Positions 1 to 47,164 of a DNA stretch of 47,164 nt are shown here, piece after piece (position 1 is the stretch's first letter; each line of letters starts with the position of its first letter). The position numbers and the translations under genes were made by a program. Source of the stretch: an uncultured Anaerolineae bacterium (GTDB lineage Bacteria; Chloroflexota; Anaerolineae; Anaerolineales; Villigracilaceae); NCBI GenBank assembly GCA_903910795.1, contig CAIWAX010000428.1, positions 1 through 47,164 of the forward strand. The letters run 5' to 3'. The notes beneath the pieces are model-generated. The model searched no databases. It was not told where the DNA came from and saw only the letters and a program-made list of their open reading frames with translations.

Positions 1-2
1 CC

Positions 3-455
3 GAAGTCCAGCGCCCGCCGTTTAAGGAAAGCCTGGCAGCCGAAATGGCTAAATTTGGGTACGATCTGGCCGAAAGCGAGCTTAAAGGGCACCCCATTCG
101 CTGGTTTCACCCGCGTAGCCAGGTCAGCGCACCGCGCGTTCTGCTGGTGGGGGATGCCGCCGGCGCTGACCCGCTCTTTGGAGAAGGCATCAGCATGGCG
201 CTGGGGTATGGCAAGCTGGCGGCCCGTCAAATCCTGGATGCCTTTACGCAGAATGATTTTGAATTTTCGGGATACCACGGCAGACTCATGCGCAGTCCGC
301 TCGGGCAAACCCTGTTTGTGCGCTGGTTCATTGCCAGAGTCATCTATAAACTGCGCTGGCGCTGGTTCCACATCTTTCTCTGGCGGATGTTCAAGCCGGT
401 CGTGCTGCTCGCCGCCTGGATTTTTGTGCTGAACTGGGCCAGGCGCATGAAGTAA
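3..455 (+). CDS. geranylgeranyl reductase-family FAD oxidoreductase, C-terminal part (5' end outside window)
   Basis: The reading frame is open from base 3 with no stop, so the gene begins upstream of the window and only its last ~150 residues are visible. The key signature is RVLLVGDAAGADPLFGEGIS, the second FAD-contacting motif (GDAAG...P..GEGI) of the geranylgeranyl reductase/halogenase-like flavoprotein family, which reduces isoprenoid double bonds or oxidises lipid-like substrates. After it comes a basic, aromatic-rich stretch and a C-terminal hydrophobic helix (PVVLLAAWIFVLNWARRMK) that could touch the membrane. The N-terminal Rossmann FAD motif is off-window, so substrate and exact subfamily cannot be judged. 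It converges on recO with a shared terminator between them. Confidence 0.75.
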   Translation, partial: EVQRPPFKESLAAEMAKFGYDLAESELKGHPIRWFHPRSQVSAPRVLLVGDAAGADPLFGEGISMALGYGKLAARQILDAFTQNDFEFSGYHGRLMRSPLGQTLFVRWFIARVIYKLRWRWFHIFLWRMFKPVVLLAAWIFVLNWARRMK

Positions 456-463
456 ACAAAAAA

Positions 464-493
464 CCCCGAAGCTTCGCCACAGGCGTTTCGGGG
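464..493. terminator. bidirectional intrinsic terminator between the flavoprotein gene and recO
   Basis: Stem arms CCCCGAA (464-470) and TTCGGGG (487-493), flanked on the left by an A-rich run and on the right by ATTTTTG. It can therefore act on both strands between two convergent genes. Confidence 0.8.
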
Positions 494-522
494 ATTTTTG
501 TTCTTGATCTAAAGGGGCCGCT

Positions 523-1290
523 TTACGAGCCAGCCGCGATTCTCTTAATGAAACCAGGGGTGTTCAGGTTGCGCTCCAGCAAATAAGTAAAATAAGCCTG
601 CATCAGGGTTTCAACTTCCTTCTGAATGGACGGTGGGACTTTTGCCAGCGCAGCTTGCTCAAAGTTGCTGCGCTGAAAATGGCGCAGGTATTTGAGCACT
701 TCCACCGAAACCGGCCACAATCCGGGCAGCCCCATCCCACAACTGGGACAGATTACGCCGCCAGCGGAAGGGGAAAAGAACTGATCCACTGGTTTTATCT
801 CTGCCCGGCAGTTGGCGCATTCAAACAACTGCGGGCGAAAACCCAGGAAATCCAGCAGCCTCATCTCGTAATACCGCACAATCGTCCAGATTTCGCCCTT
901 GCCGGACAAACGCCCCAGCGTTTCAGTCAGCAGGCTGAACAACTTTGGGCTGCCGCCCTCTTCTTCGTAAGTAAACCGGTCGAGCAGTTCAAGCACATAG
1001 GCCGCATAGCCAGTGCGAGTCAGATCTTCACGCAGCGGCAGGTAGGGATCAATGGTTTCCACCTGGGTCACAATCGGAAGGTCGCGGCTGCGGGCCAACT
1101 GCAGGGTGATATGCGTGAATGGCTCGAGGTGACCGGCCTTATGAGAACGAATTTTACGAACGCCCTTGGCTACGGCGCGCAGCTTGCCCTGCTCGCGTGT
1201 ATAGAGCGTGAGCAAACGATCCGCCTCACCCCAGTTGGAGTGACGCAGGACGACGGCTTCGGCGCGGAAAGAACGTGGCTGTTCAGGCAT
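523..1290 (-). CDS. recO: DNA repair protein RecO
   Basis: 255 residues, the usual RecO length. RecO anneals complementary ssDNA and loads RecA with RecR in the RecFOR pathway. The N-terminal OB-fold is recognisable (RAEAVVLRHSNWGEADRLL, then LYTREQGKLRAVAKGVRK, residues ~8-45). The helical domain holds a four-cysteine zinc site, CANC and CPSC, spaced by about 20 residues near 190-215. The start chosen is ATG at 1290, giving MPEQPRSF. An upstream in-frame extension to 1389 would run into the thiolase gene in another frame and lacks family similarity. Only 7 bases separate it from the end of the thiolase gene, so the two are probably co-transcribed. Confidence 0.93.
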   Translation of the reverse strand: MPEQPRSFRAEAVVLRHSNWGEADRLLTLYTREQGKLRAVAKGVRKIRSHKAGHLEPFTHITLQLARSRDLPIVTQVETIDPYLPLREDLTRTGYAAYVLELLDRFTYEEEGGSPKLFSLLTETLGRLSGKGEIWTIVRYYEMRLLDFLGFRPQLFECANCRAEIKPVDQFFSPSAGGVICPSCGMGLPGLWPVSVEVLKYLRHFQRSNFEQAALAKVPPSIQKEVETLMQAYFTYLLERNLNTPGFIKRIAAGS

Positions 1291-1297
1291 AATACGG

Positions 1298-2404
1298 TTA
1301 CACTCTCTCGATGATGGTGGCAATGCCCATGCCGTGACCAACGCACATGGTCTGCAGCCCGAATTTTGCCCGGCGGCGCTCCAGCTCATACACCAATTTG
1401 GTCATCAGGATCGCGCCAGTGGCGCCGAGCGGGTGCCCGTGGGCAATCGCTCCGCCATTTGGGTTAACCTTTCCCATATCCGGATGGAGTTCGCGCGCCC
1501 AGGCCAGCACCACTGAAGCAAAGGCCTCATTGATTTCGATCACATCCATATCATCCAGGCTCAGGCCGCTGCGCTTCAAGGCCGAGCGAGTGGCCGAAAT
1601 TGGGCCGTCCAACATCAGGGTTGGGTCAGACCCAACCACCACGCGGGTTTCGATGCGCGCCATGGGCATCAGATTATATTTACCAACTGCCTGGGCTGAA
1701 GCCAACAGAAGTGCGGCAGCGCCATCCGAACCCTGTGCGGTGTTGCCCTCCGTGACAACCCCGTTTTCATCAAAAGCCGGTTTGAGAGCCGCCATGCGGG
1801 CCCGGTCAGGGGATTGGCGCACACCCTCATCCATGCGAAACGAATTGCTATCCGGCAAGCTCAACGGCAGGATCTGCCTGTCAAAATAGCAATTGCGGAT
1901 CGCTTGAGCGGCGCGCACATGACTCTGATAGGCGTAATCATCCAGCTCATCCCGTTCAAGCGCCCATTTGCGCGCCACCAGCTCGGCGCTTTGGCCGAGA
2001 TGGTTCAGCTTGTAACCGGTTTCCGGCTGGTGCGACATCATTTCTACCCCGCCCGCTAGAATGAGATCGGCGTCGCCCGCCAGAATTGCCTGAGCGCCAA
2101 AATGGATGGCTTGCTGTCCTGAACCGCACATTCGGTTAATCTGGACGCCCGGCACATTGACCGGAAAACCCGCCTTGAGGGCCGCCAGGCGCGCCACACC
2201 GAAGCCCTCGTCAGCGATGGGGGTGGTAAGCCCCAGGATCACATCTTCGATGCGCGCCGCTTCAACCCCGGCGCGTTGGAGAGCCTCTTTGAGCACTGCC
2301 GCAGCCAGGTCAACCGGCTGGAAAGAATGCAGCGCGCCGGTGGGTTTGCCAAGGCCAATGGCGGTGCGTACGGCGGAGATGATAAAAACATCACGTTCTG
2401 GCAT
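1298..2404 (-). CDS. thiolase family protein (acetyl-CoA acyltransferase)
   Basis: 368 residues. Thiolases condense or cleave beta-ketoacyl-CoA. All catalytic elements are visible: nucleophilic Cys93 in NRMCGSGQQAI, NEAFAS, the His motif GGAIAHGHPLGATGA, and the second cysteine in CVGHGMG (one residue differs from the common CxGGGxG). It is slightly short for the family (~390). The missing residues appear to be in the cap loop after GGVEMMSHQP, where the chain goes almost directly to the AEL.A.KW helix. Start chosen at 2404 because GGGAG sits 6 bases upstream; an in-frame ATG at 2422 is possible but has no clear site. Biosynthetic versus degradative role cannot be told, since no other beta-oxidation genes are nearby. 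Confidence 0.9.
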   Translation of the reverse strand: MPERDVFIISAVRTAIGLGKPTGALHSFQPVDLAAAVLKEALQRAGVEAARIEDVILGLTTPIADEGFGVARLAALKAGFPVNVPGVQINRMCGSGQQAIHFGAQAILAGDADLILAGGVEMMSHQPETGYKLNHLGQSAELVARKWALERDELDDYAYQSHVRAAQAIRNCYFDRQILPLSLPDSNSFRMDEGVRQSPDRARMAALKPAFDENGVVTEGNTAQGSDGAAALLLASAQAVGKYNLMPMARIETRVVVGSDPTLMLDGPISATRSALKRSGLSLDDMDVIEINEAFASVVLAWARELHPDMGKVNPNGGAIAHGHPLGATGAILMTKLVYELERRRAKFGLQTMCVGHGMGIATIIERV

Positions 2405-2570
2405 GCTGGTCTCCCATTTCATTCTTCAAAACGATAACAGAATTACTTCATAAAATCCAAAAAAATAAAACAGGAAAAATGGACTCACTTTCGTGAATTT
2501 CATAATGACAAAAATTAAGCCGGTGCCATAACTCCCAACGTAATTTTCCCACAGGATCAGAATTTTCTGT

Positions 2571-2576
2571 GATAAT
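2571..2576 (+). promoter_or_regulatory. -10 element directly before the HD-hydrolase start (leaderless candidate)
   Basis: GATAAT preceded by TGT (extended -10 form TGTGATAAT), ending six bases before the ATG at 2583. Transcription would begin at or next to the A of the start codon. No ribosome binding site is visible. Confidence 0.5.
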
Positions 2577-2582
2577 ACCCCT

Positions 2583-3221
2583 ATGCCAACTATCGAACAA
2601 GCCCGAACCTGGTACATAGATTCTGATCCTGTCCATGATTTTGACCATATCCTGCGCGTTTACAGGATGGCCGAGCACCTGGCCAGCGCCGAAGGCGCAG
2701 ATCCTGAAATTGTCCGCGCTGCTGCCTTGCTGCATGATGCCTCGGGCAGCAACCTGGCTGACGCAGCCAAACGCGCCGCGCACCATCAGGCCTCAGCCGA
2801 GTTTGCCGCTGAAATCCTGTTTGCCGAAGGCTGGGATGCGCAGCGTATTGCCGCGGTACAGCACTGTATCCGCGCTCACCGCTTCCGGGATGCATCCGAG
2901 CCGCCCCAAACCATCGAAGCCCAGGTGTTGTTTGACGCCGACAAACTGGATGCCATCGGTGCGGTGGGAGTGGCGCGCGTGATCGCTTATTCGGCGCGCA
3001 TTCCGCGGCCCTTCTATGCCCCGCCGTCTGAACAGTTTCTGAACACTGGCGAGAAAGCACCGGGCGAACCTCACAGCGCCTATCACGAGCATCTGTTTAA
3101 ACTGCTCAAGATCAAGGAACGTATGTTTACCAAAACCGGCAGGCAGATCGCCGAGGATCGCACCCGCTACCTGGATGATTATTTCACGCGTCTGATCGCC
3201 GAATGGCATGGCGAGCTTTAA
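2583..3221 (+). CDS. HD-domain metal-dependent phosphohydrolase
   Basis: 212 residues. The HD superfamily metal ligands are all present: H22 in HDFDHILRV, H51-D52 in ALLHDAS, H94/H99 in QHCIRAHRF, and D118/D120 in LFDADKLDAIG. This pattern matches the YedJ-like single-domain HD hydrolases, which act on nucleotides or phosphate esters; substrate cannot be assigned. No fused domain or signal peptide. A GATAAT box ends 6 bases before the ATG, so the message may be leaderless. The following arginase gene starts 26 bases downstream on the same strand and may share the transcript. Confidence 0.85.
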   Translation: MPTIEQARTWYIDSDPVHDFDHILRVYRMAEHLASAEGADPEIVRAAALLHDASGSNLADAAKRAAHHQASAEFAAEILFAEGWDAQRIAAVQHCIRAHRFRDASEPPQTIEAQVLFDADKLDAIGAVGVARVIAYSARIPRPFYAPPSEQFLNTGEKAPGEPHSAYHEHLFKLLKIKERMFTKTGRQIAEDRTRYLDDYFTRLIAEWHGEL

Positions 3222-3247
3222 CCAGCGCCGGAATTGGAGACCAAATT

Positions 3248-4171
3248 ATGCAAATGGAAAGTACCCACAAGTTCAGTGTAGATATCATAGGTGTTCCGGT
3301 TGACCTGGGCGCAGACCGGCGCGGTGTGGATATGGGCCCCAGCGCCATCCGTTACGCCCATTTGCAGCGCGAACTTTCAAGGACTGGTTGCACGTTCGCT
3401 GATCTGGGCAACCTGGAAGTTCCCATCGCTGAAATGTGCAAAATTACCGAGCCAAAGGTCAAATACATTGATTGCATCGTGCCCATGGCGCGCCGGACTG
3501 CTGGCGCGGTGGCAACCTCCATGCAGCAGGGACATTTCCCCCTGGTGCTGGGCGGTGATCACAGTATTGCAATCGGTTCGGTACGTGGCGCCGCCAAACA
3601 CAAAAAGCTGGGAGTAATCTGGGTCGATGCCCATGCCGATTTCAACACACCTGAAACCACGCCTTCCGGCAACATTCACGGCATGCCGCTGGCGGCCCTG
3701 TGCGGGCTGGGTGATCCGCGCCTGGTTCGCCTTTGGGATGAAACCGCACCGGTTCTGGATCCCAGGCGGGTAGCAGTCATCGGGGCCCGCGACCTGGATA
3801 TTGGCGAAAAGGAAAACTTGCACCGGGCCGGGGTGATGGTGCTCGGCATGGAACAGATTGACCGAATAGGCATGTTTCAGGTTATGGAAAAAGCCCTGGC
3901 GCACGTTATGCAGGATGTGGATGGTGTATATTTATCATTCGATGTCGATGTACTCGATCCGCGTCATGCCCCCGGTGTTGGAACACCTGTGTCTGGCGGG
4001 TTGACCTATCGTGAAGCCCATCTGGCCTGTGAGATGATCGCAGAAACCGGTCAACTGCTCGGAATGGATCTTGTAGAAGTCAACCCCATCCTGGATGTTC
4101 AAAACCAGACCGCTTCGCTGGCGGTGGAACTGGCTGTATCAGCCCTGGGACGACGCATTTGGGTTGAATAG
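3248..4171 (+). CDS. rocF: arginase (ureohydrolase family)
   Basis: 307 residues. Arginase hydrolyses arginine to ornithine and urea at a binuclear Mn site. Ligand motifs are intact: H105 in GGDHSIAIG, D127/H129/D131 in VDAHADFN, D232/D234 in SFDVDVLDP; H144 in NIHGMPLA and E256 in TYREAH fit the substrate loops. The opening IGVPVDLGADRRGVDMGPSA is typical of arginase rather than agmatinase. GGAGA lies ~7 bases before the chosen ATG (3248); a second in-frame ATG at 3254 is equally possible. The first codons after 3254 are a copy of a repeat seen again, non-coding, at 44210, so the N-terminal extension (MESTHKFSV) may come from that repeat. No urease or ornithine genes are adjacent. Confidence 0.9.
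   Translation: MQMESTHKFSVDIIGVPVDLGADRRGVDMGPSAIRYAHLQRELSRTGCTFADLGNLEVPIAEMCKITEPKVKYIDCIVPMARRTAGAVATSMQQGHFPLVLGGDHSIAIGSVRGAAKHKKLGVIWVDAHADFNTPETTPSGNIHGMPLAALCGLGDPRLVRLWDETAPVLDPRRVAVIGARDLDIGEKENLHRAGVMVLGMEQIDRIGMFQVMEKALAHVMQDVDGVYLSFDVDVLDPRHAPGVGTPVSGGLTYREAHLACEMIAETGQLLGMDLVEVNPILDVQNQTASLAVELAVSALGRRIWVE
3254..3284 (+). repeat. hairpin-repeat family copy inside the arginase start region
   Basis: 31 bases beginning ATGGAAAGTACCCA, matching the non-coding copy at 44210-44240 at 27 of 31 positions by eye. It is also related to the reverse-strand copy at 46941-47011. Here it supplies arginase codons 3-12. Confidence 0.6.
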
Positions 4172-4173
4172 CA

Positions 4174-4193
4174 ATTCCGATTTCTGCACGGGT
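4174..4193 (+). repeat. degenerate hairpin repeat between arginase and response regulator
   Basis: ATTCCGATTTCTGCACGGGT matches the better copy at 34033-34056 (TCCCGGTTCCTGCACGGG) at 15 of 18 core positions. One arm is decayed, so the stem is weak. Confidence 0.45.
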
Positions 4194-4231
4194 AGTCAGT
4201 GATATGGTTGGTTTTATAATCCGAAAAAGAG

Positions 4232-4237
4232 TAAAAT
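4232..4237 (+). promoter_or_regulatory. -10 element directly before the response-regulator start (leaderless candidate)
   Basis: TAAAAT ends exactly six bases before the ATG at 4244, and there is no Shine-Dalgarno sequence in between. A second TATAAT lies at 4215-4220 and could be an alternative. Confidence 0.4.
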
Positions 4238-4243
4238 ATTCTT

Positions 4244-4873
4244 ATGCGCAGCGGCCCCATTCTGGTTGTCGAAGATGTGCCCAATGTCCTCGAACTTCTC
4301 GAGGTGACATTGCGTTTTAAAGGATATGAGGTGGTTACGGCACGCAATGGGCTGGAAGGCCTTGAGATGGTCGAAAAAGCCAAACCCGCCCTCATTATTT
4401 CTGATATATTGATGCCTCTGATGGATGGTTATGCGTTTGTTCAGAAACTACGCACATCCAGTTCGGTTGGCAGCCATATCCCTGTCATTTTCCTTTCAGC
4501 CACCTATGTGACGCCTGAGGATAAGGAATTTGCTCTGAGCCTGGGTGCCACGCGCTTTATGGAAAAACCGATCGAAACAGAAGAGTTCCTGTTAACCATT
4601 GCAGAATTGCTGACCCAGGAAGATATCAGCTTTTCAGAACCCATTAATGACCAGGATTTTTATAAAGGGTATCGCGAGCGCCTGGAACAAAAATTGCACA
4701 ATAAAGATAATCAGATCGCGCGCACTGAACGACTGATCCCTACCTTACCTGAAGAACAGCGCGCGGCGTATGAGAGTATGCTTCAAATCATTCAAACCGA
4801 CCGCGAAAGTATCAATAATGAGCTGCAGGAAGTCTACCGCAGTCTCAATCAAAAAAAGCCAACAGGAAAATAA
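4244..4873 (+). CDS. single-domain response regulator with C-terminal helical tail
   Basis: 209 residues. Residues 1-125 are a CheY-like receiver with acidic pocket ED (10-11), phospho-acceptor D54 in LIISDILMP, S85 in IFLSA and K108 in FMEKP, so it should be phosphorylatable. The remaining ~80 residues are charged and helical (a likely short coiled coil) with no DNA-binding or enzymatic domain. It therefore probably acts by protein contact. No histidine kinase is adjacent. The stop codon is two bases from the start of the inositol-monophosphatase gene, indicating co-expression with it and the nucleotidyltransferase that follows. Confidence 0.85.
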   Translation: MRSGPILVVEDVPNVLELLEVTLRFKGYEVVTARNGLEGLEMVEKAKPALIISDILMPLMDGYAFVQKLRTSSSVGSHIPVIFLSATYVTPEDKEFALSLGATRFMEKPIETEEFLLTIAELLTQEDISFSEPINDQDFYKGYRERLEQKLHNKDNQIARTERLIPTLPEEQRAAYESMLQIIQTDRESINNELQEVYRSLNQKKPTGK

Positions 4874-4875
4874 TC

Positions 4876-5685
4876 ATGGAAAGTGAACAGCCTACCCTGG
4901 CCGACCTGGAGCGTCTCGCGCGCCAGGCCGGCCAAATTCTGTCTGATAGTTACGAAAAAGATCACCAGGTGGATTTCAAGGGTGTCATTGACCTGGTGAC
5001 GGAAGTTGACCACGCCTCTGAAAAATTTTTAATTTCAGAAATCAGCCGCCAGTTCCCCGGTCATAGTTTTCTGGCTGAAGAATCGGGGGCCAGTGCTTCT
5101 CAGAACGAACACCTGTGGATCATCGACCCGCTGGATGGGACGGTTAATTACGCCCATGGTGTGCCGTTCTTCTGCGTTTCGATCGCGTATTCCTATCACG
5201 GCCAGGTGCTGTTGGGCGCTGTTTACGACCCCATGCGCGATGAGATGTTCAGCGCCGAACGCAGCGATTTGCCGGTTGGCTTAGCAAATCGCAAACCGGG
5301 CGCCTGGGTCAATGGACGTCCACTCAAAGTATCCAACGCTCAGGAATTGCAAAAAAGCCTGATGGTAACGGGTTTCCCTTACGATAGCTGGAATAACGGC
5401 CGCAATAATTTTGATTATTTTGCCAAATTAGGCAAAATGACCCAGGGTGTGCGCCGTCTGGGATCGGCGGCCCTGGATCTGTGCTATATTGCCGCCGGAC
5501 GTCTGGATGGTTACTGGGAGTTTTCGCTGAAGGCCTGGGATATCGCCGCTGGCGCCCTGATCGCGGAACAAGCCGGGGCGTTGGTTACCAACGCAAACGG
5601 CGAAGCCGGTTACATGAATGCGCCTCATTCCATCCTGGCTGCCAATCCGCAGCTTTTCCCGAAATTACTGGAACAACTCAGGTAG
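4876..5685 (+). CDS. suhB: inositol monophosphatase family protein
   Basis: 269 residues, typical for the family. These are Mg- and Li-sensitive phosphatases acting on inositol-1-phosphate and related sugar or nucleotide phosphates. Metal-site motifs are present: E68/E69 in LAEESG, D84-P-L-D87-G-T in WIIDPLDGTVNY, and the C-terminal WDIAAGALIAEQAGA. VTEVD (41-45) is the expected N-terminal motif. Translation probably couples to the preceding response regulator (2-base gap), with CAGGA inside that gene as a weak ribosome site. The adjacent nucleotidyltransferase and PAP2 phosphatase suggest phospho-sugar or phospho-lipid work, but the true substrate cannot be read from sequence. Confidence 0.88.
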   Translation: MESEQPTLADLERLARQAGQILSDSYEKDHQVDFKGVIDLVTEVDHASEKFLISEISRQFPGHSFLAEESGASASQNEHLWIIDPLDGTVNYAHGVPFFCVSIAYSYHGQVLLGAVYDPMRDEMFSAERSDLPVGLANRKPGAWVNGRPLKVSNAQELQKSLMVTGFPYDSWNNGRNNFDYFAKLGKMTQGVRRLGSAALDLCYIAAGRLDGYWEFSLKAWDIAAGALIAEQAGALVTNANGEAGYMNAPHSILAANPQLFPKLLEQLR

Positions 5686-5726
5686 GCTGGCAGGTTGGGA
5701 AAGATTTGAATTATGGAGTAGCGTTT

Positions 5727-6524
5727 ATGGATGCAGTTGTTACCGCTGGTGGAACTCCTCTTCCCGAAGACCCACTGTATCGTTACACCCTCGGCCATTC
5801 CAAAGCCATACTTGATATCGCCGGGAAACCTATGATCCAGTGGGTACTGGATGCATTGAGCGCATCTCACAAGATCGACAACATTATCGTCATGGGTATG
5901 AGCGAAAAAATCGGCCTGGTTGCCTCCAAGCCAGTCTACTATTTACCCAATGAAGGCCGCATGCTGGCCAATATCGTTGCCGGTATTGGAAAAACACTTG
6001 AGCTTAACCCCCAAACCGAATACGTTTTGATTGTCTCATCTGATATCCCGGCTCTGACCGGTGAAATGGTGGATTGGCTGGTCGAGCAAATTGAAGGCAC
6101 CCCGGCGGATATTTACTATGGTGTCATCCCTCGCGCTGTGATGGAAAAACGATTTCCAAATTCAAAGCGCACCTGGACGCATCTGAAAGGCTTAGATGTT
6201 TGCGGTGCGGATATTAATGCGGCGCATGTCAGCATGGCGACCGAGCACCTCGATACATGGGAGGAGCTGATCGGCCATCGAAAGTCTGCGCTCAAACAAG
6301 CTGCCACGATAGGATTCAATGTTCTATTCATGATGATCCTGCGTCAACTTACCCTGGATGACATTGTCAAGCGGGTTTCAGAACGCATCGGCATCCGCGG
6401 CAAAGCCATTATCTGGCCCTGGGCTGAAGCTGGTATGGATGTGGACAAACCACACCAGTTGGAAATCATGCGCATGGATTATGGAACCTGGGGCCTGGCA
6501 AAGCCTCGGGTTACATCAAAGTAA
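5727..6524 (+). CDS. MobA-like NTP transferase family protein
   Basis: 265 residues. The N-terminus MDAVVTAGGTPLPED carries a shortened version of the AGG nucleotide-binding loop. HSKAILDIAGKPMIQWVLDAL is the conserved lysine/helix segment of nucleotidyltransferases that activate sugars or cofactors with NTP. VSSDIPAL (~residues 97-104) supplies the metal-binding aspartate. The C-terminal ~110 residues are not a standard hexapeptide domain. Start ATG 5727 is preceded by GGAG eight bases upstream; longer in-frame extensions overlap suhB. It follows suhB by 41 bases on the same strand. Exact nucleotide and acceptor are unknown. Confidence 0.78.
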   Translation: MDAVVTAGGTPLPEDPLYRYTLGHSKAILDIAGKPMIQWVLDALSASHKIDNIIVMGMSEKIGLVASKPVYYLPNEGRMLANIVAGIGKTLELNPQTEYVLIVSSDIPALTGEMVDWLVEQIEGTPADIYYGVIPRAVMEKRFPNSKRTWTHLKGLDVCGADINAAHVSMATEHLDTWEELIGHRKSALKQAATIGFNVLFMMILRQLTLDDIVKRVSERIGIRGKAIIWPWAEAGMDVDKPHQLEIMRMDYGTWGLAKPRVTSK

Positions 6525-6542
6525 TCAGGCAGGGAGATTTAT

Positions 6543-7118
6543 TTGGAACGTTTTTATCACTTGCTCGAAATAGACCGCGACTGGTCTTATGCCCTGCGTG
6601 TGGCTGAAAAACCCGGGTTACTGCGCAACCTGGCCATGTTTTTTGCCCACTCAGGCGACTCTTGGTTTTGGGGGGCGGGCATGCTAATTCTTTGGCTTGC
6701 CAGCGGGCCTTTTTGGAAACAGTGGGCCGTTTATCAAGTTCTCTGGATCGGCATTTTGGCAATTGTGGTTCAAACTCTCAAGTTCTCCATCCGCCGCAAA
6801 CGACCGGCTGGCGAATGGGGGGCTGTATACCGTGCCACCGATCCGCACTCCTTCCCATCCGGCCATGCTGCGCGTTCTTTCATGATCGCGATCCTGGCCT
6901 GCCTGCTTGGCCCGTTTTGGCTGGCTGCCTGCCTTTGGGTCTGGGCACCGCTGGTTTCACTGGCGCGTGTGGCCATGGGTGTTCATTATGTGTCCGATGT
7001 TATTGCTGGAGCAATTGTCGGCACGCTTCTGATATGTGTGGGCTGGCAGTTCTCTGGCCTCATTTTTTCTCATATCAACCAAATTATCATCCCAATCATC
7101 GGACTGGCGCTCTGGTAA
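6543..7118 (+). CDS. PAP2-family membrane phosphatase
   Basis: 191 residues with about five membrane helices. The three-part PAP2 catalytic signature is complete: KFSIRRKRP, PSGHA, and SLARVAMGVHYVSDVIAG (S-x-x-R...H...D). Family members dephosphorylate undecaprenyl pyrophosphate, phosphatidate or similar lipid phosphates at the outer membrane face. The start is TTG at 6543 with AGGGAG about eight bases upstream. It is 18 bases after the nucleotidyltransferase gene and closes the response regulator - suhB - nucleotidyltransferase - PAP2 run. Undecaprenyl-PP or phosphatidylglycerol-phosphate are reasonable substrates, but this is inference. Confidence 0.88.
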   Translation: MERFYHLLEIDRDWSYALRVAEKPGLLRNLAMFFAHSGDSWFWGAGMLILWLASGPFWKQWAVYQVLWIGILAIVVQTLKFSIRRKRPAGEWGAVYRATDPHSFPSGHAARSFMIAILACLLGPFWLAACLWVWAPLVSLARVAMGVHYVSDVIAGAIVGTLLICVGWQFSGLIFSHINQIIIPIIGLALW

Positions 7119-7399
7119 GGAAATCACCGCCGCAACATTTTTTGAGCTAATTCTCAAGCTGTCTGGTTGAATGGGACATTTTTCATCCTGCATGCCCGCC
7201 AACTCACTCATCAATAAAAAAACCGGTTGATTCTTCATCTGGCCTGAGCTGGCTGCAGTTGTATATAAGGCTATGCCGGTTATTTAAAGGGGTGTTAACA
7301 TCTTGTAAAGAAGCGGATATTGGATAAAAATACTCTCGAATTTTGAATAACCCCGTGGTATCATAGAAGAGAATAGTTTCAGTTGATAAAAGTTGCAAT
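7119..7399. other. intergenic region upstream of fur
   Basis: About 280 bases without a credible gene. It contains a short TTGAG/CTCAA hairpin just after the PAP2 stop and becomes AT-rich toward the regulator, where the fur promoter must lie. I could not single out a -35/-10 pair with good spacing. No riboswitch class was recognised. Confidence 0.5.
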
Positions 7400-7426
7400 A
7401 ATGAAGTGTATGCTGTGCATAAGGAA
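7400..7426 (+). promoter_or_regulatory. palindrome-bearing repeat before fur (copy 1), candidate Fur-family operator
   Basis: Contains the inverted repeat TATGC-TGT-GCATA (7409-7421) followed at once by AAGGAAA, which serves as the ribosome binding site for fur at 7432. The sequence recurs with a single base difference over 28 bases before cbiO at 9927-9954. Its placement in front of both the regulator and a transporter gene suggests an autoregulatory operator. A translational element is an alternative. Confidence 0.55.
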
Positions 7427-7431
7427 AACTG

Positions 7432-7863
7432 ATGAGCTGTACAGAAGAGATTTCTGCTCTTATCCGCGCCCGCGGTTTCCGGTTGACCCCCCAACGTTTG
7501 ACGATTTTGCAGGTGCTGCAACATTCCGGTGAGCACCTGACGCCCGCCGAAATATATGACATATCCCGACAAAGCATGCCTGGTCTCACCGAAACTACTG
7601 TTTACCGGACTCTCGAATTCCTGGCGGATAATGGTTTTGCGCTGGCGGCGCACGTTGGCAGTGGAAAACTGGTTTACCAGGTGGCCGGGCATGATCACCA
7701 CCACGTTATCTGCCAGAAATGCAGCCGTGAGGTGGAAGTCGGGCACACCCAGCTCGCAGGACTCTATAAAACCATCGAAGAGTTGACCGGTTATCATCTG
7801 ACAACCAGCCATCTGACATTCTTTGGGTTATGCCCGGAATGCCGCCTGGCATTGGAAGGATAA
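7432..7863 (+). CDS. Fur-family metal-responsive repressor (likely Ni/Co or Zn sensing)
   Basis: 143 residues, normal for Fur/Zur/Nur. The winged helix (residues ~8-75) includes RLTPQRLTILQVL and TETTVYRTLEFL, the recognition helix. The dimerisation/metal region has the histidine cluster H87-D-H-H-H91 and two zinc-type pairs, C94xxC97 and C134xxC137. It heads the cluster whose next three genes encode an ECF nickel/cobalt transporter. A nickel or cobalt role (Nur-like) is therefore the best guess, but sequence alone does not separate Nur, Zur and Fur. A palindromic repeat sits directly at its ribosome binding site, suggesting autoregulation. The 99-base gap to cbiM includes a weak GC hairpin just after the stop. 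Confidence 0.88.
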   Translation: MSCTEEISALIRARGFRLTPQRLTILQVLQHSGEHLTPAEIYDISRQSMPGLTETTVYRTLEFLADNGFALAAHVGSGKLVYQVAGHDHHHVICQKCSREVEVGHTQLAGLYKTIEELTGYHLTTSHLTFFGLCPECRLALEG

Positions 7864-7962
7864 CCCCGGGGAGCCTATTTTCCTGGGATGCTTTGAGAGG
7901 GAACGCGATATTGATTTTCTGACAACCTGTATGGTTTGATCAGGTAAAAGGACAAAACTCAA

Positions 7963-9066
7963 ATGATCGAGTTATTCACATTCAAAATTAATAAATGGCT
8001 GGTGGCTTATTATGCCGCCCTGCTGGTTTGGTTGGGCACCACTGCCATGCACATCCCGGATGGATACCTCAGCCCATTAACATCCCTGGTTATGTTCCTG
8101 CTGGTGCTGCCTTTCTGGATGATCGGCGTGCGCAAGATCCGTGAAACTATGAACGCCCGCAGTGTGCCCCTGATTGCTCTGCTGGCAGCCTTTTCATTCG
8201 TCATCATGATGTTTAACATTCCCCTGCCGGGTGGTACCAGCGGACACGCGATTGGCGCGACCCTGGCTGCCATTGTGCTTGGCCCTGAAGTGGCTGTCAT
8301 TGCTGTGTCGATCGCCCTGATCATTCAGGCCTTTTTCTTCGGTGACGGGGGCATCCTGGCCATCGGTGCTAACTGTTTCAACATGGCCGTTGTTGTTCCG
8401 TATGTGGGCTACGCTGTCTATCAGGCTTTTTCCAAGGGTACTCCCATAAATTCTCCACGCCGCCTGACAGGCGCCGCCCTGGGAGGCTGGCTGGGCGTCA
8501 GCACGGGGGCTTTCCTGGCAGGTATTGAATTTGGCATCCAGCCGCTGCTTTTCAAAGCGGCTGATGGATCGCCGCTTTATGCGCCATTTCCGCTTTCTGT
8601 ATCAGTGCCAGCCATGCTCATCCCACACATGTTGGTCGCATCCGTGGTCGAAGGCTTGTTGACAGCCCTTGTGGTGGCTTATTTACAACGCTCTAACAGC
8701 AATATCCTGGAAGGCGCCGCAATACCCGCCCAGGCCCTTAGACTGCGCGGGTTATGGGTAGCTCTGGCTGTTCTAATTGTGGCCTCACCATTTGGGCTGC
8801 TGGCACCGGGTACAGCCTGGGGTGAATGGAGTACCGGCCAGCTATCCGCGATGGGTTTGCAAGCCATCCCAACCGGTATGCGACAGCTCTCCGGGCTGTG
8901 GGGCGCCCCACTTTCTGGTTACAACCTGCCTGTACTGGGAAATACCAATTTGGGTTATGTAATTTCAGCCGTGACGGGCATTGTCATCGTTGGTCTGGTC
9001 GTATGGTTGTTCACTTTACTGCTGACTGTTCGCCCTGGTGCACAAAATCAGGAGCATCAACGTTAG
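7963..9066 (+). CDS. cbiM: ECF nickel/cobalt transporter substrate-binding subunit, CbiM/NikM with fused PDGLE (CbiN-like) domain
   Basis: 367 residues. The membrane S-component binds Ni or Co through the metal-binding N-terminus Met-His. Here MHIPDGYLSP follows a ~28-residue hydrophobic leader ending TTA, consistent with the cleaved leader known for Salmonella CbiM, so cleavage before MHIPDG would create the ligand. Six to seven helices follow (for example LPGGTSGHAIGATLAAIVLG). From ~residue 255 comes a C-terminal PDGLE-type segment with ASPFGLLAPGTAWGEW and a last helix (~335-355), the part that is a separate protein (CbiN/NikN) in other operons. AAGGA is 9-10 bases before the ATG. Nickel versus cobalt is undetermined. 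Confidence 0.9.
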   Translation: MIELFTFKINKWLVAYYAALLVWLGTTAMHIPDGYLSPLTSLVMFLLVLPFWMIGVRKIRETMNARSVPLIALLAAFSFVIMMFNIPLPGGTSGHAIGATLAAIVLGPEVAVIAVSIALIIQAFFFGDGGILAIGANCFNMAVVVPYVGYAVYQAFSKGTPINSPRRLTGAALGGWLGVSTGAFLAGIEFGIQPLLFKAADGSPLYAPFPLSVSVPAMLIPHMLVASVVEGLLTALVVAYLQRSNSNILEGAAIPAQALRLRGLWVALAVLIVASPFGLLAPGTAWGEWSTGQLSAMGLQAIPTGMRQLSGLWGAPLSGYNLPVLGNTNLGYVISAVTGIVIVGLVVWLFTLLLTVRPGAQNQEHQR

Positions 9067-9082
9067 CACTTGAAAGAAATTA

Positions 9083-9928
9083 ATGGATAAATCAATCAAT
9101 CCTGGGCACTCCCACCGCAGCAGCCACGTCTTGGAACACACCTTGCACGGCATTTCTGAGACTCTCGAACGCGCCTTGTTCGCGGAAGAGATCAGCGCCA
9201 AACCTGGCCTGTTCCAATCTCTGGATGCGCGGGTCAAGATACTGACTGTCCTGGCCTTCCTTCTCGCGGTCAGTTTTTCGAAGAACCTGGAGATCATTGC
9301 CGCCATCTACCTGCTGGCGCTGGCGCTGGCGCTGGCATCTTCCATCCCAGCCGGTTTCTTTGTAAAGCGCGTTTGGCTGGCGCTACCCTTTTTTACTGGG
9401 TTGATCATTTTGCCGGCCCTGTTCGTTACCCCCGGCCCGGTCTTGCTGCAAGTTTTGCCGGGTCTGGCTATCACGCGCACCGGTGCAATCAGCAGTCTTT
9501 TTCTGCTGCTGCGTGTCAGCACATCGATCTCGCTATCCCTGCTCCTGATCCTGACCACCCCGTGGAATACAGTGCTCAGCGGGCTGACGGTTCTGCGCGT
9601 GCCGGATGTTTTCATCCTGATACTGGGTATGACCTATCGTTATATTTACTTGCTGCTGCACACGGCCAATGACATGTTTCTCTCGCGCAAAAGCCGCGTG
9701 GTCGGTTGGTTGGATGCGGGCGAAGACCGGCGCATGCTGGCGGCCATCAGCGGCACCTTGCTCGCGAAATCCATCAACATGAGCAGCGAGGTTTACCTGT
9801 CCATGCAATCCCGCGGGTTCCGCGGCTCTGTTGTCACTTTGAAACCTTTCAAAATGCAGCCCCGCGATTGGGCCTGGTTGGCCGTTTTCATCGGTCTGGC
9901 AATATTGGCCGTTGTACTGGGACGATAA
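9083..9928 (+). CDS. cbiQ: ECF transporter transmembrane coupling subunit (CbiQ/EcfT)
   Basis: 281 residues with about five to six membrane helices. EcfT proteins connect the substrate subunit to the ATPases. Family marks are LDARVKILTVLAFLLAVSFS near residue 48, GMTYRYIYLLLHTANDMF, and the ATPase-coupling motif SRGFRG in SMQSRGFRGSV. An N-terminal histidine-bearing stretch (NPGHSHRSSHVLEHTLHG) could bind metal, but that is speculation. A GCTGGC hexamer repeat near 9316-9340 encodes LALALALA in the second helix. The stop codon TAA opens the second copy of the palindromic repeat that precedes cbiO. Confidence 0.9.
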   Translation: MDKSINPGHSHRSSHVLEHTLHGISETLERALFAEEISAKPGLFQSLDARVKILTVLAFLLAVSFSKNLEIIAAIYLLALALALASSIPAGFFVKRVWLALPFFTGLIILPALFVTPGPVLLQVLPGLAITRTGAISSLFLLLRVSTSISLSLLLILTTPWNTVLSGLTVLRVPDVFILILGMTYRYIYLLLHTANDMFLSRKSRVVGWLDAGEDRRMLAAISGTLLAKSINMSSEVYLSMQSRGFRGSVVTLKPFKMQPRDWAWLAVFIGLAILAVVLGR

Positions 9929-9954
9929 CGAAGTGTATGCTGTGCATAAGGAAA
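9927..9954 (+). promoter_or_regulatory. palindrome-bearing repeat before cbiO (copy 2)
   Basis: Carries TATGC-TGT-GCATA (9936-9948) plus AAGGAAA, nearly identical to 7400-7426. It starts within the cbiQ stop codon and provides the only ribosome-site-like sequence for cbiO. Confidence 0.55.
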
Positions 9955-9962
9955 TATAGTTC

Positions 9963-10820
9963 TTGGAACATATTATACATAACGAAACAAATAATAAGGC
10001 TGCGCCCAACCGTGTGCCTAGCCCGCCCGTCATACAGCCTGTTTTTGAGGTCAAACAGGTCTCGTTTGCCTATGATGGCAAACAACTGGCGCTTGAAAAC
10101 ATTGACATGGTCGTACAGGCAGGCGAATGTCTGGCCATTCTTGGCGCCAACGGCTGCGGGAAAAGCACCCTGCTCAAGCTGTTGGACGGCTTATACTTTC
10201 CAATCAGTGGAAGCGTAACCGCCTTTGGGCAACCATTAACTGAAGCAGCCTTGCGTAACGATGAAGCCAATTTCGCTTTCCGTAGGCGGGTCGGTCTGGT
10301 TTTCCAGGATACAGATGTGCAGCTCTTTTCGCCCTCCGTGCTGGATGAGGTGGCTTTTGCGCCGCTGCAGCTTGGCATCCCGCGCGAAGAAGTGACCCGC
10401 CGGGTGGAATCTGCGCTCGAAATGCTGCGTATTGAGAAACTGCGCGACCGTGCGCCGCACCGCCTGTCGGGTGGTGAAAAACGGCGCGTAGCACTGGCTT
10501 CCGTGCTGACCCTCAACCCCGATGTCTGGTTGTTGGATGAGCCGACTACCGGGTTGGATCCTCGCAGCCAATCCTGGTTGGTGGAGTTTATCTTGCAGCA
10601 GCGCCAGGTTGGCAAGACCGTCATCACCGCCACGCATGATCTCGTCATCGCCGAACAGGTGGCTACCAAGATAGTTGTATTTAACGAGGACCATCGCATC
10701 GAAGCTGCCGGCCAGCCTCAGGAAATTCTCAAAAACCATGATCTATTGCATCGCTGCAACCTCTCGCATTATCATAACGAAGTGAACGCTGTGCACGTTG
10801 ATCCGGTGCTCGCGAAATAA
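9963..10820 (+). CDS. cbiO: ECF transporter ATPase subunit (CbiO/NikO)
   Basis: 285 residues. ABC ATPase powering Ni/Co uptake: Walker A GANGCGKST (61-69), Q-loop Q115 in VFQDTDVQLF, signature LSGGEKRR (168-175), Walker B with E193 in VWLLDEPT, and H-loop H225 in TATHD. The QDTDVQLFSPSVLDEVAF sequence is typical of EcfA/CbiO. The start is taken as TTG at 9963, ~11 bases after AAGGA. The first ~27 residues are not conserved, so a later start cannot be excluded. The C-terminal tail HYHNEVNAVHVDP is encoded by a degenerate third copy of the operon repeat. A strong terminator follows. Confidence 0.9.
   Translation: MEHIIHNETNNKAAPNRVPSPPVIQPVFEVKQVSFAYDGKQLALENIDMVVQAGECLAILGANGCGKSTLLKLLDGLYFPISGSVTAFGQPLTEAALRNDEANFAFRRRVGLVFQDTDVQLFSPSVLDEVAFAPLQLGIPREEVTRRVESALEMLRIEKLRDRAPHRLSGGEKRRVALASVLTLNPDVWLLDEPTTGLDPRSQSWLVEFILQQRQVGKTVITATHDLVIAEQVATKIVVFNEDHRIEAAGQPQEILKNHDLLHRCNLSHYHNEVNAVHVDPVLAK
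10776..10796 (+). repeat. degenerate third copy of the fur/cbiO repeat, within the cbiO 3' end
   Basis: AACGAAGTGAACGCTGTGCAC matches the copy at 9927 at 18 of 21 bases. The dyad is preserved in changed form (AACG ... CGTT around the centre). Confidence 0.45.
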
Positions 10821-10843
10821 CGGGTGCTGCGCATCAGAAAATA
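10819..10843 (+). repeat. degenerate fourth copy of the fur/cbiO repeat after the cbiO stop
   Basis: TGCTGCGCATCAGAAAATA resembles TGCTGTGCATAAGGAAATA at 16 of 19 positions. Like copy 2 it follows a TAA stop codon. It runs into the terminator. Confidence 0.35.
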
Positions 10844-10876
10844 AAAGTGCCCCCGCTTTTTGGCGGGGGCACTTTT
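10843..10876. terminator. bidirectional intrinsic terminator between cbiO and metK
   Basis: Perfect 14-bp arms AAAAGTGCCCCCGC (10843-10856) and GCGGGGGCACTTTT (10863-10876) around a six-base loop. A/T-rich ends suit both strands of this convergent pair. Confidence 0.92.
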
Positions 10877-10923
10877 AAAAGCTCGTTTCAAGGTGCTCTG
10901 CACGCAGCCCTGTGGGTTTCAGC

Positions 10924-12135
10924 CTATAGACCGGCGGCAGCTTTCAGATCGGCGGCCTTTTCAGTATTTTCCCAGGGGAATTGGACATCATCGCGCCCAA
11001 AATGACCATAAGCAGCCGTTTTGCGGTAGATGGGGCGGCGCAGGTTCAGATCGCGGATGATTGCACCGGGGCGCAGATCAAAGAACTGGCTGATCAACTC
11101 CGCAATACGCGAGTCTTCAATTTTACCTGTGCCAAAAGTTTCAACGTTAATAGAGAGCGGGTGCGCAACACCAATCGCATAAGCCACTTGAATCTCGCAT
11201 CGGTCCGCAAGGCCAGCCGCCACAATATTCTTGGCCACCCAGCGCGCCGCGTAAGCGGCTGAGCGATCCACCTTGGTGGGATCCTTACCAGAGAAAGCGC
11301 CGCCACCGTGCCGGCCCATGCCGCCGTAGGTATCCACAATGATCTTGCGCCCGGTGACGCCCGCGTCACCCATTGGGCCACCAATCACGAAACGTCCGGT
11401 CGGGTTGATATAAACTTTCAGGCGGTCATCTACCAGTTCCTTGGGGAGGATCGGGTAAATCAGGTGTTCGCTCAGAGCTTCAACAATTTCAGTGTGCGAG
11501 ACATCTGGGGAATGTTGGGTCGAAACCAGCACGGTATCGATCCTTTTCGGTTGGCCGTGGGAATACTCGACCGTTACCTGGCTCTTGCCATCCGGTCGCA
11601 GCCAGGGCAGCACGCCGCTTTTGCGAAGTTCGCTCAATCGGCGGGCCAACTTGTGAGCCATGAAAATTGGCATCGGCATGAGGGTTTCAGTTTCGTTGCA
11701 GGCATATCCAAACATCATGCCCTGATCACCCGCGCCAACATGCTCGATATCCCGGTCAGTCATCTCGCCGCTTTTATCTTCCATGGCGTGGTCAACACCC
11801 AGCGCAATATCAGCGCTCTGGCTGGCAATGGCAGACAGCACCGCGCAGGTATTGCCATCAAAGCCTTTTTCGCTGCTGTCATAGCCGATATCTTTGACCA
11901 CACGGCGAACCAACTCGTCAAAATTGACAAAAGCATTGGTGGTGATCTCACCCAGCACAGCCACAAAACCCGTCTTGGTAGCCGTTTCACAGGCCACGCG
12001 CGAATAAGGATCCTGCTCCAGGCAGGCATCCAGAACGGCATCCGAGACTTGGTCACACAATTTATCGGGATGTCCTTCTGTTACCGATTCGGATGTAAAA
12101 AGTAACTTAGCTGAATCCATAAAGGTGTTGCTCAT
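10924..12135 (-). CDS. metK: S-adenosylmethionine synthetase
   Basis: 403 residues (E. coli protein 384). It makes SAM from methionine and ATP. Hallmarks: [20 protein letters not shown] at the N-terminus (catalytic His and metal Asp), [12 protein letters not shown], the phosphate-binding loop [19 protein letters not shown], and IGVAHPLSI. The start ATG at 12135 ([10 protein letters not shown]) is preceded by AAGGAG; longer in-frame extensions run through the riboswitch terminator and are not translated. Expression should be shut off by SAM through the SAM-I riboswitch at 12252-12397, with a hairpin repeat lying between the riboswitch terminator and the ribosome site. Confidence 0.97.
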
Positions 12136-12155
12136 TGGTTCGGTCTCCTTATGTG

Positions 12156-12195
12156 TAATCCCGGTTCGATTAGCCAGGCTAATCGCATGGGAATA
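12156..12195 (-). repeat. nested hairpin repeat in the metK leader
   Basis: Outer arms ATCCC/GGGA flank an inner perfect inverted repeat CGATTAGCC-A-GGCTAATCG (12167-12185). It lies just upstream of the metK ribosome site and after the terminator of the riboswitch. Confidence 0.75.
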
Positions 12196-12197
12196 GA

Positions 12198-12231
12198 AAA
12201 TGCCCCTCCCGGTCAACCTGAAAGGGCATTT
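12198..12231 (-). terminator. expression-platform terminator of the SAM riboswitch
   Basis: On the minus strand AAATGCCC pairs with GGGCATTT, followed by TCTATT. Placed 21 bases downstream of the aptamer, as expected for transcriptional attenuation. Confidence 0.8.
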
Positions 12232-12251
12232 CGCACAGAGGCTCGGCTGCC

Positions 12252-12397
12252 CTCTCATCTCCCAGATATTTCTGTCGGAATTGGCACCGCGTTGTAACTT
12301 GTCGATTTACGCTTCGTTAAGCAAATCGTAAATCGACAAGTCGCTACCGGTTGTCGAGGCATCATAGGGCCGGTCCCTCCGCCTCTCTGGATAAGAG
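12252..12397 (-). promoter_or_regulatory. SAM-I (S-box) riboswitch upstream of metK
   Basis: The minus strand reads CTCTTATCCAGAGAGGCGGA, then GGGACCGGCCCTATGATGCC and GACAACCGG, and later GGTGCCAATTCC, all S-box core blocks. P1 is a perfect 8-bp pairing of CTCTTATC (12390-12397) with GATGAGAG (12252-12259). The P3 region is lengthened by a 13-bp hairpin (12298-12310 with 12328-12340). SAM binding should stabilise P1 and permit the terminator at 12198-12231. Confidence 0.95.
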
Positions 12398-12429
12398 TGC
12401 CGTATTGGGGCTATTCAATTAGTTTCGCG

Positions 12430-12458
12430 ATATTACCATAAGTCAGGGGGTACGTCAA
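12430..12458 (-). promoter_or_regulatory. promoter of the metK riboswitch transcript
   Basis: On the minus strand TTGACG (12453-12458) and TAATAT (12430-12435) are separated by exactly 17 bases. The start of transcription would fall ~25 bases before the aptamer. Confidence 0.7.
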
Positions 12459-12524
12459 ACCGCAGCGATTTATTCTTATATTATTTTAAGCCGGCCTGTA
12501 TTTAAGTAAATAGGCCAGTTGGGA

Positions 12525-13205
12525 TCAAGCCAGCAACAGCCGGCTTTGCTCCAATCGAGCAGCAGGCGCGAACAACTGGATATTTTCCCAAATTCGCTGC
12601 AGGTGTGCCGCAACCTGTTCCGCGGATACACCCCCGGGCGCATAAGCGATATACAGCGCATGTGTGCTTTCCGGCGTTAAGGGAGAAATGTTATCCTGCC
12701 CATAGATAATAGAACAACACACTCCATGCGCGTCACGCATAACCATATCGCCCAACAAGACAGCTTTTTTTGACCCGTTCATCTGGGCCATTTCGTCTCC
12801 GACCCCGGCTGCATCCATAAGAATTTCCCCGCCCAGTTTATCAGCGTCATGACTGGCTGTCAGGATGAGTGTATCCACCTCGGCCATAAAATTGGCATCC
12901 ACCAATGGCGTAACATTCGGCAGGTTCTTGCCTTTTAACACGATTGACTCAACCTGTTGGAGCACATGGTAAGTTTTATCAAAGCGCTGGTAATACAGGC
13001 TATAGGCCGCCATCACTGGCAGGGACAAAAATTGCGTGCGCGTAAAGCCTGCGTAGCGCTCTCGCAAAGAACGCTCGGCATCACGCTTTCGTTCGTCCAG
13101 CTGGGCTGATTTAACTACCTTCTCCACACCCGATATTTCCAATAAACCGATGGTCGCCCCTGGGTGAGCAGTGCGCCAGTGATCTGTACCAATAATTGAC
13201 AACAT
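12525..13205 (-). CDS. B3/4-domain protein (COG3382-like, Phe-tRNA synthetase beta-like)
   Basis: 226 residues. The middle and C-terminal part has the B3/4 fold signature of phenylalanyl-tRNA synthetase beta editing domains as free-standing proteins: YYQRFDKTYHVLQQVESI, PNVTPLVDANFMAEVDTLIL, TASHDADKLGG, GDMVMRDAHGVCCSIIYG and HALYIAYAPGGV. Such stand-alone proteins may hydrolyse mischarged tRNA or bind nucleic acid, but function is unproven. GGAGG lies 9 bases before the ATG at 13205. Divergent from radC across a 191-base gap; no operon partner. Confidence 0.8.
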   Translation of the reverse strand: MLSIIGTDHWRTAHPGATIGLLEISGVEKVVKSAQLDERKRDAERSLRERYAGFTRTQFLSLPVMAAYSLYYQRFDKTYHVLQQVESIVLKGKNLPNVTPLVDANFMAEVDTLILTASHDADKLGGEILMDAAGVGDEMAQMNGSKKAVLLGDMVMRDAHGVCCSIIYGQDNISPLTPESTHALYIAYAPGGVSAEQVAAHLQRIWENIQLFAPAARLEQSRLLLA

Positions 13206-13396
13206 ATTTGTTTCCTCCAGTTAAAATCGAATTGCACTGGCCGCGGCACAATCACAAACGCAGAGCGCTGTACATACAGTGTTACGATAGATTTCGTAAA
13301 AAAAATACAACCGGCAGCCCTATGTTTGTAACCCATGGCAACTTATAATATGCAAATTGTATCCAATTTTTACCCACCAAACCTTGGGGAGGCAGG

Positions 13397-14104
13397 ATGA
13401 CCGAAACAACTGTACATGCGGGTTACAGAATAACCGATTTGCAAGCTTCTGAACGTCCGCGGGAGCGCCTGGCTGCGCTGGGCGCACAAGCCCTTTCCAA
13501 CGCGGAGTTAATTGCTATCTTGTTGCGGGTGGGTGTCACAGGCGAAAATGCGGTTCAGGTTGGGCAAAGAATCCTGACCAAATATAAGGGTATCCGCGGC
13601 CTGCACCGCGTACCGTTTGTGGAACTGTGCAAGGAACACGGCATCGCAGAAGCCAAAGCCTGTCAGATCAAGGCCGCCATTGAGTTGGGCAGGCGGCTCC
13701 CGCTCGAATCACCCGATGAAAAACCAGCCATCAACTCGCCCCAGGATGCCGCCGATCTGGTGCAATACGAAATGAGTGCACTGGAACAGGAGCATTTGCG
13801 CGTTCTGTTGCTCGACCGGCGCAACCGCGTGCTGGAGATTGTTGAAATTTACAAAGGTTCGGTCAACTCATCCCAAGTGAGAGTAGGAGAAATTTTTAAA
13901 GAAGCCATTCGGAAAAACGCTTCCGGGCTGATCGTGGTACACAACCACCCAAGCGGCGATCCAACCCCTAGCCCGGACGATGTGGCCGTGACACGCGCCA
14001 TCATCCAGGCTGGCAAGCTCCTGGATGTGGATGTTCTCGACCACCTGGTGATCGGTCAAGGCCGCTGGGTTTCCTTAAAGGAACGAGGTCTGGGGTTTGT
14101 TTAG
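13397..14104 (+). CDS. radC: RadC-family JAMM/MPN protein
   Basis: 235 residues, standard length. The N-terminal helix-hairpin-helix-like part (RLAALGAQALSNAELIAILLR) is followed by the metalloprotease-like JAMM domain with VVHNHPSGDPTPSPDD (H-x-H...D zinc site, ~residues 181-196) and the conserved end DHLVIG. Once called a DNA repair protein; its role is still uncertain. GGGGAGG precedes the ATG by 6 bases and TATAAT at 13344-13349 is a likely -10. The stop is 3 bases from the stop of the convergent DHDPS-family gene, with no terminator between. Confidence 0.92.
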   Translation: MTETTVHAGYRITDLQASERPRERLAALGAQALSNAELIAILLRVGVTGENAVQVGQRILTKYKGIRGLHRVPFVELCKEHGIAEAKACQIKAAIELGRRLPLESPDEKPAINSPQDAADLVQYEMSALEQEHLRVLLLDRRNRVLEIVEIYKGSVNSSQVRVGEIFKEAIRKNASGLIVVHNHPSGDPTPSPDDVAVTRAIIQAGKLLDVDVLDHLVIGQGRWVSLKERGLGFV

Positions 14105-14107
14105 TAG

Positions 14108-15064
14108 CTAGTCTAGATCGGGATCGATGGGTTGCGACAGGGTATTCGCAACATCTTCTTCACAATCACGCAGTTCCTGCAAGCATGTTTTTTCGATCTG
14201 AGTTGAAACAGGCAGCAGTGGAGGTCTGACGCTCCAATAATTAAATCCGTAAATAGGAGAAAGCATCGCTTTTAGCGTTGGCGGAAATGGCTGATAACGC
14301 TCAAGTACTCTCCGGCGGATATTGAGCTGCTCCTGGGCTTCAATTGCATCGCCATCCTGTAAATAAATGTTCCACACCTGGCGCAGAAGCGGCGCGTACA
14401 AATTAGCCATCGCGGTAATGGCGCCGCCCGCGTTATATTCCAGCGCATGCAGGAGCAAACCGTCATTTCCCGTCAATACCAACAAATCAGGTCCAAAGCG
14501 TCCGCCCAGAGCCACTGCATATTCTGGATCCCCGGATGAGTCCTTCAACCCTGCGAATTGGGTGGGAAATGCATCCTTCAGCCGCGCCAGTAAATCGAGC
14601 GAAAGAGGCACCCCGGTCTGTCCGGGAATGTGGTACCCGAGCAGGAAGCCATCTTTTGGCACGGCCCGCCGGATTACTTGCTGAAACCAGGCAAACAGGC
14701 CGTCATCACTGACTTTGCGGAAGTAATACGGTGGCAAAACCACCACGCCTTCGCAGCCCAGGTCAAAAGCCATGCGGGTTAACTCAATAGTTTCATCCAG
14801 GCTGGGTGTGCCCGTTCCTGCCAGCAAGCGGAATTCAGGGAAAGTCACCCGCACTTCAAGCGCAGCGCGCAGGATGGCCTCGCGCTCTGATGAACTCAGA
14901 GATGGACCTTCACCCGTGGTGCCAAATAGCAAAGCGCCATGACATTCCTGGGCCGCCAGGAATTGCATAAACGGATTGACGGCATCCAGATCAATCGAAA
15001 AATCATTTTTAAAAGGTGTCAAGGCAGCAGCATAAATGCCCGAGATAGGGTGGCGGTTGGTCAT
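14108..15064 (-). CDS. dihydrodipicolinate synthase/N-acetylneuraminate lyase-family aldolase
   Basis: 318 residues, a little longer than DapA (~295). TIM-barrel lyase forming a Schiff base: K174 in AGLKDSSGD is the catalytic lysine, Y144 in GYHIPGQTG the conserved tyrosine, and GTTGEGPSLS (48-57) the substrate loop. The ~25-residue acidic C-terminal tail and lack of neighbouring lysine-biosynthesis genes argue against a housekeeping DapA. A catabolic or sugar-acid aldolase is more likely, substrate unknown. The start is ATG at 15064 with AGG nearby, and a nested hairpin repeat ends ~20 bases upstream. Confidence 0.85.
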   Translation of the reverse strand: MTNRHPISGIYAAALTPFKNDFSIDLDAVNPFMQFLAAQECHGALLFGTTGEGPSLSSSEREAILRAALEVRVTFPEFRLLAGTGTPSLDETIELTRMAFDLGCEGVVVLPPYYFRKVSDDGLFAWFQQVIRRAVPKDGFLLGYHIPGQTGVPLSLDLLARLKDAFPTQFAGLKDSSGDPEYAVALGGRFGPDLLVLTGNDGLLLHALEYNAGGAITAMANLYAPLLRQVWNIYLQDGDAIEAQEQLNIRRRVLERYQPFPPTLKAMLSPIYGFNYWSVRPPLLPVSTQIEKTCLQELRDCEEDVANTLSQPIDPDLD

Positions 15065-15084
15065 TCAGAGGTTTCCTTTTATGG

Positions 15085-15125
15085 AATAATCCCGGTTCGA
15101 TTTGCCTGGCAAATCGCTTGGGATT
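15085..15125 (-). repeat. nested hairpin repeat upstream of the DHDPS-family gene
   Basis: Outer AATCCC/GGGATT arms around the inner perfect inverted repeat CGATTTGCC-T-GGCAAATCG (15098-15116). It lies between the metallophosphoesterase stop and the aldolase ribosome site. Confidence 0.78.
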
Positions 15126-15148
15126 GAATTGGGCGCTCTTGAAACTGG

Positions 15149-15772
15149 TCAGGCATCGATATCCATCACGCGAAATGGGTAAATATTGACGACCTTTGTT
15201 TGATAATAATTCGTAATATGATTTTTGATGTTGTGGCTGTAAAAAATGGTGTGTCCATGTAGCATGAAACGTGGCTTTGCTATTCGCAATAAGAAATTGA
15301 GGGCATGCAAACCCCGGTGCGCCTGATCGTCATCATCGTGAATCCCATTTGGCGGAGAATGAGCCAGAAGAATATCCAATCGACGACCCCTGAGCAAAGT
15401 TTGCAGAAATATTTTTGGTAAAAGTCGGTAAACCCTTAGAAACATCTCTTGCTGTGTATACTGGTTTGGGCCTTCCGGATTATATTTATTGCTGCCGCCC
15501 AATCCAGCCATCAGCAAACCGTTTACCCTTACTACTTTTTCATCCAGATTGACGCCGCCTTCGGCATGTGCTCGCGGATTGGAACTAAAGCGAGGATCAT
15601 GATTCCCTGGCACGTAAAATAAGGGTACGTTGTACATGGTCACCAGAAACTCAAGATACTCATAGGGCAAATCACCGCAACCCAAAAGCATGCGCACATC
15701 TGGATAGGTTTCCGTTACCCTCGAATTGTATAACCGGTCAAGGATTTCATCACTGACAGCCAGTATTTTCAT
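15149..15772 (-). CDS. calcineurin-like metallophosphoesterase
   Basis: 207 residues. Motifs in order: VSDE (first metal Asp, with Glu where most family members have DxH), GCGDLPYEYLEFL, VPGNHD, LLAHSPPNG and LHGH. The DxE form occurs in a subset of bacterial metallophosphoesterases. It is a small soluble phosphodiesterase/phosphatase of unknown substrate. The leader on this strand can fold the arms GGCCCGC and GCGGGCC over the region just before the ATG, so access to the start may be controlled. It is divergent from the kinase cluster and 84 bases upstream of the aldolase gene on the same strand. Confidence 0.83.
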   Translation of the reverse strand: MKILAVSDEILDRLYNSRVTETYPDVRMLLGCGDLPYEYLEFLVTMYNVPLFYVPGNHDPRFSSNPRAHAEGGVNLDEKVVRVNGLLMAGLGGSNKYNPEGPNQYTQQEMFLRVYRLLPKIFLQTLLRGRRLDILLAHSPPNGIHDDDDQAHRGLHALNFLLRIAKPRFMLHGHTIFYSHNIKNHITNYYQTKVVNIYPFRVMDIDA

Positions 15773-16026
15773 GTTTTCAGGCCCGCTCCCTGGAGACTTA
15801 AGCAGGACGAAAGGGGCGGGCCCACAGGGTCACCCTGTGGATCACTCGAACTTACAAAACATTGGTTGACCATATCGACGAATTTTGCCCTAAAACGGGA
15901 GCCTACGCAAGGGGCAAAACAACCTGGGCAGATATATATAATGTCTAAAACTGTGAAACAATGCAATTATCGGCTATAATTTAATTATCTTATAATTATC
16001 CTATTTTAGTACAACCCGGGCAGGGC
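15773..16026. other. divergent control region between metallophosphoesterase and kinase
   Basis: Holds a 9-bp dyad CCACAGGGT-C-ACCCTGTGG (15822-15840), an 8-bp inverted repeat TTTTGCCC/GGGCAAAA (15883-15890 and 15912-15919), and three TATAAT hexamers toward the kinase (15937, 15975, 15991), none with a convincing -35. Confidence 0.55.
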
Positions 16027-17922
16027 ATGGAAACTCAGAATATCAACCAACCACCCGAATCTGGAAACCGCACGGCAGGTTCTGACCAGCTTCGCCCTGG
16101 AACCAACCTGGTCAATCGCTATTTGATTCAGGAAGTGATTGGCATTGGCGGGATGGGGTCGGTATATCGGGCGCGTGATTTGCATTTCCCGAATGTCGTC
16201 AAATTAGTCGCCATCAAGGAAATTATCAATCACGCGCCCGATCCTCTTGTGCGCAAAACGGTTGTCCAAAACTTCGAGCGAGAAGCCAACATCCTTGCAA
16301 CCTTGAGTCATCCATCCATTCCCCGCATATACGATTATTTCACCCTCGAGAATCGTTCCTACCTGGCACTTGAATTCATAAATGGTCGCGACCTGGAAGT
16401 TGTACTTAACCAGGCTCAAGGTTTTCTGTCCGAAGAACAGGTGGTTGGTTGGGCTATTCAACTCTGTGATGTACTCAGCTATCTGCACAATCACAAACCC
16501 GATCCCATTATATTTCGAGATATGAAGCCTTCCAATGTAATGGTCAACCAATACAACCACATCATCCTGGTTGATTTTGGAATCGCGAAGCCCTTCCAAA
16601 CCGGTCAGAAGGGTACCATGATCGGAACAGAGGGTTATTCGCCTCCTGAGCAATATCGCGGTGAAGCCAGTACTCAGGCTGATATCTATGCCCTCGGCGC
16701 CACTATCCATCACTTGCTTACCCGCCGGGATCCGCGTTTGGAGCCGCCATTTTCTTTTGGTGAGCGGCCCATCCGTAAAAGCAACGCCAATATCTCCATT
16801 GAAATTGAAACAGTTGTCAATACCGCTCTGCAATATGATGTGGAAAATCGCTTTAAGACCGCCGATGATTTTAAACAGGCCTTGATCGGTGCGGCGCGCA
16901 AAACTGGCATGCTTAATCGTATCAATTTCAGCCAGCCGGGCGGCACAGGTGCAGTCAACGTAAGTGGGATTAAGCCTGTCTGGGTTTTTCAGTGCGAAGA
17001 TGAAATTCGAGGAACCCCCCTCTACCTGGGTGGCGTGATTTACACAGGCTGCTATGATAATAACCTGTACGCGCTTAATGCGGCCAACGGCGAGTTCCAA
17101 TGGAAATATGCGACAGATGGCGGAGTTGTCAGCCGGCCTGCTGCTGCCGAAGATACCATCTATTTTGGATCTGAAGACAAAAGCCTGTACGCGGTAAGTG
17201 CGCGCACAGGCAAAATGATCTGGACCTTTCCAACCGAAGGACGCATCCGCTCATCAGGACGGATCGCCGATGGGCATATCTTTATCGGCTCAGATGACAG
17301 GAGCCTGTATGCTATCAAGCAGTCTACCGGACGCAAAGCCTGGAACTACGAAACAAGCGATGAAGTGCGCTCCACACCTTTTGTAGTTAATGATTTGATT
17401 TATTTTGGAACTGAAGGTGGCGAGCTTTTTTGTGTTGATTTCCACCAACAGGTCAAGTGGCGCTTCAAAGCCAAGCGTGGCATCACTTCTTCGCCCTGGG
17501 TACAGGACAACGTCGTTTATTTCAGTTCGATGGATTGTTTCATGTATGCGCTGGATGCAAAGACCGGGTGGCTGTTATGGCGCTTTCGCATGGGGAAAGC
17601 ATCCATCGTCTCACCATCCATCTTTAATAACACAGTCATTACCGGGTCATCAGATGGTAATATTTATGCCGTTGATACTCGCAACTCGAAAGAAATCTGG
17701 CACTATAAGACCGGAAACCAGGTCAATGGCTCTCCAATTGTTTATAAAGATGCCGTTTATGTAGGTTCAGTAGACAACAACCTGTATTGTATAGAAGTTC
17801 AAAGCGGCCGCCTGCGTTGGAAATTTGAAACCAAGGGCCCTATCACTGGCACACCTTGCATCTATGATGATATTTTATATTTTGGTTCCACCGATCACTT
17901 TATTTATGCATTGTTGACTTAG
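16027..17922 (+). CDS. Ser/Thr protein kinase with C-terminal PQQ-type beta-propeller
   Basis: 631 residues. The kinase domain (~32-300) has glycine loop GIGGMGSVYRARD, K64 in VAIKEI, catalytic FRDMKPSN (D165; His of HRD replaced by Phe), DFG at D183 and the P+1 region GTEGYSPPEQY. All residues needed for activity are present. From ~325 to the end come about seven repeats of the form YAL.A.TG...W with YFGS/YVGS strands, a PQQ-like propeller usually used for sensing or binding. No membrane helix separates the two, so unlike many bacterial propeller kinases this one looks cytosolic. The start ATG has GGGCAGGG just upstream. It leads the PP2C, J-VWA, FHA gene run. Confidence 0.93.
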   Translation: METQNINQPPESGNRTAGSDQLRPGTNLVNRYLIQEVIGIGGMGSVYRARDLHFPNVVKLVAIKEIINHAPDPLVRKTVVQNFEREANILATLSHPSIPRIYDYFTLENRSYLALEFINGRDLEVVLNQAQGFLSEEQVVGWAIQLCDVLSYLHNHKPDPIIFRDMKPSNVMVNQYNHIILVDFGIAKPFQTGQKGTMIGTEGYSPPEQYRGEASTQADIYALGATIHHLLTRRDPRLEPPFSFGERPIRKSNANISIEIETVVNTALQYDVENRFKTADDFKQALIGAARKTGMLNRINFSQPGGTGAVNVSGIKPVWVFQCEDEIRGTPLYLGGVIYTGCYDNNLYALNAANGEFQWKYATDGGVVSRPAAAEDTIYFGSEDKSLYAVSARTGKMIWTFPTEGRIRSSGRIADGHIFIGSDDRSLYAIKQSTGRKAWNYETSDEVRSTPFVVNDLIYFGTEGGELFCVDFHQQVKWRFKAKRGITSSPWVQDNVVYFSSMDCFMYALDAKTGWLLWRFRMGKASIVSPSIFNNTVITGSSDGNIYAVDTRNSKEIWHYKTGNQVNGSPIVYKDAVYVGSVDNNLYCIEVQSGRLRWKFETKGPITGTPCIYDDILYFGSTDHFIYALLT

Positions 17923-17942
17923 TCCAAATCCGTTCGATATAG

Positions 17943-17968
17943 ATATCCCGGCTTCAGTACGGGAAGGA
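17943..17968 (+). repeat. hairpin repeat carrying the PP2C ribosome binding site
   Basis: ATATCCCGGCTTCAGTACGG followed by GAAGGAG; the right arm of the hairpin (CGGGA) runs straight into the AAGGAG that serves the GTG start at 17976. Confidence 0.75.
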
Positions 17969-17975
17969 GCTCCCA

Positions 17976-18923
17976 GTGTTGGATTTCTTCAAAAAGTTTT
18001 CCAAAAAAAAAGAACCCCAAGAGCCAAAAGAAACCAAAATAACCGCGGAACCGATTAGCAGGCCGGTGGTAATTGATAATGCCAAAACTGCCCCACTTTC
18101 AGATCTTCAATTGGAATCCATCCGGGCACTTGCGCAGAATCATTTTGAGCCAATACAATATCTGGTAGCCAGCGGTCAATCGGTGGGGCAGCGGCGCGAG
18201 TTGAATGAGGATTGCCTCTTTACGCTCACAACTTGCGTTGCCGGGAACAGTGGCAACCCTCCTTTTGGGCTCTTCATCGTGGCGGATGGGATGGGTGGGC
18301 ATCAAAACGGTGAAGTCGCCAGTAATACGGCAGTACGCACAGTCAGCAACTATGTAATGAAAAAGATCCACAACGTGTTGTTTAGCTTTCCGATCGAACC
18401 GCTAGATGAATCACTCCAGGAAATCCTTCAAGGGGCGGTATTGGAAGCCCAGCACGCAGTTATGAAGGAAGCCCCCGGTTCAGGCACAACAGTAACAGCC
18501 GCGCTGGTTCTCGGCCAGCAGTTGACCATTGCGCATGTAGGTGACAGCCGCGGGTACCTGCTGTATAACGAACACCGGATGGAAGCTATTACGCGGGATC
18601 ATTCCCTGGTAAGACGTCTTGAAGAGCTTGGGCAGATTACTGCTGCTGAAGCCGCGGTACACCCTCAGCGCAATGTACTCTACCGGGCTGTTGGGCAGGG
18701 CGATAATATGGATGCTGATGTCATTACCACTCCATTCCCAATCGGTGGCTACCTTTTATTATGCAGCGACGGATTGTGGGGTCTTGTGTCAGATGACGAA
18801 ATGAGCCAAATGATATACAGCGCGCCAACTATTCAACGCGCGTGTCAGGATATGGTGGCCGCTGCAAATGCCGCTGGCGGCCCCGATAACATCAGCGTTA
18901 TTCTGGTTAAGCTTCTCGGGTAG
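17976..18923 (+). CDS. PP2C-family Ser/Thr protein phosphatase
   Basis: 315 residues. After a lysine- and proline-rich, probably disordered N-terminus (1-60), the PPM/PP2C domain shows the metal-binding blocks: RELNEDC (D79), VADGMGGHQNGEVAS (D104), AHVGDSRGYLL, CSDGLWGLVSDDEM and GGPDNISVILVKL. It removes phosphate from Ser/Thr and is the natural counterpart of the kinase 53 bases upstream. The start is GTG at 17976 with AAGGAG embedded in a hairpin repeat, so folding of that repeat could reduce translation. No membrane segment. Confidence 0.93.
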   Translation: MLDFFKKFSKKKEPQEPKETKITAEPISRPVVIDNAKTAPLSDLQLESIRALAQNHFEPIQYLVASGQSVGQRRELNEDCLFTLTTCVAGNSGNPPFGLFIVADGMGGHQNGEVASNTAVRTVSNYVMKKIHNVLFSFPIEPLDESLQEILQGAVLEAQHAVMKEAPGSGTTVTAALVLGQQLTIAHVGDSRGYLLYNEHRMEAITRDHSLVRRLEELGQITAAEAAVHPQRNVLYRAVGQGDNMDADVITTPFPIGGYLLLCSDGLWGLVSDDEMSQMIYSAPTIQRACQDMVAAANAAGGPDNISVILVKLLG

Positions 18924-18933
18924 CCCGGATAAA

Positions 18934-19047
18934 TATCCCGGTTCCAGTATGGGATAGATATCCCGGTTCCAGTATGGGATAAATATCCCGGTTCCAGTAT
19001 GGGATAGATATCCCGGTTCGATTGGCTTAGCAAATCGACTTGGAAAG
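18934..19047 (+). repeat. 25-bp tandem array of the hairpin repeat plus one nested copy
   Basis: Cores TCCCGGTTCCAGTATGGGA begin at 18936, 18961 and 18986, a 25-base period with near identity. A fourth unit at 19011 has the core opened by the inner inverted repeat CGATTGGCT/AGCAAATCG (19019-19037). It fills the gap between the PP2C and J-VWA genes and ends seven bases before the next ATG. Confidence 0.92.
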
Positions 19048-19053
19048 ATACTG

Positions 19054-20571
19054 ATGCAAAAATCGTCTCAAGACTATTATGCCTTGCTTGGCATTCCGCG
19101 TTCTTCGGCGCCGGATGAGATTCGACGTGCCTATCTCAAAGCAGCAAAAAAACTGCATCCAGATATAAACACGGCTCCTGGCGAAACCGAAATGTTCATG
19201 GATGTTCAACAAGCTTACCAGGTGCTGTCAGACCCGGTGCGGCGCTCCAGCTATGATGCCAATCTGCCACCCGAAAAGAATACCCCGGCCGCTATTGATA
19301 AACGTATTTTGGTCAGCCGGAAAAGTCTGTCACAAATAAAAGAACCTCAACTGGTTTACGTGCTGATTGATATGGAACCATCTCTGGAAATGCTGGATAC
19401 CATTGGCTATATTCCATTAAATCTTTGCCTGGTATTGGATAATTCGACATCCATGAAAGGTGAAAAGCTGGAAACGGCCAAGCAAACAGCCATAGAGTTG
19501 ATCCGCAGGCTTAAACCGCAGGATATTTTTTCTGTTGTAGCATTCAATGACCGCGCCGAAGTGATTATTCCATCCAGCCGCCAGTCAAACCCGGTAAAAA
19601 TGGAAAAAAATATCAGGCAAATCCAAACTTCTGGTGGCACCGAAATATTGCAAGGTTTACAGACCGGTCTGGATGAAATCAACCGCTATTTAAATACAAA
19701 ATCGGTCAACCACATTATTTTGATTACCGATGGCAAAACCTATGGAGATGAGCAGGCCTGCTACGATCTGGCAAAACAGGCTGCCAACCGTGGAATCAGC
19801 CTGACTGGACTGGGCATTGGCAGTGGCTGGAACGATATTTTTCTAGAAAAATTGGCCAACCTTACCGGTGGGACAAGCATGCTGGCCCCACAAGCCAAGG
19901 ACATTGAAAAACTTCTTATTGAAAAATTTTCAAATCTTTCCAAAACTTTTGCTGAAAATGTCATGCTTTACTATAAATTGGACAAAAGTGTCGAAATTAA
20001 TTATGCGTTTCGGCTCCATCCGATTACTGACCTTATCCAATCTGGCAGCCCGCTGCGCCTGGGCCCCATCCTCCAAAACTGGCCTTTCTCTGTTTTGATA
20101 GAGTTTAAGGTTTCCCCAAAGGAACTCGAATCTGAGTTTTTTACGCTCATGGAGGGTAAAATTGAAGTATCCGCCAGTAATATTCCATTACCGGTGCCCA
20201 GCATGCCGATTGAGATTGTCCTGGCTATAAAAGAAATGGACGATAGTTCAGGTACGCTTTACGAAGCAAATCGCGCGGGAGACTATGAGCCGCCGCCCTC
20301 GGCTATTATTCAGGCACTCTCAAAATTGACGCTGTATCGCTTGCAGGAGAAAGCCCGTAATGAAATGGCCCTCGGTAATTACGGCAAGGCTACAGAACAT
20401 CTTCAAAAGTTGGCTACCCGTTTGTTGGCACAAGGTGAACGCAGTTTGGCGAAAACTGTCATATTCGAAATCGAAAACATCGAAACAACAAAAACCTATT
20501 CTGAATATGGCGCAAAACAGATTAAGTATGGTACCAGGGCATTATTGCTACCCGAGGAGACAAAAAAATGA
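19054..20571 (+). CDS. J-domain / von Willebrand factor A fusion protein
   Basis: 505 residues. Residues 6-70 are a DnaJ J-domain with HPD at 35-37 (KKLHPDINT), able in principle to stimulate a DnaK ATPase. Residues ~120-300 are a VWA domain with an intact MIDAS: D129-x-S131-x-S133 in VLDNSTSMKGEK, SGGTEI for the threonine, and ILITDGKTYGDE for the aspartate. A beta-rich segment follows, then a helical C-terminus (KLTLYRLQEKARNEMALGNY). The combination suggests a protein that recruits Hsp70 to a metal-dependent adhesion partner. The ATG at 19054 lies just after the tandem repeat, with TTGGAAAG as a weak ribosome site. Its stop overlaps the FHA gene by four bases (ATGA). Confidence 0.88.
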   Translation: MQKSSQDYYALLGIPRSSAPDEIRRAYLKAAKKLHPDINTAPGETEMFMDVQQAYQVLSDPVRRSSYDANLPPEKNTPAAIDKRILVSRKSLSQIKEPQLVYVLIDMEPSLEMLDTIGYIPLNLCLVLDNSTSMKGEKLETAKQTAIELIRRLKPQDIFSVVAFNDRAEVIIPSSRQSNPVKMEKNIRQIQTSGGTEILQGLQTGLDEINRYLNTKSVNHIILITDGKTYGDEQACYDLAKQAANRGISLTGLGIGSGWNDIFLEKLANLTGGTSMLAPQAKDIEKLLIEKFSNLSKTFAENVMLYYKLDKSVEINYAFRLHPITDLIQSGSPLRLGPILQNWPFSVLIEFKVSPKELESEFFTLMEGKIEVSASNIPLPVPSMPIEIVLAIKEMDDSSGTLYEANRAGDYEPPPSAIIQALSKLTLYRLQEKARNEMALGNYGKATEHLQKLATRLLAQGERSLAKTVIFEIENIETTKTYSEYGAKQIKYGTRALLLPEETKK

Positions 20572-21065
20572 TCGTATGCCAAAACTGCAAATCACAACAA
20601 CCGGATGGCTCAATCTTTTGCAGCGAATGTGGTACGCAATTACCACTGATCAATTCGGCTCAAACTCAAAAGTTTTCACCAAACACTGATCAACTTCAAA
20701 TCTCAGGCCCGTACGCAAATCAAATTCCCAAGCAGACTGGCACCTGGATTTCCCTGCATTTGCTGGATAGCGGCAATATTCTGGCCTTCTCAGAACAGCT
20801 CGAGTTTACTCTTGGCCGTTTAAGTGATAACCAACCCATTGAACCAGATGTTGATCTGTCACCGTTCAAAGCTTTCGACAACGGTGTTTCGCGCTTACAT
20901 GCTGTCATCAAAAATATTGAGGGCTCCGCCATTCTGATCGATTTGGGATCATCCAACGGCACCTACGTCAACGGCATCCGGATTATGCCGAATGTTGAAC
21001 AACGCCTGCGGCATGGGGATATCGTTGCTCTTGGTAAGCTAAAAATGCAAGTTGTATTATCCTGA
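20568..21065 (+). CDS. zinc-ribbon FHA-domain protein
   Basis: 165 residues. An N-terminal zinc ribbon with C4, C7, C18, C21 (CQNCKS...FCSECG) is joined by a polar linker to a C-terminal FHA domain (~68-165) with FTLGRLS, the phosphothreonine-contact SRLHAVI, and SSNGTYVNG. FHA domains read phosphothreonine, so a phosphorylated kinase-cluster protein is the probable ligand. Expression is translationally coupled to the J-VWA gene through the ATGA overlap. No transmembrane part. The partner is not identifiable from sequence. Confidence 0.92.
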   Translation: MIVCQNCKSQQPDGSIFCSECGTQLPLINSAQTQKFSPNTDQLQISGPYANQIPKQTGTWISLHLLDSGNILAFSEQLEFTLGRLSDNQPIEPDVDLSPFKAFDNGVSRLHAVIKNIEGSAILIDLGSSNGTYVNGIRIMPNVEQRLRHGDIVALGKLKMQVVLS

Positions 21066-21078
21066 TAGGTGAATAAAG

Positions 21079-21318
21079 ATGCCCACCATTTTGATTCATA
21101 TTTCTAACGAGGATCCTGTTTTGGGAGAGGTAGATGCTTTGCCCACCCCTATAGACCAGATTATCAAAGTAAAGAACCCGCGTTTGCGTGATGGCAAGGA
21201 CCTGCGTTACTTGCAACCCAATGTCACCGAAATGATCCTGCCCATGCTGCGTATTACATTCATTGAAGTTTTGCCTGGTGATCAAGAAGACGAGATCATC
21301 GGCTTTGTAAGGGAGTAG
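21079..21318 (+). CDS. small conserved-looking protein of unknown function in the kinase cluster
   Basis: 79 residues, not recognised. Coding is supported by its fit between the FHA gene (13-base gap) and the OmpR-type regulator (3-base gap), an AGGTG ribosome site, and uniform codon style. The protein mixes short beta-like stretches (TILIHIS, RITFIEVLPG) with an acidic end EDEIIGFVRE. It ends without a diglycine, so it is not a MoaD/ubiquitin-type modifier. No cysteine, membrane helix or signal peptide. It could be a stabiliser or adaptor for its neighbours, but that is a guess. Confidence 0.7.
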   Translation: MPTILIHISNEDPVLGEVDALPTPIDQIIKVKNPRLRDGKDLRYLQPNVTEMILPMLRITFIEVLPGDQEDEIIGFVRE

Positions 21319-21321
21319 AAA

Positions 21322-22050
21322 ATGCCAGAAGAACTTGACCGCCGCCGTATCCTGGTTGTTGATGACGAAGAGCGCATGGTGCGCTTCATTCGTTTGAACC
21401 TGGAACATGACGGATTCCAGGTTAGCGAGGCTTTTAATGGAAAACAGGCTGTTCAACGTCTGCGCGATGTAAACCCGGATTTGATCTTGCTGGATGTTAT
21501 GATGCCAGACCTGGACGGCTTTGAAGTGCTTGAAATGGTGCGTGAGATCAGCAATGTGCCGGTCATCATGTTGACCGCCAAAGGCGAAGAAGATGATCGC
21601 GTGCGCGGCCTTGAAAAAGGCGCCGATGACTATGTCACCAAACCGTTCAGCCCCCGAGAACTGGTCAGCAGAGTACGCGCAGTACTTCGACGCACTGAGG
21701 GCGCCACAGGCTCCATGCATGGTCTCATCGAAATAGATGAACGCCTGAAAATTGATTTCGACCGCCGGGAAGTCTGGCTGGAAGGAAAAATCGTCAAACT
21801 GCGACCTACCGAATACCGGTTGCTCTTCCATTTGGTGCAAAATGCCGGTTGGGTGGTATCGCATGATCAGCTCCTGGCCAAGGTCTGGGGTTATGAATAT
21901 CGTGATGAGCCGCATTATGTGCGGCTTTATATTAACTACTTGCGCCAAAAACTGGAAAAAGATGCCACTAACCCCAAATATATTCTCACTGAACGTGGTG
22001 TAGGTTATCGTTTTGTAGATTTCAGACGAACGGGCAAAGAAAAAGAATAA
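21322..22050 (+). CDS. OmpR/PhoB-type DNA-binding response regulator
   Basis: 242 residues. The receiver (residues 8-125) has D14-D15, phospho-acceptor D58 in [10 protein letters not shown] in [12 protein letters not shown] and K in [20 protein letters not shown]. The winged helix (~140-238) has [20 protein letters not shown] and the recognition-helix/wing segment [13 protein letters not shown]...RGVGYRF. It should activate or repress promoters as a dimer when phosphorylated. It follows the 79-residue gene by 3 bases, hence the same transcript. No cognate histidine kinase in the window. Confidence 0.94.
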
Positions 22051-22075
22051 CTGGTATACTCTTATTCTTTCCCTG

Positions 22076-22137
22076 GTAATCCGAGTTCGATTTGCTAAGC
22101 CCACATGTTCGTGGTGGGAAGCAAATCGCATGGGAGA
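22076..22137 (+). repeat. large nested hairpin repeat before the NarL-type regulator
   Basis: Inner arms CGATTTGCT (22088-22096) and AGCAAATCG (22120-22128) enclose a further CCCAC/GTGGG stem; the outer part is AATCCGAGTT ... ATGGGAGAGG. The right end supplies the purine-rich ribosome site for the gene at 22151. Confidence 0.8.
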
Positions 22138-22150
22138 GGACCCCATATTT

Positions 22151-22810
22151 ATGTCAAAGCAGCGTATTTTACTGGTAGATGACCACGAAGTTGTGCGCCT
22201 GGGCTTGAAAGCTCTCCTGGATCGTCACCCCAATTTCGAAGTAGTTGGGGAAGCCGGTTCTGCGCGTGAAGCCATCGATAAAGTGGCTGAACTTCAACCC
22301 GGCGTTGTGGTGATGGATATCCGTCTGCCAGGCACATCCGGAATTGAAGCCTGTGAGGAAATCGTCCAGCGCTTCCCGGAAACCCGCGTTCTGATGCTGA
22401 CTTCATACGCTGAAGATGAAATGCTCTTTTCTGCCATCCGTGCCGGGGCTTCTGGATATATTCTCAAACAAATTGGTGGCGAAGAACTGGTGCGCGCGCT
22501 TGAAGCCGTGGGGCGTGGCGAGGCATTACTCGACCCGGCCGTTACCCAGCGCGTTTTTCAGGAAGTGCGCAAAGCTGTCAAGGAAGAGGAGGCATCTGCT
22601 TTTGCCCATCTCAGCCAGCAAGAAAAACACGTTCTGCTGCTTGTTTCTGAAGGAAAGACCAACCGTGAAATAGCCAAAGCCCTGTTTTTGGGAGAAGGCA
22701 CGGTCCGCAATTATGTTAGCAGCATCCTCTCCAAATTGGGGGTGAACAACCGGGCCGAAGCCGCTGCTTATGCCGTGGAACACAACTTGAAAGAGTACAT
22801 CCAGGGTTAA
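22151..22810 (+). CDS. NarL/FixJ (LuxR)-type response regulator
   Basis: 219 residues. The receiver has D10-D11, D56 in [11 protein letters not shown] in [10 protein letters not shown] and K in [11 protein letters not shown]. The C-terminal LuxR helix-turn-helix (~150-215) reads [26 protein letters not shown], then [20 protein letters not shown]. The start is placed at ATG 22151, where GGGAGAGGA is ~10 bases upstream; an ATG at 22130 inside the hairpin repeat would add seven residues and is less likely. A terminator follows at once, closing the kinase cluster. The upstream gap of 100 bases may hold its own promoter. Confidence 0.93.
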
Positions 22811-22818
22811 GATAAAGT

Positions 22819-22843
22819 GCGGACTCAAAGTCCGCATTTTATT
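22819..22843 (+). terminator. intrinsic terminator after the NarL-type regulator
   Basis: Arms GCGGACT and AGTCCGC with a CAA loop, followed by ATTTTATTT. Confidence 0.88.
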
Positions 22844-22848
22844 TATGG

Positions 22849-22872
22849 TAATCCCAGTTCTTGTATGGGATC
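22849..22872 (+). repeat. hairpin repeat before the GNAT gene
   Basis: TAATCCCAGTTCTTGTATGG then GATC; same family, pairing ATCCCA with TATGGGAT. It ends 12 bases before the GNAT ATG. Confidence 0.7.
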
Positions 22873-22884
22873 GAAACAAAAATC

Positions 22885-23439
22885 ATGTATCCTGATATTC
22901 AACTTAGTGACGGCATCATCCTGTTGCGCCCACCCATGGAAGAAGATGCGAGTGCCATCTATGATGCGGTGATTGAATCGCTTTCTGAACTACATCCCTG
23001 GCTAGATTGGGCCACCCCGGCATATGACAAATCCGCAACCTTGCGCCTGTTGGAGCATTTTCAACAGGCCTGGGAAAATTCAACCGCCTTTCAATTTGTG
23101 ATTACTGGTTTGCCCGATGGGGAATACCTGGGTTCTTGTGGAATCGACGGAATTGACCATAAAAATGAGACCTGCAACCTGGGCTATTGGGTGCGCACCG
23201 GCCGCGCCGGGAAGGGGATTGCCAGCCGGGCGGTGCGCCTGGCTGCCCGTTTTGCTTTTCAAAGCCTGAAATTGAAACGCGCAGAAATTTTGGCGGCGGC
23301 CGGCAATATAGCCAGCCAGCGCACGGCCCAAAAAGCTGGCGCGCACTTTGAGCAACTCATGAAAGGTCACCTGGTGGTGCGTGAGAACCTTCATGACGCT
23401 CTTTTGTATTCCTTTACCCCCGCCGATTTCAAAGAATGA
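22885..23439 (+). CDS. GNAT-family N-acetyltransferase (RimJ/RimL-like)
   Basis: 184 residues. The order DGIILLRPPMEEDA, LHPWLDWATPAYD, GIDHKNETCNLGYWVR, then the acetyl-CoA pyrophosphate loop GRAGKGIASRAVRLAARFAF and NIASQRTAQKAGAHFE is that of RimJ/RimL acetyltransferases, which modify ribosomal protein N-termini or small molecules. The ATG at 22885 is taken because family similarity begins there; the TTG at 22861 lies in the hairpin repeat. Monocistronic after the terminator at 22819, convergent with the endonuclease-IV-like gene (26-base gap). Confidence 0.88.
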   Translation: MYPDIQLSDGIILLRPPMEEDASAIYDAVIESLSELHPWLDWATPAYDKSATLRLLEHFQQAWENSTAFQFVITGLPDGEYLGSCGIDGIDHKNETCNLGYWVRTGRAGKGIASRAVRLAARFAFQSLKLKRAEILAAAGNIASQRTAQKAGAHFEQLMKGHLVVRENLHDALLYSFTPADFKE

Positions 23440-23465
23440 ATTCTTTTTCGATGGCAAAGGGATTT

Positions 23466-24317
23466 TTATCCTTCACCGCTGACTTCCTGCCAGACTTTTT
23501 TCATGTACAGCGCATCATCTTCCATCACCGGGCTTTCACAGAGAATGCGCCCGCCTGCGTGAACAGTATGCAGCGCCTGAAACAATTCCCTTAACTTCAA
23601 ATCTGATTCGGCTACCGGCAGATGGTTCTTTTCACCCTTGGGGCCATATTCGATCCCCGAAAGGTGGATATGCAGGCGGTTGAGCAGCGCTTCACCAAGC
23701 GCCTTGCCCACCATTTCCAGGTTTGTAGACCACTCTTCATACGAATTCATGCTTCCATCCCCGGGGCGGGCATGCAAGTGGGCAAAATCAATGCACGGCA
23801 GCACGCCAGGGATGGCGCGCGCCATTTCCACTGTATCTTCCAGCGAACCCAGCATGGCACTTTTCCCCATCGTTTCGGGACGCAGTGTAACCGGATTTCC
23901 AGCGGCGCGCAGTTCATCCAGGCAGCCTTGCAGGCGGGGTATTGCCACTTTCAAAACATCGGCTGCCGGTCTTTCAAAATATGAACCCGGATGAAAAATG
24001 ATATCGGTCGCTCCGGCAAGATTGCCATAAAGCGCCGCATCCATCAGCCTTTTTCGAGACTTTGGCCATTCTTCATCGTCTGCATTCAGATTGATAAAAT
24101 AAGGGGCGTGCACACTGACGGCCACATCACTCTGGCTGGCGGCCTGGTTGATCACTGCGCAAGTTTCAGGCGAGACGCGCACCGCCTGCACCCAGCCCAA
24201 TTCCATCGCATCCAACCCAATTGTTTTGCTGAACAAAATCGAGCCAACCGAGCCACCGGGCTTTTTGGGGGTGCCAATCGGAGAACCCACCGTGCCAAAC
24301 CGGAAAGAAAGAGACAT
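23466..24317 (-). CDS. endonuclease IV-like / xylose-isomerase-like TIM-barrel protein
   Basis: 283 residues. The motif series SVHAPYFINLNA, IFHPGSY, LRPETMGK, CIDFAHLHAR, HIHLSGIEYG and CESPVMEDDAL parallels the zinc-ligand positions of AP endonuclease IV (HAPY, H, E, DxxH, H, E). The trinuclear metal site therefore looks retained. Several non-ligand residues differ from true Nfo (for example SGIEYG for NDSK), so DNA specificity is likely but not certain. The start ATG at 24317 has GAGGA eight bases upstream. It is the last gene of the yqeY-pgpH-ybeY-dgkA run, 17 bases after dgkA. Confidence 0.82.
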   Translation of the reverse strand: MSLSFRFGTVGSPIGTPKKPGGSVGSILFSKTIGLDAMELGWVQAVRVSPETCAVINQAASQSDVAVSVHAPYFINLNADDEEWPKSRKRLMDAALYGNLAGATDIIFHPGSYFERPAADVLKVAIPRLQGCLDELRAAGNPVTLRPETMGKSAMLGSLEDTVEMARAIPGVLPCIDFAHLHARPGDGSMNSYEEWSTNLEMVGKALGEALLNRLHIHLSGIEYGPKGEKNHLPVAESDLKLRELFQALHTVHAGGRILCESPVMEDDALYMKKVWQEVSGEG

Positions 24318-24334
24318 CAGAATAGTCCTCAACA

Positions 24335-24724
24335 CTACGGATGGATAAAATAGGGAGCCATGCGATTCAAAAGAGGCGGGCCCAAAATAATTACCCCAAT
24401 CAAAACGGCCGCGCAGGCCGAGATCAAAACTGCAGCGGCGCCAACATCCTTGCCGACTTTCGCCAACGGGTGATGCATCGGGCTGGCCAGGTCAACAACC
24501 GCCTCGATGGATGTATTGAAAAATTCGGCCGCCCAGACCATGGTAATCACAAGGATTAATATCGCCCAATCATGGAGCGGGATGTTCAGCCAAAGGCCCA
24601 TGATCATTACCAGGGTGGTCACCACCGCGTGGATCCATGCGTTTTTTTCATTCCGAATGACATAAGCCCAGCCGCGAAACGCGTGCCCAAAAGAGGCAAT
24701 ACGCGATTTGATAAAATCTATCAT
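24335..24724 (-). CDS. dgkA: DgkA-type diacylglycerol/undecaprenol kinase
   Basis: 129 residues with three membrane helices. The family signature EFFNTSIEAVVDLASPMHHPLAKVGKDVGAAAVL is cited here in parts: EFFNTSIEAVVD (active-site Glu) and AKVGKDVGAAAVL. In Gram-positive-type bacteria this enzyme phosphorylates undecaprenol or diacylglycerol for lipid recycling. The ATG at 24724 (MIDFIKSRIASFGHAFRG) is used because the family begins with FxxAFxG; upstream in-frame codons overlap ybeY. The gap to ybeY is 17 bases. This ybeY-dgkA order is common in many phyla. Confidence 0.93.
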   Translation of the reverse strand: MIDFIKSRIASFGHAFRGWAYVIRNEKNAWIHAVVTTLVMIMGLWLNIPLHDWAILILVITMVWAAEFFNTSIEAVVDLASPMHHPLAKVGKDVGAAAVLISACAAVLIGVIILGPPLLNRMAPYFIHP

Positions 24725-24741
24725 AACCAGTGCACCTTTTT

Positions 24742-25197
24742 TTATTCTCGAATGTCCAGTCCGCCAAGTCCCAATTGGGTTAGTATCTCCGTCTGAGCCT
24801 TCCACATGCGGGCCTTTTCTTCAGGTTCAGCATGATCATGCCCCATCAAATGCAGCACACCATGCACGATCAGCAGTTGGACTTCGGATTCAACCGGGTG
24901 ACCGGGAATCTGAGCCTGGGCAGCCGCCCGCTGGACAGAGATCAGGATGTCACCCAAGTAGCGATTTCCCGTCTCCGGGTCAATTTCATCGGAAGGGAAG
25001 GAAAGTACATCCGTGGGGCCGTCTACGCCCATCCATTGCAAATTCAGTTCATGGAGCTGCTCGTCGTCGCTCAGGACGATGGTCAGGTCAGCTTCCACTG
25101 GCGCGGATTGGTGCTTTAATGCGGCAGAAGCGGCTTTTTTCACCAGTTCGTCCGCAATATCTGGATTGAGATCATCAATCTTTTCGAGATAAATCAT
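24742..25197 (-). CDS. ybeY: endoribonuclease YbeY
   Basis: 151 residues. A single-strand endoribonuclease for 16S rRNA 3'-end maturation and ribosome quality control. The zinc motif HGVLHLMGHDH is intact (HGxLHLxGHDH), and LNLQWMGVDGPTDVLSFP plus GDILIS are the other conserved blocks. The start overlaps the end of pgpH by four bases (25194-25197), so translation is coupled. Confidence 0.96.
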   Translation of the reverse strand: MIYLEKIDDLNPDIADELVKKAASAALKHQSAPVEADLTIVLSDDEQLHELNLQWMGVDGPTDVLSFPSDEIDPETGNRYLGDILISVQRAAAQAQIPGHPVESEVQLLIVHGVLHLMGHDHAEPEEKARMWKAQTEILTQLGLGGLDIRE

Positions 25198-27329
25198 TTC
25201 GTCTCCATTTTTTCGTCACCGGGAATGGCGGGCGGCTCAACCGGAGTATTGACTTCGGAGGTTGGATATGCAATTCTGGGATGATAAAGCCCTGTCAGTG
25301 TGGTCACAAATACTTCAGTAATAACAGCCAGATCCTTAAGAGTGAACCGCGTATCTGCCAGTTGTCCTTCCTTCTGGCAAAAATCAATAGTCTTTTGAAC
25401 AACTGCGCGAATATCTTCATCATTTCGCGGCCGGTCGGAGCGGGTACGCGCTTCCACATTATCAGCCAGCATTAGGAGCGCGGTTTCACGGGAGCGCGGC
25501 CGCGGGCCAGGATAACGGAACTTGCTCTCATCCACCTTGCTGGCATCACCACCTGCCTCGCGTACGGCCCGGTTGTAATGATAACGCGCCAGCAACGTGC
25601 CGTGATGTTCCAGAATGAAGTCGATTATTCTGCGCGGCAGCCGGTATTTGCGTGCTAATGTTACGCCATCTTTTACATGCAGGATGACACTTGCGGCAGC
25701 CGCCTCGGCAGCCACATCATCGTGTGGATTAAGGTTGTTGGCCAGTTGGTTCTCAATAAAAAACGATGGGTTGGCAGCTTTGCCAACATCATGGTAAAGA
25801 GCCCCCACGCGTACCAACAGGGTATCCATTCCCAACTTTTCGGCGGCCTGTTCCACCAGGTTGGAAACCATCAGACTGTGTTGATAGGTCCCGGGCGCAT
25901 TCCGTAAAAAATATTGCAGCAGCGGCGAGTCAGGACGTGACATTTCGAGCAGACGCAAACCAGTGGTAAGTCCCAAATATTCAGCCAGAAAATATTGAAG
26001 CATCAGCGCTACGCTGGCAGATGCGATCCCATTCAAAAGCGCAGCTCCAGCCAAGGTAAGGTATCCAACCCAATCCAGGTTGCCGGCCGGTAATCGGTAA
26101 GCGGTGATCACTGCCACCCCCGAAATTGCAGAAACGATTGCGGCCCAGGCAAAGGAACTAATTCGTTGGCCCTTGCCAAGCATAAGCACACCGGTCAGGG
26201 AAGACAGCAAGTAGAAAGATGTCAGGTCAACCGAATTCGTCAGGTTAAAGCCAGCCAGTATACAAATTGCCAGCGAAAGCATGATCGCGCCTCCTGGCCC
26301 AAAAAGCGTGGCGATTAACAATCCAAACGCCGGGAGGGGAAAGATATAGGGCAAAATGGCACGATTGGGAATAATCAATCTGGCAGCGAAAATGAATAAG
26401 ATGAACAGAATGCTAATCAATAGCAGGCTGCGATTGTCATTGTAATAGGCGGGTCGCCGCCTCACATAATAGATCCCCAGGAAAGTCATAACGGCCATCA
26501 CCATGGCCGCGGCGCCGATGTAATCAAAAATAGGGCTGGAAGGGTGTATCAGCCCCATGATTTTTAGTGCTTCAATATTTGCCGCGGTCAATACCCTGCC
26601 CCTCGGCACAACAATTTCTCCCGCCAGATAACTTTGCGTGACGGGTTCCACTGTTTGGCGAGCCTGTAAACGGGCGGCATCGGTCAGTTCGGGGCTAAAG
26701 AAGCTGTTTGAAACGATAAATGGCGTAACAAGATCCACAACAACAGCGGATTCTGTATCGTTCAAAACAAAACTGACACTTGAAAGCACCCCCGCGCGTA
26801 CGCTTTCAATATTGTCTTCGCGCACCGGGGAGCGCACGATCTGTTCAAGAACGCGCAATGCATCTTGTTGAACTGAGGCCCAGCGTGCATCGGATAAAGA
26901 CAGGATGGCGTCAATGGATTTTGCGTCAAGTCCCAGATCAGATAATGCGGCCAGGCTGGTATGTTTTTGATCAGAGGTGGTGCCAGTATCAGTGCGTGTA
27001 CTCGAAATTTCGTCCAGTGCATTGTGCAGCCGGGACATCTGCCGGCGAGCAATCACTTGATCTGGTGCCGTGTATATGGGCGAAACTGCCCGCTCAGCGG
27101 CATCGCGCGCCAGGTTTGTACGCACATCGCTGATATATTCAGTATTCGTGGGGGCTTGCAAATCGGTTGGCGAAACCAGTCCTTCGCGTAATGGCAGCGA
27201 GGTTTGCCGCAAGGACAACGGCAACACAAGCACGGCAAAGGCAGCCAGACCGGTTACGATCAGCAAAATCAGGGCATACAGATCATGCCTTTCAATCCGC
27301 CGCCACCACAGAACAGGGTCTGAATTCAC
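25194..27329 (-). CDS. pgpH: PgpH-family membrane HD phosphodiesterase (c-di-AMP type)
   Basis: 711 residues. N-terminal helix (LYALILLIVTGLAAFAVLVL), then a large extracellular 7TMR-HDED domain (~45-255), seven helices (~265-480), and a cytoplasmic HD domain with H-D at ~512 in LYHDVGKAANPSFFIENQ, HHGT for the distal His, and LMLADNVEARTRS. This architecture is that of PgpH, which degrades cyclic di-AMP. The proline-rich acidic tail ends at the ybeY overlap. Conservation next to ybeY and dgkA matches the yqfF/pgpH locus of Firmicutes. c-di-AMP specificity is inferred from family, not from sequence here. Confidence 0.93.
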   Translation of the reverse strand: MNSDPVLWWRRIERHDLYALILLIVTGLAAFAVLVLPLSLRQTSLPLREGLVSPTDLQAPTNTEYISDVRTNLARDAAERAVSPIYTAPDQVIARRQMSRLHNALDEISSTRTDTGTTSDQKHTSLAALSDLGLDAKSIDAILSLSDARWASVQQDALRVLEQIVRSPVREDNIESVRAGVLSSVSFVLNDTESAVVVDLVTPFIVSNSFFSPELTDAARLQARQTVEPVTQSYLAGEIVVPRGRVLTAANIEALKIMGLIHPSSPIFDYIGAAAMVMAVMTFLGIYYVRRRPAYYNDNRSLLLISILFILFIFAARLIIPNRAILPYIFPLPAFGLLIATLFGPGGAIMLSLAICILAGFNLTNSVDLTSFYLLSSLTGVLMLGKGQRISSFAWAAIVSAISGVAVITAYRLPAGNLDWVGYLTLAGAALLNGIASASVALMLQYFLAEYLGLTTGLRLLEMSRPDSPLLQYFLRNAPGTYQHSLMVSNLVEQAAEKLGMDTLLVRVGALYHDVGKAANPSFFIENQLANNLNPHDDVAAEAAAASVILHVKDGVTLARKYRLPRRIIDFILEHHGTLLARYHYNRAVREAGGDASKVDESKFRYPGPRPRSRETALLMLADNVEARTRSDRPRNDEDIRAVVQKTIDFCQKEGQLADTRFTLKDLAVITEVFVTTLTGLYHPRIAYPTSEVNTPVEPPAIPGDEKMETK

Positions 27330-27332
27330 AAT

Positions 27333-27779
27333 TTATTTCTGCAGAAGCTCTCGTACAAGTGCGCTGACCTGGTCGCCAGGCGCACGCCCGGCCAACCTGG
27401 GCAGAAGAACCTTCATCACCTTGCCCATATCAGCCGGCCCCACAGCGCCGGTTTCTGCAATGGCAGCTTGCACCAGGGCGAGCAGCTCTTCGGGGCTGGG
27501 GGCCTTCGGCAGGAAAGCCATCAACACATCAATTTCCGCCTGGGCATCTGCTGCCAGATCATCACGACCGGCCTTTTTGGCTTCTTCCAGGGCTTCCTTT
27601 CGCAGCTTGATTTCTTTTTGCAGAATAGAAAGTACCGCGGCATCATCAATAGATATCCGGCGGTCAACCTCAATTTGCTTGATGGCCGCCAATGTCATTC
27701 GAAGAGTGCGCTTGCGTACCTCATCACCAGATTTCATAGCTTCTTTTACAGCGTTGTTAAGTTCTGTTTTCATGTCCAT
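27333..27779 (-). CDS. yqeY: GatB/YqeY domain protein
   Basis: 148 residues. YqeY proteins share the tRNA-binding helical tail of GatB amidotransferase and are found next to rpsU or the ybeY locus; the molecular role is unclear. Seen here: VRKRTLRMTLAAIKQIEVDRR, SILQKEIKLRKEALEEAKKAGRDDL, LMAFLPKAPS, and GPADMGKVMKVLLPRLAGRAPGDQV, where the lysine/glycine part is typical. The -10 TATAAT ends six bases before the ATG and there is no ribosome binding site, so the whole operon may start as a leaderless message. pgpH begins three bases after its stop. Confidence 0.92.
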   Translation of the reverse strand: MDMKTELNNAVKEAMKSGDEVRKRTLRMTLAAIKQIEVDRRISIDDAAVLSILQKEIKLRKEALEEAKKAGRDDLAADAQAEIDVLMAFLPKAPSPEELLALVQAAIAETGAVGPADMGKVMKVLLPRLAGRAPGDQVSALVRELLQK

Positions 27780-27785
27780 AGAATG

Positions 27786-27791
27786 ATTATA
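27786..27791 (-). promoter_or_regulatory. -10 element for the yqeY-pgpH-ybeY-dgkA operon (leaderless candidate)
   Basis: The minus strand reads TATAAT then CATTCT then the yqeY ATG. A clear -35 at 17 bases is not obvious. Confidence 0.6.
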
Positions 27792-27868
27792 ACCTTTTCA
27801 GATTTTTTAATGATGCTGTCGTGACAGCCGCTTACTTCTGATTATGTAAATCCTTAAATTATTAGAAT

Positions 27869-28483
27869 TTATTTGCCTGTAAGTACCGAAACTTCCTGTT
27901 TCGAAAAATGGCCTGCCAATTGCTCATATTCGCTGCGAGTTCGTTTAATAGCCGCGGCAAGCGCAAAATCAAAACCCGGCCGGCCAGGATCGTCAAGGTT
28001 CATCCAGGCGTGCGAATCCTTGGGGAGCAAAGGCAACATGAAGCTATTAAGGACCGGGATGAAGGAAAGCGCTTCCAGAGGGTAATAGAGTTTGCCTGAA
28101 TGTAGGCGAGCATTTTGAAGCACAAAGGCTGATTCTGGGTCAATTCCATCCGGCAGAATCCCGGGATTTTCTTCCCGCCACAATGCCACATAATTGCTGT
28201 GAGCATACAGATCCTGTACGGTATGGGTCAAGCGGCCGAACGCCTGACGGGCTTCAGAGGCCCTACCATCTTGCACAGCAGTCAGTGTCAGGTGGCGCTG
28301 CTCTTTGCAATAGGCATCTCCGGCTGCAAATGAGTTACTGTCATAATGAAAATGATCATGCGCCACCTGGTAACGCAAGGCATCCTGCTCCAGGTTGGCA
28401 ACAATAATCTCATCTAACGCCTGCTGATGAAAAAATAAACCTAATGCCTTACTGGTGATTTCACGATGATATTGTTTTTTCAT
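27869..28483 (-). CDS. HET-C / zinc-phospholipase-C-like helical protein
   Basis: 204 residues, no signal peptide. RLTHTVQDLYAHSNYVALWREE (~residues 84-105, cited in parts LTHTVQDLYAHSNYV) is the H..QD.YAHSN motif of HET-C and zinc-dependent phospholipase C-like folds. The N-terminal HREITSKAL, HQQALDEI and AHDHFHYDSNSF supply further histidines and acids for a metal site. Phospholipase or structural function is not known. No classical ribosome binding site at the ATG (28483). It sits alone between the yqeY operon and the adenosyltransferase. Assignment rests on one motif region, so moderate. Confidence 0.6.
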   Translation of the reverse strand: MKKQYHREITSKALGLFFHQQALDEIIVANLEQDALRYQVAHDHFHYDSNSFAAGDAYCKEQRHLTLTAVQDGRASEARQAFGRLTHTVQDLYAHSNYVALWREENPGILPDGIDPESAFVLQNARLHSGKLYYPLEALSFIPVLNSFMLPLLPKDSHAWMNLDDPGRPGFDFALAAAIKRTRSEYEQLAGHFSKQEVSVLTGK

Positions 28484-28710
28484 TTGGCTTCTTTGAGGAG
28501 ATAACCTTTATTGTTCCTTTCTTTCAGAATAGCTGTTGCCAGAAAAAATACCAATTGCCTGCGCATTTTTTCATTATACGCTACTGTCAAGCCGCTTATC
28601 AAGCCAAACCAAACCTCTGTTAATGCAGCCAGACGGTGGCTTTTTGATAGCATGATTTATTTTGTTCAAAAAAACGCAACAGGGTATCCCGCACATAACC
28701 ATGTGGGCAT
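28484..28710. other. divergent intergenic region before the adenosyltransferase
   Basis: AT-rich. Contains a weak AGCCA/TGGCT hairpin with a following T run (28627-28645), possibly an attenuator on the plus strand. No cobalamin riboswitch blocks are visible, although the downstream gene handles cobalamin. Confidence 0.4.
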
Positions 28711-28716
28711 TATAAT
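28711..28716 (+). promoter_or_regulatory. -10 element before the cobalamin adenosyltransferase start (leaderless candidate)
   Basis: Perfect TATAAT with seven bases (TGCGCAC) to the ATG at 28724, and no Shine-Dalgarno sequence. Confidence 0.6.
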
Positions 28717-28723
28717 TGCGCAC

Positions 28724-29290
28724 ATGCCAATCATATATACCCAAACCGGGGACGAAGGCAGCACCGGTCTGCTCGGCGAAGGCCGTGTCCCAAAATTTGA
28801 CCTGCGCATTGAAGCACTTGGCGCTTTGGATGAAGCCACCGCTGCTCTGGGTCTGGCTCGCGCCAGTGCCAACACACCGGAAATTGCTCCTTTGGTAGTG
28901 GAAATTCAACGCGATTTATATAGGTTGATGGCCGAGGTCGGCGCTACCCTAGAAAACGCTGGAAAATTCCGCACTATTGACCAGGAGCGTGTCAAATGGC
29001 TGGAAAGGCAAACCGAGGCCATTACCGCCGAAATTGAGGTGCCGCGCGAGTTTATCCTACCAGGTGAAGTGCCCTCCAGCGCGGCCATGGGATTGGCCCG
29101 TACCATTGTGCGCCGCGCAGAACGCCGGGTGGTGGAACTCCAGCACGCTGGCGGACTCGAAAATATGGCCCTGCTTGCTTATCTCAACCGGCTGTCATCG
29201 CTGTGTTTTGCGCTTGAATTGCTCGAGAACCGTAACGCCGGAAAATCAACCCGAATGGCAAAGGAAAAAAATGACCGGGACCTATATTAA
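28724..29290 (+). CDS. PduO-type cob(I)alamin adenosyltransferase
   Basis: 188 residues. It transfers adenosyl from ATP to Co(I) corrinoid. YTQTGDEGSTGLLGEGRVPK is the N-terminal ATP loop (YTxxGDxGxT), and FILPGEVPSSAAMGLARTIVRRAERRVV (here in parts: FILPGEVP, ARTIVRRAERRVV) is the arginine-rich ATP/cobalamin region; the usual FxLPGG is FILPGE. Start ATG 28724 fits the family; longer in-frame starts give unrelated sequence. It overlaps the DUF554 gene by 20 bases. With the Ni/Co transporter at 7963 it indicates that the organism handles cobalt for B12. Confidence 0.9.
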   Translation: MPIIYTQTGDEGSTGLLGEGRVPKFDLRIEALGALDEATAALGLARASANTPEIAPLVVEIQRDLYRLMAEVGATLENAGKFRTIDQERVKWLERQTEAITAEIEVPREFILPGEVPSSAAMGLARTIVRRAERRVVELQHAGGLENMALLAYLNRLSSLCFALELLENRNAGKSTRMAKEKNDRDLY

Positions 29291-29993
29291 CGTTGCCGCA
29301 ATCCTCGTTGGCAGTGCAATTGGACTTCTGTTTGGCGCGCGCCTGTCGGACCATTTGAAAAACACTGTTATCGCAGGTATGGGATTATTCACCTCCGCGG
29401 TTGGAATGCAAATGTTTCTTAAAACTGAAAACGCCCTGATCGTTCTCGGGGCGCTTATCTTCGGAGCCATCCTGGGAGAGTGGTGGGGCGTGGAAGATGG
29501 CATCCAAAAACTGGGCGCCTGGTTGGAAAAAAGGTTTATGGGTGGTTCTCAGGATACCTCAAGCAAGTTTGTGCGTGGTTTTTTAACTGCTTCCGTGCTG
29601 TACTGCACTGGCCCGATGGCAGTGCTCGGCTCAATTAGCGATGGTCTGAAGGGTGATTACCTGACCCTTTCGATCAAATCTGTCTTGGATGGAATTATCT
29701 CAATCGCATTCGCCTCCACGCTGGGCATCGGAGTAGCTTTTGCGGCCCTGCCAGTTTTGATTTATCAGGGTGCCATCAGCCTGCTGGCTTCTCAGCTAAA
29801 TGCCGTGGTTAACACAAGCATGATGAACGAGATGACCGCCACCGGCGGCGTGTTGCTGATAGGGATCGGTCTCAGCAGCCTGCTGGAAATTAAAAAAATC
29901 CGGGTCGGGAATTTTTTACCGGCCCTGGTCATTGCTCCAACCCTTGTTTATATCCTCAGCGTCATAACTTTTTATTCAAAATTAATCCGCTAA
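29271..29993 (+). CDS. DUF554 family membrane protein
   Basis: 240 residues with about seven helices. DUF554 (YdfK-like) motifs: the opening INVAAILVGSAIGLLFG, FGAILGEWWGVEDG, FLTASVLYCTGPMAVLGSISDGL and LLIGIGLSSLLEIKKIRVGNFLPAL. Its role is unknown; it is an internally repeated membrane protein found in many phyla. AAAGG lies just before ATG 29271, inside the adenosyltransferase gene, so translation is coupled over a 20-base overlap. A perfect palindromic terminator follows. Confidence 0.88.
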   Translation: MTGTYINVAAILVGSAIGLLFGARLSDHLKNTVIAGMGLFTSAVGMQMFLKTENALIVLGALIFGAILGEWWGVEDGIQKLGAWLEKRFMGGSQDTSSKFVRGFLTASVLYCTGPMAVLGSISDGLKGDYLTLSIKSVLDGIISIAFASTLGIGVAFAALPVLIYQGAISLLASQLNAVVNTSMMNEMTATGGVLLIGIGLSSLLEIKKIRVGNFLPALVIAPTLVYILSVITFYSKLIR

Positions 29994-30019
29994 AAAGCCA
30001 GGTAATAAATTTTTATTGG

Positions 30020-30061
30020 AACATTTGCGCCGCCAGATGTACATCTGGCGGCGCAAATGTT
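30020..30061. terminator. 42-base perfect palindrome, bidirectional terminator
   Basis: AACATTTGCGCCGCCAGATG (30020-30039), TA centre, then its exact complement (30042-30061). It lies between the convergent DUF554 and HhH-GyrI genes, with T-rich flanks on each side though no long U tract. Confidence 0.75.
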
Positions 30062-30074
30062 TCTTCGGTTTAGG

Positions 30075-30779
30075 TTATTTTTCTTCCGACACCATAAAAG
30101 TCAGTTCGGTGAGGTATGTTTCAGGATTAGGGTCAACAGCCGGATCGTTGAAATACCATTCCACGCGGGCATCCCACCATTCTGCACCGTCTTTGGCGGC
30201 TGTTTTCCAGGTGATGCCATTTTTCGCAGCCCACTCGATCATGTCCACATTGGCCTTGTAAACGCCTTTGCCCCGGTATGAACCAGTGTAGGTAAGACAG
30301 GCGTACTGTCCATCCGGCAGGGTGTCTGTCAACACACCAGCGCTGCCTGGGATGAGATTATCAATGACAAAACCAACATCCATATCCAACTTCGTTGACA
30401 TATCCGTGGTCAGGTAACGAATGATAGCTGGCTCGTGAGGAATCCCCTGCCCGGCCAGCCAATTGTGTACTTTTGACCAGGCTGGCTGCAAAAATTTTCC
30501 AAACGGGATAGGGGCCTGTAACCGTACTGCGGCATAGGCGTGGGCGTCACGCTGTTCAATCCTGGGCTGGTGTTCTTTCCATGCGAGCTGATTCTCTGCC
30601 AGGGCGCGGCGCAGTTTTTCAAGTACATTTGGCCCGATTCCATGTAAATTGCGGGTTTCCGCTTCGCTGAATTGGCTCAACTGTGCCAGGTTCGAGATTC
30701 CGGCTCCAGCCAACGCTCGCAGAGCGGGTCGAGATAACCCGGTTGGCAAATTTCCTTCGATTTGGGTTTTTACACTCAT
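30075..30779 (-). CDS. helix-hairpin-helix plus GyrI-like effector-binding domain protein
   Basis: 234 residues. Residues ~12-60 are helix-hairpin-helix-like (LSRPALRALAGAGISNLAQL, then LHGIGPNVLEKLRRAL). The rest resembles the GyrI-like/AraC effector-binding fold, with LDMDVGFVIDN, YACLTYTGSYRGKGVYKANVDMIEWAA and WWDARVEWYFNDP. Such proteins bind hydrophobic small molecules, and the HhH part may bind DNA or protein. It ends the DUF1761-VOC-BNR-MoaD operon with a 4-base gap to the MoaD-like gene. Confidence 0.78.
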   Translation of the reverse strand: MSVKTQIEGNLPTGLSRPALRALAGAGISNLAQLSQFSEAETRNLHGIGPNVLEKLRRALAENQLAWKEHQPRIEQRDAHAYAAVRLQAPIPFGKFLQPAWSKVHNWLAGQGIPHEPAIIRYLTTDMSTKLDMDVGFVIDNLIPGSAGVLTDTLPDGQYACLTYTGSYRGKGVYKANVDMIEWAAKNGITWKTAAKDGAEWWDARVEWYFNDPAVDPNPETYLTELTFMVSEEK

Positions 30780-30783
30780 AAAA

Positions 30784-31080
30784 TTATCCTCCGGCCATGG
30801 CACCGACAATCCTGAAGCGCTCACTACCTTTGGCCACCGCCTCAGGCAGTGGCGATTCGGGTGACTCAAGTGAATAATCTTGCCCGCAGGCAAAAAAACG
30901 AATGTAAGGCCTTCGTTCCAGGGTAACCTGATCGCGGATGGTTCCACGCAGCATCGGATAACTGGCTTCGAGCGCATCCAGCACCGTACTCTGGGTGACA
31001 GGCTCGGTAACCAACAGTTCCACTTCGCGACCGACATTTGCCAGGCGCTGTAGGTGGGTGGGAAGTAGAACACGGATCAT
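30784..31080 (-). CDS. MoaD/ThiS-family ubiquitin-like sulfur-carrier protein
   Basis: 98 residues. A beta-grasp protein ending in the diglycine [10 protein letters not shown], the tail that is adenylated and thiocarboxylated in MoaD/Thi[22 protein letters not shown] is the first strand pair and [16 protein letters not shown] the helix. No moeB, moaE or thi gene is near. It overlaps the BNR-propeller gene by four bases (ATGA type) and precedes the HhH-GyrI gene by four, so all three are co-translated. Pairing with a BNR propeller recurs in actinobacteria as I recall, but its function is not known. Confidence 0.86.
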
Positions 31081-32192
31081 GGCAAAATCTGTACCGCAAC
31101 CGAAAGCACAGCCGGTAAATCATGAACAATGGCTGTCCAATGATCACCGGAATCCGCCGAAGCATAAACCTGCCCGCCAGTTGTGCCAAAATAAATCCCA
31201 CACGAATCCAGCGTATCCACCGCCATGGCGCTCCTCAAAACATTGACATAACAATCCTGCTGGGGTAAACCGTTCGTCAACGCTTCCCACTCACCACCAC
31301 CACTGCGACTTCGATAAACCCGCAGCTTGCCTTCAGGTGGGTAATGTTCAGAATCACTCTTGATCGGCACCACATAAATCGTTTCCGGTTCGTGAGCATG
31401 GACTGCGATCGGGAAGCCAAAATCGCTCGGCAAATTTCCGCTCACTTCCCGCCACATTCCACCCGCATCATCGCTACGCATGACGTCCCAATGCTTTTGC
31501 ATAAACAATACATCCGGGCGGTTGGGATGCATAGCGAGATTATGCACGCAATGGCCAACTTCGGCCGTTGGGTCGGGTAGTTCATCTCCCGAAAAGAGGC
31601 CGTGGTTGATCGACAGCCAGGTTTCGCCACCATCATCACTGCGGAAAGCGCCCGCAGCAGAGATGGCAACATAAATTCGTCGGGGATTGGTAGGGTCCAA
31701 CAGAATGGTGTGGAGACACATCCCACCCGCACCGGGCTGCCAGAGCTGTCCCTTGACATCTCGCAGCCCAGGCAGCTCCTGCCAGCTTTTCCCACCGTTG
31801 GTTGATCGAAACAAAGCCGCGTCTTCCACCCCGGCATATACTGTATCCGGATCAGTTAACGAAGGTTCCAACCGCCAGACGCGTTTGAAACCCCACGGAT
31901 GCTGGCTGCCGTCATACCACTGGTGAGTGACGGGGCCGCCCGCATACTCAAACTTGTTGTCCACCGGCGACCATGTCAGCCCGCCATCATCTGAGCGCTG
32001 GATTAACTGCCCGAACCAGCCCGTAGATTGGGAGGCATAGATCCGGTTGGGATCAGCCGGGGAACCGTTGATATGATAGATTTCCCAACCCGCGAAGTGC
32101 GGACCGCTGATTTCCCACTTTTGGCGTTCTTCATCAGATGTCAGGATAAAAGCGCCCTTGCGTGTGCCTACCAATAATCGTACGCCTCTCAT
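31077..32192 (-). CDS. BNR/sialidase-type beta-propeller protein (cytosolic)
   Basis: 371 residues without a signal peptide. Five or more BNR Asp-boxes (S/T-x-D-x-G-x-T-W): [54 protein letters not shown] and [13 protein letters not shown], spaced ~60 residues, forming a six- or seven-bladed propeller. The opening [21 protein letters not shown] and PNRIYAS are typical of the WD40/YVTN/BNR-like family seen beside MoaD genes. It lacks an obvious sialidase active site (no RIP near the start). ATG 32192 follows the VOC gene by 29 bases. Role unknown. Confidence 0.85.
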
Positions 32193-32221
32193 ATTTTCTC
32201 CTATCTTGATGAAATTGCCTT

Positions 32222-32695
32222 TTATGCCTGATCGTATGCGCGTTGCAGACCGTCAATCTCAATTTTACGCATTTGGAGCATAGCCTGCATCACTGCCTGA
32301 GATTTCGCCGGGCTCGGATCGCCCATTAGCTTTCCAAGAGCTGTTGGCACAATCTGCCAGGAAAGACCAAATTTATCTTTCAGCCAGCCGCATTGGCTTT
32401 CTTCGCCGCCTGTTGAGAGCTGGCTCCAATAACAGTCAACTTCCTCCTGAGTATTGCAGCTCACAAAAAATGAAACCGCCTCGGTAAACTTGAAATATGG
32501 GCCGCCATTCAATACCGCGAACTCCTGGCCTTCCAATCTGAAACTGGCAGTCATGATTGTGCCGGGCACACCCGGGCCAGCTTCGCCGTATCGCGAAACG
32601 CCAAGTATTTCTGAATCTTTAAAAATCGAGAGATAAAAATTCATAGCTTCTTCAGCATTGTTATCAAACCACAGAAAGGGGGTAATTTTTAACAT
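32222..32695 (-). CDS. VOC-family PhnB-like protein
   Basis: 157 residues. A glyoxalase/bleomycin-resistance fold of the PhnB/3-demethylubiquinone methyltransferase-like class: [27 protein letters not shown] at the start (in parts, [13 protein letters not shown]), FMLQGQEF-like [39 protein letters not shown] and [18 protein letters not shown]. Usually of unknown substrate. AAGGA upstream of ATG 32695 selects the start. It sits between the DUF1761 (13 bases) and BNR genes in one minus-strand operon. Confidence 0.88.
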
Positions 32696-32708
32696 GTGTG
32701 TTTTTTCC

Positions 32709-33134
32709 TTAGCGCCATGCACCCAGGATTGCGCCAAATAGCACGAAATTGACCAGGTGGTTGCCAACTTCAATGGCCCAGATTTTTAGACTTTGCCCGG
32801 CAAAAAGTTTATTAACCAGGTAGGTTGGGGCTACGAAACCCAGCCAGAGCATGAAGCCGGTTCCAGCGCCAGTCATCAGATTGGTGCCGCCCATTAAGCC
32901 TCCCATGGCATTGACCATCAAAGCCATCGCCACCGCCTGGACAAACGATGAAAACACGGTTAACCCCCAGACCATGCTCATATTGGCTGATCCGGGCTCG
33001 GCTTTCTCAGGCGTCCCTATCCCTTTTCGCCAGACGGGATAAAAAGTTTTGGGGTTATACCACAAAGAACCGCTGATCATGCTGACCAGCACACATACCA
33101 CCACTGCGAACCAATTGACCGAACTGAATGACAT
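32709..33134 (-). CDS. DUF1761 family membrane protein
   Basis: 141 residues with four helices. NWFAVVVCVLVSMISGSLWYNPKTFYPVWRKGIG matches DUF1761 (in parts SGSLWYNPKTFYPVW), followed by VQAVAMALMVNAM and LWLGFVAPTYLVNKLFAG, typical of this small membrane family. Function unknown. AACGGAGGC lies just before the ATG. It is the first gene of the DUF1761-VOC-BNR-MoaD-HhH run and faces the TetR gene. Confidence 0.88.
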   Translation of the reverse strand: MSFSSVNWFAVVVCVLVSMISGSLWYNPKTFYPVWRKGIGTPEKAEPGSANMSMVWGLTVFSSFVQAVAMALMVNAMGGLMGGTNLMTGAGTGFMLWLGFVAPTYLVNKLFAGQSLKIWAIEVGNHLVNFVLFGAILGAWR

Positions 33135-33180
33135 TTTAGCCTCCGTTGAATAATCAGGACAAATTTACACTTATTCATCT

Positions 33181-33209
33181 ATTATAACTCGAATATTTGT
33201 TCTATTCAA
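33181..33209 (-). promoter_or_regulatory. promoter for the DUF1761 operon
   Basis: Minus strand TTGAAT (33204-33209) and perfect TATAAT (33181-33186) with exactly 17 bases between. Confidence 0.8.
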
Positions 33210-33254
33210 GCTGTTTATCAGATCAGTTTCGAATTTTTTTAGTTGAGAAAACCC

Positions 33255-33283
33255 TTGACAACAGTAAATAAACATTGTATATT
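33255..33283 (+). promoter_or_regulatory. promoter for tetR
   Basis: TTGACA (33255-33260) and TATATT (33278-33283) separated by 17 bases, almost consensus. The -10 and spacer lie inside the inverted repeat at 33261-33315. Confidence 0.88.
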
Positions 33284-33315
33284 TACAGTATAAATATACA
33301 ATGTTTATTTACTGT
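33261..33315. promoter_or_regulatory. 25-bp perfect inverted repeat, candidate TetR operator
   Basis: Left arm begins ACAGTAAATAAACATTG (33261-33285), spacer CAGTA (33286-33290), right arm is the exact complement (33291-33315). It covers the spacer and -10 of the tetR promoter and lies ~50 bases upstream of the DUF1761 promoter. Confidence 0.85.
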
Positions 33316-33338
33316 AATCCTGGTTTTGCCCGGGAAGG
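33315..33338 (+). repeat. hairpin repeat in the tetR leader
   Basis: TAATCCTGGTTTTGCCCGGG followed by AAGGAGC, the ribosome site of tetR. Same family: left CC(T)GG pairs with CCCGGG. Confidence 0.6.
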
Positions 33339-33345
33339 AGCAAAC

Positions 33346-34035
33346 ATGGCCCGACCACTAAAGACTGCTCAACAGGCTGGCCTGCAAGAAGCCATCAAAG
33401 CCACTGCATGGAAGCAAATTGCACAATACGGCGCCCCAACCCTTTCTCTACGAGCCATCGCCCGTGAATTGGGGATCACAGCTCCAGCCATTTATAACTA
33501 CTTTCCGCGCCGTGACGATCTGGTGACAGCGCTGATCATTGATGCTTACACTTCTTTTGGCGATTCGCAGGTGCAAGCGCGCGATGCCATGCCCGAGAAT
33601 GATCTGACCGGGAGAATGCTGGCGATCGGAATGGCTTACCGTGTGTGGGCCCTGGGTCAGCCCCAGCGCTACCAGTTGATTTTCGGCACGCCCATTCCGG
33701 GCTATGAAGCGCCGATGGAGAGAGTGTTGCCTTCGGCTGCTCGCTCGCTCAGTGCGCTGGTAAGTGTTGTGGATGCCATGCGGCTGGCTGGTAAGCTTAA
33801 TGCGCAGGATTTTCCTGAGGTTAACGAACAATATAAATTTAGTTTTGATATGTGGAAGAGCTACGGCGGCAACTACGACATTTTAAGCCTATCGGTGGCG
33901 GTGCTGATTTGGGCCCGGGTGCATGGCATTGTTTCGCTCGAAATTGCCAATAATCTGCCGCCTTTCGGTAAGGATGGCAACGCGCTATATATGTACGAAC
34001 TAATGAGCCTCATTCGCCAGTTTATCATGGAATAA
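33346..34035 (+). CDS. TetR/AcrR family regulator with WHG-type C-terminal domain
   Basis: 229 residues. The HTH (residues ~14-60) has IKATAWKQIAQYGAPTLSLRAIARELGITAPAIYNYFPRRDDLVTAL in the order expected for TetR (key parts LSLRAIARELGITAPAIYNYF). The C-terminal part FGDSQVQARDAMPENDLTGR, YRVWALGQPQRYQLIFGTPIPGY is of the TetR_C_WHG type, which binds small hydrophobic ligands. The start ATG 33346 has AAGGAG. The -10 of its own promoter lies inside a 25-bp inverted repeat, so autorepression is likely, possibly with control of the DUF1761 operon and the reductase/epimerase genes downstream. Confidence 0.93.
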   Translation: MARPLKTAQQAGLQEAIKATAWKQIAQYGAPTLSLRAIARELGITAPAIYNYFPRRDDLVTALIIDAYTSFGDSQVQARDAMPENDLTGRMLAIGMAYRVWALGQPQRYQLIFGTPIPGYEAPMERVLPSAARSLSALVSVVDAMRLAGKLNAQDFPEVNEQYKFSFDMWKSYGGNYDILSLSVAVLIWARVHGIVSLEIANNLPPFGKDGNALYMYELMSLIRQFIME

Positions 34036-34056
34036 TCCCGGTTCCTGCACGGGAAC
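34033..34056 (+). repeat. hairpin repeat after tetR
   Basis: TAATCCCGGTTCCTGCACGG then GAAC; stem TCCCG/CGGGA. It begins at the tetR stop and ends 13 bases before the ATG of the small protein at 34070. Confidence 0.78.
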
Positions 34057-34069
34057 GAATAGTTTCAAA

Positions 34070-34252
34070 ATGACTAGCAGTTTTCCGACCGGGTTTCTTC
34101 TGAACAGCTTGCTGCTCCTGCCTATCCTGTTATGGAACTGGCAACTCTATTTTCCCATCCCCTACTGGCCCGGGATTTACCTGATCTGCGCATTCCTTTT
34201 CATTCTTACGCATGTTTCGCATACCGCACTTGTGGTTCGAAACTCAAACTGA
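34070..34252 (+). CDS. small two-helix membrane protein (hypothetical)
   Basis: 60 residues: two hydrophobic segments (FLLNSLLLLPILLWNW, then GIYLICAFLFILTHVSH) joined by a proline-tyrosine loop, with a short polar end. The ATG follows the hairpin repeat at 34033 and ends 31 bases before the reductase gene. No good ribosome site is seen and I know no homologue, so coding is only moderately supported. Confidence 0.45.
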   Translation: MTSSFPTGFLLNSLLLLPILLWNWQLYFPIPYWPGIYLICAFLFILTHVSHTALVVRNSN

Positions 34253-34283
34253 AGTCTTCTATCTAAAAACTGGAGGTGTTTTG

Positions 34284-35606
34284 ATGAAAGCAATCTTGCT
34301 GGACGGTTCAAAAGAAAATGACAGCATGGGCGGACGTATGAGCGCGGCCCTGAGCCAGGAACTTCAGGCGCGCGGTTGGGAAACGGAGATCATCGTCCTG
34401 CGCGATCAAACCATTGGCAACTGCGCCGGTGATTTCTTTTGCTGGGTGCGCAACCCCGGGGTATGCAATGTTAATGACGACAATCGCAGGATTGCCGATG
34501 AAATTGTCAATAGCAACTTGATGGTATACCTGACACCGGTCATGTTTGGCGGGTATTCATCGGGGCTCAAGCGTATTGTAGACCACCAGATCCAGAACAT
34601 CGCGCCGTTCTTTGCAAAGATCAATGGTGAAACGCATCACGCCCCGCGTTATACCAATTATCCAGATTTCCTGGCGCTAGGCTGGCAAGATGAAGCTGAC
34701 ACACAAGCCGAAGCGGTTTTCCGGCAATTGACAACCAGGAACGCGATTAATTTCTATGCCAAAAATGCGGTCAGCGCGGTCGTTCTAGCAAATCAGACCG
34801 GCAGTGAAATTCAGGCTGTGTTGAGCGGCTGTTTGGATCAAATCCAAAACGGCTGTGGAATACTGGCGGTCAGAGCCAGCGAGGTTGTAAACCTGCCTGC
34901 TGCTCAGGCCTCACCCTTCTCACCTGCCATCCGTCGGGCGGTGCTACTGGTCGGCAGCCCGCGCACAAAAAAAAGCACCTCTCACTCGTTGGGCGGCTAC
35001 GTATTGGAACGTCTGGAAGAACATTCGATCCAGACCGAGACCATTTATCTCCACACCATCCTGAAATCAACGGAAAAAATGCAAGCCATGTTCGACGCAG
35101 TTGATCAGGCGGACCTGCTGCTGCTGGCTTTCCCACTCTATGTGGATTCGCTGCCTGCGCCAGTGATCGAAGCACTGGAGCGCATCGCAACCCGGCGCCA
35201 TGAGCGAAAAACAGGCCAAATGTTTGCGGCAATTGCCAACTGCGGTTTCCCAGAGGCACACCATAATGACACGGCCCTGGCAATTTGCGGAACTTTTGCC
35301 CGGCAGGCCGGGTTTATATGGGCCGGTTCGCTGGCTTTAGGAGCGGGCGAAGGCATGGTGCACGGTGGACGGCTGGATGAGATGGATGGGCGTGTCACGG
35401 TCCTCAAGCAGGCGCTTAAGCTGGCGGCTGAGGCTCTGGCACAAGGGCAGGCCATTCCCAACCAGGCTCAGGCGCTGCTGGCAAAACCGTTCATCCCGGC
35501 CTGGTTATACAGGCTGATGGGAAGCTACGGTTGGCAGCAGCAGGCCAAAGGCTGGGGCATGGCTGCAACGCTCAAGAATAAGCCATATGCGCATATTAAA
35601 GAATAA
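34284..35606 (+). CDS. tandem flavodoxin-like protein (NADPH-dependent FMN reductase family)
   Basis: 440 residues. Two flavodoxin-like folds: residues ~1-190 begin MKAILLDGSKENDSMGGRMSA (FMN phosphate loop), with FCWVRNPGVCNVNDDNR and YLTPVMFGGYSSGLKRIVD as in NAD(P)H-dependent FMN reductases. Residues ~205-400 begin RAVLLVGSPRTKKSTSHSLG, LLLAFPLYVDSLPAPV and MFAAIANCGFPEAH, a second flavodoxin-type unit. A C-terminal helical tail (KPFIPAWLYRLMGSYGW) follows. GGAGG precedes ATG 34284. A fused redox protein of unknown electron partner, in the tetR gene series. Confidence 0.85.
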   Translation: MKAILLDGSKENDSMGGRMSAALSQELQARGWETEIIVLRDQTIGNCAGDFFCWVRNPGVCNVNDDNRRIADEIVNSNLMVYLTPVMFGGYSSGLKRIVDHQIQNIAPFFAKINGETHHAPRYTNYPDFLALGWQDEADTQAEAVFRQLTTRNAINFYAKNAVSAVVLANQTGSEIQAVLSGCLDQIQNGCGILAVRASEVVNLPAAQASPFSPAIRRAVLLVGSPRTKKSTSHSLGGYVLERLEEHSIQTETIYLHTILKSTEKMQAMFDAVDQADLLLLAFPLYVDSLPAPVIEALERIATRRHERKTGQMFAAIANCGFPEAHHNDTALAICGTFARQAGFIWAGSLALGAGEGMVHGGRLDEMDGRVTVLKQALKLAAEALAQGQAIPNQAQALLAKPFIPAWLYRLMGSYGWQQQAKGWGMAATLKNKPYAHIKE

Positions 35607-35690
35607 GAAACTCTGGTTTGTTGGTAGTTTGGTCTTACCCGGATATTTTTATAATCAAGCCAGGAAAAACTGGCAAATTATGGAGAGAAA

Positions 35691-36638
35691 ATGAAAACAG
35701 AATTGCATGTAATTTTTGGCAGCGGCCCATTGGGCAAATCAACAGCCCGCGAACTGGTTCGTTTGGGAAAACAGGTGCGGGTGGTCAACCGTTCCGGGAA
35801 AGCCAGCGATCTTCCGGCAAGCGTGGAGGTTGTGGCCGGGGATGCGTTCAATATCGCCTGGAACACTGAGGTGACGCGCGAAGCGTCTGTGGTGTACCAA
35901 TGTGCGCAGCCCATGTACACTGAATGGGCTGAAAAGTTTCCGAGTTTCCAGAAAGCCATTCTGGAGGCTGTGGCGCAGAATGCCGCGAAACTGGTGGTTG
36001 GTGATAACCTCTATATGTATGGGGATACACACGGGCAGCCCTTGCGCGAAGATATGCCCTACCAACCCCATACGAAAAAAGGCAAGGTGCGGGCCGAAAT
36101 GGCGCGGGCTGTCATGGATGCACATGCCAGTGGCAAGCTGCAGGCAGCCATTGGGCGGGCCTCCAACTTCTTTGGTCCGGAGGATCACGCCGTCACGGAT
36201 ATCACCATCCGCCCGGCGCTGTTGGGCAAGACGATCAATCTGCTTGGCAGGCTGGATCAACCCCACAGTTTTTCGTATGTGCCTGATTTTGGCAAACTAC
36301 TGGCTACACTCGGCACACATGACGAAGCGTTTGGGCAAATCTGGTTTACGCCCAGCCCTGCTCCAGTAACCCAGCTTGAATTTGTAAAAATGCTTGAGGT
36401 GGAAGCCGGCAAGCCGGTCAAGTATATGGCGGCTGGCGCACTGATTTTGCGCGCGTTGGGATTGTTTGACCCAATGATCCGCGAGACGGTTGAAATGCTC
36501 TACGAATGGACTCAGCCTTTTGTCATGGATACCAGCAAAGCCGAAAAAGCCTTTGGGTTGAAGGGCACGCCGCTGCCCCAGGCGCTCAAAGAAACGTTGG
36601 CCTGGCTGCGTGCAGATATAGCCCGCCAAACCAAATAA
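35691..36638 (+). CDS. NAD(P)-dependent epimerase/dehydratase (extended SDR)
   Basis: 315 residues. Rossmann start VIFGSGPLGKSTARELVRLGKQVRVVNRSG, with G-x-G-P-L-G for the dinucleotide, VVAGDAFN, VVGDNLYMYGDTHG (YMYG for the SDR Tyr region), and FFGPEDHA. The C-terminal half holds substrate-type segments (SFSYVPDFGKLLATLG). The classical YxxxK is not clear, so it may be an atypical reductase rather than a sugar epimerase. GGAGAG precedes the ATG. It follows the reductase gene by 84 bases with TATAAT in between. Confidence 0.82.
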   Translation: MKTELHVIFGSGPLGKSTARELVRLGKQVRVVNRSGKASDLPASVEVVAGDAFNIAWNTEVTREASVVYQCAQPMYTEWAEKFPSFQKAILEAVAQNAAKLVVGDNLYMYGDTHGQPLREDMPYQPHTKKGKVRAEMARAVMDAHASGKLQAAIGRASNFFGPEDHAVTDITIRPALLGKTINLLGRLDQPHSFSYVPDFGKLLATLGTHDEAFGQIWFTPSPAPVTQLEFVKMLEVEAGKPVKYMAAGALILRALGLFDPMIRETVEMLYEWTQPFVMDTSKAEKAFGLKGTPLPQALKETLAWLRADIARQTK

Positions 36639-36667
36639 TACGTAGACTGAGTCAAGGAAATTTTCCA

Positions 36668-37153
36668 ATGTCAAACATCTATAATGGTCGTTATACTGCC
36701 AAAACCGAAAAACCGTTCGTTGTATTCTTAATTGGGATGCGTATCAACAAGTGGTGGCGCGTTGACAAGTGGTGGCCGGTCGCATCTGTCATGACACCCA
36801 TGCTGGTTACACTGTTTACACATCCTGAAAAAGGCTTTTTACACGCCGAATATTTCTGGAATCTCAGAGGCCCGGTGATCATCCAATATTGGGAGTCGTT
36901 TGAGGCGCTGGAAAAATTTGCGAGGGATCCTTCCGATGCGCACCTGTCGGCCTGGAAAAAATTTAATCAGGCGATTGGCTCGGACGGCAGCGTGGGCATC
37001 TGGCATGAAACCTACCAGGTGAGCTTTGATCAATATGAATGTGTATACGACAACATGCCCGCATTTGGCCTGGGGGAAGCGCTGGAACATATTCCGGCGG
37101 TTGGCAGCCGGGAAACAGCCCGCCTGCGCTTAAGCGCCAACCAACAGCGCTAA
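36668..37153 (+). CDS. DUF4188 family monooxygenase-like protein
   Basis: 161 residues. Strong DUF4188 blocks: INKWWRVDKWWPV, GFLHAEYFWNLRGPVIIQYWESFEALEKFARD (in parts GFLHAEYFW and IIQYWESFEALE), GSDGSVGIWHETYQV and YDNMPAFGLG. This family has a ferredoxin-like (dimeric alpha-beta barrel) fold and is often next to TetR or redox genes; function is not known. AAGGA precedes ATG 36668. The epimerase stop is 29 bases upstream. Confidence 0.9.
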   Translation: MSNIYNGRYTAKTEKPFVVFLIGMRINKWWRVDKWWPVASVMTPMLVTLFTHPEKGFLHAEYFWNLRGPVIIQYWESFEALEKFARDPSDAHLSAWKKFNQAIGSDGSVGIWHETYQVSFDQYECVYDNMPAFGLGEALEHIPAVGSRETARLRLSANQQR

Positions 37154-37196
37154 GGTTCTGTCATTTTCGATATAAATAAATATTCAGGAGGCGAAC

Positions 37197-37538
37197 GTGG
37201 AATCAACAGAATATCAGCAAGATGAAAAAGATGTTGTACCGATGAGCGTGGATGGTGAATTGGAGCCCGAAAATAAAGAAGTGGCTGCCGGGACACAGGC
37301 CATCGAAAAACAGGCAGTTGGTTCACTGGCGGTTGGTTCACAAGCGGTGGGCGCTCTGGCAATCGGAGCGCTGGCGCTTGGCGCTTGTGCCATTGGGATT
37401 TTGGTAATTGGCAGGTTAATGATTCGCCGGCTGTCAGTTGATCAATCCCGGTTGGGCTCGATTGAAATTGATCAACTGACCATTAAGCACCTGCGGGTTG
37501 GGGAACTTATCATGATGGAAGAAATTGGAGTATCTTGA
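37197..37538 (+). CDS. hydrophobic hexad-repeat protein (AxG-rich)
   Basis: 113 residues. After an acidic start (1-30), residues ~35-75 are a run of about six units of the form (A/V)(V/I/L)GxLA: AVGSLAVGSQAVGALAIG, ALALGACAIGILVIG. It continues as L-S-V-D-Q / L-G-S-I-E-I / L-T-I / L-R-V units, like a short pentapeptide or beta-solenoid. The start is GTG at 37197 with AGGAGG upstream. A 12-bp inverted repeat (CAGTTGATCAAT at 37435 and its complement at 37467) lies within its 3' half. No family recognised; it could be membrane-active or an assembly tag. Last gene of the tetR-side run. Confidence 0.7.
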   Translation: MESTEYQQDEKDVVPMSVDGELEPENKEVAAGTQAIEKQAVGSLAVGSQAVGALAIGALALGACAIGILVIGRLMIRRLSVDQSRLGSIEIDQLTIKHLRVGELIMMEEIGVS

Positions 37539-37814
37539 GCAGGCAGATTTAATGTTCAAAAAGCTATTTTTAGCTGCCAATGGGCAAAAAATGGGTCAAA
37601 AAGCTTCGAAAAGTGCCTGAGTAGTCGTTGAAGAATTTGACGAGAATTGCCCGGTAAATATTATGTGAGCGCTATTCGTTCGCTCTTGCTCGAATTCACT
37701 TGTGCTGTGATACAGGCAAAAGCTTCTGCCTAAGCAAATTGGCTTGAACTTATCCTATATGTTGATTTTGCGCCTACTGATAATAAATGGCGGCTTAATT
37801 CTCCTGCCCGCAAC
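37539..37814. other. intergenic region between the repeat protein and the ABC-F gene
   Basis: 276 bases, convergent. Only short hairpins (AGGCA/TGCCT near 37712-37730) are seen; no T-tailed terminator and no gene. Confidence 0.5.
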
Positions 37815-39650
37815 TCAGCCCTGTTCCAATTCCTCCCAGCGTGCATACGCCATGGCCAGTTCATCTTCAAGTTCTTTCAGACGGGCGGCGTCACGGCTGA
37901 TTTCAGCGCTATCTCGCTGGTAAAAAGCAGGATCAGCCATGGCGGCACCCAGTTGGTGCTGCTCTGCCTCCAGCTTTTCAATTCGCGAGGGTAAATCTGC
38001 AAGTTCTTGTTTCAGGGCTGCCAGCGCGCGTTGTTCCTTGTAACCTGGTTTGCGCGAGGATTCAGACTGGCCCTGGCTTCCGATCGGCAGGGCAGAGGTT
38101 TTGCGCGCTTTCTCTTTTTCTTCAACGGGTTCCGAGCTGACGCTTGGAGCCTGGCGCTGCCAGTCATCATACCCGCCAATAAACTCTCCAATATTTCCAT
38201 TGCCATCCAATACCAGCGTGCTGGTCACCAGGTTGTTTAAAAAGGCTCGATCATGGCTAACCAGCAGCAGTGTGCCCGGGTACTCCAGCAGCAGGTCTTC
38301 CAGTATTTCAAGGGTGTCGATATCCAGATCGTTGGTCGGCTCATCCATCACCAGCAGATTGGTAGGCCGGGCGAACATACGGGCCAGCAGCAGCCGGTTG
38401 CGTTCACCACCGGATAAGGCGCTGATAGGAGCATGTACCCGGTCACGGGTGAATAAAAAATCTTCGAGGTAGCCAATCAGATTTCGGCTGCGGCCATTGA
38501 TCGTGACAGTATCACCGCCCTGACCAACATTTTCCAGGATGGATTTACTGTCATCCAATTGGGCACGCAACTGGTCAAAATAAGCAATTTCAAGGTTCGT
38601 GCCGTGCTCAATGTGGCCTTGTTGGGGCGCCAGTTCGCCCATCAAAATGCGCAGCAGAGTGGTCTTCCCGGAGCCGTTGGGGCCGATAATGCCAATTTTG
38701 TCACCGCGCTGGATAGTGGTGGAGAATTCACGCACAACGGTCTGCTTATCGTAAGCGTAACTGGCGTTTTTAGCCTCGATCACCAGCCGCCCAGAAACCC
38801 TGTCAGCCTGGATTTGCATGCGCACTTTTCCGGGGTGATCACGGCGTTCCTGGCGAGCTTCACGCAGCCGTTTCAGCGCGCGCACGCGGCCTTCATTCCG
38901 GGTACGGCGCGCTTCAATACCTTTACGGATCCACTGTTCTTCCTGGGCGAGTTTTTTGTCAAAGAGAACATTCTGTTCTGCTTCGGCTGAAAGCATGCCC
39001 TCTTTGCGCTGCAGGAAGGTTGGGTAATCGCAATTCCAATCGAACAGGCGGCCGCGGTCCAATTCTATGATGCGGGTGGCCAGTTTTTGTAGGAAAACCC
39101 GGTCGTGGGTGACAAAAACCAGGGTACCGCCCCATCGTTTTAGAAAATTTTCAAGCCAGTCAATCGATTCTATGTCCAGGTGGTTGGTAGGCTCATCCAG
39201 TAAGATGAGATCTGGGGCCTGGGCCAGCCCGCGCGCCAGCAGCACTCTGCGTTTCAAACCTGCGGAAAGGTTTTCAAATTTTCCAGTCGGATCGAGCTGC
39301 ATACGCGAAATGACCTGCTCAACCTGGAGCTGGCGCTGCCAGTGGTCTTCCTGGCTAATCCCGATGGATTCGGTCTCCAAACCGGCGGTAACGATACTGC
39401 TGACAGTGCCGGTTAATCCCTGTGGAACTTCCTGGGGCAAATATGCAACACGCAAATTCTGCTGCCTGGCAACGCTGCCGCTATGTGGCAGCAAGTCGCC
39501 GTTCAGAAGTTTTAGCAGGGTAGATTTGCCCATCCCGTTACGTCCCAACAGGCCGATCCATTCGCCGCGCTCAATTTGTAAATTTATATTTTCGAGGAGT
39601 CGTGGTCCACCAAACCCCAGACTAACATCCTGAAGACTGATCAATGCCAT
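37815..39650 (-). CDS. uup: ABC-F family ATPase (Uup-like)
   Basis: 611 residues. Two ABC domains in one chain: first Walker A GRNGMGKST, signature LSAGLKRRVLLARGL, Walker B LILLDEPTNHLD; second GPNGSGKTT, LSGGERNRLLLARM, LVMDEPTNDLD. Between them is a basic linker (residues ~235-300, RKGIEARRTRNEGRVRALKR) as in ABC-F proteins, and the C-terminus is a coiled coil (~520-611) like Uup. ABC-F proteins act on the ribosome rather than in transport. ATG 39650 has AAGGA. Monocistronic. Confidence 0.93.
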   Translation of the reverse strand: MALISLQDVSLGFGGPRLLENINLQIERGEWIGLLGRNGMGKSTLLKLLNGDLLPHSGSVARQQNLRVAYLPQEVPQGLTGTVSSIVTAGLETESIGISQEDHWQRQLQVEQVISRMQLDPTGKFENLSAGLKRRVLLARGLAQAPDLILLDEPTNHLDIESIDWLENFLKRWGGTLVFVTHDRVFLQKLATRIIELDRGRLFDWNCDYPTFLQRKEGMLSAEAEQNVLFDKKLAQEEQWIRKGIEARRTRNEGRVRALKRLREARQERRDHPGKVRMQIQADRVSGRLVIEAKNASYAYDKQTVVREFSTTIQRGDKIGIIGPNGSGKTTLLRILMGELAPQQGHIEHGTNLEIAYFDQLRAQLDDSKSILENVGQGGDTVTINGRSRNLIGYLEDFLFTRDRVHAPISALSGGERNRLLLARMFARPTNLLVMDEPTNDLDIDTLEILEDLLLEYPGTLLLVSHDRAFLNNLVTSTLVLDGNGNIGEFIGGYDDWQRQAPSVSSEPVEEKEKARKTSALPIGSQGQSESSRKPGYKEQRALAALKQELADLPSRIEKLEAEQHQLGAAMADPAFYQRDSAEISRDAARLKELEDELAMAYARWEELEQG

Positions 39651-40175
39651 AAGAAAATTTCCTTGTGGTAGAAAATATACTACGAAACCACAAACATCGC
39701 CAAAGGTATAAAGGGTTTAAAATTCTTGGAGATTTAATGGCAATAACCGTGATAAATCATCAGGCAAAACCGCCAGGCAATGTTTATCGTACCATCTTGC
39801 TTGCTTTGATTTTTACGGCGCTCTCGTAATTTGCAAAAAATATACACTCCCCACCAACTGCATGCGGGTTTCGGAGACCAGGGACACAATGGGTATGAAA
39901 CCTCTGCTTTTGGACCTGCTTTTCCTTTGAGGCCATTGCGTCCGTTGTGTTTAAAAGGATTTTCCCATTAAAAACGGTAGAGCCATTTTATAAAGAACCA
40001 TCGAGGGAATTGACAGAAATCGGGAGGGCCGAAAATTCCGATCCTGGATTTTCGGCTTTATAATTGAAAGGATCGATATTATTTGATCCTGTTTTTCCAA
40101 GCAAACCTGAATCCAGCCAGCACATTATTTTTCAGTAATTTTTTGTTCTTTTTTAATGGGATTGGAGCAGGTACT
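39651..40175. other. 525-base structured intergenic region before the HD-GYP gene
   Basis: AT-rich, without a credible gene. An 11-bp stem with one mismatch pairs GGACACAATGG (39882-39892) with CCATTGCGTCC (39933-39943), with an inner CCTC/GAGG stem (39901-39904 with 39929-39932). Further on, GCCGAAAAT (40028-40036) pairs with ATTTTCGGC (40048-40056), then TTTATAATTG, like an attenuator or small terminator. No c-di-GMP (GEMM) riboswitch core is seen. Possible leader RNA or small RNA. Confidence 0.45.
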
Positions 40176-43100
40176 ATGGGCGAATTGATCAGGTTGTTAT
40201 TGGTCGAAGACAGCGAACAGGATGCTATCCTGCTTGCTCATGATTTGCGTAAGGCGGGATTTGATCTGGAACTGGAACGCGTACAGACTGCCCCGCAAAT
40301 GCAGGCTGCCCTGATTTCGAAAAAATGGGATGCAGTGATTTCCGACTATAACTTGCCTGTTTTCAGTGCGCCCAAAGCGCTTGAAACCCTCAAACGGAGC
40401 GGCAATGACCTGCCGTTCATTATTGTATCCGGCACGATCGGTGAAGCTACGGCCGTAGAAATTATGCGCTCTGGGGCACATGATTTCCTGATGAAAGGGA
40501 ATTTGAACCGCCTTGCTGAAGTGTTGCGCCGTGAAATTCGTGAAGCGCGTGGCAGAGAGGAGAGGCGACGTGGAGCGGTGGCTTTAACGGCAAGTGAGCA
40601 GCAGTTGCGCTTGCTGTTTGAGCGCTCGAACGACGCCATTTTTATCGTTGAGAAAAAAACAGGACGCTACCTGAACGCCAATAAAGCTGCCGAAAAATTG
40701 ACAGGCAGGACTTTGGCAGAGTTGTTAACCCTGACAGTAATGGATATTACTCCGGGCGGTGTTGAATACCGTCTCGAACTGATTTCCATTTCTCAGGAAA
40801 CGCTGGAATTTAAAAACGTGATTTATAACCGGCCGGATGGGACAAACCGCATTGCTCACCTGACATTCTTGCCGATTAACGATGAGCGCGCTTATGGAAT
40901 TGCACATGATGTTACCGAACAACTCCAGGCTGAAAATGCAATGAAGCAACGCGCCCAGGAATTGGAATTTTTGTACCGCACTTCAATCGAGATCAATTCA
41001 CAAAACGAGTTGCTGCCGTTACTGCAAACCATTGTGGAACGGGCGGCTGGTCTGCTTAAAGCGAATATGGGTGGTTTGTATCTCGTTCGGCCTGAGCGTG
41101 GCAATATACTTGAATTAGTTGTTGCTCACAACCTGGCTCCCAAATATATCGGCACAACCCTGAGTGCAGGTGAAGGGGTTTCCGGTCTGGTTGCCAAAAC
41201 CGGAAAATATATCATGATTGATGATTACAAAACCTGGTCAAACCACGCTGCGGTTTACGAGGATGCGCCTTTCCATCGGGTGTTGGGTGTACCCATGAAT
41301 GTAAAAGGGCAGGTTATCGGAATCATTACCATCACTGACGATGAAATTTCTGGTTCATGGAACCCAGACGAAGTCCGTCTGGCAAGCCTGTTTGCAGATC
41401 AGGCTGCCATCGCAGTTGAAAACGCCAGGCTGTTGGATGAGGCTCAGCGCGAGTTGACCGAGCGCAAACAAGCTGAGGTGGCCCTGCGCGAAAGCGAAGA
41501 ACGGTTCCGCGTGATTGTCACACGCGCGCCATTGATTTCCTTCGTAATTGATCCCAGTGGATTTTTTACTCTTTCAGAAGGCAAAGGCCTCGAGAAGTTG
41601 GGTCTCAAGGCCGGTCAGGTTGTAGGCCAGTCAGTTTTTGAATTGTACAGGGATTACCCCGAAATAATAGAAGATATGAACTCGGCTTTGGCTGGTGAAC
41701 CACGTCATCGGGATACACAGGTTGGCAAGAGTATATTTGAAATCAATTACATACCCATTTTGGGCACAGACAACCGGGTCAGCCATGTAATCGGAGTGGC
41801 CTTTGACATCAGCGAGCGCAAGCAAGCCGAGGAATCATTGCGTGAGAGTGAAAAAAGCTATCGAGGTCTCTTTAATAGTGTCACAGATGCGCTTTATATC
41901 CAGGATCAGGAAGGGTACTTCCTGGATGTTAACGATGGAGCAGTTAGTATGTATGGTTACCCCAAGGAAGAATTCCTTGGGAAAACGCCTGAATTTTTGG
42001 GGGCGCCGGGAAAGAATGATATAGACGCCGTGGCAAAAGCTGTTCAAAATGCATTTGCGGGGAATGTACAACAGTTTGAATTTTTGGGAATTCGTTCGAA
42101 TGGCAAAACATTCCCAAAAGAGGTGCGTCTCTTTCCGACAACCTATTTTGGAAAACAAGCCATTATTGCCCTGGCTCGCGATATTACCGAGCGCAAGAAA
42201 GCAGAACAAGAACTGCGCTCCACCCAGGCTTTTCTTGACCATGTCTTAACCGCCATTCCACTTGGAATCAGTGTTTATAACTATCAAACTTCGCAAGCGG
42301 AATTTGACAACTCCATCAGCGCGGCTTTTAACGAGATGAGTATGTCAGAATACAATGCCATGTCTGTTCCTGAGCGTAGTGCTCTCACACATCCCGATGA
42401 CCGCGAAGGTCAGACTGAGTTTATGAAAAACCTGGTGTCGCTTAGAGATGGCGAGACCAGGCAAATTGAATTTCGCAGTTTTGGGAAGGATGGTTCCTGG
42501 CATTGGTTCAAATACCTTTATTATGTGTTTGATAGGGATGAGCAAGGGCGGATTTCCCGAATTCTTTCTGTCGTGGATGATGTCACGGCCAGCAAACAGG
42601 CAGAAAAAGCCCTACAGCGCCAGTTGAAGGAATTGACTACGCTTCATAATATTGCCCGGGGTGGAATACAGGTAAACACCATAGATGAACTGGTGGAGCT
42701 TGTCACCCAGGAAGTTGGTAATACGTTTTATCCCGATAATTTTGGAGTGCTCCTTCTGAGCGAAAACGGCAAGGAATTGAAGGTGCACTCTTCATACAGG
42801 GGACTGACGAGTAGTGTCTCAACGGTGGTTTTGTGTGAAAAATGTGTTTCAGGCCAGGTCATCCTGAGCGGGAAACCACGCCGGATTGTCAATGTCCGTG
42901 CTGAACCGGACTATGTTGAAGTAACCATGGATATTCGTTCAGAATTATGTGTGCCAATCAAGACCGGGGGAGAATCTTTGGGCGTCATCAACGCTGAGAG
43001 TAAGCAGATTGGCTTCTTTTCGGACGATGACGAACGCATGCTGGTTACCATTGCCGGTCAAATGGCGGTTTCCATCGGGCGGCTGCGCTTATTTAATTTG

Positions 43101-44210
43101 GAGAGGCAGCGCCGCCAGGAGGCCGAAACCCTGCGTCAGGCCACGGCTGCGCTTTCCACATCCCTGGATCTCGATCAGGTGCTCGAGTCGATCCTGACTT
43201 CGTTAAAACAAGTTGTGCATTATGACAGTGCTTCCGTTTTCTTACTGGAAGGTGATCATCTGATTATCAGAATTGTGGATGGAAACATTAAGGCCGGGAA
43301 ACTTCTCGGTAGAAGTTTCCCGGCAACTGATCCTCTTTTTCAGGAAGTCAAGGCGAAATGCATGCCCATCATCCTGGATGATGCCAGCGCAAACCCACAT
43401 TTTGAAGGTTGGGGAGATACAAAAATTGTGCGCGGTTGGATGAGTGTGCCACTAATCACGCGCGGAGTGGTGATTGGGGTAATCACCCTTGATAATTATC
43501 AGTTTGCTGCCTACAGTCAGGAGGCAGCTTCTATGGCCCAGGCTTTTGCACACCAGGCTGCCGCAGCGATCGAAAATGCCAGGTTATTTAAAGGCATCCA
43601 GAGTTCGCTGGAGGAATTAAATCAGGCCTACGAATCAACCATCGAGGGTTGGTCCAGGGCCATGGATTTACGCGACAAGGAAACGGAAGGTCATACCTTG
43701 CGGGTGACATCCATGACCGCCAAACTGGCCCAGGTAATGGGGATCAGCGGTGATCAGTTGATGCACATCCGACGCGGGGCTTTGCTGCACGATATTGGGA
43801 AAATGGGTGTTCCGGACCGCATCTTGCTTAAACCGGATAACCTTTCGGATGATGAACTGCTCATCATGCGCCAGCACCCGAAATTTGCTTATGATATGCT
43901 GTCGCCTATTGATTATTTAAATCCGGCGCTTGAAATTCCATACTGCCACCACGAACGATGGGATGGGAAAGGTTACCCGCGCAGTTTGAAGGGTAAGCAG
44001 ATTCCACTCGCGGCGCGCTTGTTTTCAGTGGTCGATGTCTGGGATGCGCTTACCAGTGACCGTCCATACCGGCCGGCCTGGACCCAACTCGAGGCGATTG
44101 AATATATCAAGGAACTTTCCGGGGAGCATTTTGACCCTGATATTGTGGATAAATTTGTGGAGATGATCGCGAAGATGCCCCCACCCACAGGGCACGTGAC
44201 AGCGGGCTAA
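40176..44210 (+). CDS. multi-sensor receiver/PAS/GAF protein with HD-GYP c-di-GMP phosphodiesterase output
   Basis: 1344 residues. Receiver (1-120; D57 in VISDYNLP), PAS (~140-255), GAF (~275-430), three PAS domains (~440-815), two GAF domains (~825-1140) and HD-GYP (~1150-1335). The HD-GYP part has LLHDIGKMGVPD near 1205, HHERWDGKGYP near 1258 and DVWDALTSDRPYR, i.e. all family residues, so c-di-GMP hydrolysis is likely. No histidine kinase or GGDEF domain and no membrane helix. The start is ATG 40176 with GGAG upstream (a TTG at 40083 would add a non-conserved tract). It would respond to phosphorelay plus several small-molecule inputs. Confidence 0.92.
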   Translation: MGELIRLLLVEDSEQDAILLAHDLRKAGFDLELERVQTAPQMQAALISKKWDAVISDYNLPVFSAPKALETLKRSGNDLPFIIVSGTIGEATAVEIMRSGAHDFLMKGNLNRLAEVLRREIREARGREERRRGAVALTASEQQLRLLFERSNDAIFIVEKKTGRYLNANKAAEKLTGRTLAELLTLTVMDITPGGVEYRLELISISQETLEFKNVIYNRPDGTNRIAHLTFLPINDERAYGIAHDVTEQLQAENAMKQRAQELEFLYRTSIEINSQNELLPLLQTIVERAAGLLKANMGGLYLVRPERGNILELVVAHNLAPKYIGTTLSAGEGVSGLVAKTGKYIMIDDYKTWSNHAAVYEDAPFHRVLGVPMNVKGQVIGIITITDDEISGSWNPDEVRLASLFADQAAIAVENARLLDEAQRELTERKQAEVALRESEERFRVIVTRAPLISFVIDPSGFFTLSEGKGLEKLGLKAGQVVGQSVFELYRDYPEIIEDMNSALAGEPRHRDTQVGKSIFEINYIPILGTDNRVSHVIGVAFDISERKQAEESLRESEKSYRGLFNSVTDALYIQDQEGYFLDVNDGAVSMYGYPKEEFLGKTPEFLGAPGKNDIDAVAKAVQNAFAGNVQQFEFLGIRSNGKTFPKEVRLFPTTYFGKQAIIALARDITERKKAEQELRSTQAFLDHVLTAIPLGISVYNYQTSQAEFDNSISAAFNEMSMSEYNAMSVPERSALTHPDDREGQTEFMKNLVSLRDGETRQIEFRSFGKDGSWHWFKYLYYVFDRDEQGRISRILSVVDDVTASKQAEKALQRQLKELTTLHNIARGGIQVNTIDELVELVTQEVGNTFYPDNFGVLLLSENGKELKVHSSYRGLTSSVSTVVLCEKCVSGQVILSGKPRRIVNVRAEPDYVEVTMDIRSELCVPIKTGGESLGVINAESKQIGFFSDDDERMLVTIAGQMAVSIGRLRLFNLERQRRQEAETLRQATAALSTSLDLDQVLESILTSLKQVVHYDSASVFLLEGDHLIIRIVDGNIKAGKLLGRSFPATDPLFQEVKAKCMPIILDDASANPHFEGWGDTKIVRGWMSVPLITRGVVIGVITLDNYQFAAYSQEAASMAQAFAHQAAAAIENARLFKGIQSSLEELNQAYESTIEGWSRAMDLRDKETEGHTLRVTSMTAKLAQVMGISGDQLMHIRRGALLHDIGKMGVPDRILLKPDNLSDDELLIMRQHPKFAYDMLSPIDYLNPALEIPYCHHERWDGKGYPRSLKGKQIPLAARLFSVVDVWDALTSDRPYRPAWTQLEAIEYIKELSGEHFDPDIVDKFVEMIAKMPPPTGHVTAG

Positions 44211-44240
44211 TGGAAAGTACCCATAAGTTCGGTATGGATA
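44210..44240 (+). repeat. hairpin-repeat family copy after the HD-GYP gene
   Basis: Starts with the last base of the stop codon: ATGGAAAGTACCCATAAG then TTCGGTATGGATA. It matches the arginase N-terminal copy at 27 of 31 positions. Confidence 0.65.
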
Positions 44241-44295
44241 AAATCCGGAGGTCTGCAGACGGTTAAGTGAGTTTGCCTCCCAGAAAAGGAACTGT

Positions 44296-44922
44296 ATGAA
44301 GAGCCTGATTGAAAAAATCAAGTCTATTTCCATCATCCAGATAATCGCGCTAATTTTGATCATCGGGGGCATTGCCATCATGATCCCTAAGGGCAAGGGC
44401 ATGTTCGACTTTTATAAGGAAGCGAGCTATGCTGCCGAGAATAATTTCCAGGCGGGGAACCTGTCACCAGATTTAATCCGCCCATGGATGAGCCTGCGCT
44501 ATGTGGCTGTCGCGTACGCCGTACCCCAAAAATATTTGTTTGATGAACTACACATACAGCCCAAAAAGGAAACCAGCCTGATCGGATTGGCAAGGCTCAA
44601 CCTGCAAATGCAGCTTGGTACCGTGGATGGACAGCCAGCAATATTAAAACATGTCAAAACCGTAATCTTGGCATATCGTGCCAACCCGGTTATGACTGGT
44701 CTGATTGAACAAAAGGTTGAGGATTGGATGAACGTGGCTTATATTGCCAACTCGAGCGGCATTCCGGCAGATTCAATATTGCAGGCGGCCGGCATCACCC
44801 CAGTCGGAAATGCATATAAACCACTTGGCTTTTTAAGCGATGAAACCCATTATAACGGTGGAGTGAAAGCCCTGATAGCCGCCATACAGAAGATTGTCGA
44901 TGCCCAGGGCATGAAGCCATGA
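44296..44922 (+). CDS. membrane-anchored protein of unknown function
   Basis: 208 residues. One N-terminal helix (IQIIALILIIGGIAIMI, ~15-31) followed by a soluble, mostly helical part with two similar helical motifs: LRYVAVAYAVPQKYLFDELHIQP (here, YVAVAYAVPQKYLFDELHI) and MNVAYIANSSGIPADSILQAAGI. These look like repeated helix-turn-helix units of the kind that follow a tether and might bind a partner. No family recognised. AAAGGA is present before ATG 44296. Its stop overlaps the DedA gene by four bases, so the two are translated together and probably work together. Confidence 0.7.
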   Translation: MKSLIEKIKSISIIQIIALILIIGGIAIMIPKGKGMFDFYKEASYAAENNFQAGNLSPDLIRPWMSLRYVAVAYAVPQKYLFDELHIQPKKETSLIGLARLNLQMQLGTVDGQPAILKHVKTVILAYRANPVMTGLIEQKVEDWMNVAYIANSSGIPADSILQAAGITPVGNAYKPLGFLSDETHYNGGVKALIAAIQKIVDAQGMKP

Positions 44923-45512
44923 GCGGTATTGATTTAAGTTCGCTGGCCATCAGTTGGATGGCAGCTTACGGCGCGCCAATGGTGACGGGTATGTTGTACC
45001 TGGGTGGGCTGGGTGTTCCGCTGCCCAGCACTTTAATCGTAATTGCCGCGGGAGCCTTCATCCGTCAAAATTTGCTGGATGCGTATTCAACCCCGCTGCT
45101 TGGCTATCTGGGAACGATTGCAGGCGATGGTTCACTGTATGCGGTTGGGTATTTTGCCAGTAGTTGGCTTAATCAACGCTTCGGGCAGACTTCCTCCTGG
45201 AAAAATGCTCAAAGACTATTCACCCGGCGGGGGGGAACTGCGGTGTTTCTGACACGCTGGTTATTGACCGCCCTGGCTCTGCCGGTGACGTTGATTGCGG
45301 GTAGCAGTGGTTATGGGTTTAAAAAGTTTTTTACCTTTGCAATGCTGGGCGAACTGACCTGGGTGCTGGTCTATGGCGGATTGGGTTATGCTTTTGGAAG
45401 CCAATGGGAGTTAATCAGTGACTTTATTTCCAACTTCAGCGGATTTGTGCTGGGTGCCCTGGCGCTGGGTGTGGGTATTTATCTGCTTTTGCATTTCAAC
45501 AAGAAAAAGTAA
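44919..45512 (+). CDS. DedA/VTT-family membrane protein
   Basis: 197 residues, about five helices. DedA signature: YLGGLGVPLPSTLIVIAAGAFIRQ, GDGSLYAVGYFASSW, FLTRWLLTALALPVTLIAGSSGYGFKKF, and the C-terminal helix. DedA proteins are suggested lipid flippases or proton-dependent carriers; the catalytic-like acidic and Arg residues (D in GDGSLY, R in FLTRW) are present. It is coupled by an ATGA overlap to the anchored protein before it. Confidence 0.9.
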   Translation: MSGIDLSSLAISWMAAYGAPMVTGMLYLGGLGVPLPSTLIVIAAGAFIRQNLLDAYSTPLLGYLGTIAGDGSLYAVGYFASSWLNQRFGQTSSWKNAQRLFTRRGGTAVFLTRWLLTALALPVTLIAGSSGYGFKKFFTFAMLGELTWVLVYGGLGYAFGSQWELISDFISNFSGFVLGALALGVGIYLLLHFNKKK

Positions 45513-45563
45513 TTCAGCGAACATTCGCCGTAAAACAAGCTTGCTCAATATAAGGATGTGGAT

Positions 45564-46028
45564 ATGAACGAACGCAAAGAACTGATCGCCATCCTGCAGC
45601 GCTCGCGCGCAAAGATGTTATCGCAACTGGATGAAATCGATCTAAATCGCAAGATCTATCCGCTATGGACAATCCGCGAAATGCTTGCCCATTTATCCGG
45701 CTGGGATGATGCCGTGATCGCATTTCTCCAGTCGCTGATGGCAGGCCAAATTCCAGCCACACCCGCCTCGCGCGGGATTGACGCCTACAACGCCGAGACG
45801 GTGTCCACTCGCGAGGGATTGGATTATGATCATATCTATCGCGAGTATATTCAAACCCGTAATATCCTTCTCAACCTGCTTCAAGAAATACCCGAAGAGA
45901 AAATAGACTTTGATTATGTTTTACCCTGGGGTGAGCATGGTACACTTGCGGACATCATTAATATTTTTGGGCCGCATGAAGAAGAACACGCCGGAGATAT
46001 TGAAAAGATCATCGCCAACAGCAAGTGA
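45564..46028 (+). CDS. ClbS/DfsB (DinB-like) four-helix protein
   Basis: 154 residues. Four-helix bundle of the ClbS/DfsB/DUF1706 class: ELIAILQRSRAKMLSQLDEID, WTIREMLAHLSGWDDAVIAFLQ (first His), LDYDHIYREYIQTRNILLNLL, and IFGPHEEEHAGDIEKI (second and third His-like). Related to DinB metal-binding bundles and to self-resistance or thiol proteins. The start is ATG 45564 with AAGGA seven bases before; GTG 45558 is a weaker alternative. Function unknown. Confidence 0.82.
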   Translation: MNERKELIAILQRSRAKMLSQLDEIDLNRKIYPLWTIREMLAHLSGWDDAVIAFLQSLMAGQIPATPASRGIDAYNAETVSTREGLDYDHIYREYIQTRNILLNLLQEIPEEKIDFDYVLPWGEHGTLADIINIFGPHEEEHAGDIEKIIANSK

Positions 46029-46093
46029 GAAAATCGTGACTGCCCATCTACCGCCTGCTCTGAAAAGATGTGGGTTTCAACGAACGAGGAAAC

Positions 46094-46873
46094 ATGGATC
46101 AGAATTTTGATGTTCGCGGATTTAATCGTGACGCATGGGACAGCCAGGTAAATTCAGGTGAGAACCCATGGACAAAGCCAGTCAGCTCAGAAGTAATCGC
46201 GCGCGCAAGGAAGGGCGATTTTTCGGTACTTTTGACCGAAAACTTGCCTGTACCGCGCGATTGGTTTCCCGATTTCAAAGGATTGGATGTGCTGGCGCTG
46301 GCGTGCGGCGGCGGGCAGCAAGGCCCAGTCTTTGCCGCGCTAGGAGCAAATGTCACGGTTTTTGACAACTCGCCGCGCCAACTGGACCGCGATCGTGAGG
46401 TGGCAGAGCGCGAGGAATTATCAAATTTACACACTGTGGAAGGCGATGCCCGTAACTTGGCAGTCTTTGCCGATGAATCTTTCGATTTCATCTTTCACCC
46501 GGTTTCCAATGTTTTCATACCAGAAGTCCGCCCAATTTGGAAGGAAGCCTATCGCGTTTTACGGCATGGCGGAAGCATGCTGGCTGGGTTTATGAATCCG
46601 ATCTTTTATTTGTTTGATATGGATAAATCTGAAATAGGGATCATGGAGGTCAAATACAGGCTGCCGTATGCAGATGCTGACCATCCTGAAATAGTTGAAC
46701 GGCACCGCGCTGGCAACTGGCCGCTTGAGTACAGCCATTCTTTGACTGACCAATTGGCGGGTCAAACAGATGTGGGTTTTCACATTACCGGCCTGTACGA
46801 AGACCGGCACAATGGTACCGAAATCAGCACCTATACACCAACATACCTGGCAACCCGGGCGCTGAAACCATAA
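46094..46873 (+). CDS. class I SAM-dependent methyltransferase
   Basis: 259 residues. SAM motif I LDVLALACGGGQQGPVFAALG (in parts VLALACGGGQQG), acidic residue in VTVFDNS, motif for the adenine VEGDARNL, DFIFHPVSNVFIP and the VLRHGGSMLAGFMNP post-motif are typical class I. The substrate is unknown; the family is found for small-molecule and tRNA methylation. GAGGA lies just before ATG 46094. It is followed by a hairpin-repeat copy. Confidence 0.9.
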   Translation: MDQNFDVRGFNRDAWDSQVNSGENPWTKPVSSEVIARARKGDFSVLLTENLPVPRDWFPDFKGLDVLALACGGGQQGPVFAALGANVTVFDNSPRQLDRDREVAEREELSNLHTVEGDARNLAVFADESFDFIFHPVSNVFIPEVRPIWKEAYRVLRHGGSMLAGFMNPIFYLFDMDKSEIGIMEVKYRLPYADADHPEIVERHRAGNWPLEYSHSLTDQLAGQTDVGFHITGLYEDRHNGTEISTYTPTYLATRALKP

Positions 46874-46940
46874 GGGCTTGTTCCTGAAAGCAGATATGGA
46901 AACAAAAAACGTAACTGCTCACCCATGTCTTGGTTTGGGC

Positions 46941-47011
46941 ATAATCATACTGAACGATTTGCTAACATCGTCCCGATGCCCTTGCGGGAGCAAATCGTGG
47001 GTACTTTCCAT
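46941..47011 (-). repeat. nested hairpin repeat, reverse orientation, after the methyltransferase
   Basis: On the minus strand it opens ATGGAAAGTACCCA and closes TTCAGTATG, like the copies at 3254 and 44210. Between these are CGATTTGCT (46955-46963) and AGCAAATCG (46989-46997) arms with a further CATCG/CGATG hairpin. It links the two sub-types of the family. Confidence 0.8.
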
Positions 47012-47068
47012 TCGGGAAAAATGTGGGTATAAGAACTAAATTTCGATGGTTCGCCGCGCAAGTTGTGT

Positions 47069-47105
47069 TTTCGCACAGCGGCCCGAATTGGGCCGCTGTG
47101 CGAAA
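47069..47105. repeat. perfect 16-bp inverted repeat, strong hairpin
   Basis: TTTCGCACAGCGGCCC (47069-47084), GAATT loop, then its exact complement (47090-47105). No poly-T tail, so an intrinsic terminator is possible but not typical. Confidence 0.7.
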
Positions 47106-47128
47106 TCACTACGAAAAGTACTGTCTCC

Positions 47129-47148
47129 CCCTTCCCTTTAGGGAAGGG
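47129..47148. repeat. CCCTTCCC/GGGAAGGG hairpin at the window end
   Basis: 8-bp arms around TTTA, followed by TTCTTTC. It may be a short dispersed hairpin or the terminator of something beyond the edge. Confidence 0.6.
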
Positions 47149-47164
47149 TTCTTTCACCTCGCAC

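Follow-up and report, generated by a model that had tools for sequence, protein, structure and literature searches.

Seven consecutive genes on the plus strand of a contig from an uncultured Anaerolineae bacterium, at positions 16027–22810 of the window (the whole analysed stretch of 47,164 nucleotides), encode a Ser/Thr kinase, a phosphatase and an FHA protein next to a J-domain/VWA fusion, a 79-residue protein and two response regulators, which raises the question of whether they form one signalling device and, if so, of which kind. All seven open reading frames were found where the first-pass annotation had placed them. Its domain assignments were borne out by Pfam (protein kinase plus propeller, PP2C, DnaJ plus VWA, FHA and two regulators), with the zinc ribbon of the FHA protein scoring slightly below the cut-off. 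The features of the locus are as follows:

15975..15980, + strand: TATAAT −10 element (consensus scan), with a −35-like hexamer from 15953
16027..17922, + strand: gene of the Ser/Thr kinase-propeller, KIN (Pfam Pkinase and PQQ/BamB)
17976..18923, + strand: gene of the PP2C-type Ser/Thr phosphatase, GTG start (Pfam PP2C)
18927..19019, no strand: tandem repeat with a 25-bp unit (3.7 copies), between the PP2C and J-VWA genes
19054..20571, + strand: J-VWA gene, DnaJ domain plus ArnB-like VWA (Pfam DnaJ, VWA)
19072..19257, + strand: J domain with HPD, residues 7–68 of J-VWA (Pfam DnaJ, E 4.4e-21)
20515..20544, + strand: C-terminal motif of J-VWA, K488-x-I-x-Y-x-T494-R-x-L497, candidate phospho-Thr/FHA docking site
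20568..21065, + strand: ArnA-like gene, zinc ribbon plus FHA (Pfam FHA)
21079..21318, + strand: ORF79, gene of a 79-aa protein, predicted Sm/LSm-like barrel, core component
21322..22050, + strand: RR1, OmpR-family response regulator gene (Pfam)
22130..22810, + strand: RR2, NarL/LuxR-family response regulator gene (Pfam), variable neighbour

The gaps between the seven genes measure, in order, 53, 130, −4, 13, 3 and 79 bp; the earlier description of a tight run therefore holds for five of them (−4 to 79 bp) but not for the one between the PP2C and J-VWA genes. Most of this 130-bp gap is filled by the tandem repeat, which occurs only once in the source genome and is probably incidental. The TATAAT element is likely to be part of the operon promoter: the −10/−35 pair upstream of the kinase gene scores 10/12 in the consensus scan (the site count in this region is not above that of shuffled sequences), and a GGCTATAATTT-like block aligns between the window and five loci of the same genus. 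A conserved upstream element considered as an RR1 site was dropped; judged by eye, its fixed spacing and position suit the promoter of a divergent phosphoesterase gene.

The first-pass annotation had staked the module on conservation of the gene order in relatives. In 38 of 40 neighbourhoods, KIN-PP2C-JVWA-FHA-ORF79-RR1 follow one another in this order on a single strand, which is far above chance. The exceptions are L061, whose contig begins within the J-VWA gene (four module genes are visible), and L093, in which the kinase is truncated by the contig start, leaving five genes, and RR1 is absent from the remaining 2.6 kb past ORF79. The view that the writer, eraser and reader genes make up a single conserved device, HPD-bearing J domain included, was thus upheld. 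Of the two regulators assigned to the module, RR1 is joined to it in most members of the class Anaerolineae (38/40 neighbourhoods), whereas RR2, present in 12/40 neighbourhoods and 29 of the 80 named loci, is a variable neighbour outside the core. Cultured carriers include Bellilinea caldifistulae (L138), Thermanaerothrix daxensis (L141) and Anaerolinea thermolimosa (L167). One locus (L149) is labelled Bacteroidetes, yet its 3.6-kb contig carries Anaerolineae-like genes and is probably misbinned.

Among 117 non-redundant loci (L055 was omitted from the clustering), VWA and FHA are both present in 110, both absent from seven (counted only where a kinase domain is present) and never found singly. 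Partial loss of module genes might be expected of unrelated functions held in one operon by inertia, but the losses are ordered, with VWA and FHA missing together in 7/7 cases, and the gene order is preserved between classes of the phylum Chloroflexota; we therefore ascribe only a very small probability to inertia. The same seven loci retain the kinase and ORF79, and hence the kinase must have other targets.

The kinase domain (approximately residues 30–290) is followed by an eight-repeat propeller of the PQQ/BamB type (approximately residues 310–631), and no membrane-type hydrophobic stretch was detected in the protein. Active-site and binding motifs are unbroken in nearly all members: K64, D165 (catalytic), DFG and the activation-loop T197/T201 are conserved in the kinase, the aspartates D79, D104, D265 and D304 are present in 40/40 rows of the PP2C alignment, and HPD in 40/40 rows of J-VWA. 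The phosphatase is Stp1/IreP-like (219.1 bits, slightly under the 230-bit cut-off). The best NCBIfam match of the kinase is AfsK, whose Streptomyces members likewise have a C-terminal PQQ propeller, but the score of 210.5 bits is far under the cut-off of 1300 bits, and an AfsR-like partner gene is absent from the Chloroflexota operon.

As writer, eraser and reader of phosphothreonine are encoded together in the PpkA-PppA-Fha switch of type VI secretion, this system had been offered as a parallel, and the FHA protein does weakly match a type VI (TagH) family. However, this match (30.9 bits) lies far under the 120.25-bit cut-off, the VWA domain sits on the kinase in the type VI switch but on a separate protein here, where the kinase has a propeller instead, and the sheath family VipB was found in none of 21 genomes, the source genome included (the E. 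coli control matched). The parallel is thus largely refuted, VipB being the one type VI family searched, and has next to no probability.

The TerY-P triad is composed of a vWA protein, a PP2C and a kinase-zinc ribbon protein, according to an excerpt of PMC11090510. The same three component types occur together in the operon, PADLOC defence kinases match the kinase domain, and one PADLOC model matches the phosphatase, as would suit a TerY-P-like triad for anti-phage defence or metal stress; the two regulators also match PADLOC weakly (9.3e-6 and 4.3e-8). In contrast to TerY-P, the C terminus of the kinase is a propeller and not a zinc ribbon, and the operon adds an FHA reader, J-VWA and ORF79, none of which has a PADLOC match at 1e-5. 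The operon is moreover widely distributed within the class, the genomes listed have a single ORF79 each, and the operon is neither a defence add-on nor patchy in the manner of a defence cassette, which makes this alternative very unlikely.

The VWA/FHA pair matches archaeal ArnB/ArnA and not the type VI system. The FHA protein has the zinc ribbon plus FHA architecture of ArnA, and its ribbon cysteines (C4, C7, C18 and C21) share the 3-11-3 spacing; ArnA ranks first among the 60 PDB sequences listed for the FHA-protein profile, and the best matches, 8s05_C (E 1.1e-15) and 5a8i (2.9e-15), cover both domains. J-VWA consists of a J domain followed by the architecture of ArnB, i.e. a VWA inserted in a beta-sandwich and then a C-terminal helix bundle, and ArnB is the second PDB match of the J-VWA model. 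ArnB was absent from the PDB rows of the C-terminal bundle profile (A3, E up to 10), which are at chance level, and ArnB_C was not among the Pfam matches listed (best 25 of 40 families). ArnB is phosphorylated at multiple sites, none of them singly essential, and arnA and arnB presumably adjoin in Sulfolobus. The ArnB-like architecture is, in an excerpt of PMC12852372, described as widespread and mostly unlinked to multiple phosphorylation; for this reason, and because the bundle profile misses ArnB, the shared fold is no proof of shared switching.

We consider it probable that the operon is an ArnAB-type phosphothreonine switch of Chloroflexota whose kinase and phosphatase are encoded alongside it. 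In the archaellum regulatory network of Sulfolobus (with ArnC/ArnD and PP2A), the ArnA-ArnB pair is the target of a kinase and a phosphatase, as proposed here, but the present system is bacterial, has both enzymes within the same operon, uses a PP2C instead of PP2A and a propeller in place of the OB/TPR part of ArnC, and goes beyond that network in its J domain, Sm/LSm-like protein and response regulator. The Sulfolobus network controls the archaellum, and the homology of the two pairs, together with archaellins in 14 of 199 genomes of the class, could point to a similar regulator of motility. This role was rejected for the source genome, which lacks archaellin (PF01917), as do the nine genomes of the same family that have J-VWA, and only G006, G137 and G181 of the 14 archaellin genomes fall in the 90-genome set; archaellum control is extremely unlikely.

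In the ArnAB-type switch, the cytoplasmic propeller of the kinase would sense a ligand or partner, and the kinase would phosphorylate the ArnB-like VWA scaffold on one or more threonines within its C-terminal helix bundle. Phosphorylation may loosen the bundle and let the ArnA-like FHA domain clamp on, so that a loosely associated pair would become tightly bound; PP2C would reset it. The best candidate threonine for both phosphorylation and FHA docking is T494 in T-R-x-L: T494 and R495 are invariant in 41/41 J-VWA rows, and T-R-x-L/F occurs in 125/125 distinct tails, a count biased by the presence of the motif in the collecting profile itself. T494 is a candidate equivalent of ArnB T375, as judged only from where the two aligned stretches end (500 on 381). 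It lies within a confidently predicted helix (484–496), which could signal a structural role.

In the class Anaerolineae, the J domain of the scaffold would recruit DnaK (Hsp70) to anything bound by the pair. The first-pass annotation had invoked Hsp70 recruitment, and a J domain is indeed part of the device; it is absent, however, from 17 of 110 VWA-bearing loci, and the tree suggests that it is a later addition that was repeatedly lost, which makes Hsp70 recruitment unlikely as the ancestral purpose. The tree comprised all 24 J-less rows (six of them paralogues; L061 was rated J-less solely because its contig begins inside the gene) and 48 of 96 J-bearing rows, and rows of under 350 residues and L113 were left out. 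The Hsp70 idea stays alive because chaperone genes lie close to the module in 33 of 109 loci. DnaK is the next labelled gene in only 2/109, and loci with adjacent Hsp20 are not independent, since this adjacency is inherited.

RR1 would supply a transcriptional branch of the switch. Beside it, a GTPase gene is the next labelled gene in 9/109 loci; in all five proteins tested, its best Pfam match was PF03029, to which the GPN GTPase of archaea belongs. These hits cover the family only in part and are shared with Ras/Arf families, and we draw no conclusion from them. An archaeal GPN GTPase co-purified with ArnAB, according to the excerpt of PMC12852372.

ORF79, formerly described as an orphan, has a counterpart in 38 of 41 relatives searched and is distributed across the phylum. 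Structure prediction gives a five-strand barrel like that of Sm/LSm proteins and Hfq; the likeness rests on the predicted fold, as Pfam gave no convincing match in 34 members and no family for the protein of the window, Hfq (PF17209) was not among the matches listed for these members (E up to 0.5), and no PDB sequence match was obtained. The smallest unit observed is the propeller kinase plus ORF79 (L101–L103 and L122; also L112, on a contig starting in the propeller). A strict partnership with the kinase was weakened as a proposal by L104–L108 and L111, where no propeller kinase occurs in the stretch fetched. The ORF79 copies of L104–L106 are divergent and lie, as judged by eye, beside topoisomerase I-like genes. 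The predicted fold, this minimal unit, a conserved basic segment (NPRRRDGK) and the rarity of Hfq (3 of 121 genomes of the phylum, absent from the source genome) would all suit a post-transcriptional regulator in which ORF79 is an RNA-binding LSm/Hfq-like protein, mainly controlled by the kinase, phosphatase, VWA and FHA proteins; we regard this as possible, though unlikely. ORF79 is a regular partner in the operon, perhaps contacting the kinase or RNA.

A rather doubtful, more far-reaching version would combine phosphothreonine-gated chaperone recruitment by a J-bearing ArnB/Sec23-like scaffold, which would deliver Hsp70 to cargo in just one of its phosphorylation states, as set by the propeller kinase and PP2C, with a new LSm-family protein that replaces the mostly missing Hfq and ties the switch to RNA.

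Our literature search found no experimental work on the operon. The ArnAB-type reading would extend a switch known from Sulfolobales to a kinase and phosphatase operon in a large bacterial phylum, and would give each step an assignable partner, in the form of a single invariant threonine, FHA domain, kinase and phosphatase. With this operon, the control of an Hsp70 partner by phosphorylation would become directly testable in bacteria, and the cultured carriers permit tests that are independent of metagenome assemblies. The operon further reveals an unnamed, phylum-wide protein, Sm/LSm-like by prediction, where Hfq is mostly missing.

An ORF and domain search returned the seven genes of the module, with the domains that the first-pass annotation had given them, in a draft genome (496 contigs, 92% complete) whose named relatives are mostly Anaerolineae of the phylum Chloroflexota. 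The features of the region are:

15773–16026: divergent promoter region between a phosphoesterase gene and the kinase gene, conserved within the family
16027–22810, plus strand: genes for a kinase-propeller, a PP2C phosphatase, J-VWA (DnaJ domain plus ArnB-like VWA scaffold), a zinc-ribbon FHA protein, the 79-residue ORF79, and the response regulators RR1 (OmpR family) and RR2 (NarL/LuxR family)
18927–19019: tandem repeat of a 25-bp unit whose core, GGGATA-ATATCCC, is nearly palindromic; the repeat widens the PP2C/J-VWA gap, and no second site was found in this genome

The motifs for activity and binding were near-invariant in the window and 39–40 aligned relatives: (i) kinase K, D and DFG, (ii) the PP2C aspartates, (iii) HPD, (iv) the VWA metal site, (v) the zinc cysteines, (vi) FHA GR/SRxH/NG and (vii) the RR1 phosphoacceptor region. 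The kinase has eight propeller repeats and no membrane-type hydrophobic stretch, and is therefore most likely cytoplasmic.

The main prediction of the annotation, that the gene set is conserved together in relatives, was borne out. In 38 of 40 neighbourhoods taken around ORF79 or J-VWA matches, all six core genes (kinase to RR1) lie on one strand and follow the same order; one exception (locus L061) begins inside J-VWA at a contig end, and the other (L093) has five genes, RR1 being absent from the 2.6 kb past ORF79. J-VWA and FHA overlapped by four bases in 27 of the 40 (start codons script-chosen). Named genomes were also scanned, which yielded 204 matches that were confirmed; the best 80 loci contained ORF79 (80), RR1 (80), FHA (77), the VWA C-terminal part (75), PP2C (71) and the propeller (70); in the ten propeller-less loci the available sequence extends less than 2.6 kb upstream of ORF79. 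The sets of 80 and 40 overlap, and removal of copies reduced 152 ORF79 loci (other classes included) to 136. J-VWA matches at E 1e-30 or better, some lacking the J region, were present in 90/199 class genomes. ORF79 was present in 38/41 relatives, 181/396 class genomes and 131/400 phylum genomes, with one match per genome among the matches listed.

The module is also found in reduced forms. Kinase, PP2C, VWA, FHA and ORF79 are kept without J and RR1 in other classes of the phylum (L094–L100, L109, L110), and some genomes have only adjoining kinase and ORF79 genes (L101–L103, L122; also L112, whose contig begins within the propeller). In three Anaerolineae loci (L160, L168, L213) J-VWA and FHA are jointly missing and PP2C adjoins ORF79; searches of these genomes gave only partial J-region or VWA matches, and FHA matches that stop short of the zinc ribbon. 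Of the 117 non-redundant loci that have kinase and ORF79, 110 contain VWA together with FHA and the other 7 contain neither; within the module the two therefore behave as a pair.

Three further arrangements were observed. Paralogous cassettes (L120, L121, L123, L129–L131) combine VWA, with the T-R-x-L tail, and a multi-zinc-ribbon FHA; most of them also have kinases and PP2C, and the propeller kinase and ORF79 are missing. L182:2279–5065 carries kinase, propeller and PP2C in one 929-aa frame, which is either a naturally fused kinase and phosphatase or a product of misassembly. Part of the module also lies on a 3.6-kb contig (L149) that carries a Bacteroidetes label and is likely misbinned Anaerolineae DNA.

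On a quick, paralogue-rooted tree of the VWA part, presence of the J domain required at least five changes. Starred branches force three of them, and one of the five, at L061, is a contig-end artefact. This count is most simply explained by gain of the domain at the base of the class, or close to it, and later losses. One genome outside the class with a J domain (L113) is absent from the tree.

In 109 non-redundant loci with RR1, the next labelled gene on the same strand, up to 1.5 kb away, encoded Hsp20 in 28 cases, RR2 in 24 (as in the window), a small GTPase in 9 and DnaK in 2; the other 46 loci had none of the four there. A gene for Hsp20 or DnaK lay within 2.5 kb in 33/109, counts that are not independent, as these loci share descent. 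Pfam confirmed all tested Hsp20 (5/5) and DnaK (2/2) proteins; Hsp20 genes are few per genome. The best Pfam match of the GTPase in L080, L081, L083, L084 and L091 was PF03029.

Only four threonine columns of J-VWA are at least 90% conserved: three lie in the VWA domain, and the fourth is T494, a candidate phosphosite (41/41 sequences). With paralogous cassettes counted, 142 ORFs in the fetched loci match the VWA C-terminal profile, and every one of them ends in T-R-x-L (one with F; 126 by strict pattern, 16 by inspection; 125/125 distinct tails), although the collecting profile contains this motif and strays could be missed. Many FHA domains are suited by a hydrophobic residue three places past the phosphothreonine. 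The ends of the aligned ranges suggest that T494 corresponds to T375 of ArnB, one of three sites reported to be almost fully phosphorylated within 5 minutes. T494 falls within a predicted helix, which is no objection by itself, since ArnB phosphorylation sites also sit in helices.

ORF79 has two conserved segments, NPRRRDGK and P-x-x-R-I-x-F-I-E (34 members). The window protein had no matches in Pfam or NCBIfam, the 34 members gave nothing convincing in Pfam, and a search of PDB sequences returned no match. The predicted structure is a five-strand barrel (pLDDT 88.7), for which 49 of the 50 structural matches listed, with moderate scores, were Sm, LSm or Gemin proteins or complexes holding them. 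Hfq was found in 3/121 phylum genomes (0/102 of good quality) and was absent from the window's genome. The predicted fold and the rarity of Hfq make an RNA role possible. In one phylum family (L104–L106) a divergent ORF79-like gene immediately precedes a topoisomerase I-like gene (by eye).

We found no reports of experiments on the module. Archaellin genes occur in 14/199 class genomes (including L214–L217). The analogy drawn earlier with the PpkA-PppA-Fha switch of type VI secretion should be replaced: the module is probably an ArnAB-type switch in bacteria. It differs from ArnAB in that its own operon encodes the kinase and phosphatase, in that the J domain and the response regulator RR1 were added within the class, and in having a partner, ORF79, predicted to be a previously undescribed Sm/LSm-like protein.
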